Shown here one piece after another: positions 1-64,000 of a stretch of DNA of 64,000 nucleotides (positions are counted from its first letter, which is position 1; every line of letters begins with the position of its first letter). The position numbers were made by a program, and so were the translations under genes. The notes beneath the pieces are model-generated. The model was not told where the DNA came from and did not search any database. It worked only from the letters and a program-made list of their open reading frames with translations. Source of the DNA: Petrosia ficiformis (taxonomy: Eukaryota; Porifera; Demospongiae; Haplosclerida; Petrosiidae); assembly GCA_947044365.1 (NCBI GenBank), contig OX345637.1, positions 2,647,001 through 2,711,000 of the forward strand, written 5' to 3'.

Positions 1-48
1 TCTACAAAACATTTGAATGTTGAATTATTATACATTATTTGATTTTAG

Positions 49-2884
49 ATTCAGTCTGAAGTGTTCTGCTATTAATAATGTTATCTATGGGTTTTCTATA
101 TCAGTTGTTCCCTTTACAGTTGGTTTTGCCTACATCGTTGGTGCATATATGAACACATCTGATGAAAGCAAGGTGTACTATTCAGACTATGCTGAAATAT
201 TTTTGTAAGATCATAATGACTTTTTATGGGACCATCCCTATGATTGCTTTCCATAGTGTTTGTATGTTTATATCATAATGACATTGTATCATGCTGGGGA
301 TTGGGGGCTCAGTCATGGTAAGCGAAAGAATGCACAGTTGAATTACAGAATATAGCTGTTTATAGAATCTGGATCTACAGTCAGAGGGACAGAGGGGCTA
401 TATGAGCCCCTCCCATTTCTAATGGCTGTTCTAACATTGCTAAATTGTTGAAGAGTGGAAAAGAAATAACTATAACAGATTGTTGTGTTTTGTTGGTCAC
501 CACAAAGCAATCATATTTTATTCATATACTGCAATTATGGGTTTCTTCCATTTATACATTACAGTGCTATAACACTGATATGGTCTACTAGTGTCGTGAG
601 CAAGGAACAATTTGATGCCTTACCAGATGGACAAATTGCCGTTTTTTCAGCAAAGAGTTTTGTAATGATGACATCAAATCAACCAGTAATAAATGATTGT
701 GGAGATGGCATCATTCCTGTGAGTATTTCAATTTTTAGAATTATACGGAAAGCATGAGTAAATTAAGATGGATTGAACTTATGTTTTTGTCGATAATTCT
801 GGAAAGTGGTAATTGTATGTATTACATACAGGAAATATTGGATGCACAAGGGGTAGGGTTAATATGCTTATACACTACTTTTTATATAGCATGAGTATAA
901 ATCACTCTTGCAGTTTCAAACACTCGCCCTGCTGCTTTCTTGTAGCTAATGGAGCATACTTTTGTCTTCATAGAAGGTATTCTGTCCAATTAAAAGGCAC
1001 TGCTATTTTGGCTGTCTGGACTACTAAACTATCAAATTGCTCAGCTTTTGTCTTCCTGCTGCATAAATTTTACATTTAGCAAATCTTGTTTCCAGCAAGA
1101 ATACTGACTTTTACAAATGTGACCGTTACATTTCAGTAATTTAATTAGTTTTAAAACACTCTGCCCACACATTTTCTGTCATAATAAATAGTTTAAACTT
1201 TAAATTATGAACACGAAGTTGAATTGTTGAAATTCAAAAAAGTACCCAGCTTTGCATGTGCCTACAAACTGGCTCCAAACAAAGCTATATGTATTTTATA
1301 TCATAGTAACACAAAAGTATGCAATTAAATCACATTTGTCAAGTAGAAGCCATAGTACTATACTAATTAGTGTTTATTGTAAACATTGTGAAAATATGAT
1401 CACATTGTAGACACTAAATCTCTGGGCATACATCACATCAAAGGTTACCATGGTGATCGTCCACTCACTGTGGTATAAAATACATATAGCCTTGTTGGAG
1501 GTAGTTATGGGCATATAACACCCTTGAGATAATTGGTCACCAGCTATGCCCTCAACCAATTATTTCGCGGGTGTTATATACTCACAACTGCTTCCAAACA
1601 AGACTGTATCCTATATATACCTTGTTTTGTGCTGTGGCTGTGCAGTTTATGTATCATTGTTCTGCTACTATAATTATAATTGTATTATAGCAAATTAAAT
1701 TTTAAGAATTGCCCCACTATATTCAGCTTACTGATTTTCTCAAACAGGAAAAAGTTAAGGGAAGTCTAAAGATGCAGGATATTCAATTCATTTATCCAGT
1801 TCGTCCGGGAGTTACTGTACTACAGTCATTTAATATATCGGTTTCACCTGGTAAAACTCTGGCTCTAGTTGGACCCAGTGGCTCTGGCAAAAGTACAGTC
1901 ATTTCTCTCATTGAACGATTCTATGATCCAACAGCTGGTGGTATACTATTTGATGGAACTGATATTCGTGAACTTAACACCTCTTGGTATCGTCATCACA
2001 TTGGTTTAGTGTCTCAGGAACCTGTACTATTTAATATATCTATTGGAGATAACATTCGTTATGGAGCAAACTTCAGAGAAGTCAGTGATGAGGAAGTAAT
2101 TCAAGCTGCTAGATCTGCTAATATACATGACTTCATACAGTCTCTACCTCAGGTTAGCTCATGCATGCTTGTATGTCTATTCTGCTATTTTCAGCTACCT
2201 TCATTAAATGTTATAGTAAACTATTGATTTACAAGTACTAATTCAGAAGTGTAGAATCCTCACCCAAAGAGGTCAAGGTTCAGGTGCACGTTTTGATAGC
2301 ATTGCGTAGGCTATGAAATCCCAGTTTATGAAACATGATGTTTGTTTGATACAAAAAGCAATGAAAAGCTTTGTGTTTTAGGTAGTGGAATGTATGAATA
2401 AGTATTTATTATGCAAAGACGTGTAAAAAACATCAAAATGTCTGGTTTTATAATGAACACATTGATTACTGTATTAACTAGAATATTGTCAATGTCAATT
2501 TACTCATTTATTCTTGTAATTTTAATGCTTGCACATTTTAAATAGGGTTATAAAACTAGAGTTGGGTTGAAAGGAACTCAGTTGAGTGGAGGTCAGAAAC
2601 AACGAGTAGCCATTGCTCGAGCTCTAATACGAGACCCAAAGATCCTTCTTCTTGATGAGGCAACATCTGCTCTAGACACAGAGAGTGAAAAAGTTGTTCA
2701 GGAGGCTTTAGACAAAGCTAGGGAAGGTCGTACTACTGTCACCATTGCTCATAGACTCTCTACCATTTATAACTCAGATAGTATTGCTGTACTATACAAT
2801 GGTCATGTGATTGAACAAGGATCACATTCCGAGTTAATGGATCAACATGGAACCTACTACTTCATGAATAATGTACAAAAGTGA
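49..2884 (+). CDS. ABCB1-type (P-glycoprotein-like) ABC transporter, C-terminal four exons
   Basis: These are the 3' exons of an ATP-driven membrane exporter; the gene begins upstream of the window. Exons with matching GT-AG sites and phases are 49-204, 565-718, 1748-2152 and 2546-2884. The first encodes the end of the second membrane domain (a [20 protein letters not shown] stretch). The second is the linker. The last two form the second nucleotide-binding domain: Walker [10 protein letters not shown] (about 1871-1897), Q-loop VSQEP, signature LSGGQ (2584-2598), Walker [13 protein letters not shown], and the switch histidine in IAHRLST. The protein ends three residues after the VQ that closes this family's C terminus. 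The NBD resembles the second NBD of multidrug-resistance proteins closely, so the fold and ATPase role are secure. The transported substrate cannot be told. Reading frame is intact. Confidence 0.93.
225..270 (+). repeat. copy of a dispersed MITE end
   Basis: An intronic stretch containing CCATCCCTATGATTGCTTTCCA, interrupted here only for naming, matches sequences near 57594-57645 (inverted) and 60930-60980. It is taken to be one end of a short dispersed element inside the first ABC transporter intron. The match is about 35-45 bp and imperfect in this copy. Confidence 0.45.
1478..1616. mobile_element. MITE-like imperfect foldback in ABC transporter intron
   Basis: The segment has two arms of about 42 bp (1478-1525 and 1570-1616) that are imperfect reverse complements. 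Both centre on a GGTGTTATA / TATAACACC core and on TTGTT(T)GGA(A)G blocks. About 45 bp separate them. There is no coding potential, and a target duplication could not be defined. It lies in the 1.03-kb intron 719-1747, which otherwise shows nothing recognisable. Confidence 0.5.
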
Positions 2885-3394
2885 AGAAACAATTACTAAT
2901 TCATTAATGAATTGTAATAGAGTTTGAATGTCATAAAATGCTATTGCTAAGATAAGTTTACAGTAAATATTATACAAAATATGCAATTCATGGTATGTCT
3001 TTCTAGAAAGAACATTCCATGCAGTAATCACATTATATAAAAGTGAAGTTACATCGTCAGGGGCAGTTTTAGGGTTGTTTCTGGAAATGTTTCTAAATAA
3101 TTTAATCAATAGTTAAGTTAACATTTATCAAATTGAAACTCAGAAAATATATATAATCGTATATATATAACCCCAGACCCCTTACAGACAGCAGCTCACA
3201 ATAATTAAATTGTAAAGAAGAAACTATAGAGAGAACTCACACTGAGAGCTAGATTAGTATAATCGGGCGAAATGACCCAAATAACAATACTCTTCATTAG
3301 AAAAACTGAGTTGCAAATGGGAAGTGTAACCACATGCACTTGTGCACCACTTGGGCATGTTATGATTTATAGAATGTACTTATAAGGATAGCAG
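2885..3394. other. intergenic, no gene seen
   Basis: AT-rich spacer between the ABC transporter stop and the copia remnant. Short open frames here lack splice or domain support. Confidence 0.6.
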
Positions 3395-3742
3395 GAAACA
3401 ATCAGTTGTTGCACTCTCAGCTACTGAAGCGGAGTATATTACAGTCAGTACAGGCACACAAGAGGCTTTATGGTTGAGGAGACTATTGTCAGACATCAAG
3501 ATTACACCAACTATTATCAGAGAAGATAATCAAGAAACTATTGCTGTGTGCAAGAAATCCAATTTCTCATGCTAGAACCAAACATCGATATCAGGATTCA
3601 CTATGTGCGTGAAGCCTTGTATGATAGAGTCGTAGAATTGGTCGACTGTCCGACTGAACAGATGACAGCAGATATATTGACAATAGCTCTCTCTTGTGGT
3701 AGATTTGAAACTTATAAATCTACCAAATTCAAATCAATTTAA
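3395..3742 (+). pseudogene. Ty1/copia polyprotein 3' end (RNase H) remnant
   Basis: The frame reads SATEAEYITVSTGTQEALWL, then EDNQETIAVCK, HIDIR-like and PTEQMTADILT motifs. This is the characteristic C-terminal RNase H region of copia-type Pol. The stop is followed directly by a purine-rich tract (AAGTGGGAG) and the LTR. A normal copia polyprotein is over 1200 residues, so only roughly the last 110 remain. No gag, integrase or reverse transcriptase is visible upstream, so this is a 5'-truncated relic. Confidence 0.85.
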
Positions 3743-3749
3743 GTGGGAG

Positions 3750-4018
3750 TGTTGTAGTAGTAAAATTAACTTTATTGTTACTTGTTAGTGTACTTAAATG
3801 TGTTTGTGGTATTGTGGTTTTGCTCATTTAGCTTGTATAATCCCACATGTTAATTGATTTCTTGAATATTCTAGAACCTTCCTTAGTTTCTGTATATAAG
3901 TGTGTTCAGTTGAATCAGTTCAGTTTTGTATAAACAACTACAATTTGTTTACTACTAAAATACAACACAAGATATCCAAACGTCTGTGTATGTATAGATT
4001 ATACCATGTCTTTCAACA
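3750..4018 (+). repeat. copia 3' LTR (about 269 bp)
   Basis: It starts TGTTGTAGTAG immediately after the purine tract AAGTGGGAG and ends TTTCAACA, giving the 5-bp terminal inverted repeat TGTTG/CAACA typical of copia LTRs. No matching 5' LTR is present upstream. Confidence 0.7.
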
Positions 4019-4159
4019 GAATAGTGAACATAACTAGATTCAATACAAAATTTGTTCTTACCTCATAAGTTTGTATTCAAATCGTGAAGTGTCAGATGGC
4101 ATAATTAACTTTGTAGTTAGGTATTACTGTGTTATGTATTGTGCTTCACAAACGTTTTT

Positions 4160-4912
4160 TCTAGACAACTGCTACCACATTCATCAGAAGTATGTGTAAT
4201 GGAGTCAGCTTTGTACGAATTGATAACAAGAGCTGTTAACAAATGTGGGACAGAAAATATAGAAACTCTTCTACATTCCCTATTATAATTAGATCTGTTC
4301 ATCAATGGATTTTTGTGGTCTGTGAATCAACATTCAAAATGTAGTCTAATAATATTTGTTTCAATTCGTCAGATGATTACAGCACTTGCTTTTCTCTTGT
4401 ACCATACAGAATATACATAATGGATTCATTATCTCCAAGTCAATTACTACCATACATCATTGAAGTTGTAAATGGTCTACAAGAATATTTGAATGTTACA
4501 CTGAACACTACAGATTATAGCTTCGTAAGATTAACGAAACATTTTGATTCTGCATTATTATGTGGGGAATTACTTTTAAACATTTGTGAGCATCAGCAAC
4601 ATTACTTCTTCTTGTCATCCATTCATGTTATCATTATTATATAGGAAGCATTCAGTTTCCAGCCGAAAGTCAGTAAGAATTCAAAAACTACATGAGCAAA
4701 AGGCACTATTGACCAATGACATTACACTTATTTACAATGTATTTGCAATTGTACATACATGTAGTATTATGCAAATATTTAATACATATATTTCACTCTG
4801 TAAGGATTATAATGAAACTCATAAAAAATTTCTAAAAGGAAATATAGATGATGGATTGGAGGTAAAATTTAATTTATCGAAATTGTGGTTGTTAAAAGTT
4901 TAATAGGTTTCA
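4160..4912 (+). other. possible unassigned exons (low support)
   Basis: Open stretches at 4165-4288, 4420-4640 and 4586-4902 follow splice-acceptor-like sequences (for example TTTTTTCTAG before 4166). They encode non-repetitive peptides such as QLLPYIIEVVNGLQEY. They could be exons of an unknown gene that once included the SET fragment downstream. No family was recognised and the phases do not chain convincingly. Confidence 0.2.
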
Positions 4913-5130
4913 ACTTAGATTATTAATGATGTAACAAAAGGCCGCTGTGTAATTGCTTTCAGAACCTTTTTATTCAAACCAATTCTGCTGTGAATATGCT
5001 GGAGGAACTAATTGATCAAAGAAAAGGAATGAGTAAAGCAAACTAATGTTATATTTTCTACTTCAGGTTTAAAGGCAAAAATCTATGGTAGGTAATAAAT
5101 ATATAGATCTTGTAATTATTATGTGTACCA

Positions 5131-5188
5131 TGTATGTATGTATGTATGTATGTATGTACGTATGTATGTATGCATGTATGTATGTATG

Positions 5189-5222
<34 letters not shown>

Positions 5223-5240
5223 TGTATGTATGTATGTACC
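5131..5240. repeat. TATG tetranucleotide microsatellite
   Basis: About 27 copies of (TATG)n with a few substitutions. A smaller patch recurs at 5319-5338. The apparent open frame across it (YVCM repeats) is an artefact of the repeat. Confidence 0.95.
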
Positions 5241-5343
5241 ATGTTGTTACCATGTTGTTACCATGTTGTACCATGTACGTATGGTAATCAATAAATAGAT
5301 CTTGTAATTATGTGTACCATGTATGTATGTATGTATGTGTTTC

Positions 5344-5524
5344 ACAGCATTGATGCAACAAAGCAACAAAAGAAAGTTGTCAGCTTGGTTGGTTAGTTGA
5401 CGGCAGCAAAAAATATCCTAATGCTGTTGTGAAATTGATAGAAGTAGATGGTGTGCCTGGATTATATCTGTTTGCCAATCAAAACATTCCAAAAGGTGCT
5501 GAGATATTGTACGATTATGGGTAG
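5344..5524 (+). pseudogene. SET-domain (SET8/KMT5A-like) C-terminal fragment, frame-broken
   Basis: One frame reads IDATKQQKKV. The next frame continues CQLGWLVDGSKKYPNAVVKL, then EVDGVPGLYLFANQNIPKGA and EILYDYG. This order (IDAT, LG.LV..S, a GVP.L hydrophobic strand, IPKG.E..YDYG) is that of SET histone-lysine methyltransferases, closest to the SET8 type. The two parts lie in different frames, so an indel sits near 5365-5375. A stop (or a weak GT donor) follows YDYG. The N-terminal half of the SET domain was not found nearby. It is most likely a decayed copy; a cryptic splice is less likely. Confidence 0.6.
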
Positions 5525-5682
5525 AGACGGATGATCTATTACATGCAAATGTAGTAATATGTACTGATTTAAATGTGAGGATCTCTTACATACAGAATTA
5601 CATAGATTACTAACATAAACCATATGATACAAAACAAATCTCCCTACATACATTTTAGTATGATTGATTACAATACTCTTAC

Positions 5683-5790
5683 CTGACAAATCATATTCTG
5701 GGAAAAAAGAATGTATTCCATCATTTACAAGTAGCCGCACAACACCAATATGAATGCATTCAGGTCTTAATTCAATAAAGTTCTCCAAAC
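5683..5790 (-). other. orphan candidate exon, minus strand
   Basis: A 36-codon stretch is bounded by a good acceptor (ACAG at 5791) and donor (GTAAGAG below 5683) on the minus strand. It encodes a non-repetitive peptide containing NFIELRPECIHIGVVRLLVN. The length is a multiple of three. No family was recognised and no partner exon could be joined with confidence, although an open stretch at 5812-5935 (-) is a candidate neighbour. Confidence 0.35.
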
Positions 5791-5799
5791 CTGTCATAA

Positions 5800-7945
5800 C
5801 GTGTACTTAGACTACAAAAACGTCAGGTCTGAGCTTATCACATGAGCAACAATACACCCACTCTGCAGTTCCTCTGAATGACTTCCCAAATCAAGAAACA
5901 AACTGCATGGTAAGTATTGTACTACAGAAATTGAAAAGTTAAAAATTAAATGATTGGTTAATACCTTCAATATTGCAGTAACTAGTGAAATATCTTGGAC
6001 AATGAACACCCTCAATGCTCCATCTATAGGTACAATATAGATGCTATTGAGTAGTTGAGGGATTATAATTAAGGTAATTAACAATGTTGATGTTGCACCT
6101 GCTGAGTACTGGGTGATGACACTTCATGAATATTTGTTGTGGATGAGGCAATTTCATGAAGTACTTCCTAGTAGTCAATTACCGCAGGAGAACCATCGAG
6201 AGTGTTTTGAGAACCAACGTCTTCATTTTCACTGTGTGTAATTTTCGATGAAAACCTAAAAATAAAACTTCAGCACAACGAACAAATCTGTATTATGTGT
6301 TGATACTTAAAGGAGATTTTTGTTTCCTGCTACGCTTTAGATGAGGTGAAGAGAAATCAAATTAGTCCTTTTCTACCCTACAGAAAGTTTTTGCCATTAG
6401 TTTTCAGTTTTCAGCTTCTGAAGGACGAATCTGTTGTGTGATGTTTGCATTGTAAAACATGGTATTTCACTAAAACATTTGTACAGATTCGTATATTATA
6501 CATTTAGAGTTTTTAGCATAGTATGTACTTTGTTCACAAACACTATTATAGCAAATGAACTAATTTCTGTAGTGCAGCACAACATTTGTTTAGTATGTTG
6601 GTGACACAGGATGTTATACCATACGATAGTAAACTTTTCTTATACACTAGTGTCTTTGCTCATGAATGCCAGTATCTTGTATTTATAAATTACCAATTCC
6701 AATCACTGCACACTCTGTTGAGCTTACAAATAGAGAGAAATTGCATCTATGAAATATACTAGGGGCTTACTAGAATTCAAATGGAAAGTAGTATTATAAT
6801 GATTACTATATAGGTGTGATTATTAGTATTGATAATTATCAGTGTTTATGATTTTGCAGTTTCAGTTTCATAATTAGTTATCAAATTCCTAATCATCCGC
6901 ATACCAATTTCTTTTGCTGAGTGTTTTGAAAATGTATGATTATCCATACAAATAAATATTGCACATGTCCAATTACTAATTGAACTTAATTTTTCAAAAT
7001 TGTTTGCGCAACGATGTATGCAATTAATCACAATTATAATCCATTAATTGGTATAATTACATACCCCTAATTCAAACACTGACAATACTCTTAATTCAAA
7101 CACTGACAGTGTGTATAACCATTATTAGAAAGAGCAGATCCAGAGTTTTAAAAAGATATTTTACACTCTCTTGTCCACAAAAGTATTACAGAGTAATGCT
7201 GGTTTGTATTCTTGTAATAATATAAACAACAATTAAAGTGTATAATTAAAGGTACAAGCTGTACTGATGGAATGTCATTTGAAATATCAATTGTAGGTCA
7301 CAAAATTATGGCATCCAGAGTTGTCAGACACTCCAAACCAAATACTAAGTCTGCTACCTGTGTGGGCAAAGCGATGAGTGTATAATTATGACTAAATATA
7401 GCAATTGGAAAAACGAGGAAAAGAATTCATTCTTACACATAGCAATACAGGCCACCATCAAATAGTGACAGTATATATGCTCAGTTTATAAGTGGCGGCA
7501 GTGAGATGCCAGGATTATTATATGACACAGAAACACATTATCATCTTTTATACGTTTAGTTGGTACAGTGAAAAACATCTTGCCTCATTTAATTCCCTGT
7601 ATGGCCACGACACACCAGTACATTCCTACAATGCTACATTTCCATCCTTATCACCAGTATATAGACACAATAAGGTATGGATACATAATATCAGTATAGT
7701 TGTTGCCGATCGAATAAAATCAGAAGAGGAACGTATACCCACATACACATCATTATGGAGACATTGGCTTCGTACATGCTGGGTAACAAACTTATGGATA
7801 TTGTGGTTGCGGTTCGACTGTATTGCTTATGTCGGATCCGAATGATCACCTCCTCCAACCCTTATGAATTTCCCGCGCCTCAGGAGCGCCATTGTTCAGC
7901 CTCACCATTAAACTTTCTAGTCTATGCCACTGGACTGTTACTACA
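5800..7945. other. intergenic, AT-rich, no gene assigned
   Basis: Between the orphan exon and the reductase start I see only short unsupported open frames. The proximal part presumably holds the promoter and 5' leader of the fatty acyl-CoA reductase, but no clear core promoter element could be fixed. Confidence 0.5.
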
Positions 7946-10900
7946 ATGATGTCTGCAGGCGAACAGCTTCCTCATAATGAGTGGCCTACAGTCGCTGAGT
8001 TTTATTCTGGTCAAGATATCTTGATCACTGGTGGTACTGGTTTTATAGGAAAATGTTTAGTGGAGAAGGTTTTACGTAGTCTACCTACCGCAGGTCATGT
8101 ATTTGTGTTGATGAGACCAAAAAAAGGAAAAAGTGTGCAAGAGAGAATTGGAGACCTCACCAGTGCACGGGTAAGTAGTGATTTACATCTTCCAGAGTTG
8201 TAAATAGCATTCAGTATTGATTGTTAAATTAATTCATATTATATATATATAATCTGTTCGTCTCTCGTCCATACTTGCAGTTATTTCAACATCTGCTAAC
8301 TGAATCTCCAGAAGTAATGGAACGTATTGTTCCCATAGCTGGAGATATAACTAAACCTGGATTAGGAATTAGTAAAGAGGATGAAGAAGTACTAGTGAAA
8401 AGTGTCTCTATTGTTTTTCATTTGCCAGCTACAGTACGATTCAATAAATCATTGAGAGACGCTTTGCAATACAATGTAATAGGTGTGAGAGAAATGATAA
8501 AACTATGTCGTAAGATGAAGAAACTACAGGTATTGCATCTGTTTGAGAATATCACTAAACAAAATCAACACTTATTTTTTCCCATACATAGTCACTAGTA
8601 TATGTGTCTACAGCATATTCCAATTGTCAAATGAATAATATTGAAGAGATTATCTATTCAGCTCCTGTGGATTACAATAACTTACTACAATCAACAAAGT
8701 ATGTGACACTTAAGAATGTAAAAAAAATAATTTTCAGTCTTTTCATAGTTGGATGACAGATAAACAACTAGAACTTCTCTTGCCCTCTCTTCTTCAAGGT
8801 CGTCCTAATACATACACATTTACTAAAGCATTAGCTGAAAACCTGTTACAAAATGAAGCAAAAGATCTTCCTGTAGCTATCATCAGACCCAGTATTGTGG
8901 GAGCTGCTTGTAAAGAACCATTACCAGTAAGTTTAATCAGAGATGAGAAAAAAACCCACATGCATCACTGCAGAAGCTTGAACTCATCACACCTATGCAT
9001 ACTGCCAAAGGTGTGATAAGTGTTCATTCAAATAATTATATAAAAAATAATAATTATTATTAAAATTATTATCTATTCAGCTCCTGTGGATTACAATAAC
9101 TTACTACAATCAACAAAGTATGTGACACTTAAGAACGTAAAAAAAATAATCGTGGGTCTGACAAGATGAGTAGACGTAGTCTGTATAATCCTCCACTTCT
9201 TTCCAGACAGAAACGATACTGGTATAAGACTTGTGCCGGTGAAGTGCTAGTTTTTGCTAAAAGCAACATTCTCAGCTTTATGTACAACACTGAAGATTCT
9301 AAGTTGCGTTACTGGAAAGAAGAGTTATTATGAAAGCCAGTGATGTCAAAATCATGCTTCGATAGATGGAAAAAGACAGCAAAGCGAGTTTTTGCAGTAC
9401 ATATATAATTGGCCACCATGCAAAGCAATTGTTTTTTTTTTCATATTGTGTTAGTAGAGCTGTGGTAACATCATTCCCACACATAAAACCGGACACTACT
9501 CTAATATGCTTGTCCTCAAGACTTGTATGGCAGAGAGAAACCGTATATGTTTCTTACAATTTCAACACTAGGAGTCCATTTTTTTTCTTACATAACGTAA
9601 CAAGAATGCCTTAATTAGCTTTCATGCAGTCTGATTGAGTTGCAAAACTCCTGCAGCATTGTCTGTGCTAACCAGGGGCGGTCTAGAAATTTGGTGATGC
9701 ATGTAGGCAAACTCGGTGCGCGAAGCGCGTCGCGAAAATTTGTGTGTATTAATTATTCATGAGGGGTGTGATCACTTAATTTAGGCTATGCGCAATGATA
9801 GCCTGCGTCCAAATTTTAGTCAGTGGGTAATTTGACTGACCAGTTGTGTAAACTAACTCCACCCTCATGTCATGTATGTAAACAACTCACAAAAATTTAT
9901 TGTTTGTAATTTTCAAATGAATTTTCATACAAGTAAAAACTTAAGGGGGGGGGGGGGCAATTGCCCTCCCTGCCCCCCCCCCCTGTAGACCTGCCCCTGG
10001 TGCTAACCCTTTCGGTTTTATAAGGTGTAATTTTACAACTTCCTGTCAGAAAGGAAGTGTAATTTGAACTGCAATTCACTAGATCTTGGATGTACCACAC
10101 CCCAAATTACTGTACATTATGAGAGTATACCAATGTAGTGGGGGCAAAAACACCCACGCTTTGTTGGATGTGGTCGGGCAGTGCTTTGATTTAAGTGTCT
10201 GTTACTTAGAAGTTAGTTTAGGGTACTTAAAATACCCTAAACAAACATTTTTTTAATAAAAAGTAAAAGAATGATGTATGTATGATGTATAGACTTGCTT
10301 TCTATTGAGAGAGAAAGGGACGTTAGAAGAATAAGTGAAAAATAGTGTTTTCTTGCAGACTTGAGTGGATGCTGTGCTTGCAGTATTTGGTAAGCAAGGT
10401 TGAGGTGACTGTTAGATTGCTCCAGGAGGTCCAGAAAATTGCAAAGAACCTGCATCTGTGATGCTGAGCCATACCTCATACTTGATCAAGGTGGGTGTGG
10501 GAATAAGATTGAAAGGGCTAACCACCTTCCTCCTCTATGCGAAGGGTGTGGCTGCGCCAGACTAACCAGCAAAGGATAAGTGCTACAAATTAAAGCTGTC
10601 AAGTACTGTGTTGAATCTAAAGGGTGTACAAAAGAACAATTAATAGACAACAACAAAAGCAATATCTCTAATGAAATAAGCACATGATGATTAGTTTGTT
10701 ACCTGGAGCAGGTTTGAAACCACCTCGTATTCAAGCGATTTTCTTCTTAGCTTGTAGAACCTGCGCTTCGGGCTTCCAGTTAGTTTGAAGGTCCTATTTA
10801 AAGTACTGATTCCATCCCAGAAATCTGTGCATTTGTTCTTTGATCGCAATTTCATCTCTACTAAATGACAAATCTGCATCTTCTGCAAGACGTTTTCTTG

Positions 10901-13900
10901 ACTATGATTCTAATGATTGCCCACGAACCTGAAAACATATCTAAACCCGGCCTTTTGACCATATTCGGAGTTTTACTGAAAGTGTGATTCAACAACAGAT
11001 GGTTGTACAGTTTGACACTCCTTTGTGTCACTTCGCGTCGCTCATAAAGCTCCTGATTACTGTAACAATACATTTCTTAAAATAATAATTAATTTTAATG
11101 GTTAGTATAGGAATAGCATAAATTTAACATTTAGTTGGTTGTGCAGAATTCATACATGTTTATGTCATAACAGTTTGTACCACTAATCAATAGTTGAAGC
11201 ACTATTTTAGCTGCAAGATAGAATACATGCTTCTCAGTATAAAGTAGTTGTGACATCTAATGCAACATGTTATAGATCACTATAAAAATCAATAGGTTAT
11301 TTAAATAATTATAATAATAATAATTTATTTTCTTGCTAGGTATATAATGTTTAGAATTAGTAATTTAATTCTATCTATATTTATTACAATATACACTATT
11401 TGAATTGACTAATCAGATTGCACGATTACAGGTTGCTAAATATTTACTTATTAACTCCCCAGGCTTACTTATTAACTCCCCTGGTTCACTTATTAACTGA
11501 TTTATTAAGAATAAACAATGAATATAGCATGAAGGATGAACAGTTTAACTGTTCAATAATGAAAATTGAAGGTCATCTTACTGAGGGCAGAGCCCAAAGT
11601 AATTTGTAGTTCTACTGTGCGTGGAAACCAAGAATACAGTATCTAAGCAATTAGATTATAGTTATTATTTTGTTGGATAGAAGACATAACAAGAAAGCCA
11701 TGTGGTACTCTTCTTTAGCTACGGAAAGATAGCAAGGTGATCGATAGCGCTAGTGTTTTGCTCTCGAGGGCAACGCCCACATCTCAATTTTGTCAGCTGT
11801 GTAACTTTTGGATTTCAAAAAGCTGAAGATTTTAGCTTACATAGTTGGACAGAAGACCTTTTAAGAAGGCCGTGGATACTCAGACTTCAGAAATTCAGAG
11901 TTGCAGTTGAGTGAATTGAGGCGAATTTTTAGTTCTTTTATATTTCGACGTGACGTTGCTAGGCGCTGTTTTACTGGCAATTTGATTTACTCGAATAATG
12001 ATTCGTTTGATTTAAGCGTAATTTTTGGTTGCCAAGAGATGAGGTAAACGAACACGGGCAAGCCTCAACCAGTCTGGTAGTTGCATTTTATACCTTAGAT
12101 ACCGTTTTCGCGGTTAATACGTGTGTTAATAATCCCTCGAAAACCCATAGCAACCTTGCGCTACGCGCTCAGTTGCTATCTGGCTTCCTCGGGATTATAA
12201 ACACACGTATGAACCGCGAAAACGGTATATAACCTATATAATATATTGATTAGTATATGAATTACATGAGTTTTAAATCCTTTAGTAATAATAAGGTGTT
12301 AATTGTTATTGTAAGTACAAATTCATACTAATTACTGTAAAATGAATATATAAGCATCTGTTGTTTTCACAAGTACTACAATAATACACCACAGGTTAAA
12401 TCTATAATATTATGCTTTATACACTGTATAGTCATTTCTGTCATGCTTTATTATGACATGTACAGTATATACTAGTCAATATAGATCGAAACTAGTGTAA
12501 TAACAAGATGATTCAACAGTAGTATCAACTATAGATATATCAACATTATTTTGTAGATGACTAAAAACTAGTCTGTGTAGCTTCATCAAAATCCAACATG
12601 TACGTCTTTTCTTGACATTATCTACTTGATGATGAACAGTTTTGCTCGTGGCTAACTCAACAAAATAAAACAAGGGAACAGTTATTTTAATTACAATTCC
12701 TGGTATCCATCTTGAACCAGTTCCTCTAAAATCTGCAGTAAAGAACATATCAACAACATTAAATTTGCTCACAATGGTTTTGTTGTGCCGTAAGCTTCCT
12801 TTGCTTTGCTTGTCGGCCTACTACCTTCTTGCTTATCTCTGGAAACAGTGCATCTAAATGAGTTCTTAGGCAGCATCCCATCAACAGTTCTGATGGTGCA
12901 ATACCTGTAGTGACATTTAGTGTAATCTGTAAATAAAAATTATGATAACTTTTCTTGTTTAGAATTACATCGAAGTCTAACTGTCTGCACTGCCCTCTCG
13001 CCATTTGTGGAGGGTGGTATGGTGACGATGTCACATGTGTGATTCCATTAGCTTCTACAAATCTCTGCAATTCATCACTTGTAAATGATGGTCCGTTGTC
13101 AGTCACTATTTTCTGGGGTAATCCATGAGTGGCAAAAATCATCCTCAACTTCTCAATGGAAGAAATGTTTGACATTATGTGAACATCTAACCACTTAGAA
13201 TTGGAATCCACAAGAATGAGGAACATATATATGTCCCATGTATGGTCTAGCTAAGTAAGATGTAATTGACTACACAGTTGTGTTTTTAGTAATTTATAAT
13301 CCTTAGAAACGACTTTTAACTCAGTAATATTCTGGGGTCTGGGAACTTCCTTGATTGTTCTAACATTTCAATCAGTTTTATGTAGTCCATCTGCAGCAAT
13401 AACATGGGCCCAAATACTCTATCTATGATTGCATAAAAAAAACATTTGGACCGATTCAGTCGTAACCCTGCTGACTCTAATTTGCTCAGTACGCTCTCTA
13501 GATTCTGTAAATGCTCTTCTGTTGACTTTCCTGTCACAAGTATGTCATCCATTTTTGTAGGAGGTTCTCCATACACCGCTGAAACACAGCCAGTGCTGAT
13601 GCAACTCCAAAAGGTAGTTGGTTATATTGGAACAACCCCTTGGAGCTATTAATAGTTACAAACTCCTTTGAATTATCAGCTAACTGTAAGCTTGAGCTAA
13701 ATCTAATTATGAAAATTGATTCCCTCCAGAGAGTGTAGTAAAGAGTTCCTCCACTCTCGGAAGAGGGTAGGACTCGACTTGAGACACATGATTTGATGAT
13801 GCCTTCGAAGTCACCACAAATCCTGACCGATCCATTTTGTTTTACAACAGGGACTATCTAGTTCAGCTTCAACTTTCTCTTTGAGTACAAAGGTGACTGA

Positions 13901-16900
13901 TCTAGGTTTATGGAATTTTGGCCCGACATCATTTACTGTAATAGCTGAACTTTGACACCCTTGAGACAACCCAGTTCATTTAATACCCTCGCCGCGAAGC
14001 ATAGGCGGAAGGGTACGGGAATCATATTGTGTGTCTGTGTGTGTGTTCTCCAAATTTTGGGAAAACTACGAACATTGGTGGCTTCAACGAGCTACTGGCA
14101 GACTTCAAATTATACAAGGATCAAAGGCTTTTGCTACTTCAGTTATAAAGTTATCACAATTTTACAAATCACGGTTACTGTTTCCAGGCTTGAGAAGAGT
14201 CTTGACGGCATCTGGACACATCAAAACATAAATACTCCTGTATCATGACTATCGCTAGCAAAGCACTACATAACAGTAGTCTGCCGTTATCGCCCCTTCC
14301 CACAGGTCTACTTTGATCTTGCAGAGCCAGTCCCTTCCCATAAGGTTGGGACCAGTCTCTTCTACTACAAGAACAGGTAAGACCTCCTCCTGCTTCATAT
14401 GCATTTTAATTGTGCCAATTACTGGAATGGACTCACCGGTAGAGGTGTTCAGCTTAACTTCTGGACTATCGCCACGAGACATTTTAGAATATGTAGTCTT
14501 GTTGATATCTGAGAGAGATGCACCCATATCAAATTCCTTATAAGTTGACACATCATTTAGTAGACATGTAATAGCAATAAGTTGTAATAGCAATCTGTTG
14601 AGCTGTCTCTTGTTGTGAACATTGTTTATATGAATCTTCCTCTTGTTCTTGTTGTTCTTCGGAAACATCAGTAGTACTATGGCATATACATGTATAATCT
14701 TCATTTACGAAATAATTCTTAGTTTGTTTTCTTGATATTTTTGTTAATTGACTTGAGCGACATACCTTTGCTGTGTGTCCTCTTTTCTTGCATTTATGAC
14801 AGTCCTAGTCCTTGAAACAACAGATTGAGGCCATGTCACCTCTTCCTCCTCGAAGTTGTTCACTGGGTTCTCCGGGCGTTGGTGCTGCGAGTTGAATTGA
14901 ACTGGTTCAAATTTATTGTCTACTGTGATGTCATGAGATTCTTTTTCAGCTGCTTCTAAAGATTTAGCCAGGTCTAATGCTGTATCATCCTTCTCTGCCA
15001 GTAACCAACGTTGAATTATCAGATCATTCACTCCGCACACTAGGTGATCTTGTAGCATGTCTTGCAACGAGTCCTTGTAGTCAGAATGTTCTGCAATTTG
15101 TCGTAGGGCTGCTACATATGTTGCAGCAGACTCATCTGTTGCTCTCACTCTAGAGTTGAACTTAAAATCCGAGAGGGGGCTTGGGCATAGGTGCCTGCAT
15201 GTGCAGGCCCGGGCATGGTCCAGACGGCCAAAGCCCGCATCTTAATTTCTACATTTTAAAAAAGCAGTGCCTTTTAACTTGGTTTGACAGAAGACCTTCT
15301 TAGAAAACCATATATAGATACAAAACGTATACTTCGTTGGCCACAGGAAAGCAGGACACGAGTGTTTGAGTCAGTGGCAATGCCCACATTTAGCGTCTGT
15401 ATTAAACCTCCAAAAATAAATGACTGTTTCAACAAGATATGTATTATAACAATCAACAAGGACAAGTACACAACTACAAAGAACAACTGAATTACACAGG
15501 AAATACGTAATATTAAATACACACACACAAAACTATAATTGTCATCATCATAACATAAACATTAGATACCAATTAGTACTTGTATTACCTAGCAAGAAAA
15601 TTGAATCAGCATCGAGGAAAATAAAATTACCTTGCAACTCCTGTAACCAACTGAAGGTTAAAATAACCCATTACTTTTTATGATTTAGGCACATTCGTCT
15701 ACTCTAATTCCATCTACTCTCATTTTGCCTACTTTTGCTTACTTAAGTTACTGCCTAAAATAATTTTACGATAATTATATGATAATGACATATCCCTCTA
15801 TAGTTTAGTAGAGAGTAGGCGAAGTGATTTTTACAGTGTATGTATTCATAAACCTACAGGCATCGTATATTATCTGTGGCATATCTGTGCGAAGTCCTAT
15901 GGGTGCCAGCCAAATTGTGGAGAATATTCTAATAATTTTACATACATGTAGTCACTGTACAGTTATACTTTAGTTCTTCATTGCAAAAACAAAATAACTT
16001 TTATTGGTTACAATGGTTAGTACAGTTGCAGGGATTTAACAATTTTTGGTTGTTCGGCATATTATTATGAATACATGCACGCAAATGCCATAACTACTTT
16101 GTACTAATTATAACCAAGTAGTTGAAGCAGTATAGTTTTAGGGTGCTGTCTACTCATATTTCATACCAACAACCACTTTGTATCTGGCAGTTCTGGCCAA
16201 CAAAAGGATTTGGAAACCTGCAAACACATAATTTACTTTTTCTCTAGTGTTAAATTGTTATACTTGGTGCACATCATTCTTCTGATGAAGTTATTCTATT
16301 GTGTTTCATTCTGTATTAGTTTGCTGTCATAATTTTGTTGTTTCTTCAAAAATTAATAGTGACGTTTTTATTTAATATCGTAATTATTATAATGTTCAGG
16401 GATGGGTCGATTCTATTCAAGGTGCAGCTGTTGTATTTATTGCGGTAAGTTAGTTTGGATTAAGTCTCTATGCTGTTTGATATCTATTTCTTGTTAGATT
16501 GGTAAAGGAATGCTGAGAGTGATGAAATTTCACTGGAATAATGTTGTTGATGTAGTACCTGTTGATTATGTTAATAATATGTTAATTACTATTGGATGGA
16601 TAACTGCATTGAATAAGTATGTATGTATAAATGTCAGTCAACGCTAAATGTGACTTAATTAATTTGTCATTATTGATATTAATTACATATATCTTGCATC
16701 TTTTAAAATGTATACATAGCATGGTATTATTGTGTTGGGCTTCAATCACCATTATGATACTTGACTATTAAATCAATAGTGCATGAGAAGAGTTGTGCAG
16801 AGTTCAATATATTTTTAATTTCTTTTGTTTTCTTGTGTTTCAAATACACTATTCTTCTATTTCACTTCATCTTTACCTCACAGAACACCATTTCCTGTTG

Positions 16901-18459
16901 TCTATCATTGTAATACTGGATCACATAATCCACTTTACTGGCGAAATATTAGTGAGTTTTATACTTCAAAACCAGATTAAAATTAATTTTTTTAAAGATC
17001 TGTAGTATACAAGCATTGCATGAATGTAATCATAACTCTGTTCAAACATGAAACTGCATGTCAGCATGTGAGACTGGAAATACCTATTGAGTTTATATCT
17101 AGTAACAGTATGTTTCATTATTCTAAAAAAAAGAATCTCATATTTTTCATATGGCATCCTTTCATATATTTTGTATCCATAAAAAATACTTTACATCAAG
17201 GAACTATAATTAATTTTCACAGCTTATCCATTTCAGCCAAAATTACATGGTATTGTACATCAATAGTGTTTTCTGAGTATACATACTGTGGTAAACTTAG
17301 CTGCAACTCTTTATAGTCACTGACAAGTTGAATTTCAACTCAGTTTGACATGAATTTGTGTGAAGTATATAATAATAATAAAATTTCAATACAAAAATGA
17401 GAGAAGACTTGGAGATATGAAACCCAAAAAGCGTGCAAACAAGTACTAATGTATAATTTAGTTCAATTGTGTCCTATCTCAACAAAATTAAACAAACCAC
17501 TTCTGTATAACATAGCTATTCTTATGGAAGTGGTTTGTTTCATTTTCTTGTGGTACGTTTGAGATTCTTCTATATATTGCTACCATTCTGAACTTGTTGG
17601 AATACTTTTTTGTGTGAAATATGTGTATATATATACGATCTCACAGTTAGATTGATAGTGAAGTCTTACACTGAGAATCCATTTGATGAAACCTTTCTTC
17701 ATCCTCATGTTATAAAATGTCGGCCTTTTATCATGTGGGAGTTTTGGCGTTTTGTACTTCACTATGTACCAGCTTATTTAACTGATTGTATATTCAGTGT
17801 GCTGGGTAAAAAAGCAAGGTATTAACCTACATATTTCAGAACTGAAATACTAATCATGTCCTTTTTTCAGAATGGTTAGAAATTATGAAAAATTGGACAA
17901 TAGCTTGCAACAGCTGAACTACTTCACAATAAATAGCTGGCAGGTTTATGAAATTCAACATACTTCATCTCACTCTCTATTTCTCTCGCTCTCTGTTTCT
18001 CACCTGCCTCTCTATTTGCTTACTATGTATACTCTCACTCTCTCTTTCTCTGTCTTTCTTTTTAACTAACTTAGTGGTCTAATCAGAACTATGATAAACT
18101 ACTCTCACTGCTTTCAGAAGAAGACAAACAGACTTTTAATTTTGACATGACATCATTTCATTGGGATAAATATGTGAGTAAATTTTGTATGGGAACGAAG
18201 AAATATATACTAAATGATAAAATGTCCAATCTACATCGTGCTAGACAGAAGTTGAAAAGGTACAATGATGTATTTATACTTTCATTAATCCACCTATCTG
18301 TCTCTTTATATCATTGAATATGATCTTTCTTTTGTAATGTCTTTTGTATATTTGTTTAGATTTCGTACAATTCGATACACATTTAATATCATTATGATTC
18401 TATTGGGGACCTATCTCCTCTATCTTCGTTCTCATAAGATCTGGTCCATTGCATTGTAA
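7946..18459 (+). CDS. fatty acyl-CoA reductase (FAR), 11 exons
   Basis: It reduces fatty acyl-CoA to fatty alcohol with NADPH, for ether lipids and waxes, normally at the ER or peroxisome membrane. Exons, all phase-consistent: 7946-8170, 8281-8529, 8592-8698, 8750-8936, 16400-16444, 16498-16616, 16884-16951, 17647-17818, 17871-17943, 18087-18259, 18360-18459. Together they give about 505 residues, close to the ~515 usual for animal FAR. The N-terminal Rossmann domain has the nucleotide motif ITGGTGFIGK and the catalytic YxxxK (YTFTK) in exon 4. Exons 5-6 carry GWVDSIQG and the VVPVDYVNN segment. Exons 8-10 form the C-terminal FAR domain (INSWQ; FNFDMTSFHWDKY; CMGTKKYILND). Exon 11 encodes a hydrophobic tail anchor ending LRSHKIWSIAL. 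Two in-frame ATGs (7946, 7949) open the protein. Intron 4 is 7463 bp and full of transposons, while the other introns are 50-700 bp. Confidence 0.93.
8650..8732 (+). repeat. source copy of duplicated exon 3/intron 3 segment
   Basis: This 83-bp stretch, covering the end of FAR exon 3, its donor and the start of intron 3, recurs at 9069-9150 with one substitution and one 1-bp indel. Confidence 0.9.
9069..9150 (+). repeat. duplicated FAR exon 3 fragment inside intron 4
   Basis: A near-identical copy of 8650-8732 lies in direct orientation about 130 bp past exon 4. It carries the coding end of exon 3 and its splice donor but no nearby acceptor with the right frame, so it is probably not spliced in. 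Confidence 0.9.
9151..9672. other. intron sequence, unassigned
   Basis: Directly after the duplicated piece, 9165-9332 has an open stretch containing SLYNPPLLSRQKRYW, which ends at a stop and matches nothing I recognise. It could be the edge of an inserted element. The rest is AT-rich intron. Confidence 0.25.
9673..9999. mobile_element. hAT-type MITE, 327 bp, with 8-bp target duplication
   Basis: The ends are CAGGGGCGGTCTAGA on the left and, reversed, CAGGGGCAGGTCTACA on the right. They are flanked on both sides by the identical 8-bp sequence GTGCTAAC (9665-9672 and 10000-10007). An 8-bp duplication and CAGGGGC ends are the signature of the hAT superfamily. The inside is non-coding, with a run of G and a run of C near the right end. 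It must have been moved by a hAT transposase encoded elsewhere. Confidence 0.88.
10008..12098. other. intron sequence with weak coding-like and repeat patches
   Basis: Two minus-strand open stretches (10340-10479 with MQVLCNFLDLLEQSNSHLNL, and 10720-10888 with SPKRRFYKLRRKSLEYEVV) look coding-like. The second is followed by a GT donor-like site. They may be exons of a decayed transposon gene, family unknown. Further on, 11085-11210 belongs to a dispersed repeat, and 11640-11900 resembles 15280-15390. Confidence 0.3.
11085..11210 (+). repeat. dispersed repeat family, copy 1
   Basis: It shares an ordered series of words with 15975-16140 and 27345-27515: GGTTAGTA..G, a GAATTCA/CATACATG block, and TAGTTGAAGCA near the end. 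The copies are diverged and non-coding. Confidence 0.5.
12099..12227. mobile_element. foldback element with ~37-bp inverted arms
   Basis: Arms 12099-12135 and 12192-12227 are near-perfect reverse complements, both containing ATACCGTTTTCGCGGTT and GTGTGTTAATAATCC or their complements. A GC-richer centre with the palindrome-like GCGCTACGCGC lies between them. It is much richer in GC and CpG than its surroundings, as expected for a recent insertion. Confidence 0.75.
12759..13226 (-). pseudogene. gypsy integrase core fragment
   Basis: It contains SNSKWLDVHIMSN, THGLPQKIVTDNGPSFTS and HVTSSPYHP, the second-aspartate region and downstream segment of the DDE integrase core. A C-terminal extension follows in another frame (12476-12772). 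Frames do not join, so it is dead. Confidence 0.85.
13316..13576 (-). pseudogene. gypsy reverse transcriptase fragment
   Basis: The motif MDDILVTG (catalytic aspartates) is followed by EEHLQNLESVLSKLESAGL and KCFF, the palm-to-thumb part of gypsy reverse transcriptase. Only about 85 residues are open, and flanking RT motifs occur in other frames up to about 13950. Confidence 0.85.
14255..14704 (-). pseudogene. gypsy retroviral-type aspartic protease region
   Basis: The region has SDINKTTYSKMSRG and a PVLVVEETGPNLMGRDWL segment, typical of the part just after the aspartic protease domain of gypsy Pol. The D(S/T)G active-site sequence itself appears degraded (FDMGASLS). Confidence 0.75.
14744..15148 (-). 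pseudogene. gypsy gag C-terminal fragment
   Basis: It begins in an ESAATYVAALRQIAEH segment and continues to LVCGVNDLIIQRWLL, the usual retrotransposon gag pattern. The expected CCHC knuckle after it is broken (a Lys/Cys-rich patch near 14790). Confidence 0.8.
15151..16399. other. intron sequence before FAR exon 5, repeats only
   Basis: It holds a GC-rich patch (15160-15240), a segment (15280-15390) resembling 11640-11900, and a dispersed repeat copy at 15975-16140. No gene seen. Confidence 0.55.
15975..16140 (+). repeat. dispersed repeat family, copy 2
   Basis: It opens with TTCATTGCAAAAACAAAATA, shares GGTTAGTACAGTTGC with 27345-27515, and ends TAGTTGAAGCAGTATAG. Non-coding. Confidence 0.6.
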
Positions 18460-19002
18460 ATGTGTCTAAAATGGCTCAAGAAACTAATACACTGACAGCA
18501 ATTATAAATAGTTTTGAAATAATAAAATTGAACCAATCTAGCTAATTATACATGCTACAATTACCATTAATTGACAATATTTACCTTCCTAGCTGAATAA
18601 CAAAATCGTAATTATTGGTATAGTGTACATTTTCACATGTATGACCACCACACACATATACATATATAATTGTTCATATGCACAACATTACCACATACAG
18701 TATAATGAATGCTTCATTGCAAGGGAAATTTATAATGGGCTTATTATTTTTACCATTGAATAATGACCAGATTGTGGAGTTCCCCTGAGGACCGGGTAAA
18801 ATATTTAGAAATACAAACAAGCCTACCTGTGTGTAGTCAGAAAGTGCATTACCACAGCATAAGACAAACATATTGCCTAAAAGAATATACATTGGGTGAC
18901 ATTCATTTTTAAAAAAAATTAATCTTTAAGTTACACAAAGGTTGTCTGTTCTCTGTAAGGATGGATAAGTCCTCTGCCAACCAAAATTTTCAATTTTTTT
19001 CC

Positions 19003-19038
<36 letters not shown>

Positions 19039-19936
19039 CCACTACAAAAATCATATACAATTAATACTGTGATGTAGCCTTACAGTTGAATAAAACACCT
19101 AAAACCCAAATTATACTAAAACCACATGCCTAACTTTTAATGTCACATGCTGATCTTTGTAATGCATATGACTTGTCACATGATCACTAATCCACATAGG
19201 AAGAAGGAAGATTTGCCAGGTATGTGTATCCATATAATATGCAATGGATGGATTTCTTGCTTCTTTTAAACCCAGCAAGTTTTAATTAGTTTCTGAACAT
19301 GTCTGATTTTAGCTTGTCCAGATAAGACCTGAAAATACTCACTGATATTAGCTCCTGCCATTGAAATATACAAGTTAATTAATTCATGTCAATTTTGACA
19401 AGCCTACAAGATCCCACGCCTATATGCAAAAGGTCATGTATCATTTCTCATGGGTATTATATTCAAAATAAATGATACAAGGCTGTAGACAAGGGGGTGC
19501 TTCCAGGGTCCTACGGTCAAGAAATTCATTAGCAAAAATTATTAATATTAATTATTAATGAATTTTTGGTTTTAATGAGTTCACGTCTGAAACAGCCATT
19601 AAAACTGGAATTATTTGTGTTCTCTAAAGTAAAATGGCCAAGAACTGATCAAGTCTATATATCATCATGTAGTAACTTAGATTTTAAATCTATGATTTTT
19701 TTCTAATTTGAATGCATATATTTATGCATTATCTATTGGTTCTTATGTAGCTAGTTCTGACAAACTAATGATCAACACCTAAAGTACAAGTTAAATCACT
19801 ATTACATAAGCTAAACACAGTGTTTGTGAGAACCACAAAAGGAAATATGTATATACTACATTCCTCCCTCCTAAGATTGAAAGTCACCTAAATGTGAAAT
19901 GATACTGGCATATCTATCCAGTGGATGAGATATCTG
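18460..19936. other. intergenic, microsatellite only
   Basis: Downstream of the reductase stop; AATAAA-like signals occur at about 18523. A (CA)n tract of about 16 copies lies at 19004-19035. No gene seen. Confidence 0.6.
19004..19035. repeat. (CA)n microsatellite
   Basis: Sixteen uninterrupted AC dinucleotides. Confidence 0.97.
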
Positions 19937-20040
19937 TGGGTTATAGCCTTTTTGATGAAATTTTGTGTCCCAAATACTCCACCTGAAGTATCATGAATGA
20001 ACATTTGTTTCTCTTCAAATGAAGACCATTGCAGCTTCTT
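19937..20040 (-). repeat. duplicate of gypsy RT piece, copy 1
   Basis: About 104 bp nearly identical to 20205-20309 (roughly 90 percent by eye). On the minus strand both encode remnants of the RT thumb region (KKLQWSSFEEKQMFIH). Confidence 0.8.
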
Positions 20041-20204
20041 CCTTTTTGGAATGCATTTTGTTGATCACATTCCCAAGTCTATAGAAAGGAGCAAGAACAT
20101 GAGATAGATTATGTAGGAACAGTTGATGAGTCCCAATAATGGCTAAAAGTTTGAAACGTCTCATGGAGCAGGGGCATTTTTGATGGCTTTAACCATCTCA
20201 TCCG

Positions 20205-20717
20205 TGGATTATAGCCCTTTTGGCGTAATTTTGTGTCCCAAATACTCAACCTGAAGTAGCATGAATGAACATTTGTTTCTCTTCAAATGAAGACCATTGC
20301 AGCTTCTTCTAAATGAGATAGCACACATTCCTTGTTCTTCATGTGCTCATCCTCAGTCCTTCCTGTGACCAGAATGTCATCTATGTAGACACAGACTTGG
20401 GATAGATCATGGAGTATGTTTTCCATTTGTTCATTGGAAGATAGAGCATGATGAGGACACATAAAAGGGCAGACGATTGTAGCAATAGAGGCCTTTGTGT
20501 GTGTTGATAGTATTGTAGAGTTTGGAGTATCATCTAGTGGAATTTGCTGGTAGCCATGTGCTTGGTCTACTTTGGAGAATATGGTACATATAGCCAGAGA
20601 TGCAAATATGTCATCGATACATGGAAGAAGGTAGGTGTCATTCTGAGAGATTGTCCTCATGAAGAGTAACAATTCATTACATAGACGCAGGAAGCAGGAT
20701 GTCACATGGTCCCCCAT
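20205..20717 (-). pseudogene. gypsy reverse transcriptase relic
   Basis: Minus strand: SFLRLCNELLLFMRTISQND, CIDDIFASL, IFSKVDQAHGYQQIPLDD and VCVYIDDILVTGRTEDEH. These are in order the RT fingers and palm, including the YIDD catalytic box. The spacing between FSKVDQAHGYQQI and YIDD is intact, but there is no gag, protease or integrase around it, and part is tandemly copied at 19937-20040. Confidence 0.85.
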
Positions 20718-21000
20718 TTATTGGCAAAGACTGTACAGATATTAACTGGGTACCTTCTCGTCTACAGATATTAACTCGATGCTCTCCCCCCCCCCTCCAT
20801 AATGGCCCCATCATTCCTATGCTTATAAATATTAAAAACTGAAAGTGAATCCATCCATATGCATACAAAGGAATATACCATTTCTTTTATATAATAGTCT
20901 GATGATAACAATATTTGTATAAAAATCTAGTTTGTATCCATACAAGCTACATGTACTATATAACTACACTAGTCAATTAGTTAATAGTACAGCAAGTTAT

Positions 21001-21003
<3 letters not shown>

Positions 21004-21042
<39 letters not shown>
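21004..21042. repeat. (TA)n microsatellite
   Basis: About 19 TA repeats. Confidence 0.97.
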
Positions 21043-21046
<4 letters not shown>

Positions 21047-21666
21047 TATAGTCAATTGTCTATCAGCTGCTAGTCTTTAATTTGCTTCAACAACTGTGGT
21101 GGTATACGATATAAGATTTATAGGTTGCTTTGTAACTTTTGTAGTATTAAAAGATATGTGACCTCCTGGGTATTCAAAACTTTAAAAAATATTTGAGAGA
21201 AACAGATCCTTGCCTCTGTGTACATGTTTAAAAGTATGTTAGCATCATGTCTGATAAAATGATTTGAAAATGATATACCATCATAATTATAATTATAAAT
21301 AAAAGTAACAGAAGTAGTGAGATGCACAGGTTGACCTACGTAGTAAACACTGTCTACAAAATGCTCCTCCTGAAACTAGCTCAGATGATGATTAGCAACA
21401 AGAATCTCTGGCCTGGGTTCATATCCCAACTGGACCAGATTTGTTTGGACATATGTTTCTCTCTTTATTCATAAACATATATGACCTGTTTGTTCAGAAT
21501 ACTTTAATGAACAATCCATTCCTTATATATAATTTGTAGCAGTTAATACTAGTTACAACTCCAAATGTATAAGATGACATCATAACTGACCTTTTGTATT
21601 GATGCATGGGTGTGATTGTAATTCACAATTTTTTACTATTTTTACATTACAGCTCATTAAATTAAT

Positions 21667-22862
21667 CTACAATTGTGACTCAGCATTCATGAAAGAATTT
21701 TCAATACTCCCAAGTGTTTTAGCAAAATCCAGTTCACTGGCAGTGAGTTCAACATCTTGTCGATGAAACTTTTTGCATGGCTTGATAATATTTCCTCATC
21801 ATCTAATGATGGATTAATATCATGTTGTTGCATGGAGACTTGTTCACAAGGATTTTCATCTAACATCGTTCTTGGAGAGTGTTCCTTCCTCTTGAATTGC
21901 TAGAAAGCGAGATCTGATTGCACTTCTAGAAGCTCTAGGTCTGACCAAAACCATCGCATTAGTTTTGGGAGCATTTTCAGTGTCTGAAGAGTTGGTAATT
22001 GCTAAGGTTGGATGTACAATAGTAGGTTTCGGATTTCTAGTTTCTTGTTCTGACTTTCTTCTTCCTCGACGATATAGTAGGATACTAGCAGTCAGTGTCA
22101 TAATGCAGGCTAAGAGTGAAATCACAAGTACTGCTGATGCTACTCCAACATACACTAAAATATTCTCATGATTGACTTGAGAATTTTTCAAAGGTAGGGA
22201 AAATGGTTCAGTCGCTAATGATGTTGTATTTGTCTGTTCTGGTTGAATGACAAAATTAGTAGAACAGGCATCACTATTAGCACCTATAGTACTTGTAGAA
22301 TTGATATTACTAGTAGAAATTAATGTACTACTCGTAAAACCAGTACTACCAGTACCTATAGTAATACCAGTACCTATAGTAGTAACAGCACCTATAGTAG
22401 TTCCAGTACCTAGAGCAGTAGACCTTGTCGAGTCCATGGTGCCTGTGGTACTCGTACTTTCAATAATTTGTAGATTGCTATCTTGGCTAAACTCTCCTTG
22501 CAGAGTAGCACTTAATATACTTGTCTGGATACTTACAGGTATTGTTTCATTCAGTGAAGATAAGTGGACAACAATCTTGTATAGTGATTCCTCATTTGGA
22601 AGTTTGTAATCAAAACGATAAGTTGCATGAAATCTGTCAAAAATCAATTGATTTGAAATTGTTGTGTTTGTAATGTTTCCTATAGCTATAAAACAGATGT
22701 GAAGAATGCATTTTGTGATCATAACATGTATACCTGAATTTAAAACAGTTTCCAGGAATGCAGAAAAAGAGTACTCGGGAGCTAATTCACCTTCCATTTT
22801 GCTAACACTTATTGTTAGAGTGCCTGTATCATAATTCAATTGTGTCAAACTTATACCAAGTA
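21667..22862 (-). CDS. Ser/Thr/Gly-rich single-pass membrane protein, partial, tail frame-broken
   Basis: Two supported exons on the minus strand are 22734-22862 (acceptor TATATAG above it) and 21856-22685. A 48-bp GT-AG intron, a multiple of three, separates them. The ectodomain has N-glycosylation sites (NITNTT, NETI). A roughly 100-residue low-complexity T/S/G/I stalk follows, with repeats such as TTIGTGITIGTG. Then come a membrane helix (VYVGVASAVLVISLLAC onward) and a basic stop-transfer RRGRRK. After the in-frame stop at 21856, coding-like sequence continues in the next frame (LDENPCEQVSMQQHD) and then in the third (ELTASELDFAKTLGSIENSF) to a stop at 21667. That implies two indels, the second at an A5 run. 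Upstream exons and signal peptide were not found. No family recognised; a mucin-like cell-surface receptor is the best description. Confidence 0.6.
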
Positions 22863-22998
22863 CTATATAAAAGTGGCGAAAACAGAGAATGTTATTATCA
22901 CTAACAAAAGACAAAAACATCATAATTATACACATGTATGTATACAAATTGTAATATTCTTGATAAACATATGCTTCAATAACAACCAATAACACCAA

Positions 22999-24199
22999 GT
23001 ATATTCAACAACTGAATAACAGGGAACAACTACATTATACAGCTAATAATTAATTAAATACATACACAGGAGCCCATAATAATAGTGTGTAACAGAGATG
23101 ATGAAGGTGATTGGCAAGCAATACATGATATCACAGTACGTGTTTTCAATATCAGCATCTGTCTTGGGCCAGTACAAGTAACTTTGAACAAGCGATTTCA
23201 TTTTACGAATGAGCATAATGTAATTCATTAAATATTCTTTGTCCCGGGAACCCCATAAAATATATTAATCCTGAATTCATCGTGTCCATGCTTGTAAGTA
23301 CATAGTGGTCCATCAACTTCAGCACTTGGCCAATGAACAGAAACACAAGGAAAACATTCAGTAATGCAGATGCCTTAAGTCTCGATCCTGCCTAAAGTGA
23401 TAACAATGTCATTTGATGGTGTTCCAGGAGACTTTGTCCATCTCATTCATCATCTATATCTACCATATTCAATAGATCAGGGCCAGACTCGTTGCAATGT
23501 AATTGTAATTGTAATTGCAATAAATTATTATTTATCATTACCTACTTTCAATTAATCTTAGTCCTAATTGCAAGTATTAACTATAACTGTAATGGTAATT
23601 GTGAATTTATCATCCACTAACAGCAAGCCAAAAAGACTCATCTCTTGCCTAATCATTTTAACAACCTTTGGGTTAACTGAGTGAAGTATAGTGACCTAAT
23701 TAATTAAATTGGAAGATTTTATATATAACTAATCATTATGGCCAATACTTACACATCAATTCTAATTCTAATCTATACATCATAGTCAGTAACCAATTAT
23801 TATAACCATTGATCAAAAAGCTAATTACAACAAGCCTACTAAATAAATGGACTAGAAAAGATGCTGTTCCCTCAAAAGTGTATCATTGCTTGATTGAATA
23901 TTGATATGTACTAAGGATGAGAGACATTGAGAGTCCATCTCTAAATGCGAGAAGAAGCCATTCGGAGAATCTTCCTAGTTCATTCAAAAGGTACGATAGA
24001 GATTCAACTGTTGGTGATCAGACTTTATATACAAAAATCTGCAACAAAAATAGTTATGAAATTTCGTAGTGCCAAATACTATGGCAAGTACTACCTTTTC
24101 TGCTAAAAATTCTTGTTATGATTATCGACAGTTTTAGCTCAAATACTTGTATAATGGAGCAAGCCTTGCAAGCATGTTTGGGAGATTGGTACTGTAGTA
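22999..24199. other. intergenic, no gene assigned
   Basis: AT-rich. It may hold 5' exons of the membrane protein on the minus strand, but none could be joined. A short (TAATTG)-like stretch lies at 23495-23600. Confidence 0.45.
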
Positions 24200-24650
24200 A
24201 TTTAAAAATGACTTCACTCAGTAATTATTATTATTGGGTCTGGGGAGCTTCCTTGATTGCTTGGGTGAAGCCATCTGGATTCATAACATGGTCTAAATAG
24301 TCTTGCTGACCCATTCTGCTTTTTTAAGTACTTAGGTACTAATAGGTGCAACTCAAATTACAAACTGAACAGGGGAAATAACACCTAAACTCTCCAGCTC
24401 AGGTTCAACATTTTTTTCTTGAGAACAAAGGGAATATATCTAGGTTTCAGTCTGGTGTAATCTGAACTTTGACACCCTCAAGACAACCCAGTACATCCTT
24501 AAAAACAACTGAAAGCTTTTCTACGAATTTATTATGGTTCACTAGTCTGCGAACTTACAAAAGTCTACTTTGATCTTGCAGAGCCAGTCCCTTTCAATAA
24601 GGTCAAGACTAATCTCAACAAGAGCAATATCTGTAGTACATGTACAATCT
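24200..24650 (-). pseudogene. highly decayed gypsy relic
   Basis: Nucleotide blocks match the 12.5-15 kb gypsy element in the same order as there: the RT segment near 24230 (GGGTCTGGGGAGCTTCCTTG), CTGAACTTTGACACCCTCAA, and the protease-linked TTGATCTTGCAGAGCCAGTC. All frames are closed. Confidence 0.7.
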
Positions 24651-24794
24651 TAATTCTACATCATTAGCAACAAAGTAGTACTTGAGACGTTCAAACAACT
24701 TTCTTTTGTGGAATAAATGGAGCTAATAAACTAATTGTTTATCCTTATCAGCATTGTAATATCTTGGGTTGTACTTGATAAAGATATGATTCAC

Positions 24795-25950
24795 TAACGA
24801 TCAATAAAGGTGCATTATAGTGAATAACTCTATTTAATTGTACGTGTCTCCACACCCTGTTGTTCACTGTATCTTGACTGGTCACAGTATTTAAAGCGAC
24901 GCATTTTTGATAATGAAGCCAGGATCTTTGCTAGTTTTTATGTTATAATCTTCCCTAATTTGGATTTCATTTTAAAGGTGCATTATATGGAATAACTCCA
25001 TTTAATTGTGTGTCTCTCCAAGCCCAATTGCTCACTGCATAATAGACTGGTAATAATATTTAATAGTGATGGAAGATAAGTATCTTTACTAATGAAGCTA
25101 AGGATCTTTGCTAGTTTCTATGTGTTAGTCATCCCTAATTAGATTTCATTTTAAAGGTGCATTATACGGAATAACTCCATTTAATTGTGTGTCTCTCCCA
25201 GCCCAATTGTTCACTGTACCTCAACTGATCACATATTTAAAGCGACAAAAGATAAGGATCATTGGTAATGTAGCTAAGGATCTTTGCTAGTTTCTATATT
25301 CTAATCATCCCTAATTGGATTTCCTTATTATACTGAATAACTCCATTTAATTGTGGGTCTCTCCAAGCCCAATTGTTCACTGTACCTCACTGATCACTGT
25401 ATTTAAAAGCAACAGAAGATAAGGATCTTTTTGGTAATGAAGCTAAAAATCTTTGCTAGTTTCATTGTTTTAATCATCCCTAATGGGATTTCATTTTAAA
25501 GGTGCATTATACCGAATAACTCCATTTAATTGTATGTCTCTCCAAGCCCAATTGTTCACTGTACCTGGACTGATCACAGTATTTAAAGCCACAGAAGATA
25601 AGTAATGAAGCTAAGGATTTTTACTAGTTTCTATGTTCTAATCATCCCTAATGGGATTTCATTTAAAAGGTGCATTATACTGAATAATTCCATTTAATCG
25701 TGTGTTTCTCCAAGCCCATTTGTTCACTGTATAATAATAAACTGGCAATAGCATTTAATAGTGACGGAAAATAAAGATCATTGGTAATGAATGTAAGGAT
25801 ATTTGCTAGTTTCTATGTTCAAATCATGCAGAATTGGATTTCAGTTTAAAGGTGCATTATACAGAATAATTGTGTGTCTCTCCAAGCCCTGTTGTTCCCA
25901 TATATAATAGACTGGTAACAGTATTGAATAACAACACATTAAACTTAGCT
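24795..25950. repeat. ~173-bp tandem satellite, about 7 copies
   Basis: The marker GGTGCATTATA recurs near 24809, 24978, 25156, 25500, 25669 and 25849, with a truncated one near 25328. This gives spacings of about 169-179 bp. Each unit also has CCATTTAATTG, CTCTCCAAGCCC, GTTCACTGTA and GGATCTTTGCTAGTTTCTAT. The last unit lies within the left arm of the large inverted repeat, and one further unit is at the far end of the right arm (about 28840-28945). Confidence 0.9.
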
Positions 25951-26985
25951 ACAATAATTACATGTCTTCCTAGTATCATAGAGTGTGACATAATTTCATT
26001 TAAGGATCTTTGATATTTCCTTAAGTATCGATTTATCCTAATTTGATGCTCTTGTCAACTCATTTGATTGCGTATGTCTTCAACCCCTGTTGTTCTCTGT
26101 ATCGAATATGGAAGGTATTTCATAGTTTCTAAATCACAGCTAATTGTCTTTGGCAGTTCTTATGTTGCATTCATCCCCTGTTTTCTATGTTCTCTGTTAG
26201 TTTTTCTCTTGCACTAGTTAAATACCATTTTTAAATTAAGGAATCTATCCAATGTATGTGTGTGAGCACTATTGAATCATTTGTGTTTATCTTTCTCTCC
26301 ATCTGATATTTCTTCAAGCCTTCCATAATTATATTTTGATCTCTTCATCAAATGTCACTCATAGTTTTCTACTTTAACATTATTATTTTCTAAAATCAAC
26401 ATCCATAGGTCTACACCAAGATACCCTTTTTCTAGACTTGCAATGGCAATAATTATTCTAGCTAGTTTGTGAAATAATGTATATATATTGCAGTCAAAGT
26501 AGGTAAAAAAAATAGCAAACAGAGTAGACTGAACTCAATAAATACATTTAATTGTATGCATTTTCAACTCTCCTTGTTTGCTGAATATTAATCATAGTCT
26601 GGTGAAGAACAACTGGACTTTCAGACACACACGCAATTACTGAATGTAAATATTGAGTATAAGTTTCACGTTTACAAAATAATCAAGTTTGGAATGATGA
26701 GAATATAGAAACCAGTAATGATTGCTAGCTTCAGTTTAGAAACTACCAAACATCCTAAAATTCAGTCCTTATTACTACTGCACTTTATCACAATCAGATT
26801 AAGTGACATAATATTAGGATCTTTGGTATTTTCTGAAATTAAAGGATCTAATGTGTCTTGAATGGTTTCTATATAGGGTTTCTCATGACATTAGAACCAA
26901 CCTAATATATGTACTAAGCCTATTATAATCCAAAAGTGAAGCCGATTCCTGGAGCAGAATGATTAAAAGTGGGTGTAACTTGAAA
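25764..26985 (+). repeat. large inverted repeat, left arm
   Basis: About 1.2 kb, the reverse complement of 27545-28945 with scattered differences. For example, the block ACATCCATAGGTCTACACC at 26400 is mirrored near 28040. It carries one satellite unit at its outer end. No coding sequence seen. Confidence 0.9.
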
Positions 26986-27544
26986 ACGATACATCAAAAT
27001 ATGAACTCAATACATAAATACAATACAATACCATATCAGTAAGTGGAGTGACAGTCAGGGGTTTACTTTCTGATTTCATGATTTCGAGTAACATTCAGAA
27101 GCAACTCTATTCAATCATATATAACTTCAGCTCCAGCAAAAGTATGAAATTAGAAAGGAAATGGCTGACAGTAGTTACAACTTCTGACATGGATACCCTG
27201 ATTTCATATATTCGGACCATGGTTTTCTGCTTATTATGTATGTACCACTTATAATTTGGGTGTTGTGGCCATAAGTGCTTAGATATTCACAGTGTTTTTG
27301 AGGGTTTCTCGTGGCATTAGAACCAACATAACATATACCAATTGCTTCACTGCAAAAACAAAATTGTTAAAATAACTCTTTAATTGGTTAGTACAGTTGC
27401 GAGGATTAACAAAATGTCAGTTATTCAGGTTATTAGCTGTCAATTAGTCAGTTATTCAGATTGTTATGAATTCACACATTCTTAATACCATTTATTCCAA
27501 TAGTTGAAGCAGCATATAGTGCATATTTTGACATTTTATGTATT
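26986..27544. other. spacer of the large inverted repeat
   Basis: About 560 bp of unique-looking sequence separates the arms. It includes a dispersed repeat copy at 27345-27515. The single open frame at 27048-27254 has no recognisable domain. Confidence 0.6.
27345..27515 (+). repeat. dispersed repeat family, copy 3
   Basis: It shares TTCACTGCAAAAACAAAAT, GGTTAGTACAGTTGCGAGG and TAGTTGAAGCAGCATA with 15975-16140, and a weaker match with 11085-11210. Confidence 0.6.
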
Positions 27545-28945
27545 GTTTTCAAGCTACACCCACTTTTAATCGTTCTGCTTCAGGATTCGGCTTCACTTTA
27601 GATCCTTTAATTTCAGAAAATTCCAAAGATCTTAATATTATGTCATTTAATCTGATTGTGATAAAGTGCAGTAGTAATAATGACTGAATTTTAGGATGTT
27701 TGGTAGTTTCTAAACTGATTAAACTAGCAATCATTATTGGTTTCTATATTCTCATCATTCCAAACTTGATTATTTTGTAAACGTGAAACTTTATACTCAA
27801 TATTTACATTCAGTAATTGTGTGTGTGTCTCAAAGTCCAGTCGTTCTTCACCAGACTATGATTAATACTCAGCAAACAAGAAGAGTTGAAAATGCATAAT
27901 TATTGAGTTCAGTCTACTCTGTTTGCTATTTTTTTTTACCTACTTTGACTGCAATATAATTATATACATTAATTCACAAACTAGCTAGAATAATTATTGC
28001 CATTGCAAGTCTAGAAAAAGGGTATCCCGGTGTAGACCTATGGATGTTGATTTTAGAAAATAATTATGTTAAAGTAGAAAACTATGAGTGACATTTGATG
28101 AAGAGATCAAAATATAATTATGGAAGGCTTGAAGAAATATCAGATGGAGAGAAAGATAAACACAAATGATTCAATAGTGCTCACACACATACAATGGATA
28201 ACTAGTGCATGACTTCACATACGTAATTAATAAATGCATCTCTGTACCACAAAGAATGTTCTGAAGTGTTGTAATTCTGAATATGTTTAGTTATTTGTTG
28301 GGCTATCATACCATTTCATGACAGAAAAAGCTTGTTTGCTTTTAATACTCCATCACAACATGGCATAACAATCCATCAAAGTAACCATTACTTTATTAAA
28401 AGAGCAGCTGATTTTAGAACCTCTAATTAACAGATGATTCCAGATATAAGCTAGAAAATTTAATTTATAACAACATTTTAAACTGACACTAGATAAATAT
28501 TTGCAAGAGAAAAACTAACAGAGAACATAGAAAACAGGGGATGAATGCAACATAAGAACTGCCAAAGACAATTAGCTGTGATTTAGAAACTATGAAATAC
28601 CTTCCATATTCGATACAGAGAACAACAGGGGTTGAAGACATACGCAATCAAATGAGTTGACAAGAGCATCAAATTAGGATAAATCGATACTTAAGGAAAT
28701 ATCAAAGATCCTTAAATGAAATTATGTCACACTCTATGATACTATGAAGACATGTAATTATTGTAGCTAAGTTTAATGTGTTGTTATTCAATATAACTGT
28801 TACCAGTCTATTATATATGGGAACAACAGGGCTTGGAGAGACACACAATTATTCAGTATAATGCACCTTTAAACTGAAATCCAATTCTGCATGATTTGAA
28901 CATAGAAACTAGCAAATATCCTTAGATTCATCTTTATTTTCCATC
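27545..28945 (-). repeat. large inverted repeat, right arm
   Basis: About 1.4 kb mirroring 25764-26985. It is slightly longer than the left arm because of internal indels, including extra sequence around 28200-28490. Confidence 0.9.
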
Positions 28946-29195
28946 AGGACCAACATCCAGGGATACTCTGACAGAGTGGTTGGTGGGTAACATGTGAGGG
29001 AATCCTAGGATTATCCTAGGACAGTCAGTGTAACACAAACATCCAGGGATACTCTGACAGATGGATTGGTGGAAAATATGTGAGGGAATCCTAGGATTAT
29101 CCTAGGACAATCAGTGTAACACCAACATCCAGGGATACTCTGACAGATGAGTTGGTGGGTATCATGTGAGGGATTCAAGGATTATCTTAGGGTAG
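28946..29195. repeat. 88-bp minisatellite, about 2.8 copies
   Basis: Units start AACATCCAGGGATACTCTGA near 28952, 29037 and 29124. They contain GTGAGGGAATCCTAGGATTA followed by TCCTAGGACA, a near palindrome around paired CCTAGG sites. The third copy is degraded at that point. Confidence 0.9.
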
Positions 29196-31698
29196 GTTAA
29201 TGCTATCTCTGGTAATCCTCAGTAACTTTGGATTTTAGACTGTGCATATATTCTTGTAATCAATTATTGAGCATGCCCAGTTGGCTGCTCATGCATTGTA
29301 GAAAATAAGTAACTTTGATTTGTTGTATTTTAATCTTCTTTCTAAATAAACGATATAAACAGTACACACTGGACAGTTGACTGTCTGTGGGGTGGTTGGA
29401 CATAGGTGTAACTGCCAATGGTAGCTACACCAAATGACCCTATAAAAGCACTGCTTCCTATACAAAACTGTGGAATACCGAGATCAATATGATGTTGAAA
29501 GTAAGTGTCCATTTTTGAAAATTATGTAATAAGTAACAAATGAATATTTGGATAAATGAATATTAATTAATTTCATAACTAATCTTCATACTCTTTATTC
29601 TTCTAGATGGGTTTGTATTGATGTACATAATATTCAGAGTGAAACTACTGCAACGTGGTGTCAATCATGAGAGAGAGCTCCATCAACTATTGAAAGACCA
29701 AAAAGTGTCAATCTCTTTGAATCATTCATCTGCATGTATCTATCTGTCAATCCCAATTCATCCATCTACCGGTATCCATCAATCTACATTTACTGTATCT
29801 ACATTATACATATACAATATAGTACAGTACATTGATGTATCATACATGTTCATATATGTACATATATGTACATTATTGCTGAGAGAATTATTCAATATTT
29901 AATTTGAAGCTTTGAGGCTTTGAAGGTTCACATGTTTTTATCAATGTTGGTCTTACATTAATTAACTATAGAAAGCCTCCAAAACTGCTAAATAAGTAGT
30001 AGTAGTCTTTTTCCTGTTTCTACTCTGATTCTGCATCACTGAACTGAGTAATAAGACTTGCAGGAGGAACAAGCAACACATCCTTCAAACCTTTTTTGAA
30101 AAACGCTCAACTTTGAATGCGAGCCCTAGTGTACATAAATGTTTAATGCATACATTTAATGTACTGTACATATATTATAGATACATGTACAATTGTACAT
30201 ACATATGTATTATGATATATATACATTTCACAGGTAACATTTCCCAATGGAAGTGCTCATTGTTTGACATTTCATTCTCTAGAGATGAATCTTTATAAGC
30301 AGACAAGTCTTTCCAGCTATCATGCATATATACTTATGATATGTATATGTCTGTCTAGCTCTCATTTTATGCATCATAATTATTGCGTTATTTATATTTT
30401 TCTATCTATCTTTTTTGTTTTCTTTTTTTACATTGCAAAACTTCAACTGAGAGGAATTTATATAGTACTGGTTCTTAAGTATTGGTCTAACAATGAAATA
30501 ACACAATATGCAATGAGGAGTGAAAGATCCAGGTTCGACTAGCCAAGATGAGCGATGAGAACATCACGCTATCAACTTGTCCACAAGAAACTAAAATATA
30601 ATCTTTCTATTTATCTATCTACCTACCTACCAACATGTACCTGTCTATCTACCAACATACTTACCTATCTATCTATCCATCTGTCTGTTTATCTATCTAT
30701 CTCTCTATCTATCTATCTATTTATCTGACATAACTCATTATGTTCATCAGATTCTACACAAAATCAAAAGGAGTCAAGGTAAGGATCAACAATCCAACCA
30801 TAAGAAATACTGCGATATATACTAGTTATTTACATGTAATTATAGAACCCTGTAATATACAGTTTAGTATCATGTAATACATGTACATGTATATAGTGTG
30901 CTTGAAATATATATATATATATATATGTTCATATCAGTGGAATGAGAAGATGTAATGTACTAGGGGGAGTATAAATGTACATTTATATATCACATCAGTT
31001 AGTTATGGAAACCTAGTTATAAATTGTGATTGGAAGAGAGGATACAAAGATACATGCATATGAAGAATGTTTGGACGAGGAAGGTGGGCCCAAGGGACAG
31101 CAAAAGAGTGTAACTCAACCACATACCATATAAAGATAATTATAATGAGCGTGGTTATATGAATACATGCATGTTTTGATTGAGCCATATTTTAAAGGAA
31201 TAATAAATTAATTATTAAAAATCAACTATTATCATACATGCATAATAAATCATTGTTACAAATATATTTGAATACTGAACATGTTAATATTTAAATATTC
31301 CGGATATGGGAGTCTTAATCAATTGATTAATGAATTATTGTATAGGGCTATGTGATAGTGCAATAGTGAGACTCATTATACTCGATGTAACTATCATGAC
31401 AGCGATAGCTATATTTTAGCTAAAACTGCTATCATGACAGTGTACATGAAGATACAGGTATGTGTATTTGACATTGTCTTGCCTAAACATACCCACAAAC
31501 ATGTGAAAAAAATGCAAAGATGGAGAGGAATATTTCTGGTTAAATTAATAGCTGCAGGTTTTGTATTGAAGGGCTCTAAGAGGGTTATTTTCAATAAAAT
31601 GTTATATTACTAATATATTCAGCCATTTTATACACTATAAATGTATAATTTTATCTATAGGATTACGATAATTTTTATAGATAACAATAAGTATAATG
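29196..31698. other. intergenic with microsatellites, unassigned exon-like pieces
   Basis: Several short pieces have splice-like borders but no recognised domain: 29607-29720 (contains RVKLLQRGVNHERELHQLLK), 30235-30300 and 30751-30779. (TCTA)n microsatellite covers 30600-30725. Nothing here can be assembled into a gene with confidence. Confidence 0.35.
30600..30725. repeat. (TCTA)n imperfect microsatellite
   Basis: Irregular TCTA/ACCT tetranucleotide repeats. Confidence 0.85.
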
Positions 31699-32277
31699 TA
31701 GTATCAGCTAAATCCAGTAGATTAGCTGATATTACTATCAACTAAGTCCTGTAGATTAGCTGATATTACTATCAGCTAAGTCCAGTAGATTAGCTGATAT
31801 TACTATCAGCTGAGTCCAGTAAATTAGCTGATATTACTATCAGCAAAGTCCAGTAAATTAGCTGATATTACTATCAGCTAAGTCCAGTAGATTAGCTGAT
31901 ATTACTATCAGCTGAGTCCAGTAGATTAACTGATATTACTATCAACTAAGTACAGTAGATTAGCTGATATTACTATCAGCTAATTCCAGTAGATTAGTGA
32001 TGTTACTATCAGCTGAGTCCAGTATTACTATCAGCTGAGTCCAGTATATTGCTGATATTACTATCAGCTGAGTCCAGTATATTGCTGATATTACTATCAG
32101 CTAATTCCAGTAGATTAGCTGATGTTACTATCAGCTAAGTCCAGTAGATTAGCTGATATTACTATCAGCTGAGTCCAGTAGATTAGCTGATATTACTATC
32201 AGCTAATTCCAGTAGATTAGCTGATGTTACTATCAGCTAAGTCCAGTAGATTAGCTGATATTACTATCAGCCAATTC
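31699..32277. repeat. ~34-bp hairpin minisatellite, about 17 copies
   Basis: The unit is GTAGATTAGCTGATATTACT followed by ATCAGCTAAGTCCA, with small variants (GAGTCC, ATTCC, CAAGTCC). Every full unit holds a perfect 10-bp stem, TTAGCTGATA/TATCAGCTAA, around a TTAC loop. Some units lack the TTAGC part (32000-32095). No cas-like genes or unique spacers are present. Confidence 0.95.
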
Positions 32278-32447
32278 TTAGCTCAACAATTAAACTAGGG
32301 GGAGTTGCTTGGACGACGTGCAATATATGAACGTCGGGATGAATGATCTTAAAGCCGGATCCGAAGTATGGTATTGAGTAATGTAGGGGTTAAAAATGCA
32401 ATATTTTATCCAGTCCTAACCGTTCTCATTTTGGGTTTCATCAACAG

Positions 32448-32654
32448 TCTGGTGCTATTTCAGTAGAGAGTGAGGAAACGTATTTGGTATGTTCCTGTAT
32501 GCAATTTTTCTCTCCTATTTATATAATTTTATGTGGATAGAATGTACTACAAGAAGAACACAATAATTATTGCTTTTGTTTATTGTAGAAAAAACATAGA
32601 CTGAAACAATTGATGTGTAGCCACTTCCCATTTGTGTATGCACCAGAGCTGTAA
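32448..32654 (+). other. candidate two terminal exons of an unknown gene
   Basis: Two phase-0 exons, 32448-32486 and 32589-32654, have clean CAG/TAG acceptors and a GTATG donor. They encode SGAISVESEETYL then KKHRLKQLMCSHFPFVYAPE and a stop. The upstream exons could not be found; pieces at 29.6-30.8 kb are possible. No family recognised. Confidence 0.35.
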
Positions 32655-34157
32655 CATTAGCCAGAAAACTAATTTCATAAGTGATGTTAATATAATTATA
32701 TGCATAAATAATTTTGTCACAAAACTAGTGCTATATCAGGTTTATAAACACTAAGTCGGAATGTCACATTCATGAGGTTACCTCATTCACTTCGAAACTT
32801 ATACTTTTGTAGAGTTAAGATAACACATAATTTTATCTGTTGTCCCAGGCAATATTAATTAATTAGCCTGTATTTTGTAACTATTTGTATCTTCACCTTA
32901 GTGTGATTGTCGTCTGTATTATATACATCTGGTTTTCAACCTGAAATATAATTGATCATAGTCATTGTTGTAATAGAACAATTAATAATCATTGATTCTT
33001 GTTCGCTTGATCTACTCTATACTGAAACTAAGTAAAACATAAACCAATCATAATGATATAATTATAATTAAATACTTTTTTCTCCAATATATAACAGTGT
33101 TTGTGTATTATAATTATAATCATATATGACTATATGAAAGTGAATATGGAATTTTAGTAATAGCTTGTATAGATATAATATATTATGAAGAATAAACCCT
33201 CTACATACATACTACATACTCAACTAGTTATTAGAACTTCATAGAACTTGATTATCAGTATGAGTTATACTATCTGTAGCTATAAGATGTTTCTATTTGG
33301 TGAGTTTATGAAAATACAAAAGCCATGTATTCTTGCATTAGTCCCATTCAAACATGAATAAGTATTTTATAATGTGGAATTATATAATCTTATTAGTACA
33401 TAGCAATGTGATGATGAAGAGTGTTTTAAATCCATGAAATCATGTAGTTTTACTTACATTCAAATTTGTCGTTTGCACTGAATCCAAATCTAAATTACAA
33501 TTATATTGCGGCTAAAATAAAGTTGTTAAAAATGTATTAGTTATTACATTTGCAAGGTAGAGCAGTTTGTCATACCATAACATGATATTATAAAGTAAAT
33601 TAAAGCTTAACGTATTAGTATGTTTGTAGGTTTCAAAGTAATTAAATTATGCCTTTCTAGGTTTCCAAATTAGTAAATTAGATTGTGTTTGTAGGTTTCC
33701 AAACCCTTTTGGTGCATAACATTTAGTAAGGTTACTATCAAAGTGTATTTCGTTGGCATTATAGTGCTTTGTTACAAGTATATTGTACTCTAACCATTTT
33801 AGTTGGTGTTTAATTTTGTTGCTAACGTACCATTCCAATCTTAATCGTTCCGTGTTTTTTTTCAGGAATTTATATCCCTATATATACATACTCTATCATT
33901 TTTTATGCTGTTTTTTTTATTATTTTTAGTGCAAAATAGTTGTGGCAGTTGCATGTCTGTATCAATACAACCTACACAACCATTAATACATACTACACAA
34001 ATGTACTAACATAGTTATTTTAAAAATTAGGTTTAGTTTATTGATTTACTGATGCAGTAAATTACATTCCAGTGATTGAGTTATCACGTGACAGCAATTG
34101 TTCATCAGCAGCTTGATTTTATACTTTCTACTTCCTAATTATCATCAGTTAAATGAA
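32655..34157. other. intergenic; upstream region of the NLR gene
   Basis: AT-rich, no gene seen. Just before the NLR start a three-codon upstream frame, ATG AAA TGA (34153-34161), overlaps the main ATG at 34158. Confidence 0.5.
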
Positions 34158-37100
34158 ATGATTGATCTAATACAATGGAGGGTTACTATTGGTACATGGT
34201 ATTGTTCCAGTTTTACGGGCAGTCACAAAAAGAAAAGATCCAAAAGAAGACTTGATCATGGAGAAGTGTCACATGCACACTCAGTAGATGAATGGTTGAT
34301 TGGATCACTGAGGTTATTACAAGCAATACTCACTGAAGCTGTCATATTGTCCCATTCACTTGTCATGAAACTAATGATACTACTATTACTATGTGGTGAT
34401 GTGGAGATTAATCCTGGACCTATTATTATAGGTGAGCTTTGTTTGTAATAATATAATGATTTGAAGTGGAAGTATTTCTCTATCACTTTAGAATTAACTG
34501 CCAATAAAGCATTGAATATTCTTCAACAGAGTGGTTTTAATATACCTGAGAAATGGAATAGACTTGCTGGTATCATAGGGATATCCATTAGTGAGAGAAA
34601 GAGGTTAAGAGAAGAGGCACAGACAACACAGGACTATCACTTTGCTTTAGAACAAGCATTGAATTTTTGGATATCAAATACCCCACAGACATCATGGGAG
34701 GAATTGTTATCAGCAGTTCAACAGTGTGAAGCTAATGAGGACGCTGTGACTACACTGAGAAAACTACTGGAAGTTGATTATCAGCAAAAGTGTAATGTAT
34801 CTTCTCAATCTTATTCCTGTAAGCTACTATGTAAACATAAAAAGGATAATGGTAATGCGTAATATAGACATGTCATAATAAAATATCCCTTCTATATAAC
34901 AAGTCATGCTTCAACCTATAGTCTGTCTAACCATATTCTTCTTATTTCAACTAACTGCTTGTCTACTGCTGGTTGTAGCTCTTTTAAGTGCCACGTCAAA
35001 TAAGCCACGTCAATTAATGGGTTAATGTTGTAATTAATATTCCTAATTATGTATGTACCATTATGTGACACAAGCATGTAAATATACTATATAGACTAAT
35101 CTCTTGGGTAAAAACATCAGGCCCTACAGGCCAAAAAATCAATTCCCATACCTACATAACTTATGGATATTTCATTTCATTGTACACATTCAGTACTTAT
35201 TTTACCATTGTGAAATGATTTCTGTACATAAGAGAAATGTTTCACCTTCATAATACATAATAATTCTATTATAAGTATTATACTTATGCTCAACATTTAC
35301 CTCCATTTAGCCTCTACCCCTGGAAAGACAATTAATACACGACTCATATACACAGATATCTTGCGAACCAAATGAGTTAACACCATTTAATATACTGAAG
35401 AGACATTTCTCTGAAATACTTGATGTCGTCTGTGACCCAAATAGACTTGCTAATGATTTGTGGGCTGTTGATATCATATCTAATGTTGTTAAAGATAATA
35501 TCGTATCTACTCCAAGTGTTCCTCGCTATGAGAAGGCCAGCAAACTACTAAATGAAGTACAGCGATCTCTTAAAGGCAATGAAAATCCAGAGACACTAAT
35601 TTCTTTGTGTAAAGTGCTAACCAATCAGAAAAACTCAGTGATATCTATAATATGTACAACTATGATGAAAGACTTAGGTAAGAAATTAAAATAATAGTCT
35701 TTAATTGTTACAAATATATCACATTCTCACACAGGTGTGTCATTAGATGTCACATCATCTGAAGTCACCTCTGATACCGACAGGTTCGTTCAAGGATTAC
35801 GTGATTCGTACCTTCAAAATCCTGTAGTATATAATGACTTATTAGATAGACGTGTTGGTGAACACAAGTTTGGACAACTAGGACTTATTAAGGGACATGG
35901 AGGATGTCTTTCTGAACCAGAAGGAATAAAGAGGTTGTGGTATATGTTACGAGGCAAAGTAGATAATATAATAAATGTATCAAAGAAAATGGGCATTCAA
36001 GATGTATTGAAACACAATGATGATAATAGTCCAATGAAAGTAGTAGTTGATGGACCTCCAGGTGTAGGAAAGACTACACTTTCTCATAAGCTTTGTAACA
36101 TGTGGGCTAAGGATGAACTGAAGAAATGTACCTTTGATCTAGTGTTTCTTATTTCTCTCAGAGATGAGGAAGCCTCATCAGCGGAAAAAATGTATGATCT
36201 TGTTTCTTTATTTCATGGTAGTAAAAGTATATGTGAAGTTGTTAGTGATGGTATTATAGAGACGGATAGTAAAGATATGTTACTAATCTTTGATGGATGG
36301 GATGAGTTTAAGGGAAAAGATCAAAACAGATCATTTATATTGGATATTATTGAAGGAAAACACTTACGCAAATGTAATGTACTAGTTACCTCACGTACAT
36401 ATGCTTCAGCAAAACTTCTTCAACTACAGAGTGTTAATCGTCATGTTGAAGTATTAGGTTTTGAGGAAAAAGAGATTTTTTCATACATCAGGAAAGAGCT
36501 GACTGAAGGGAATGCTAAACAATTAATAAAGGAATTGAAGACTAGGGAAGATGTCTTGTCATTATGTTATATACCTTTTGTATGTTCCATGTTAGTGAGA
36601 GTTTATCAGCTGAGTGGCTTTATTCTTCCTAACACTTTGACTAAGTTTTACAAGAAATACGTTCTTTATGCTATAAAGAGATTAATGAAAAAACAACAAC
36701 ATGATCCAGACACAGTTGAATCACTTGAACAACTACAAGAAGATCAAAAGAAAGCATTTGATGAACTTTGTTGTTGTGCTTATGAGAAACTGAAGACACA
36801 AAATACCACTTTCAATAGAAATGAAGTTTTAAAGTTATCACATTCAATGAAGTGTGAACATTTTGGATTAATGAACTGTTACAAGATAGCAGACACCACT
36901 AAACATCAGTTTCTTCATCTAACCATTCAAGAATTCCTAGCGGCATGGTGGATAACTCACCATGATGATCAGAAAGTGCTGTTTAGAGAACATTTCCATG
37001 GAACTCACTTTCGCATGACGCTAAGATTTGTGGCAGGCCTGACTGAACTTAGAGATGACAGTTATCAAGAGTATTTCAGTAAAGAAGTAGACTTACAGTG

Positions 37101-38868
37101 TATAAGAAAACCATTGTTTGGTTTTGAATCTCATCAGTACTCATTGATTCATCCGAATCCACAATTGCTTTGTGATGACATTCGAAATATATTCTGCTGG
37201 ATTAAATATCCTCTTCATGAACCCTATTATGATACAGAAACTATACAATTACTTCATCTAATTTACGAGTCACAAAACAAAGTATTGTGTCAAATATTTG
37301 TTTCATACATTATAAACTCCTCTCTTTGTGTATATAGAGTGAATTCATCACAATTTGATTTATTGTGTTTGTCCTTTCTCCTGAAGAACTCAAAGATTAC
37401 TTGGAATTATCTCCATCACGAATATCTTAATGATATTCTGCAACTCACCAATGAACATTCCAACATGAATAATTGCCTTGTAATGAAAGCAGAATATTCT
37501 AATACCACATCAGTAATCAAGATGCACCAATCATCATTGTGTCGGTACATTCAAGAAAGTTATATCAACGTATTCTACACATCAATTCATTCAGTTGTTA
37601 TCATGTTCACACAACTGTTTGAACTGCCTCAACTGAATATTTTACATGTAGACATTAAACTGTTATCATCTCGTCATTCGGAAGATCGTATTGATAATGA
37701 ATTATTACTGGAAATGGAGAAGGTATTGTCTACAAACCATATAATTAAAGAAGTTTTAGTTAAGTTGACACGTGTGGAATTCAACTCATTAATAAATAGT
37801 TTGCTTGCTGGAGTAGAGAGAAATGATACAATTCAATTCTTTTCACTATCATCAGACTCTACTCATACTAAGTCATTACAAATTGAAGAGCTCTTGAAAA
37901 ACAACCAAACATTACAAGCTCTTAAACTGGATATACCTGTTACTGGAATACTGCCATCTCTATGTATCATACCAGTTAATGAATCTCTTACAGCACTAAA
38001 CATCAGTAATGATACAGTACATGATATCATAACATATTCTGTAAAGAAAAAAGAAATTTTGTCACCTGGATTAGAAAATGTTGGAAGAAATATTACTAAC
38101 TTGAAAAGCCTATCCCTATATAAACCATTGATGCCATTAATTATCTATTTAGATTCTAACCCTTTTCTACATCATCTGGATATAGTAATAGAGAGAGAAG
38201 GAAGTCTTAATGAACTATTTAATGTTCTCTCCAGTAATAGAACTGTTTTAGCTCTAAGAATAAACTTTCAAGACATTGGTTTGTTTCATGAAGAAGTGGG
38301 AAAATCTCTTCAATTGATGTTGTCATCAAACAAATCACTACAATGTCTGGAGATCAAAAGTCGAGCGTCCAATTGTACATTACTTATCAAATACCTGACA
38401 ACTGGTCTGAGAAAAAACAACATACTACAAGAACTGAATGTAAACATTAAATTACCAGAAAATATTAATTTTAAGGAATTCTTTGAAGCAACTGATAATC
38501 TAAAATCGCTGACAATGATATTTGACACATTGGTGGGGATGTCAGATCAGGTATTTATATCACGGTACTATCATGAAGGAATAATTCCCCATATTACAAA
38601 TATGTTGAAAAAAAATGAAAAAATAAAGTTCCTGAAATTTACATTCACATTCACAAATACTCTATCTGAAGTTACATATAAAGAAGACTGGATACCAGTG
38701 ATACATCAATTCTGGGGAACTGTGTTACTCCATCCATCGTTATGTTATGTTAACTTTCAGATATCATCTATTTTGTTAGATATACTCAACGATATGAAGA
38801 AAACACTGATTACTGAACGTAAAGATAAGCATCTTGGTCCACATCCACTAGTAGAAACATTGAAATAA
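34158..38868 (+). CDS. NLR-like innate immune receptor: 2A leader - Death - CARD-like - NACHT - LRR
   Basis: A cytosolic pattern-recognition receptor of the NACHT/LRR class. Exons: 34158-34431, 34492 to about 34796 (donor uncertain; 34818 fits a better donor but the wrong phase), 35311-35677, 35735-38868. The product is about 1360 residues. Exon 1 encodes a leader with a basic patch (KKKRSKRR), a hydrophobic stretch (KLMILLLLC) and the 2A motif GDVEINPGP. Exon 2 is a Death domain (ALNILQQSGFN; WNRLAGIIGISISERKRL). Exon 3 is a six-helix CARD-like domain (LKRHFSEILD to MMKDLG). Exon 4 holds NACHT: P-loop GPPGVGKTT near 36050, Walker B LLIFDGWDE near 36285, sensor VTSRTYAS, then a winged-helix-like region. 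Irregular leucine-rich repeats run from about 37640 to the end (NLKSLSL, NPFLHHLDI, NKSLQCLEI). All frames are open. Oligomerisation and Death-fold signalling are inferred from the family; the ligand is unknown. Confidence 0.9.
34395..34421 (+). other. 2A ribosome-skipping motif in NLR leader
   Basis: Codons for GDVEINPGP match the 2A consensus (D-V/I-E-x-N-P-G-P) at every fixed position and directly follow a leucine-rich hydrophobic run. By known 2A behaviour, the ribosome would fail to join Gly87 to Pro88 part of the time. This would release an 87-residue leader and a receptor starting with proline. It ends 10 bases before the exon 1 donor. Confidence 0.85.
34492..34818 (+). other. Death domain exon of the NLR
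   Basis: A single exon encodes a complete six-helix Death fold with the conserved tryptophans (KWNRLAG; ALNFWI; SWEELLSAV). The 3' boundary is provisional: 34796 keeps phase with exon 3, whereas 34818 has the better GTAAGC donor but would shift the frame. Confidence 0.8.
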
Positions 38869-39310
38869 AATTATTGTAATTATATTTTTACATTAACACA
38901 ATTATTATAAATTTGAAATGAAAAGACATTGATGACAAATAAACTTACTTTTAAATCTTGAATCTCTACATCAACTATAAAAGGAAGAAAATAAGATTTT
39001 GTGAATATAATTATAAGTACAAAAAGATCATCAGCTGAACACAATATGGATTTGTGAATGTGTAAGAGTGAATTTACACGTAGGATAGCAATGCCCAAAA
39101 TTGTAGATTAGAATAATGCCTCTGCAGAACGATGGATCTGCTCTAAGAGTCTACGGACCCAAGTATTGCTTCCCTCAAAATTCAACAACTAAGAGTTTTA
39201 TTGACCAAAGTACTAAGCTTAAAAACTTAAACAGGCATAATAGGTCTCTCTTCAGCTCTAGTGCATTTGTTTTCTATTTTCATGTCCTTATCGACTCATC
39301 TTGATGGCCT
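38869..39310 (+). other. intergenic / decayed 5' part of ISL2EU-like transposase
   Basis: No intact gene. The open frame at 39116-39304 lies just before the transposase fragment on the same strand and may be its out-of-frame upstream part, but it shows no firm motif. Confidence 0.35.
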
Positions 39311-39736
39311 GTGGTTATTATTTTAACATGCAGGCTCATAGCAAGAGTCCTGCTTACCAATGCATCAGTAAATACATGTAATTGTGGTCTTTTAGACCAC
39401 CTCTTACCTGGAGACCTTGTCCTAGCTGACAGGGGTTTCAATGTGGGAGATGCAGCAAGTTTGTACTGTGCAGAAGTCAAAATTCCACCTTTCACCAAAG
39501 GTAAAAAACAACTAAATCATTGTGAAGTAGATAAAGCACGTCAGTTGTTCCGTGTACGAATACATGTGGAGAGAGTTATAGGATTGCTGAGATGTAAGTA
39601 CAAAATTTTAAGAGCTACACTTCCCATTAATTTTATAATGTGTGTCACTGGTGAAGAACATAGTACAGTAGATAAGATTGTCACTGTATGTAGTGCATTA
39701 TGTAATTGTTGTGAATCTGTTGTACCATTTGATTAG
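39311..39736 (+). pseudogene. DDE_4-type (ISL2EU-like) transposase, C-terminal part
   Basis: LLPGDLVLADRGFNVGD carries the second catalytic aspartate region. PPFTKGKKQL and RVRIHVERVIGLL carry the catalytic glutamate helix. KIVTVCSALCN is the standard ending. This is the C-terminal half of a DDE_Tnp_4 transposase; about 140 of some 350-400 residues remain, and the first catalytic aspartate is missing. Confidence 0.82.
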
Positions 39737-39810
39737 TGAAATTATATTTTGTTATATATAGTGAGAAACTGTGAATTAATTATAATTACATTATTTTTAT
39801 GTACATGTAC

Positions 39811-41626
39811 TTATTCTTTAGACATTGTCCTTTTTCTTTTGCAATTGGCAGCAGCTTTTTTTTTCTGGCAGTCAGGACATAACCATTTACCTTTAGGGAC
39901 ACAACTGATTTTAAGACAGTCAGTGTGAAACCAATCTATTTCACAATGTCCACTTTCACATTGGATCATTTGACCATGCTCCTCTTTTCGGCAGTAACAC
40001 CAGACCTCCTGAGCAGAAGCTTCTTCTTCCTGTTCAACTACTACGGAATCAGTTGTGGAGGGCAGTTTGGTGTAATATTTACCAAGGAGGTCAGGCAATA
40101 ATACATATTTGAAAAACTCCATTGACTTTTCCATAGCAGATCTAATAAATGCCTGGTCTCGTAGGATTCTTTCAATGGTTATGTCTTTTTCAGACCACAC
40201 AACAAAGTCGCAGTTCAAAGTCTTACATAACTTCATTTGTGCTTGCACTTGGTGGTAATAGGCATGTGTTTTCTTTAGATGGTATTTGCCGTCAACAAGC
40301 TCTAGGAAGGAATTTTTATCACCTGTCATTTCCAGAAATGTCTTATCTCTACATGAGTACGGACATTTAATTTCAACAACACCTCTACCACAACAAACAC
40401 ATTGCACAATTCCATCAGGTGATGCACCCATATGTGGATAATCTGTATTAATCACAAATCCACTCACTGAAACAACCAAATCAGCATGATTTGTTTCAGC
40501 TTTTTGAATGTACTTGTCTAGTGCAATTTTCTCATGTTTACACCCCCATGCAGTAGCCTTACACTTGAACTGGTAGCTTTCAGGGTAACATATTCTCAGG
40601 ATCAATGATCGTGAGGATTGGATTATATCAGTACACAATACAGACTTCAATTTTGATGCAGTTATTCGGCCTGCCCTCTGTTGGAACCATATCTTGGATC
40701 CACTCTGTTTCCGTGTCTTCTCTTCGACCACTTTTGCCTGTTCAGGTGATACTTCCAAAGATGCAAAAAATATTTCACACTGAGTCAAGAGATCCGGATA
40801 ATTAAGTTTCAGGTACTTTCCCTCACAATAATCAGTGAGAGGACTTGGTAATGTTCCTTTTTTGTACAATGGAATATAAGCATCTGAGTACTCGAGAACT
40901 AATGACAAAATAACTGGTTTCTTCTCAGTATTAGACAGCTTCTTATAGAAGGCATCAAGCTCACTTTTGGTAGGAGTAAGCTTTCGCATGGAGTCAGCTC
41001 TAGGGGTACTGCTATTGCTACTACAGGGTGTATTACAATTGGCCTTCATTCTCTTTTTTGGGTCTGTACAGTTAATATTTGAGATGAGTGCAAACGGAAC
41101 ACTCTTGAATGTAGGGGGTAACCAAGAGCAAGGCATTGAGGTGCATGACAGAGATTTTCTTGCTTGAACATTAGCATCAAGTGTAAAAAGAATTGCAGCT
41201 GTGTGAACAAGCTTCACCAAGGGCCTGCCATACAGTCACAGTGCACACATATCACCACACCATCCATTTTAGCAGCAACCCATGCCTTAGCAGGAGGCAC
41301 TGATAGCCTCTGAGAGTGCTTGATTTTTGCTGTGACCAAGAGCTTGTCACTAGATGGAATAGCAGAAACTTTGATGTTAAAGACCCAACCATCAACAAAT
41401 TGTTTGTACCCTTCTAAGCTTTTGTAAGCTCTAAGTTCTTGCATAGTATAAGGGCTAAGGATAAGTTCTGCCAATCTAAACTCTCAGTGTCTTGATCCAT
41501 TGTGATATAGGGGTCTGTAATACCTCCTAGCAAAGCTAACTTCTCCTTATAACAAGATTTAGAAGACTCTTCTAAGCTGTAATAGTAGCTTGACAACGAA
41601 GTTAGCTTAGCCATGACAGCTGACAC
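39811..41626 (-). pseudogene. transposon SWIM / YqaJ-nuclease / PHD protein, frame-broken
   Basis: Convergent with the transposase. From the N terminus: SPYTMQELRAYKSLEGYKQF; a SWIM zinc finger (CDCMAG then, after frame changes, HTAAILF); a YqaJ exonuclease domain (WFQQRAGRITASK, GCKHE, HMGASPDGIV, VVEIKCPYS, HQVQAQM); and a PHD finger (CYCRKEEHGQMIQCES, WLCPDCQKK). YqaJ motifs with the catalytic D, E and K are intact in one 469-residue frame (39811-41220). The SWIM finger is broken at 41214-41225 by an extra C and a missing CA. Another frame change lies near 41465. Such proteins form the second gene of ISL2EU-type DNA transposons. It may act in DNA end processing during transposition (inference). 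Confidence 0.85.
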
Positions 41627-42163
41627 TCAAAACTATACTTACACATGCACAAGTAGCATTGTTTACTGACACTCAATATGGCTACGTAGAAACGGTTGCT
41701 AAGTTGGCCGTGACGTGTCATGATGTAACCGCACAAGGTCTATTCACTTTGTATCTCAACAGGTAGGAAGGGAAATATAGACATGTAACTACAAATGTAC
41801 CATCCTCAACAGGGCATTTGGGAAATCTAAATGTTGTGCGATTACTTCCAGTGGCACTTGACACACTAATCAATGAAGTCTGGATAATACTAGTTAGAGA
41901 TGAGGGTGAAGGATTCCAGGTCCACTCTCACCTCTATGAAACACACTACTAAATATCTTAATACACACTTATATACACTGTCAGTATAATAGTAGAGTAA
42001 ATGTATACATACCTCACCCTAGTAGCATTCACCACCCACATTTCTAATTATATAGATTATAACAATATTCATAGTTAATTAAATATCACATGATGTTATA
42101 ATTAAAATGTGTTGCCATTGTCACTGAAAACAGTAAACAAATTTTTAACCATCATCTTGTAGA
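41627..42163. other. intergenic before the Kelch gene
   Basis: No gene seen. The segment at 41640-41760 is GC-richer and probably the outer end of the ISL2EU-like element; a terminal repeat partner was not found. Confidence 0.45.
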
Positions 42164-45100
42164 ATGGCCACTAGATATGGAGGAAAAGGTATGTTTAGTT
42201 AATAATAATAATAGCAAACTTGTGATAATTATCATATTCTACAGATTATTATGAACCAAAAGCAAGAAGTAGGCACTGCACAGAAATAATACAAAGAAAA
42301 CTATACTGTTGGGGAGGAGTACAGAAAGATCTACCAATAGTTCATGAGAGTGAGGAGAAAAGACAGTTTCTTTCAGTGATTGAGATATTTGATATAGAAA
42401 CTGGTTAGTCTGAATACACTACTAATATATGTACAACTTTTAATATTCAATATAAATAGATGTAACCTTGTGTAGCCAACCCTCACACTATATGATATAG
42501 GAGGGTCTAGTATGTAGCTATAGTATGTCTCATTCTGAGTGCCACTGGAAATACAGTGGTGTGTAAGTAGATTTTAACTGCAAAAATTAATTATGTGTTG
42601 GTGGATTAACTTTTGTAATCTCTAACTCTCAAATGTTACGAGACTCAGGATTCAAACTTACATTACTGGAATGAAGAGTGTTTTAATGTCTATCCATTTT
42701 CAACTCACTGTTGAGTTCTACAGGTAGCTCTAAGAACAAGGCACACAATATTATATACCATGACTTGAATTATAATTAAAAGGAATTTGAGCAAATTCAA
42801 GCAACCTTTTACTTGACAGCCATTTTGTATATGTAATTATCATTCCTCCTAGTCTCATCCCCAGCCTCATACACCATATGAGAAAAGTCAAGCGACTTTA
42901 TAGCAATTTCCTGACTGTGCTGACTCAGAATGCCGAAAATTGTACACTCCAATAGAATTGAAGTATACTGTCATGTGATCAAATGTCATATAACTAGATG
43001 TGTTATTTGAAAATGTGGAGGAAACCATTTTCCTCAGACAGAATATTTAAATAAGGCTTTTATTGATGATTACTATTCATTATCAATGTTTGTGGGAAAT
43101 CTTGGCTATGAAAGTAGATCTATACTATTACAGAACATGATGAATGTTTGGAAAGTTTTGTGTATAAGAAAAAATTGTTTGTTAACTTTTCAACTTGGAA
43201 AAGAGCCGACATTGTTTATAAGCATGTCTACCATTATGTTTTGATACATAGTGAGTATGGGAAAACAACTAGTTCCGGATGTTACACTGAAATTAATAAT
43301 CACTTGAATACAACAAATATTACATGATGATTCATCACAACCAAGAAATTACTATAAAATCAATAATGACTTCTCACATGATGGTTGAAGCTGGAGACAA
43401 GAGTATGAAATTTGTTTAGCTTCCTTTACGAAATGGCTGAAGGGAGCAGTACTGACATACTTAGTAGGATTTATTACTAGATATTTACTAGTATAGTTAC
43501 TATATTACACATGTATTAAATACCAGTCATTTACATACTAATAGTATATCACACATGTATTATACACATGTCATATACATCAAACACCTTTCATATACTA
43601 TATAATAGTATAGTACAATAATAACATGATATTGTATTATAGTAATAATGTGTCTTATGTATTAGTTATTATACACCTGTGAGGGGGGTATCGGGAATAC
43701 ATTCATGAGAGCAGTTCTTCATTTAGAGCCCAACAGCTCAAATTGGAGCAATAACGAGTACATGTATTCCTGATACTGCCCTCACAGACGTATAATAATT
43801 AGTCTGTTGGAATTGTGTAGGTGTATCAAATACACCAACAATTATGCAATTGGCTACTATACTTATGACACAATTGTTACAATGGGAAGGTTGTGACATA
43901 ATGCAGGCAATTGAAGAAAAAAGCAGCTCTTTCCTAAACTTTCATTAACTTTGGGTGGGATGTGGTTATGTGGGTGGGCAGTATCAAAATATTGCACTTC
44001 ACTATGTTCTATATGTACTATATTGTCCTGTCGGTGTCTTTGATATGCCCACGCAATGTTCTCAACACACATTAATTTCTATTAATCCATGATAATAACT
44101 GAACAGTACAATATAAATATTATTTTAACAGATTAACCGCCAACGTCGCCTCAAGGCGACGATTTGGTAACGCCTACTTTAAACGATCATAACTCGCCGA
44201 GAAAGGAAAGTCTGGATCTGGGAATTCTTCAACAAAGAGTCCCATACCTGTTCTTCAACTTTCATGTATTGAGTAATGGGGGTTTCCATAAAAAAAACGG
44301 AGAAATCCACGTGGAATATTTAATGTTATTATAGTCATAATTATGTAATAACAATAAGTAAATATAGTAAATATTAGGCTATCTATTCTTCTTTTTTTCA
44401 ACTTTTAATGGCATCTGGAGGTAGAACATTCTCTCCTGAAGAAATCCATGATATTGTGGACCAATCTGATGATTTTGATGATGAACATCTCTCTTTTACA
44501 TGGTACAGATCCAAAACGTCTCCCATTAAAACATTATCCTATTAAAAACAAAACAGAGAGTAAGAAAGATTTAAGGAGGTGCTGGTACTGTAGAAACAGA
44601 CGAGACCCTCAAAGAAAAAAGGAGAAATGTTGATACTGTTATGATTGTGGGAAACATCTTTGTCATACAGGAGAACTCAATTCTGACTGCTTTTTAGATT
44701 ACCACAAAGAGGAAGGAATGATATCTTCGCTTTATATATTAATCAGTATAGTTAATGATAAAGATTCAAGAAACATATTAAGTATATATATACAACATGA
44801 AGTGAATAACTGGTTTTTTGTATTTGTAATTAATAAATAAAAACAAAGTAAACAAAGTCTCACCTTATGTGTTTCGTTTTAGTCACCCCTTTCTTCGAAT
44901 CATTTAGTGTGTGGTATCAATCTACTCAGCAAAACAAGCTATTTCTGATGATGTCATCATTGCAATACAAAAATAGCACAGAAAACCAGTTATAACCGGT
45001 TTTGTAAACCTGTATGGAAATTACCACTTCCTGTTGATTTAATTCCGCGTTTACAGTGTAATTAGCAAAAATTTAATTTAGCTGTTAATCTGTTAATATA

Positions 45101-48100
45101 ATTATTGCAGTTATCATAATATTTATATTGTAGTTATTGTAAATTAAATTAATTAATAAAAATAGTTATTTGTACTAAGTGAGGATCTTGTTTCAAGGGA
45201 ACTGTCACATGACAAGCAGTTAGGAAAAGTGTGTTAGTCTTGAGTGTGGTGTTATGAATATCATTAAGAATGAATATCATTATGAATATGTGCTCACAAT
45301 AATATTAACAGTCCTCATCTATTACATAAATGTACCTCTGGGTAGGTGAGTGAAGTGGGAGGATGGTGATTTAGATTTATAAATTTGGATCTCTAACTGA
45401 TAAATCCTAAGACTGAGAATACCCTGGATTGGGAACATAAATGCAATGATCATCAACCTCACTCATGACTAACAAATATAATTATGATCCCTTTAATGGC
45501 TTGTAATAAAGTTATTTATATTATTCGTGATAATTATCGTATTACATATTATAATAAACTATATAATACACTAATATAATGAACACTGTGAAGATACATT
45601 AATTCACTGTTCTGTATAAACAGGTTTATGGAGTCAACAAAATACATCTGGACATCCTCCTTTAGGAGTATATGGTTATTCATCATGTACAATTAGGAAC
45701 AACATATATTATTTCGGAGGCTTGTGTGGTCATGATAGTTGCCGTCACAACAACTTATCTTCTTTAAATGTAGAAAACGTAATGTTTAGAAAATTATATA
45801 CAACAAATGAAAATGAAAGTGCCCCTGTCAAGAAAACAAATAGTGGTATGATCTCTTTTCAGACAGAAAAAAATGAAGAATCTCTTTTAGTAGTTGCAGG
45901 AGTTTGTGAAGATTCACCTAGATACAAACAACCTGGAGCACAATACGAGTCGGATATTTTTCGAATTACCACCTTTACCAATGAGTCACATATATTTAAT
46001 ATTACAACTGGTGAGTATATCATTGCATCATACTATCAAATATCATTATAATGTGTTGTTTGATTGTAGTTTTGATATTTATGATGAATACAAAACATAA
46101 CATGAAGCACCTTTGGTGCGTGGCCTCGCCGCTGTAGCTTAAGGATAGGTTGCAATTGCAACAATTAAATAAATGAGATGCAAGAGAGAAAGTAACAAGC
46201 TTAAATTTGAATTGGTTGTTTATATAAAGTTGAATGTTGGTTGAGAGTTTTTCGTGGCTAGACTGATTTCTGATAAATTTAAAAACACATGGAAGATGAC
46301 TAAGAATGATTCTCCATCAGCTATACTGCTTTGCACAACAATAACTACATTACTTACAGTCAAATTACATAATATACTCTTCCAACAAAATTAATATTCA
46401 TTACCTCATTCATTACCAAAATATCTATGCCACAACTGTCAGTTACTAAAGATAATTATCTTATAATGAATTGTACATTGTTAAAACTACAATGAGCAAA
46501 AACATTGAACTTACAGTTCAAATATATGTAATTTGAAAGTCAAACAAAAGTTCAATAATAGCAGAAAGGAAGGTATTGCTCTAAACTGACCTCCACGTTT
46601 GATCTCACGTGATCAAATTGGGTGTGGCTGAGGGTGTGGGTTATTGCAAGTAAATGGCAGAAACTTGAGAGCTTACAGAGATAGAATGTATGAGTCTGTA
46701 ACTTGATAAAACAATGTCTGTGGCAAATCTGTTTTCAATACGATTTTGATAAACTTCTTTCTCTGCTCTATCAAGTCTTTAAATCGACGCTTAAAGCATC
46801 TGCCTAGGATGTGTAGTGAGTTTAGCATTTTCCATTCTAAGTAACTTTTCATACAATTTACTTTGTTATAAAAACAATAGAGCAATAGAAGACCATGTTT
46901 TTGAACGGATCAGAAAGTTTGGTGGCTGTAGGAGGTATGCGTTTGAAGTTATAACTGTTCAAAGTAAAAAAAGTTGGGAAGGAATGAATGAATAACTTGC
47001 TAAAACAATGTCTGGGGCAAATCTTTTTTCAATACGATTTTGATAAACTTCTTTCTCTACTCTATCAAGTCTTTACATCGACGATTAAATTAAAAAAGTG
47101 GGGACAGACAGAATGAATGAATGAATGAATGAATTACAGAATAACAAACAAAGTGCTAAAGACTCGCCCACGTGTAGGCGCGGCGAGCCCAATAATCATT
47201 AGAACTAATAATTTTATTGTGTGATGTTTATTAAGATAGTAATCTTGATCATTAGCCCTTCCCTAAACACCTAACCACAAATAAGAGAAGTCTGTCCTTC
47301 TGTCATTCAATCTATAGTTTGACCACAGGTGTTGATTCTTGTTGTGTAATTAATTATCAATTTGTATTTGTGGTTTATTATGTAAAAGTTTTTCCCCACC
47401 CTTTGTGGTTGATTGTGCAATAGTGAACTGGACAGCTACCAGCTGGTTTTTCTCTGTCAATACTTTTGTATATAATCTCAAATGTTTTTGTTCAAATGTA
47501 TAATATCTACAAATAAAAATTACAGTCCTCAAATTTGTCAATCTATTCGAGAAGAAAATCACAAACATTGGTCCGCCGAACCGGATACCATTGAACACCT
47601 ATTGCTATCTGTTTTCATATGTACTATAGTATACCATGAGCGAAAATTCACATGTCCACAAAAAACGAAGAGGAGTTGCTCGTGCCCCTCCATTACCAAA
47701 CTTAGCGACAAAGTCGCTGAATTAGAGACATTGACAAGTAATCCGGATACTCTTACCATAGCACAGAGTCTGGTTGGCAGACTGAAGGATTTAAACACTG
47801 ATTTCAAAACTCATGACTTAGCTATCGTTGATCTGATCGATGATGAGGAAGAATTAAGTATGGAACAAGATGCCCTTGACCACCATGACGACAAGATAGT
47901 CGAGATAGAAGCTCACCTTCAACGACTGATATCTAATCTTGCTTCAGCATCAAGAATTGATCCCAAGAGAACAGTACTAAAACGGCTGACGCAAGTAAAG
48001 GAAAAATTACGGGTCATTGGAGAATCCGTGAGAACTGCCTCGGAAGACATGGATGGTATTTGTAAACTTCATCAACATGAAGAACAGTTGTCAGACTTTA

Positions 48101-51100
48101 AGGCTGATTTGAGGGAAATTCGAGCCACCATCCTGGGATTTTATCTAGAATCCACTGATACTCTTGTTGAGGAACAAACATCTGTCGAATCGACCATTTT
48201 TGATTGCTCCTTGGCTATCAAGAGACGACTTCACTCTAAACCCAGTGAAGAAGGCAGTGGTAATACCGTTTCTCCAGGGGTAAAGCTCCCGAAGCATGAT
48301 GTTCCCACTTTCAATGGAGACATCCTGAATTGGAAAAACTTTTGGCAGCAATTCCAAGTATTCGTCCATGACCGATCAAGCTTGACAAACACCGAAAAGC
48401 TAGTTTATCTACAGAATTCTATCAAAGATGGCACTGCAAAACACACAATAGAAGGTCTCACGAAATCTGGTGAGCACTACGAAAAAGCAGTTGACTGCCT
48501 GAAAGCACGATATGATCGTCCCCGTATCATACACCAAACACATGTACGCAAAATATTGGAAACTCCTAGTTTGAAGGACGGAAGTGGGAAGGAGCTACGC
48601 ACTCTTCACGACACTGTTGTTCAGCACTTGCGAGCATTGAAAAGTATGGGACACGAAACACCTAGTTCGTTTGTTACATCCATGTTGGAGCTCAAACTCG
48701 ATAGTAACACGATGTTAGAATGGCAGCAATACAGCCAAAAATATGCTGACGTTCCTAACCATCAAGAATTGTTGGAGTTTATTAACCTACGAGCACAAGC
48801 AGCTGAAGCGACACATTCCGAGAGAAAGCAACCAAGGAGTATCCCACCTATCTACCATGCTAGCAAACCCTTCAAGGGGAACTCATCCCACAAACAAGTT
48901 AATTCATTTGCTGCAAGTACTCAGTCCACAGGAAATTGTCCAGCATGTAAGTCCACAACCCATCCATTGTATATTTGTAATAGTTTTAAATTGTTATCCC
49001 ATGATAACAAGATTGCTTTATTGAAAGCCAATGATTATTGTATCAATCGCTTACGCCCTGGGCACTTTATCAAGGATTGCAAATCCCTGCATCATTGTAA
49101 ACGATGTCAGAGGCCACATCACACATTGTTGCATATTGAGAATCAGGAAAATCAAAGTAAAAACATCGGTACAGATCTCGTGACGACCAATTCACATCAT
49201 GTATCAGTCGGAATTGAACCCAATATGTTGCTTATGACCTGTCAAATTCTCGTAGAGACTCCTCAGGGAACTGTTAAGGCTCGAGCCCTTCTAGATTCTG
49301 CATCTTCAGCATCATTTGTATCCGAGAGGCTTGCACAGACTCTCCAACTTCAACGTCTTTCTCAGAGTGCTAAGATATGCGGCATAGCCAATTTGAACTC
49401 AGACACTCGAGCATTTCCCATAACAAAATTTGAAGTTCGTTCCTTACACTCAAATCGTTCCCTTCGTCACAAACACAACGTGAATGCTGTCATTGTGCCA
49501 CGTGTCACTTGTGATTTACCGGTACATACACTTCCTTTTCACAAAGAATGGAAGCACCTCGAAGGTTGGAAACTAGCAGATCCTAAGTTCGGAAGACCGG
49601 GTAGGATTCATATCTTACTCGGAGTAGACATATTCGTGAACGTTATACGTCAAGGCCGGCGGAAGGGATCCCAAGGTTCACCAATGGCTATTGAAACTGA
49701 ATTTGGTTGGGTCCTTGCTGTATGACCCCAGAAGAACGGACAGTCATGCGTCAATTCCAATCAACACACTCACGAACCCCCGAAGGTAGATTTGTGGTAC
49801 CTCTCCCCAGGAGAGTCATGGATGGTCAAATAGGCGAGTCTAGATCCCAAGCAGTACAAAGATTCACGTCTTTTGAAAGGTCACTTCATGCCAAGCATCA
49901 ATTCAATGCAAGTTAGGGATGAGTATTTCAAATCCCAACATGCAAAAGAACTTCCCAAGGTTGATCTAGAGAAACCCCCATATCAAGTGTTCTACTTACC
50001 TATGCACGCTGTGCGTAAAGAAACCATCACGACCACCAAAGTTCGAGCAGTTCTTGACACATCAGCCAAATCATCAAGTGGAGTTTCTCTCAACGACACG
50101 TTATTGGTAGGACCAACTACTTTGGTAGATGTCCTCATGCGTTTTCGAATGTATCGTATTGCATTAACAACTGAAATTAGTCGTATGTATCGAGCAGTTT
50201 TATTAACGAAATTCGATAGGGATCTTCACAGATTTGTAGGGCGTTCAAACCCTAATACCCCCCTAAGGGATTATCGCATGACCAGAGTCACCTTTGGCGT
50301 TTCAGCATCCTCCTTCATAGCTAACATGTGCGTAAAACAGAACATTCTTGATTTTGCTGTTGACTATCCCGAAGCCGCCCGAGAAACCACCAAGTCATTC
50401 TATGTTGATGATGGGCTTACTGGAGCTGACACAATTGAAGAAACGATAAGGTTACAGCACGAATTACAAGAACTATTCAGTAAAGGAGGATTCCTACTAC
50501 GGAAATGGATTTCGAGCAGCCCAACCGTATTATGTCGTATTGATCCTGAGCTCAGGGATACCCAATCAACCATTTCAATTTCTGATCCTGAAGCCAGTTA
50601 CACAAAGGCTTTAGGAATCGAATGGAGTTCACACCATAACACCTTTAAACTCACAATTGCTGCTCTCCCACCTATGGAAGCCTTAACAAAACGAGCTCTT
50701 GTCTCAGACATTGCCAAGACATCTGATGCATTGGGATGGTTCTCACCTGTCATTGTGAAAGCAAAAATATCCCTAGATGCTATTACCCCAAAGATGTCAA
50801 GGTCGTTTCAATTCAACTCCATGGATTTTCAGATGCTTCAGAAAAGGCATACTCGGGAGTCGTATACCTCAGAATGGAAGACCCAAACGGAAGTTCATAT
50901 ACGTCCTTGGTGATGTCAAAAACTAGAGTAGCACCTATCAAGAGACAAACCATTCCTCGTTTGGAGCTTTGTGGGGCACTCTTGTTAGCCCAATTGTTAC
51001 ACAACTGTAAAGAAGTGTTGAATGTACCCATGGAAGATGTTTTCGCTTGGACTGACTCCACCATAGTACTGAATTGGATTCAAGGAAATCCCCGTCGATT

Positions 51101-54100
51101 CAAGACATACATGGGGAATCGTGTATCTCAGATTATGGATCTCATATCACCGAGTCAGTGGAGACACGTGAATGGGACGGAGAATCCGGCCGATTGCGCC
51201 TCTCAAGGTTTATTTCCGTCTGAGATCCTAACCCATCACCTCTGGTGGGAAGGCCCCCTTGGCTCAAGACTACTCCAAACGAATGGCCTATTCATGCGAG
51301 TCCAGAAGTCGACCTGAGCTCAGAAGATCTTGAGTTATGTTCATTTGTCACAACTACAACCCTTAACGTTGTACCCCTCATCCCATTTGACAAATTCTCC
51401 TCGTTCAGCTACTATACGAGAATCGTTGTGTGGATCATCAGATTCGGCAAAAACTGTCTCTCTAGAAAACGAAATGTTAGCCATAAAACTGGACCATTGT
51501 CGGTACAAGAACTTAATCAAGCCAGTAATTACTGGATTTCCATCGTACAGGGCACTTATTTCCACAAAGAAATTCAATTGCTCAAAAACAGACTCGAGCT
51601 CTCGTCCAACAGCACACTGCTATCTCTCAATCCCTTGTTGGATGACCATGGTATTCTTCGTGTTGGCGGAAGACAACAAAATGCGAAATTCTCCTACAAC
51701 AGTAAATACCCAGTTATCATCCATGGTAAGCATCCTTTAACCAAACTGTTAATTCGTTCTGAACATATACGCCTTTTACACACTGGTTCACTGTTATTGT
51801 TTGCTTCTCTATCACGTGTACACCATATTATTGGAGGACTAAAGCAGTTCGATCAATAACCAGAAGTTGTGTCACCTGTCGACGTAGATCATCTCGACCG
51901 TCACCACAGATGATGGGCTGACTTCCCATTGAACGTATCACTCCTGACGCAGTATTCAGCAGAACGGGCATTGACTATGCTGGACCAGTTTATGTAAAGC
52001 AAGGCTACACTCGTAAACCAGTAATACTCAAGGCTTATATCTGTGTATTTGTTTCTCTTTCAGTCAAAGCAGTTCACTTGGAACTAGTATCAGACTTGAC
52101 CTCTGAAGCATTCATAGCATGCTTGAGAAGATTCATTCTAGAAGAGGAAAACCGACCCTGCTCTGGAGTGATCATGGCACCAATTTTGTTTGATCCAAGC
52201 GTATTATTCAAGAATTATTTGAGTTTTTACAGAAGACCACCGTGAATAAAGTGATAGCCAATTTCTGTTCTAGTCATGGAATACAATGGGACTTTATACC
52301 AGAGCGGACACCAGACTTCGGTGGACTATGGGAAGCTGCAGTTAAAAGTCTAAAGACCATTTATTATTATTTATTATCAATTTGTATTTGTGGTTTATTA
52401 TGTAATAGTTTTTCCCCACCCTTTGTGGTTGATTGTGCAATAGTGAACTGGACAGCTACCAGCTGGTTTTTCTCTGTCAATACTTTTGTATATAATCTCA
52501 AACTTTTTTGTTCAAATGTATAATATCTACAAATAAAAATTACAGTCCTCAAATTTGTCAATCTATTCGAGAAGAAAATCACAAACAACAGGCATACAAT
52601 ACTATTATACTATATACAGTGAATTTAGTGATACTATATAGTACTGTGTATGTTATGAACTTATTAGTACTTCATAGGGTGTGTATATGTGAGACGACAC
52701 TAAGTCAACAATACTAAATCAACACTTCCTAGTTATACTTATGATAATCAGTGTTACTATCTTTATCTTTAGGGAAATGGATTACACCAAATGTCACTGG
52801 TAGACGACCTCCACCATGCTCTGACTTTACTCTCTTATCGTTATCCGGAAGTAGAGCACTTCTATATGGAGGAAGAACTCGTGATCCATTATTCAGTGAT
52901 GTAATATACATAGCTACTATAACTGGATATGAACTAGTGAGTATAATAATTATAGTTAACTCTTTGAACGCGGGGGCAGTAAACGTCATTCACCACAATC
53001 ACGCGAGCGTTGTTTGACCTTGACCTTTAAATTTTATTTTCAAGAAAGAAGCTTCTTGTTGAGTTCTAAGCATGTGGAAAGCTTAATTATGGACGAGATG
53101 AGCAACCTTTGTAAGGTTTAGACTATCAGTGGAGGTTTTAAAGAAAGACGCTGACACAGAGAGCTCAAGTAACCATCAATCATTTTCTCATAATCTGCTC
53201 GATGTTTGTTGGTATGTTGGATACTCTAGACACCCGGAGACAGTGTGCAGTTGAGTACTGATCATGTTTCAGCGAGTCTTCACAATCTAAGGTATGTTTC
53301 TGCTTTTTTTCATAGTGTAATATGTAACTATATATATGTGTATATATACAAAGAGAGAGAGCTAGATAAATAATAATTGAATACAAGTATGGTTGTGTGC
53401 CTAATAATTATGCTTGTACTGTTGTATGAGAAAACATATAGTAAGGATGCATTACTGTATGTATGTGTATATATATATACAAAGAGAGAGAGAGAGCTAG
53501 ATAAATAATAATTGAATACAAGTATGGTTGTGTGCCTAATAATTATGCATGTAGTGTTGTAGGAGAAAACGTAAAGTAAGGATGCATTGCTGTATTACTT
53601 ATAGATATCTAGTAGGATCTACATATGTATGGTATAATTCGAAACATGGAACAATACATAGGCTGACGTCACACTGTTTACACTTGTATGTTGATGTCTT
53701 CCTTCCTCTCCCTTTTTTGAAACTGCACACTACACATTCCAGCTGTTTAGTTTTACCACATTGCCGCTGGTCTACTTTTGTAGGGAAGTGACGTTCTGTA
53801 AGACGAGCAACAGAGGGAAGAGAATGTTTGCATGACTGATGAGAATTTCCTGCTATGTCAAATCCAGTCCTGTTCAATAGTTCCATTGCCAGCTGTGTTC
53901 TGAACTGTTGATGTGATAGTTGTTTTGATCCATCAGTTGATAGTTTATACAAAATGTAGGAGTTCACAATAGCCAGGTCTAACAGGTGAAAAAAAGTTCT
54001 CTTCCACCATTTAATTGTTCGATGGTTGAACCCATAGTAAGATAGTAACTGATCTGCCTTGTCCACTCCACCCATATATGTATTGTATTGCTCAACCATC

Positions 54101-57100
54101 ACTGGTTTTTCTATTTCTTCCCTTCCCCCTACAGCATGTCTAGTTCGTCGTCGTTTGGAAATGATGTCATCATTATGGATTGTGCTCAGCATGGTCACCA
54201 ATCGTTTATCCTGCCATTGTAATGCGATAAGTCCCTCGGATATCTCTACTGCTCTAACATCTCCTTTGTTTATATCAGTCTTATTCCTAAATTGTTTGGG
54301 CATCCCCCTTCTGTCAACACGTACAGTTCAACACGCACCAAATCCCAAATGATTTAGTTCTGTATATAAGGCTGGACTTGTATAAAAGTTATCCGTATAT
54401 ATATGATGGCCTCTAGGTAAACATTCAACCAGCTGGATAACTGTTGCATGTGTTACGGTCCGATCTTGAGTTGATAGAGATTCATCTTTACCTATGAAAA
54501 GAAGATAATTATAGGAAAATACATTTTGATGTTCAAAAAAAGGAGACAGCTATAACACTTACCAGTATATAAGCTCCAATTATAAGTATATCCAGTTTTT
54601 GAGTCAGCTAAAACATAAGCTTTTAATCCCCACTTGTTAGGTTTTTTTGGTAGATACTGGATAAACCATATCCTACCCTTAAAACTCACCATAGATTCAT
54701 CCACTGCTAGCTCACGACTAGGGTTGTATGCAAATTGGAAATTGGATAACAGAGGTCTCAAAATTGGCCTTATTTTAAATAGTGGGTCATAACCAGGTTC
54801 ACCTTTCCTTTTGCTCTTTTTGTTGTCATTGAGATGTATGAATTTTAGAATCACAGAGAATCTATCTCTGGTCATATTTCGTGAAAAGGCATTTGTGCCA
54901 AAAGGCCAGGTTTTTACCCAGTAGTCATCTATTCTGGGATAGTGAATGACCCCCATAATAATTATTATGGCTATGAATTGTAGTAATTCTGTAAGATTAT
55001 GTATCTTTTTCTTCCAGGTATGAAGTCTTGATTGCCTGGGAATATCTGGATTTGCTCCAAAATGTTGATCAGCGTACAGATTTGTCTGAGTGACTATGTG
55101 GTCCAAAATGCTATCAGTCATAAGAAGCTGGAAGTAGTCAATAGGTGTTTTGTTTGACATATCAAGGCTACAAGCTGGTCCTTCTGCAAAGTCCTGATTT
55201 TGACTGGCTTCTCTTGAAAAGCATCCATTACTATCAATACCATCACTGTTCTCTGTCATCATTTCACCATTTGTTTCCTCAATTTCTACCTCTTCATTAT
55301 CGTCATTGCCTTCATTTGCATCCATCATTTGCATCATTTCTATTTCATCTACATAGCCATCAAATTCATCTCCACTGTCGATTTCATCTTCTGGTCCATC
55401 TAATAATTCCAAAAACTTGATCTGTGTTGTATCTTGCCATATTTTTGGAAATAGTAATTAATAATTTGAACTCTTCACTACTAAAATAACAAAGGAGGGG
55501 CTCTCATAGACCTGTGGTAACTTACTGTAATAATTTTAGCACCTGCGCATATATATATATGCGCACCGCGTTCAAGCATGTTATACGCATGCGCATATAT
55601 ATATGCGCACCGCGTTCAAAGGGTTAATATAATATGAAACTGATAATCATGTGGTCATTAATAACTACAACAATAACAATAAAACAATCAAGTATAATAT
55701 TAAGAAAATACTTGTTTTATAGTCCTATAATAATCTTCACAGCAAAATTGCTAAATTCAATACCAGCCAAATGTAGATATCATGAAAATTGCTAAATTAA
55801 GTACATGCAAACAATAGTCACCTTAAGATATGATTAATAATTATACTGGTGACTATTGTTTATAATATATTGTATAATTGTTGTACATGTATGTTTATAA
55901 TTGATCATGTTTTGTGAGTGATACATGTCATATGAACTGTTATTATATTTCTATAGAATTGGGAGATAATACACAAACCAGTAGGAGAACATCCAATGGA
56001 GAGGTTTGGACATGCAGCCACTGTAATTAGTGGTTGTGTTCAAGAGATAATGATAACAATAGGAGGACAGTGTAAAGGTTGGACGACACTGAATGATTGT
56101 TGGGTGATGGATGTTAGGAACAACAAACACAAAAAGGTATTATACATTTGTTATTATTATCACATGATGATCATGAGACAGATAATTATTAAGAATTTTT
56201 TTATAATACTAAATTGATGTATGATTTGTTTGTTTATTTGTTTTGTAATGTCAACACAATCTTGAGACTGTTGTATAAAGTGTGAGGAGTATACATATAT
56301 CTACAATCATGTAACAAATTTGTTTGTTGTTTAGCTAATTAGACACAATCCATCAAAATTTCCATATTATAAACAGGATATCACTAATATTTATATATCT
56401 GTGTATCTAAGATAATAGTCTTAAAGCTTCTGTTTTCAATATCCTGTGACATACATGTGATATTCACCTGATATAATGATTTAGAAATACTATAGACATG
56501 TGTTGTGATTTTCTTGTAATAATGAAGTCATATATACATAACAATGTATTGTAATTCTACAGATACTCTTACCAGATAATGTAAGTAAGAGATTTTACCA
56601 CTCCTTATCATCACTTGCTATAAGTCCAACAAATGTATTACTTGTTGTGTTTGGAGGAAAGAGAAGTGGTTTTGTTCTTGATCCAATCAGTGATACACAT
56701 GTTATTGAACTCGGTGAGTATACACATTTCCACACATTCTCATTTGTATAATTATTATTATTTCTTATCACTGGATATAGACTGTGATGTATATTAAATG
56801 AAAAATTCATGCATTTTGTGAATTTTAATCATTCCTGAGTTTCTAATTTAATTAACATCCTGTATAAATATACTGTTCATTATATTATTTGATGATATAT
56901 ACTGTTTCAAGCTAGTGTTATATAAACATGTTATTATTACAGTCATATTAGAATTTGTTTATTTATCTACCCTACTGTATTGTATTTGGAGACAATATCA
57001 CTACATTGTTCTATAGTGCTATACAAGATGATGTATATTGTTACCTTTACAGATTTTATTATATATTTTAATCAAATGTAATGATTGTATTTTTATACAT

Positions 57101-60100
57101 GTTGTTACAAGATAAACAAGTGTATATAGAGAAAAAACATCCCTATATTTGCTTTGTGATGACTGTGTATTAAGCATTGCTGATGGCACTAGTGTCTCTA
57201 CCTTTCTGTGTACTCCTGGAGCCTGAAGACGTAAGTGAAAGCCTAATTGCAGTCTAAATACACAGATGTCTGATGAACTGACTGAGGTACTCCTTCAAGG
57301 TTCTAAATGATGACTTCCTCGTGTCTGAAATTCAACAACTTATCATACTTACTTGTTAAAGATTCTTGCATAATATCTATACTGTTTCTCTGCTATATAC
57401 AACAGTTATTAGCAGTTTTACATCCTTTCTGAATCTTCCTGGCTGGTCTGTAGCTCAAAGTTTCAAACGCGCGTTCTTTTACGCGCCACGCCCATTAATT
57501 GACCGAGCCCCCCCGGGAATGACGCAACTTCCTTAACTACGTATACAACACATAGTCGTGCAAGTGACACAAGAATATATATATATATATATACAGTAAA
57601 CCCTGTGGAAAGCAATTATAGGGATGGCACTACGGGCCATAAAAAAATATGTATGTGTACATGTATGTACATTATATGGGTTTAGGTTTATCTTCCTATT
57701 ATATACACAGGATTACTGATAATATATTTCAATATTACAAATGGAAATATTGTTAAAAACTGTGTAATCAATATTACTAACCTACTGTTTCATAGTAACA
57801 TATTTAAATTGATATAATTTATTCTATTTAGCTGTGAAATCTCCCATCTACTGACTATACATGTATATTGCATATTTGAAGTATATTAATATGTGACCAA
57901 ATTTCCAAAAACCAGACTTATGGGATAATTATTAATTTTGAGATATGAGTGAAAACAGACAGTTATGACTTACTCGAGTAATCACTGTTTTAGTACATAA
58001 AAAGCTTCATTTACATCTTACCTATTCACTCATCCCTCCAGAGAGGTTTGGAGAGATCTCTGTGCTTCGCTAGCCACTAAAAGTGTTTAATCATTACAAT
58101 GAAGGTGTGTGACTAAAATGGTTTAATCCCTTGCTGAATTTTTGTCTTTTGCTGGATTAGTGTGTATTTTGTATCATTCTGGAGCTAATTAAATACTCTG
58201 TTCAGGTAATACAAAAAAATAAAATTTGAAATTATATCCCATAAGCATGGTTTTCACAAATCTGGTCACATATAATTAATTGTAATACTTTTTTCTCCAC
58301 TAACATTGTAATTAGTATGGAGTGACATTAGTCAATGGTCTGTAGGCAGTGTTTGGAATTTAGATGAATTAAACAGCCATCATCAGCAAAGATGCTATTC
58401 ATCATATCTGTTCCAGCGAGATGTGCAAAAGCTTACTGCACAACTTGAATTAGCTGACCAGACAAGAAGAATGCTGATGACAACAAAAGAGATGGAATTA
58501 TTTGAAAAAGAATCTGATATTGTGAGGCTAAATTATGCAATAAGGGAAAGAGATGAAAAAGTAAATAAATTGGAATGGAAAGTACAACTAGCTATGAATA
58601 GAGAAGGTATGTATTGTACTGATGTGTAAAGCAATGGTAATCATTGTGTTTTTTAGAGTCTCAACTTTCAGACTATGATAGTATATCAATTGAAATGAAG
58701 CCAGAAGAATCAAAGTTCAAGACAGAGTCTGTTTTGATGATAAAAGGTATAAAGTAGCAAAATGTTCATTAACATGGCATCTTATTATAAGGATATTTTA
58801 ATCAGAGGAAGAATATGTGAAGAGTGGATGTATGAAGAGTGAAGGAAATTATGAGGAACACCCTGTATTTCATACTTCTGAATCAAAACTTGTCAAACAG
58901 GAATTTCATCAAGGTTTATCAAACTAATAGTTTATTATACACACCAATGATATTATATTTGATACAAGTTAATTATGTTTTTTGTTAGCAGATGTATCAC
59001 ACGAAACATATGATAATCAGTCCAAAGAATATTTCCAAAAGGAAAATTTGATTAGACGTTTTAGTAGTGCAAGAGATGATCTGCTTACTTTTCTAAAGAA
59101 GGAAATAGGGAATGTGCAAGATCATAAAGAATCATTTGATGATGAAGTGGAGAAGGGCTTTACAAGAGTGCTAGGTTAGTTAGAAACAATTATCACTATA
59201 GCTTTCAGCAGTTAACCTCATAGACCCAGTGATGTACCAACAGAGTACTACTGTTGATATGGATGAAGATATGAAGAAATGTGTGGAATCTGTAGATACT
59301 ATAAAATATCCTAAGGATGCTGCAACTCAGTTTAATTATCTCATTCCTTTGAGAGGTAAATAAGAATCTTTTTATTGCTTGTATGGTTGTTGTAGCTGCT
59401 TGCCATCACATTTATAATCATAGTATAATTTTATTGATCAATTGATTTTAGATTATCACAGTGGTGTAATGATTGCTGGAGAGAATCTGTTTGTTCTTCA
59501 AGGAGATTCATCCCATTTTCTTAACTGGGAAGAGTATGGAATCAGAATAAATATCCAACGAGGGTCCATTCCACCATCAGAAACATGCGAAATAGGTGTT
59601 CAGGTTCTCATTGGAGGTCAGTTCTCTATACCTGAGGGTTATGAGATGGTCAGTGGTGTCTATGCTATCTCCATTTCTTCAACTCTACTGAAACCATTGG
59701 AGTTAGAAGTTCAACACTGTGTCAACCTTACAAGGGAAGACCAGACCAGATACCTCAGTTTTGTTGTGAGTGAAAGGAATAATCCTGGGCAATACAACTT
59801 CGAATTACTGAGTGGAGGGAAATTTGACCATACTACAAGGTATGGTAAGATTTATCGATCACACTTCAGTGAGACAACAATTGTGAAGAAGCAATGTCCT
59901 TCTCCTTCCACTACATTCGCTGCAACATCAGCAGTTGAAAAGACTAGTGAAAAACCATCGGAAGGTATGCACATATATCTTTCTTTAATGATTATTTTCG
60001 TTTCATTCTTTTTTTAAATCGGGTAGATGAGCAACTTGGATCATCAACTACATTACATACTAAGAGACATGGGAGTGATGTTGAAGAATCTGTTGCTAAA

Positions 60101-63100
60101 AGACACAAGAATGATTTAGAAGGTGTGATGAATTAATATTTAAAATTGTATGCTATAAAGACGTTTTGGAATGTATAATTTCTCTGCTAAATAAAAGCCA
60201 GTTTTTTCTTCTATACAATATTGCGTGCATGATGATGTGTCCACTCCATACTTAATCCCTTTGTTTTAATTGGTTCGTCATGAGGATATATACAGTATAG
60301 TTTATAGAAGGACATGTATACATAGCTTATGTGTTTATGTGTAAGCCCTGAAGCTAAGTGCTCAATATTATTTTTATTTGCCATTTTCATTATAAAATGT
60401 ATAATTAAGCATATTTGTATTGAAGGTACATCTACTGTAACACTATCAGTTGAAAAGAATAGTGAAACACAGTCTGAAGCTAGAAGTGATGGTGAGCACG
60501 AGCATTTGATTTTATTTTGTTATACTCATTAATCATTTGATATGATAGAAGTACCATATGATTCATCAACTGAATTACATGCTAAGAGAAATGATGATGA
60601 TGAGGTAGAACCTCTTGCTAAAAGACATAAAAGTGATTCCGAAGGTTAGATGAACTAAGTACTTATTCATTATAGACATTATTGGATTGACTTAATTCTT
60701 TGATTCTTCTTGTGGATTGAATGTTTTTTCCTATTAATTTTCATAATAGTTTTTTTCAGTAACCACTTAACATATAATGTACTTGAAGTTTCTCCTCTAC
60801 ACACTCTTGTACACTGGTAGTATAATGGGCAAATTCTTTATATACGTCATGAAACAAAACCGACAACGCTATACTATTCATATTAAAAAAAATTACTAAA
60901 TTGAAACTCTACATGCATTAACATTTATTTTTATGGCCTGTAGGGCCATCCCTATAATTGCTTTCCACAGGGTTTAATGTATGATTTCAATTTCAGTGCA
61001 AAAGAAACTTGAAGAAGATATTCAAACTACATGTAAAGCTCAGTTTGTGTTTGATTTTATAAACTTTGTATAGATCTACAGGTTTATATTCATCCATGTT
61101 CTATATAGAAGATATAGGAATTATCTCATTTCCTTCTAATTCTACTGTAACTATACTACCTATGGAGTAGCTATAATGTCAAAATTGTAATTATGTCAAT
61201 ATTTAAGGAAATACCTGTTTTTAATTTCAGTTGCAGTATCATCTGATATGCATCCACCTGTTCCTGATAATTGTTATTGTGGACAGATTTATTATAAGAC
61301 AAAACAGATAAACTCGTGGTTAATGAAGTTTGTAGTTGTCCAAGATCTGAACCATTTAAAAAAGGTATAATATATTACCAGTTTTGTTAGTGTAATTATG
61401 AATCTTTTCATTCCATTTTTACAGTTAACTGAACATTTGAACGATGAAAAGGATGAAACAATTAGGTTTTGCTTCAAGGATGGCTCAAAGGGATTCATAG
61501 AACTGAATCTGCACAAGACACAGGAAAAACCATATACTGGATGGACAGTTAAATCTCACAGGAAACCCGTAAGGGTAAGCACATTAAATTATTTAGTGAT
61601 TATGACATTCAGGGCTTCATACAAATTTTTTGTTAGGGAGGAAAGAAGAAGTGATCATGTAAGGCAGAATGCTCCTTGAGAGTGCATGAACCCAAGAAAA
61701 TGTGTTTTTTTTTTAAATTTAAACCCTGTGAAGTTGCTTCTGAGACTTGTTGTAGTGCATTTGGTGTGAATTCTAGGGGTAAGGGGGAGGGGGGGGGGTT
61801 TGGTGAGTAAGGGAGTGGAGGGGAAAACTGAAGTTAAGACAAGGAAATCCTGTATACATGCAACTTATTATTTCTTACAATTCTCAAATACTTTTAGTTG
61901 ACAAAGAGGGATGCTGACTTGTTCACTTTGGATAAGCTTGCAGACCCACCTTCTTGTCTGTTGACAGTGCATGCCAAACCAGGACAGGACACAGTAGACA
62001 TGTTAAACTATGATGTACCACTAATAGGAACAGATGGTGAAGTGGAAGAGATATGTATTATTAGAAATCTGCAATCTGAAGATATCAACAGTTCAGTACT
62101 AAATTATTTACATATGTCATATGAATGATACTATCAGGGTTATATCTTCTTAGGCTTGGATAACGAGGATCTCCAAAGAAAATTTTATACCAAAGAGCCT
62201 CAAAACCAAAAATAAATATTTAACACTGGGATAATTAAACCATCGTGTTTATCATTAGGAATGTAATCTCAGTGCACCCATAATTTACAGATGTCAAAAG
62301 ACAAAAACTAGCTACATAATAATTATTATACATATTATTGCACCCCCTCTGGGGCGGGGCCCAAGGTCATTGGTAGAAATCATTTCAATATCGATTTCCA
62401 TTTAATTTTGAACTCAACATTGTGCATTAAACATTCTAGTTAGAACTCTGACTGTACATAGTTATCAATCATATTATAATATTATATTTTCTTCTGACTC
62501 TTTTACATGATAGCATCTGCAAGTTATCAAACAAGAAATAATAATGGTTCACTTAATAATCGAGCAGCTACGACTTATCTTTCAGGTTAGGAATATGATT
62601 TTACTTTTTGCAACAGTAGAATTATTATTAATGAAGTTTGAAAAGCCAAAACAACATGAATACCATCAGAAAATAGAATAAGATCCTCTGTTGAATATAA
62701 TTATTCTACAAATTTAATATTCAAACAGATTATTGTAAGTTGCCATACTAATATATATAATTCTTGTACTGATGATGTGAAATAGTAACAGTGGGAGTAT
62801 AAGATAATGTTGGAAAATGCTGCATGAACTGGAGATATGAAACTTCAGCAAAAGTTCATTATGGAAATGTGCTACAAACAGTTACTATTACTTAAACTTA
62901 TTTCCTTTCTAGCACTTGTGCTTGATACCATAAACTTAATTATACAATTACACATACAGATTGTTGGATAATGCAAAAATGTATTTGTGCATTGAAATCA
63001 ATCAAGCTGCAAATATGAATAGTGTAGACAAACAAGCAATTTTTGCATTAGTGATTATGAAATATGAATGTGCTTCAAATTTGTGTATGTATAATGCACA

Positions 63101-63611
63101 CGAAAATATTTCAGCACATATTATTGCCTATGACATTGCATTGTTTGGAAAAAGAAAAATACTTTTACACAATTTATAGTCACTAATTTACATATATTTT
63201 ACATTACAGCCTTTTCGCTGTCTCATTGCTCTGACACTGATCCTTTTAGTCACATTTGTGACTGTGTACTAGGTACAGTTACTAAACATTAATAATATTT
63301 CTGATATATAGTATGATATTACAGGTATTAAGGATCATAACGTGATTTTCAATGCATGCAAGCAATTTAGTGAAAATTGGAAGTACATAGGATCAGCACT
63401 AGGAATTGAGTTAGGTATACTTCATGCTATCAAGAAGGATTGTGATGATGTTAAGGAAATGATGTTTGAGATGATTGCCTCATGGCTAAAACGAGAGAGC
63501 AAGGAACAACCTGTGCCTTCCTGGAATATCTTACTCACAGTACTATCTGATTATGATAGAACAAAAACTGAACAAATTGCTAGTAAATTTGTTTGTAAGC
63601 ATATACAATAA
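42164..63611 (+). CDS. Kelch - coiled coil - ZU5 - Death protein, 22 exons
   Basis: Exons: 42164-42188, 42245-42403, 45624-46010, 52773-52936, 55957-56136, 56563-56713, 58316-58606, 58657-58746, 58806-58913, 58992-59174, 59224-59355, 59452-59964, 60027-60122, 60426-60491, 60549-60644, 60997-61032, 61231-61364, 61425-61574, 61898 to 62036 or 62054, 62514-62585, 63210-63272, 63325-63611. All phases chain, giving about 1175 residues. If exon 19 is not spliced it reads to a stop at 62128, giving about 1063 residues without Death. Domains: six Kelch motifs (CWGG, YYFGG, VVAG, LLYGG, MITIGG, VVFGG) in exons 2-6; a charged coiled coil in exon 7; acidic linkers; a ZU5-like fold in exon 12; basic KRHK exons; a UPA-like segment in exons 17-19; a Death domain in exon 22. 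Kelch propellers bind proteins, ZU5 and Death occur together in UNC5, PIDD and ankyrins, and Death recruits adaptors. An adaptor or sensor role is inferred. Introns 2, 3 and 4 carry transposons. Confidence 0.88.
43668..43796. mobile_element. MITE with ~35-bp inverted ends in Kelch intron 2
   Basis: Left arm 43668-43702 (TTATACACCTGTGAGGG, ATCGGGAATACAT) and right arm 43762-43796 are imperfect reverse complements around a 60-bp centre. Non-coding. Confidence 0.75.
44133..44740 (+). mobile_element. internally deleted piggyBac derivative in Kelch intron 2
   Basis: It begins at a TTAA (44133-44136) followed by CCGCCAACGTCGCC and an adjacent GGCGACG inversion. An ATG at 44408 opens a short acidic N terminus (MASGGRTFSPEEIHDIVDQS). 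This is followed almost at once, in another frame, by the cysteine-rich C terminus of a piggyBac transposase (RRCWYCRNR, KEKC, stop, YCYDCGKHLC, CFLDYHKEE). The whole catalytic core is missing, so it is a non-autonomous deletion product. The right TTAA end was not located. Confidence 0.75.
46699..47089 (+). repeat. 97-bp direct duplication, 294 bp apart
   Basis: 46699-46795 and 46993-47089 share TAACTTG, AAAACAATGTCTG.GGCAAA and CAATACGATTTTGATAAACT, about 92-94 percent identical by eye. Confidence 0.85.
47353..47567 (+). repeat. BEL/Pao 5' LTR
   Basis: It ends ATCACAAACA. About 98.6 percent identical to 52373-52587. Confidence 0.9.
47600..49725 (+). CDS. BEL/Pao Gag and aspartic protease
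   Basis: The frame stays open from inside the LTR to 49725. A coiled N-terminal region (KLSDKVAELETL) is followed by the DUF1759-type gag domain (VPTFNGDILNWKNFWQQF, KLVYLQNSIKDGTA), a Cys/His knuckle region (CPACKSTTHPLYIC; HFIKDC, CKRCQRPHH), then the DUF1758 aspartic protease (ARALLDSASSASFVSERL). The expected start is uncertain. An ATG at 47637 lies in another frame, so an indel may sit near 47680. The knuckle reads CINRLRPGHF, with Arg where a Cys or Gly would be expected. The active-site triplet reads DSA. Confidence 0.85.
49873..50913 (+). pseudogene. BEL/Pao reverse transcriptase
   Basis: It contains KVRAVLDTSAKSSSGVSLND, the palm strands, SFYVDDGLTGADT (the YVDD catalytic box) and FLLRKWISSSP. 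The first palm aspartate position reads TTEISRMYRAV, where D.E or DIEKAF-like sequence is usual, suggesting a changed catalytic region. The frame ends at 50913 by a shift into the RNase H frame. Confidence 0.88.
50736..51317 (+). pseudogene. BEL/Pao RNase H-like region
   Basis: LHGFSDASEKAYSGVVYLR, IPRLELCGALLLAQ, FAWTDSTIVLNWI and HVNGTENPADCASQG are the usual BEL RNase H landmarks. The frame is offset from both RT and integrase. Confidence 0.88.
51245..52372 (+). pseudogene. BEL/Pao integrase, several frames
   Basis: Pieces in order: GILRVGGRQQNAKFSYNSKY with the zinc-binding HIRLLHTG (51640-51859); GIDYAGPVYVKQ and VKAVHLELVSDLTSEAFI (51970-52120); then IQWDFIPERTPDFGGLWEAA up to the LTR. 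At least two frame breaks separate them. Confidence 0.85.
52373..52587 (+). repeat. BEL/Pao 3' LTR
   Basis: Same sequence as the 5' LTR with about three substitutions. It directly follows the truncated integrase reading (GGLWEAAVKSLK). Confidence 0.9.
52960..55623 (-). mobile_element. piggyBac transposon, 2664 bp, TTAA-flanked
   Basis: TTAA at 52956-52959 and 55624-55627 flank matching ends: CTCTTTGAACGCGG on the left and, reversed, CCCTTTGAACGCGG on the right. Near the right end the motif ATATATGCGCACCGCGTTCA occurs twice as a subterminal repeat. It sits in Kelch intron 4 (52937-55956) and carries a two-exon transposase on the opposite strand. Confidence 0.95.
53599..55412 (-). pseudogene. 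piggyBac transposase with one in-frame stop
   Basis: Exon 1 is 54563-55412 and exon 2 is 53599-54491, joined by a 71-bp GT-AG intron. Together they span about 580 codons, full length for the family. An acidic N terminus (GDEFDGYVDEIEMMQMM) leads to the core. Catalytic aspartates lie in LAVDESMVSFKGR, IYTDNFYTS and GVDKADQLLSYY, followed by KWWKRTFFHLLDLAIVN. The C-terminal RING-like cysteine region is CVVCSFKKGRG, YKCKQCDVSLC. The only visible lesion is a TGA at 54328-54330 (codon about 338), where the family usually has glycine before T.R.D.RG. This copy should make no full-length enzyme. Confidence 0.92.
57470..57650. repeat. CpG-rich patch plus inverted MITE end in Kelch intron 6
   Basis: A GC-rich stretch (CGCGCGTTCTTTTACGCGCC near 57469, then CGAGCCCCCCCGGGAATGACG) is followed by (TA)n and then ACAGTAAACCCTGTGGAAAG with ATTATAGGGATGGC, the reverse complement of 60930-60980. 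Probably two small elements inside the 1.6-kb intron 56714-58315. Confidence 0.55.
58316..58606 (+). other. coiled-coil exon 7 of the Kelch-ZU5-Death gene
   Basis: After WSDISQWSVGSVWNLDEL the exon encodes a heptad-rich charged helix (KLTAQLELADQTRRML to ERDEKVNKLEWKVQLA), likely a dimerisation rod between the Kelch propeller and the rest. Confidence 0.75.
59452..59964 (+). other. ZU5-like domain exon 12
   Basis: This 171-codon exon has NWEEYGIRINIQRGSIPPSE and EIGVQVLIGGQFSIPEGYEM, then SGVYAISIS and LKPLELEVQHC, the strand order of ZU5 domains (ankyrin, UNC5, PIDD). It ends in a Ser/Thr/Lys linker. Confidence 0.82.
60027..60644 (+). repeat. duplicated KRHK exon pair (exons 13-15)
   Basis: Exon 13 (STTLHTKRHGSD, VAKRHKND) and exon 15 (SSTELHAKRNDDD, LAKRHKSD) are both 96 bp and clearly related. 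Exon 14 (VEKNSETQSE) resembles the last residues of exon 12 (VEKTSEKPSE). So an exon-tail plus exon unit was tandemly duplicated. The paired basic clusters resemble a bipartite nuclear localisation signal. Confidence 0.75.
60930..60980 (-). repeat. dispersed MITE end near exon 16
   Basis: The block GGGCCATCCCTATAATTGCT, ending CCACAGGG, mirrors 57594-57645, where the same words occur in the opposite orientation. It sits 16 bp before the exon 16 acceptor. Confidence 0.7.
63325..63611 (+). other. Death domain exon 22
   Basis: It encodes NWKYIGSALGIELGILHAIK, EMIASWLKRE and PSWNILLTVLSDY, a complete Death-domain helix pattern with the conserved tryptophans, ending in HIQ and a stop. Confidence 0.88.
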
Positions 63612-64000
63612 TTGACTTCTTTGTTTTCTGTTATGAATTTCATAAGCTCTTTTGTAATTCGTTTTAGTGGAACTAAAGTTTATTTTTTCAGTAATATATA
63701 TATTTTTTGTTTGACATAATATTGTAATTATTATTATATTACAAATAACTGAATAAAAACTATAAAACATCACTTTATATACACATATAATAAGGTTTCC
63801 GATGATGTCATATAGTTACCACACTTCTCCTTTTTTAAGTTGATATATACTTGTGTATATAACAATATCCACGGGGTTACGAATTCGGGTTGACTGACCA
63901 ACAGCGGTTGTGTGATTTCTTGATGACCAGATAAGTTAGAAGGTGAACACTCAGAGCACCTACTGTATTAGGGCTAGTATAAGTATATACTTCATACTGA
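63612..64000. other. downstream of the Kelch-ZU5-Death gene
   Basis: AATAAA-like signals occur near 63754 (GAATAAAAAC). No further gene is seen to the window end. Confidence 0.5.

Follow-up and report, generated by a model that had tools for sequence, protein, structure and literature searches.

The leader described here, which ends in an exact 2A motif in front of a Death-fold and NACHT gene of the sponge Petrosia ficiformis, is in our judgement a working StopGo element that would split a hydrophobic leader peptide from a cytosolic receptor, a reading to which we give a probability of roughly 0.8. The motif, its frame, the phase of its splice sites, its sharing between genes and its retention are established from the sequence; splicing itself, the skipping activity and the cytosolic product we infer. 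By the window we mean the whole analysed stretch of 64,000 nucleotides (contig OX345637.1, positions 2,647,001 to 2,711,000); loci and contigs elsewhere in the genome are given by our L and C handles.

In the proposed mechanism, the ribosome would start at the methionine codon at 34158, make a head with the residues QWR and then a hydrophobic run, and skip one peptide bond at NPG/P (StopGo), whereby a leader peptide of 87 residues would be released. The downstream receptor would begin with proline, continue in intact family members with Death-fold, CARD-like and NACHT domains, and reside in the cytosol. The leader exon would be a cassette ending in a phase-1 donor, common to NLR-type and ankyrin-repeat genes of the sponge, and a relative of it appears to begin the protein of a Helitron-like element.

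The 2A core and its leader exon

GDVEINPGP is the exact translation of window positions 34395-34421 (+), inside an open frame that spans 34092-34448, and it agrees with the core consensus [DGCN][VI]ExNPGP of StopGo/2A elements, as the original prediction had said of every fixed 2A position. The hexapeptide in front of it, LLLLCG, is L-rich with CG before the D and, by sequence match, fits the permissive context. The leucine-rich hydrophobic run that had been described before the core is likewise there (AVILSHSLVMKLMILLLLC), with a 19-residue Kyte-Doolittle mean of 2.28, and a comparable segment adjoins the core in 58/58 leader rows examined.

We searched 191,215,263 bases in 29 contigs. The DNA pattern for D[VI]ExNPGP gave 205 matches genome-wide (106 + 99 in two pattern searches) against 0.067 expected by base composition in the 191 Mb genome, and reversed-pattern controls gave 0; GDVEINPGP in the window is not due to chance. 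The exact string GDVEINPGP was found 19 times, and the D[VI]ExNPGP matches often differ by synonymous changes in the core. The looser pattern DxExNPGP returned 229 matches, a surplus that includes the stop-bearing GACTAGGAATTGAACCCAGGACC, a class removed by requiring D[VI]E.

The window leader comprises 88 residues, beginning with MIDLIQWRVTIG, passing into the hydrophobic stretch and terminating in GDVEINPGP. Its predicted layout consists of an acceptor-like CATCAG at 34143-34148, 9 untranslated bases, 88 codons and a phase-1 donor after 34431 (Table 1). The leader probably starts at M34158, a start that the original prediction had missed. A short leader from M34365/M34374 (MKLMILLLLCGDVEINPGP) was rejected as the main start: the conserved in-frame head at M34158 rules against it, as does the lack of a methionine at the corresponding position of the DVES, DIEL and ankyrin leaders. 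The splice pair 34431/34492 proposed earlier is sound by sequence, with the donor ATAG/GTGAGC and the acceptor CACTTTAG/AATTAAC in phase 1, and across the joint the frame reads III-E-LTANKAL into the Death exon. This in-phase joint, together with the Death-fold matches of exon 2 given below, bears out the claim that the 2A lies in frame before a Death domain. All 16 Death-exon loci tested have an acceptor in phase with the leader, and in 15 of them the residue boundary is the same.

Table 1. Coordinates of the features of the window gene (positions in the window)
Feature	Position	Strand	Basis
Leader exon (predicted)	34149..34431	+	flanks of 58 leader rows
Out-of-frame ATG AAA TGA (last four bases overlap the leader start; some paralogs only)	34153..34161	+	
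Conserved leader head MIDLIQWRVTIG, putative start codon at 34158	34158..34193	+	2A-blind head patterns
Hydrophobic segment AVILSHSLVMKLMILLLLC, residues 61-79	34338..34394	+	directly 5' of the 2A core
2A/StopGo core GDVEINPGP	34395..34421	+	translation, motif match
Predicted separation point	between Gly codon 34416-34418 and Pro codon 34419-34421	+	2A consensus
Intron 1, phase 1 (predicted)	34432..34491	+	in-phase splice sites
Exon 2, Death-fold domain	34492..34818	+	Pfam, AlphaFold2, Foldseek
Exon 3, CARD-like/death-fold domain	35311..35677	+	structure model, Foldseek
Exon 4, NACHT and C-terminal region	35735..38868	+	Pfam

Upon examination of the flanks of 58 leader rows from 57 distinct loci (53 host rows and 5 element rows, including L034 as a repeat of L001 and the identical leaders L003/L004 and L077/L078; L082 was left out as a repeat of L066), we found the last AG 2-13 nt 5' of the ATG in the 53 host rows. 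A GT donor-like site, read by eye, follows the core by 4, 7 or 10 nt and always in phase 1 in 52/53 host rows; the sole exception, L007, has no donor after the core, and neither, by eye, do the five element rows. In class A_DVES, identity, 0.4-0.5 farther upstream, reaches 0.95 some 16 nt before the ATG and declines past the donor. The step at the exon edge is smaller in class A_DVEI, and in the young class B_DIEL a fair degree of similarity extends upstream (identity 0.5-0.9). By its acceptor and donor sites, its conservation edges and the fitting splice phase, the leader behaves like a cassette exon, which a 5' untranslated exon would precede. Leaders in the NLR rows are 73-92 residues long. 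At position 1121 of L061, about 440 nt behind the first core, a second DIELNPGP with a donor stands without a leader, which we read as a partial duplication of the leader end.

The leader across NACHT genes, ankyrin genes and mobile elements

The search for the core upstream of other NACHT genes that had been suggested did find it there. A Pfam NACHT search scored 103 matches out of 249 candidates, a count that is a lower bound, and an intact 2A lies within 5 kb upstream on the same strand of 65 of the 103. At the same limit, both controls (same-strand 2A downstream, opposite-strand 2A upstream) gave 0/103, and 1000 runs with random shifts of the 2A matches by up to 50 kb averaged 10.5 and never exceeded 20. 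Widening the limit to 8 kb yielded 68 upstream same-strand, 7 downstream and 1 opposite, and at 20 kb the counts were 74, 23 and 2. The cores within 8 kb upstream of NACHT comprise 33 DVESNPGP, 20 DIELNPGP, 12 DVEINPGP and three others. For 35/103 NACHT matches no intact 2A lies within 8 kb upstream, and L039, 4.4 kb upstream of one such match, has neither head nor core.

Seven DVESNPGP cores constitute a separate C3/C4 class (GATGTGGAGAGCAACCC) at C3:2.01-2.30 Mb and C4:1.37 Mb; six of them sit in the C3 NLR region, and the leucine-rich run is present. We rejected this class as kin of the QWR leader: the three leaders read (L071-L073) have no QWR head, and the sequence behind L099 gave no cargo assignment.

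Among 78 core-bearing frames read, 59 have a head of the strict pattern M-[IV]-x-x-x-[QE]WRxx[IV]G. The other 19 include eight DIEQNPGP elements, further element-type leaders, three leaders of the C3/C4 class, the second partial core of L061, and L021, L030, L035 and L060, which are host-type or element copies with a truncation, a shift or a head just off the pattern. The head of L079 reads QWRASSG, also off the strict pattern.

Leader heads were also sought by two DNA patterns blind to 2A, which returned 91 + 38 = 129 heads, with reversed controls at 0. An intact core follows within 500 nt on the same strand in 120/129 and is in frame in 119/120, the one pair out of frame being at C9:5285955. 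Before the last six matches were added, head-core spacings took 21 values between 165 and 267 nt, of which 20 are multiples of three. Setting aside four element-type and two chance-like heads, by our own classing, leaves 123 host-type heads, 119 of which keep the core, 118/119 in frame. The host-type heads with broken frames at C1:25258601 and C1:53892577 (L087, L088) lack such a core; at C11:5317099 the core lies 724 nt from the head, and the NLR-type leader at C10:4978756 (L089) reads GDVETNPGL, NPGL replacing NPGP, which makes it a candidate for a naturally skip-dead leader. The remaining coreless heads are three decayed or cut element-type copies and the two chance-like ones.

Substitution patterns point the same way for the core, with pN/pS values of 0.00-0.34 inside classes and of 0.21 when NLR classes A and B are compared, although the core was ascertained by pattern and the 2A-blind head count is the fairer test of selection. 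The mid-leader has pN/pS of 0.65-1.10 within classes and the hydrophobic part 0.32-0.96, values that do not indicate strong constraint. The core is retained even though the Death exons of other leader classes share only 29-44% identity with the window's. The head of A_DVES (20 rows, first 16 codons) has a pS of 0.001 and a pN of 0.033, with a pS of 0.26 in the middle; head pS is 0.19 in A_DVEI and 0.18 in A_DVEKQ. The A_DVES conservation suggests either gene conversion or additional constraint close to the acceptor, and because there is almost no synonymous change, part of it may act on DNA or RNA.

NACHT genes are not the sole bearers of the leader. At L029 and L102 the leader exon precedes ankyrin-repeat exons, and by sequence 14 of the 91 first-pattern heads are ankyrin-type, these two being the ones confirmed as ankyrin. 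Ankyrin-type leader loci lie at C2:12.11-12.20 Mb, C11:4.20-4.23 and 5.27-5.32 Mb, and C12:2.44 Mb. Homology of the first domain of the ankyrin proteins to exon 3 was considered and dropped (hhalign probability 7%).

A further bearer, L086, has the QWRxxIG head, the hydrophobic run and D[VI]ExNPGP as the host leader does, as do its relatives; unlike the host leader, it has no intron after the 2A. Its cargo starts zinc-ribbon-like (Pfam below cut-off), and a PIF1 helicase lies about 5 kb behind the leader (Pfam E 1.8e-22); in the 7.5 kb read, one 124-residue frame between the two matched no family. Leader and helicase would belong to one Helitron-like element. Leader relatives of L086 occur at L010, L012, L016, L020 and L084, and the second blind head pattern returned four copies of the element head ATGATTGCCATACAACAATGGAG.

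We compared these leaders with a profile made from the NLR-type leaders minus the core and six residues, for which a control of 2000 shuffles gave a best E of 0.053. The two ankyrin leaders (L029, L102) matched at E 1.8e-8 and 1.2e-7, and the Helitron-like relatives at E 2.7e-5 (L010/L012/L016) and 0.002 (L020), for rows picked by the head pattern, which favours a match. From this likeness we infer common descent of the Helitron-like leader and the host leader. L097 (C5:4138595), a further leader type reading MIDHEQWRVCIGMW...LLSGDIELNPGP, matched at E 2.9e-9. For L037, considered together with L021 as a possible relative, the head reached E 0.057 and so did not improve on the best shuffle; no decisive frame turned up in the 6 kb that follow (L083). 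In viral contigs, two pattern matches to leader relatives were seen, neither confirmed.

Odon et al. reportedly described, in 2013, the 2A of APE-type non-LTR retrotransposons. Like these, the sponge's non-LTR type elements L025, L032, L100 and L101, which encode a PHD finger, APE or RT, have a 2A close to the protein start. Their tested leaders (L025, L100, L101) are unlike the host leader profile, L101 reaching E 31 and the other two being absent from the matches listed. A non-LTR retrotransposon origin of the head was set aside: the tested PHD/RT leaders lack a profile match, and the element that does match precedes a PIF1 helicase. The DIEQNPGP core occurs in 15 dispersed copies; the one scanned, L018, encodes DUF6570 without a QWR head, and its leader does not match the host profile (E 5.9). 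DUF6570 is presumably a domain associated with Helitrons.

Predicted skipping, the leader peptide and known 2A systems

In all 58 leader rows, an L-rich hexapeptide with a final G stands in front of the core; it closes with [SCA]G in 57, KLILWG being the exception. The L-rich StopGo motif 6 is reported to work in reticulocyte lysate (PMC12846837). In vitro, an NLR 2A of the sea urchin is reported to separate at about 80%, a qualitative estimate, and when it was disabled its cargo went mainly to the Golgi (PMC4981915). Because the sponge hexapeptide resembles motifs 2 and 6 and the sea urchin NLR 2A separated, separation is likely here as well. The hydrophobic run is preceded by 46-65 residues in the 53 host rows (31-65 across all 58) and ends 3-10 residues before the released C-terminus, and none of the 58 rows holds a second run reaching 1.6 (maximum 1.25). 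Because the run adjoins the skip site and has no second run beside it, the released leader would resemble a tail-anchored peptide, a reading that fits at least as well as one through the secretory route. If the skip failed, this run would act as a signal-anchor in the fused protein.

Several other readings bear on these observations. If the leader were a transposon-derived relic without translational function, translation would start downstream and the leader would be untranslated or dispensable; the 2A sequences of Helitron-like and non-LTR elements in the P. ficiformis genome and the few broken NLR-type leaders would fit, but an intact core behind 119/123 host-type heads, in frame in 118/119 over many spacings, and a splice phase that fits at 16/16 loci make this very improbable. 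We attach just as little credence to an exon conserved for splicing or regulatory sequence with the 2A as a passenger: synonymous sites vary in the A_DVEI and A_DVEKQ heads (pS 0.19, 0.18), length changes come in threes and synonymous core variants are common, against which stand the near-zero synonymous change of the A_DVES head and the start of A_DVES conservation at the acceptor-like site. Dual targeting, in which a failed skip would leave the leader as a signal or signal-anchor and send the receptor along the secretory route and a successful skip would leave it cytosolic, seems to us doubtful. A hydrophobic 19-mer is present in 58/58 leader rows (best mean 1.52-2.98, above 1.6 in 57), and SpNLR2A6 of the sea urchin is reported to do both (PMC4981915); that element, however, is a 26-residue N-terminal peptide, whereas 46-65 residues precede the run here. 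Moreover, the run would still be in the ribosomal tunnel when the skip happens, so that targeting could not decide the skip, and a lumenal Death-NACHT protein would have no obvious use.

It is conceivable, and would add to the StopGo reading, that the released leader is a product in its own right, one tail-anchored micro-peptide per receptor, with its QWR head in the cytosol. The position of the run and the lack of a second one agree with this, as do a mean net charge by class of +2.4 to +6.5 before the run and of -2 to 0 in the tail, and a head retained across NLR-type, ankyrin and Helitron-like cargoes. Against it, the mid-leader evolves fast (pN/pS 0.65-1.10), the charge before the run is not net positive in some rows (A_DVES minimum 0), and L-rich runs before 2A may serve the ribosome tunnel only (PMC12846837). 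More tentatively still, the StopGo leader may be a mobile translational module that has passed among NLR-type genes, ankyrin-repeat genes and Helitron-like elements and supplies whatever gene follows it with a tail-anchored peptide, released during translation and having a job of its own. If so, the StopGo leaders of immune receptors and of transposons would have a common origin, whichever way the transfer went, and a membrane peptide would accompany the synthesis of every receptor.

The earlier statement that 2A had been reported in invertebrate NLR-type genes has a real precedent in the sea urchin (PMC4981915), where the SpNLR2A share of the S. purpuratus NLR family is given in two counts, as about 35% (85/241) and as 14/87 entries (PMC4981915, Roulston et al. 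2016). The sponge genes resemble Strongylocentrotus purpuratus SpNLR2A in that D[VI]ExNPGP lies N-terminal of Death-NACHT genes behind a hydrophobic run and in that a large share of the family carries it (here 65/103 scored NACHT matches). Unlike SpNLR2A as described, a 26-residue N-terminal peptide, the sponge NLR leaders have 73-92 residues with a QWRxxIG head and form an exon of their own, common to ankyrin genes and a Helitron-like element. They are also like the viral L-rich StopGo motifs 2 and 6 (Li et al. 2026, PMC12846837) in the L-rich hexapeptide, in [ASC]G before the D and in the S that often follows the E. By contrast with these motifs in viral polyproteins (PMC12846837), the sponge leader has a head, an intron and an immune cargo.

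2A is already known in sea urchin NLRs and in non-LTR elements, and its occurrence in cellular genes is described as rare (PMC12846837). Among the best-ranked papers, a set with thin coverage of subscription papers, we found no report of 2A in sponge genes, of a shared QWR leader exon or of 2A in Helitrons, a silence that is weak evidence of absence. A term search of the Dysidea NLR paper gave no passage for ribosome, for skipping, for 2A peptide or for signal peptide. The sea urchin authors called speculation on the kinship of cellular, retrotransposon and viral 2A fruitless, the sequences being too short (PMC4981915). In the sponge the motif is part of a longer homologous leader, its splice phase is fixed and its copies number more than 100, so that descent can be traced rather than guessed, and with the leader in two host gene families and a Helitron-like element, the origin of animal 2A is open to direct test. 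The pairing of 2A with NLRs is now placed in a sponge, far from echinoderms, and the sponge leaders are a natural variant set for measuring how StopGo is used in splitting immune receptors.

Domains and surroundings of the window gene

Behind the leader, exon 2 scored 21.3 bits against Pfam Death, slightly below the cut-off of 22.6. Its AlphaFold2 model has a pLDDT of 87.4, and its best Foldseek matches are FADD/Fas Death domains (probability 1.00 but E 0.08-0.18); a profile of the Death exon matched no PDB sequence at E 1. Exon 3, for which no Pfam family matched, gave a model with a pLDDT of 81.8 (first 17 residues below 50) and Foldseek matches to the Fas DD and to the CARDs of RIG-I and Apaf-1/caspase-9 (probability 0.99-1.00, E 0.09-0.15). 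On these models, the gene appears to possess the N-terminal death-fold effector domain of NLRs, with no Foldseek match at E <= 0.001. NACHT lies at 36040-36504 in exon 4 (Pfam E 5.5e-26), and an NLRC4_HD2 match in the same exon stayed under the cut-off. No LRR family was detected in window exon 4 at Pfam E 0.1, nor at E 1 in the C-terminal piece 37240-38865 (0 families) or in the paralog exon L081, a search that diverged repeats below Pfam's reach could escape. The label of NLR receptor in the original prediction stands as regards NACHT and the death-fold domain, and the leucine-rich repeats of an NLR were not found; because no LRR family was detected, we use the term NLR-type.

The window copy is probably not a full receptor. 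Near 35328 its exon 3 lacks 2 bp relative to L003, L004, L006 and L008, a deficit that the original prediction had missed; the comparison uses these four paralogs, as L001 and L005 do not align at the indel site. Spliced as in the paralog, the copy meets a stop after residue 221. The missing 2 bp would leave it frameshifted unless exon 3 is skipped, which keeps it open for 1244 residues; the paralog at C2:2845482 is open for 1367 residues. Since the consensus quality of the assembly odPetFici3.1 is reported as 62.8 (PMC12648040), a real indel is likelier than a sequencing error.

Mobile-element frames flank the gene in the window: one at 39811-41232 (-) with YqaJ plus a PHD-like match, one at 47476-49722 (+) with DUF1759 and a weak aspartyl protease match, and one at 53599-54324 (-) with DDE_Tnp_1_7.
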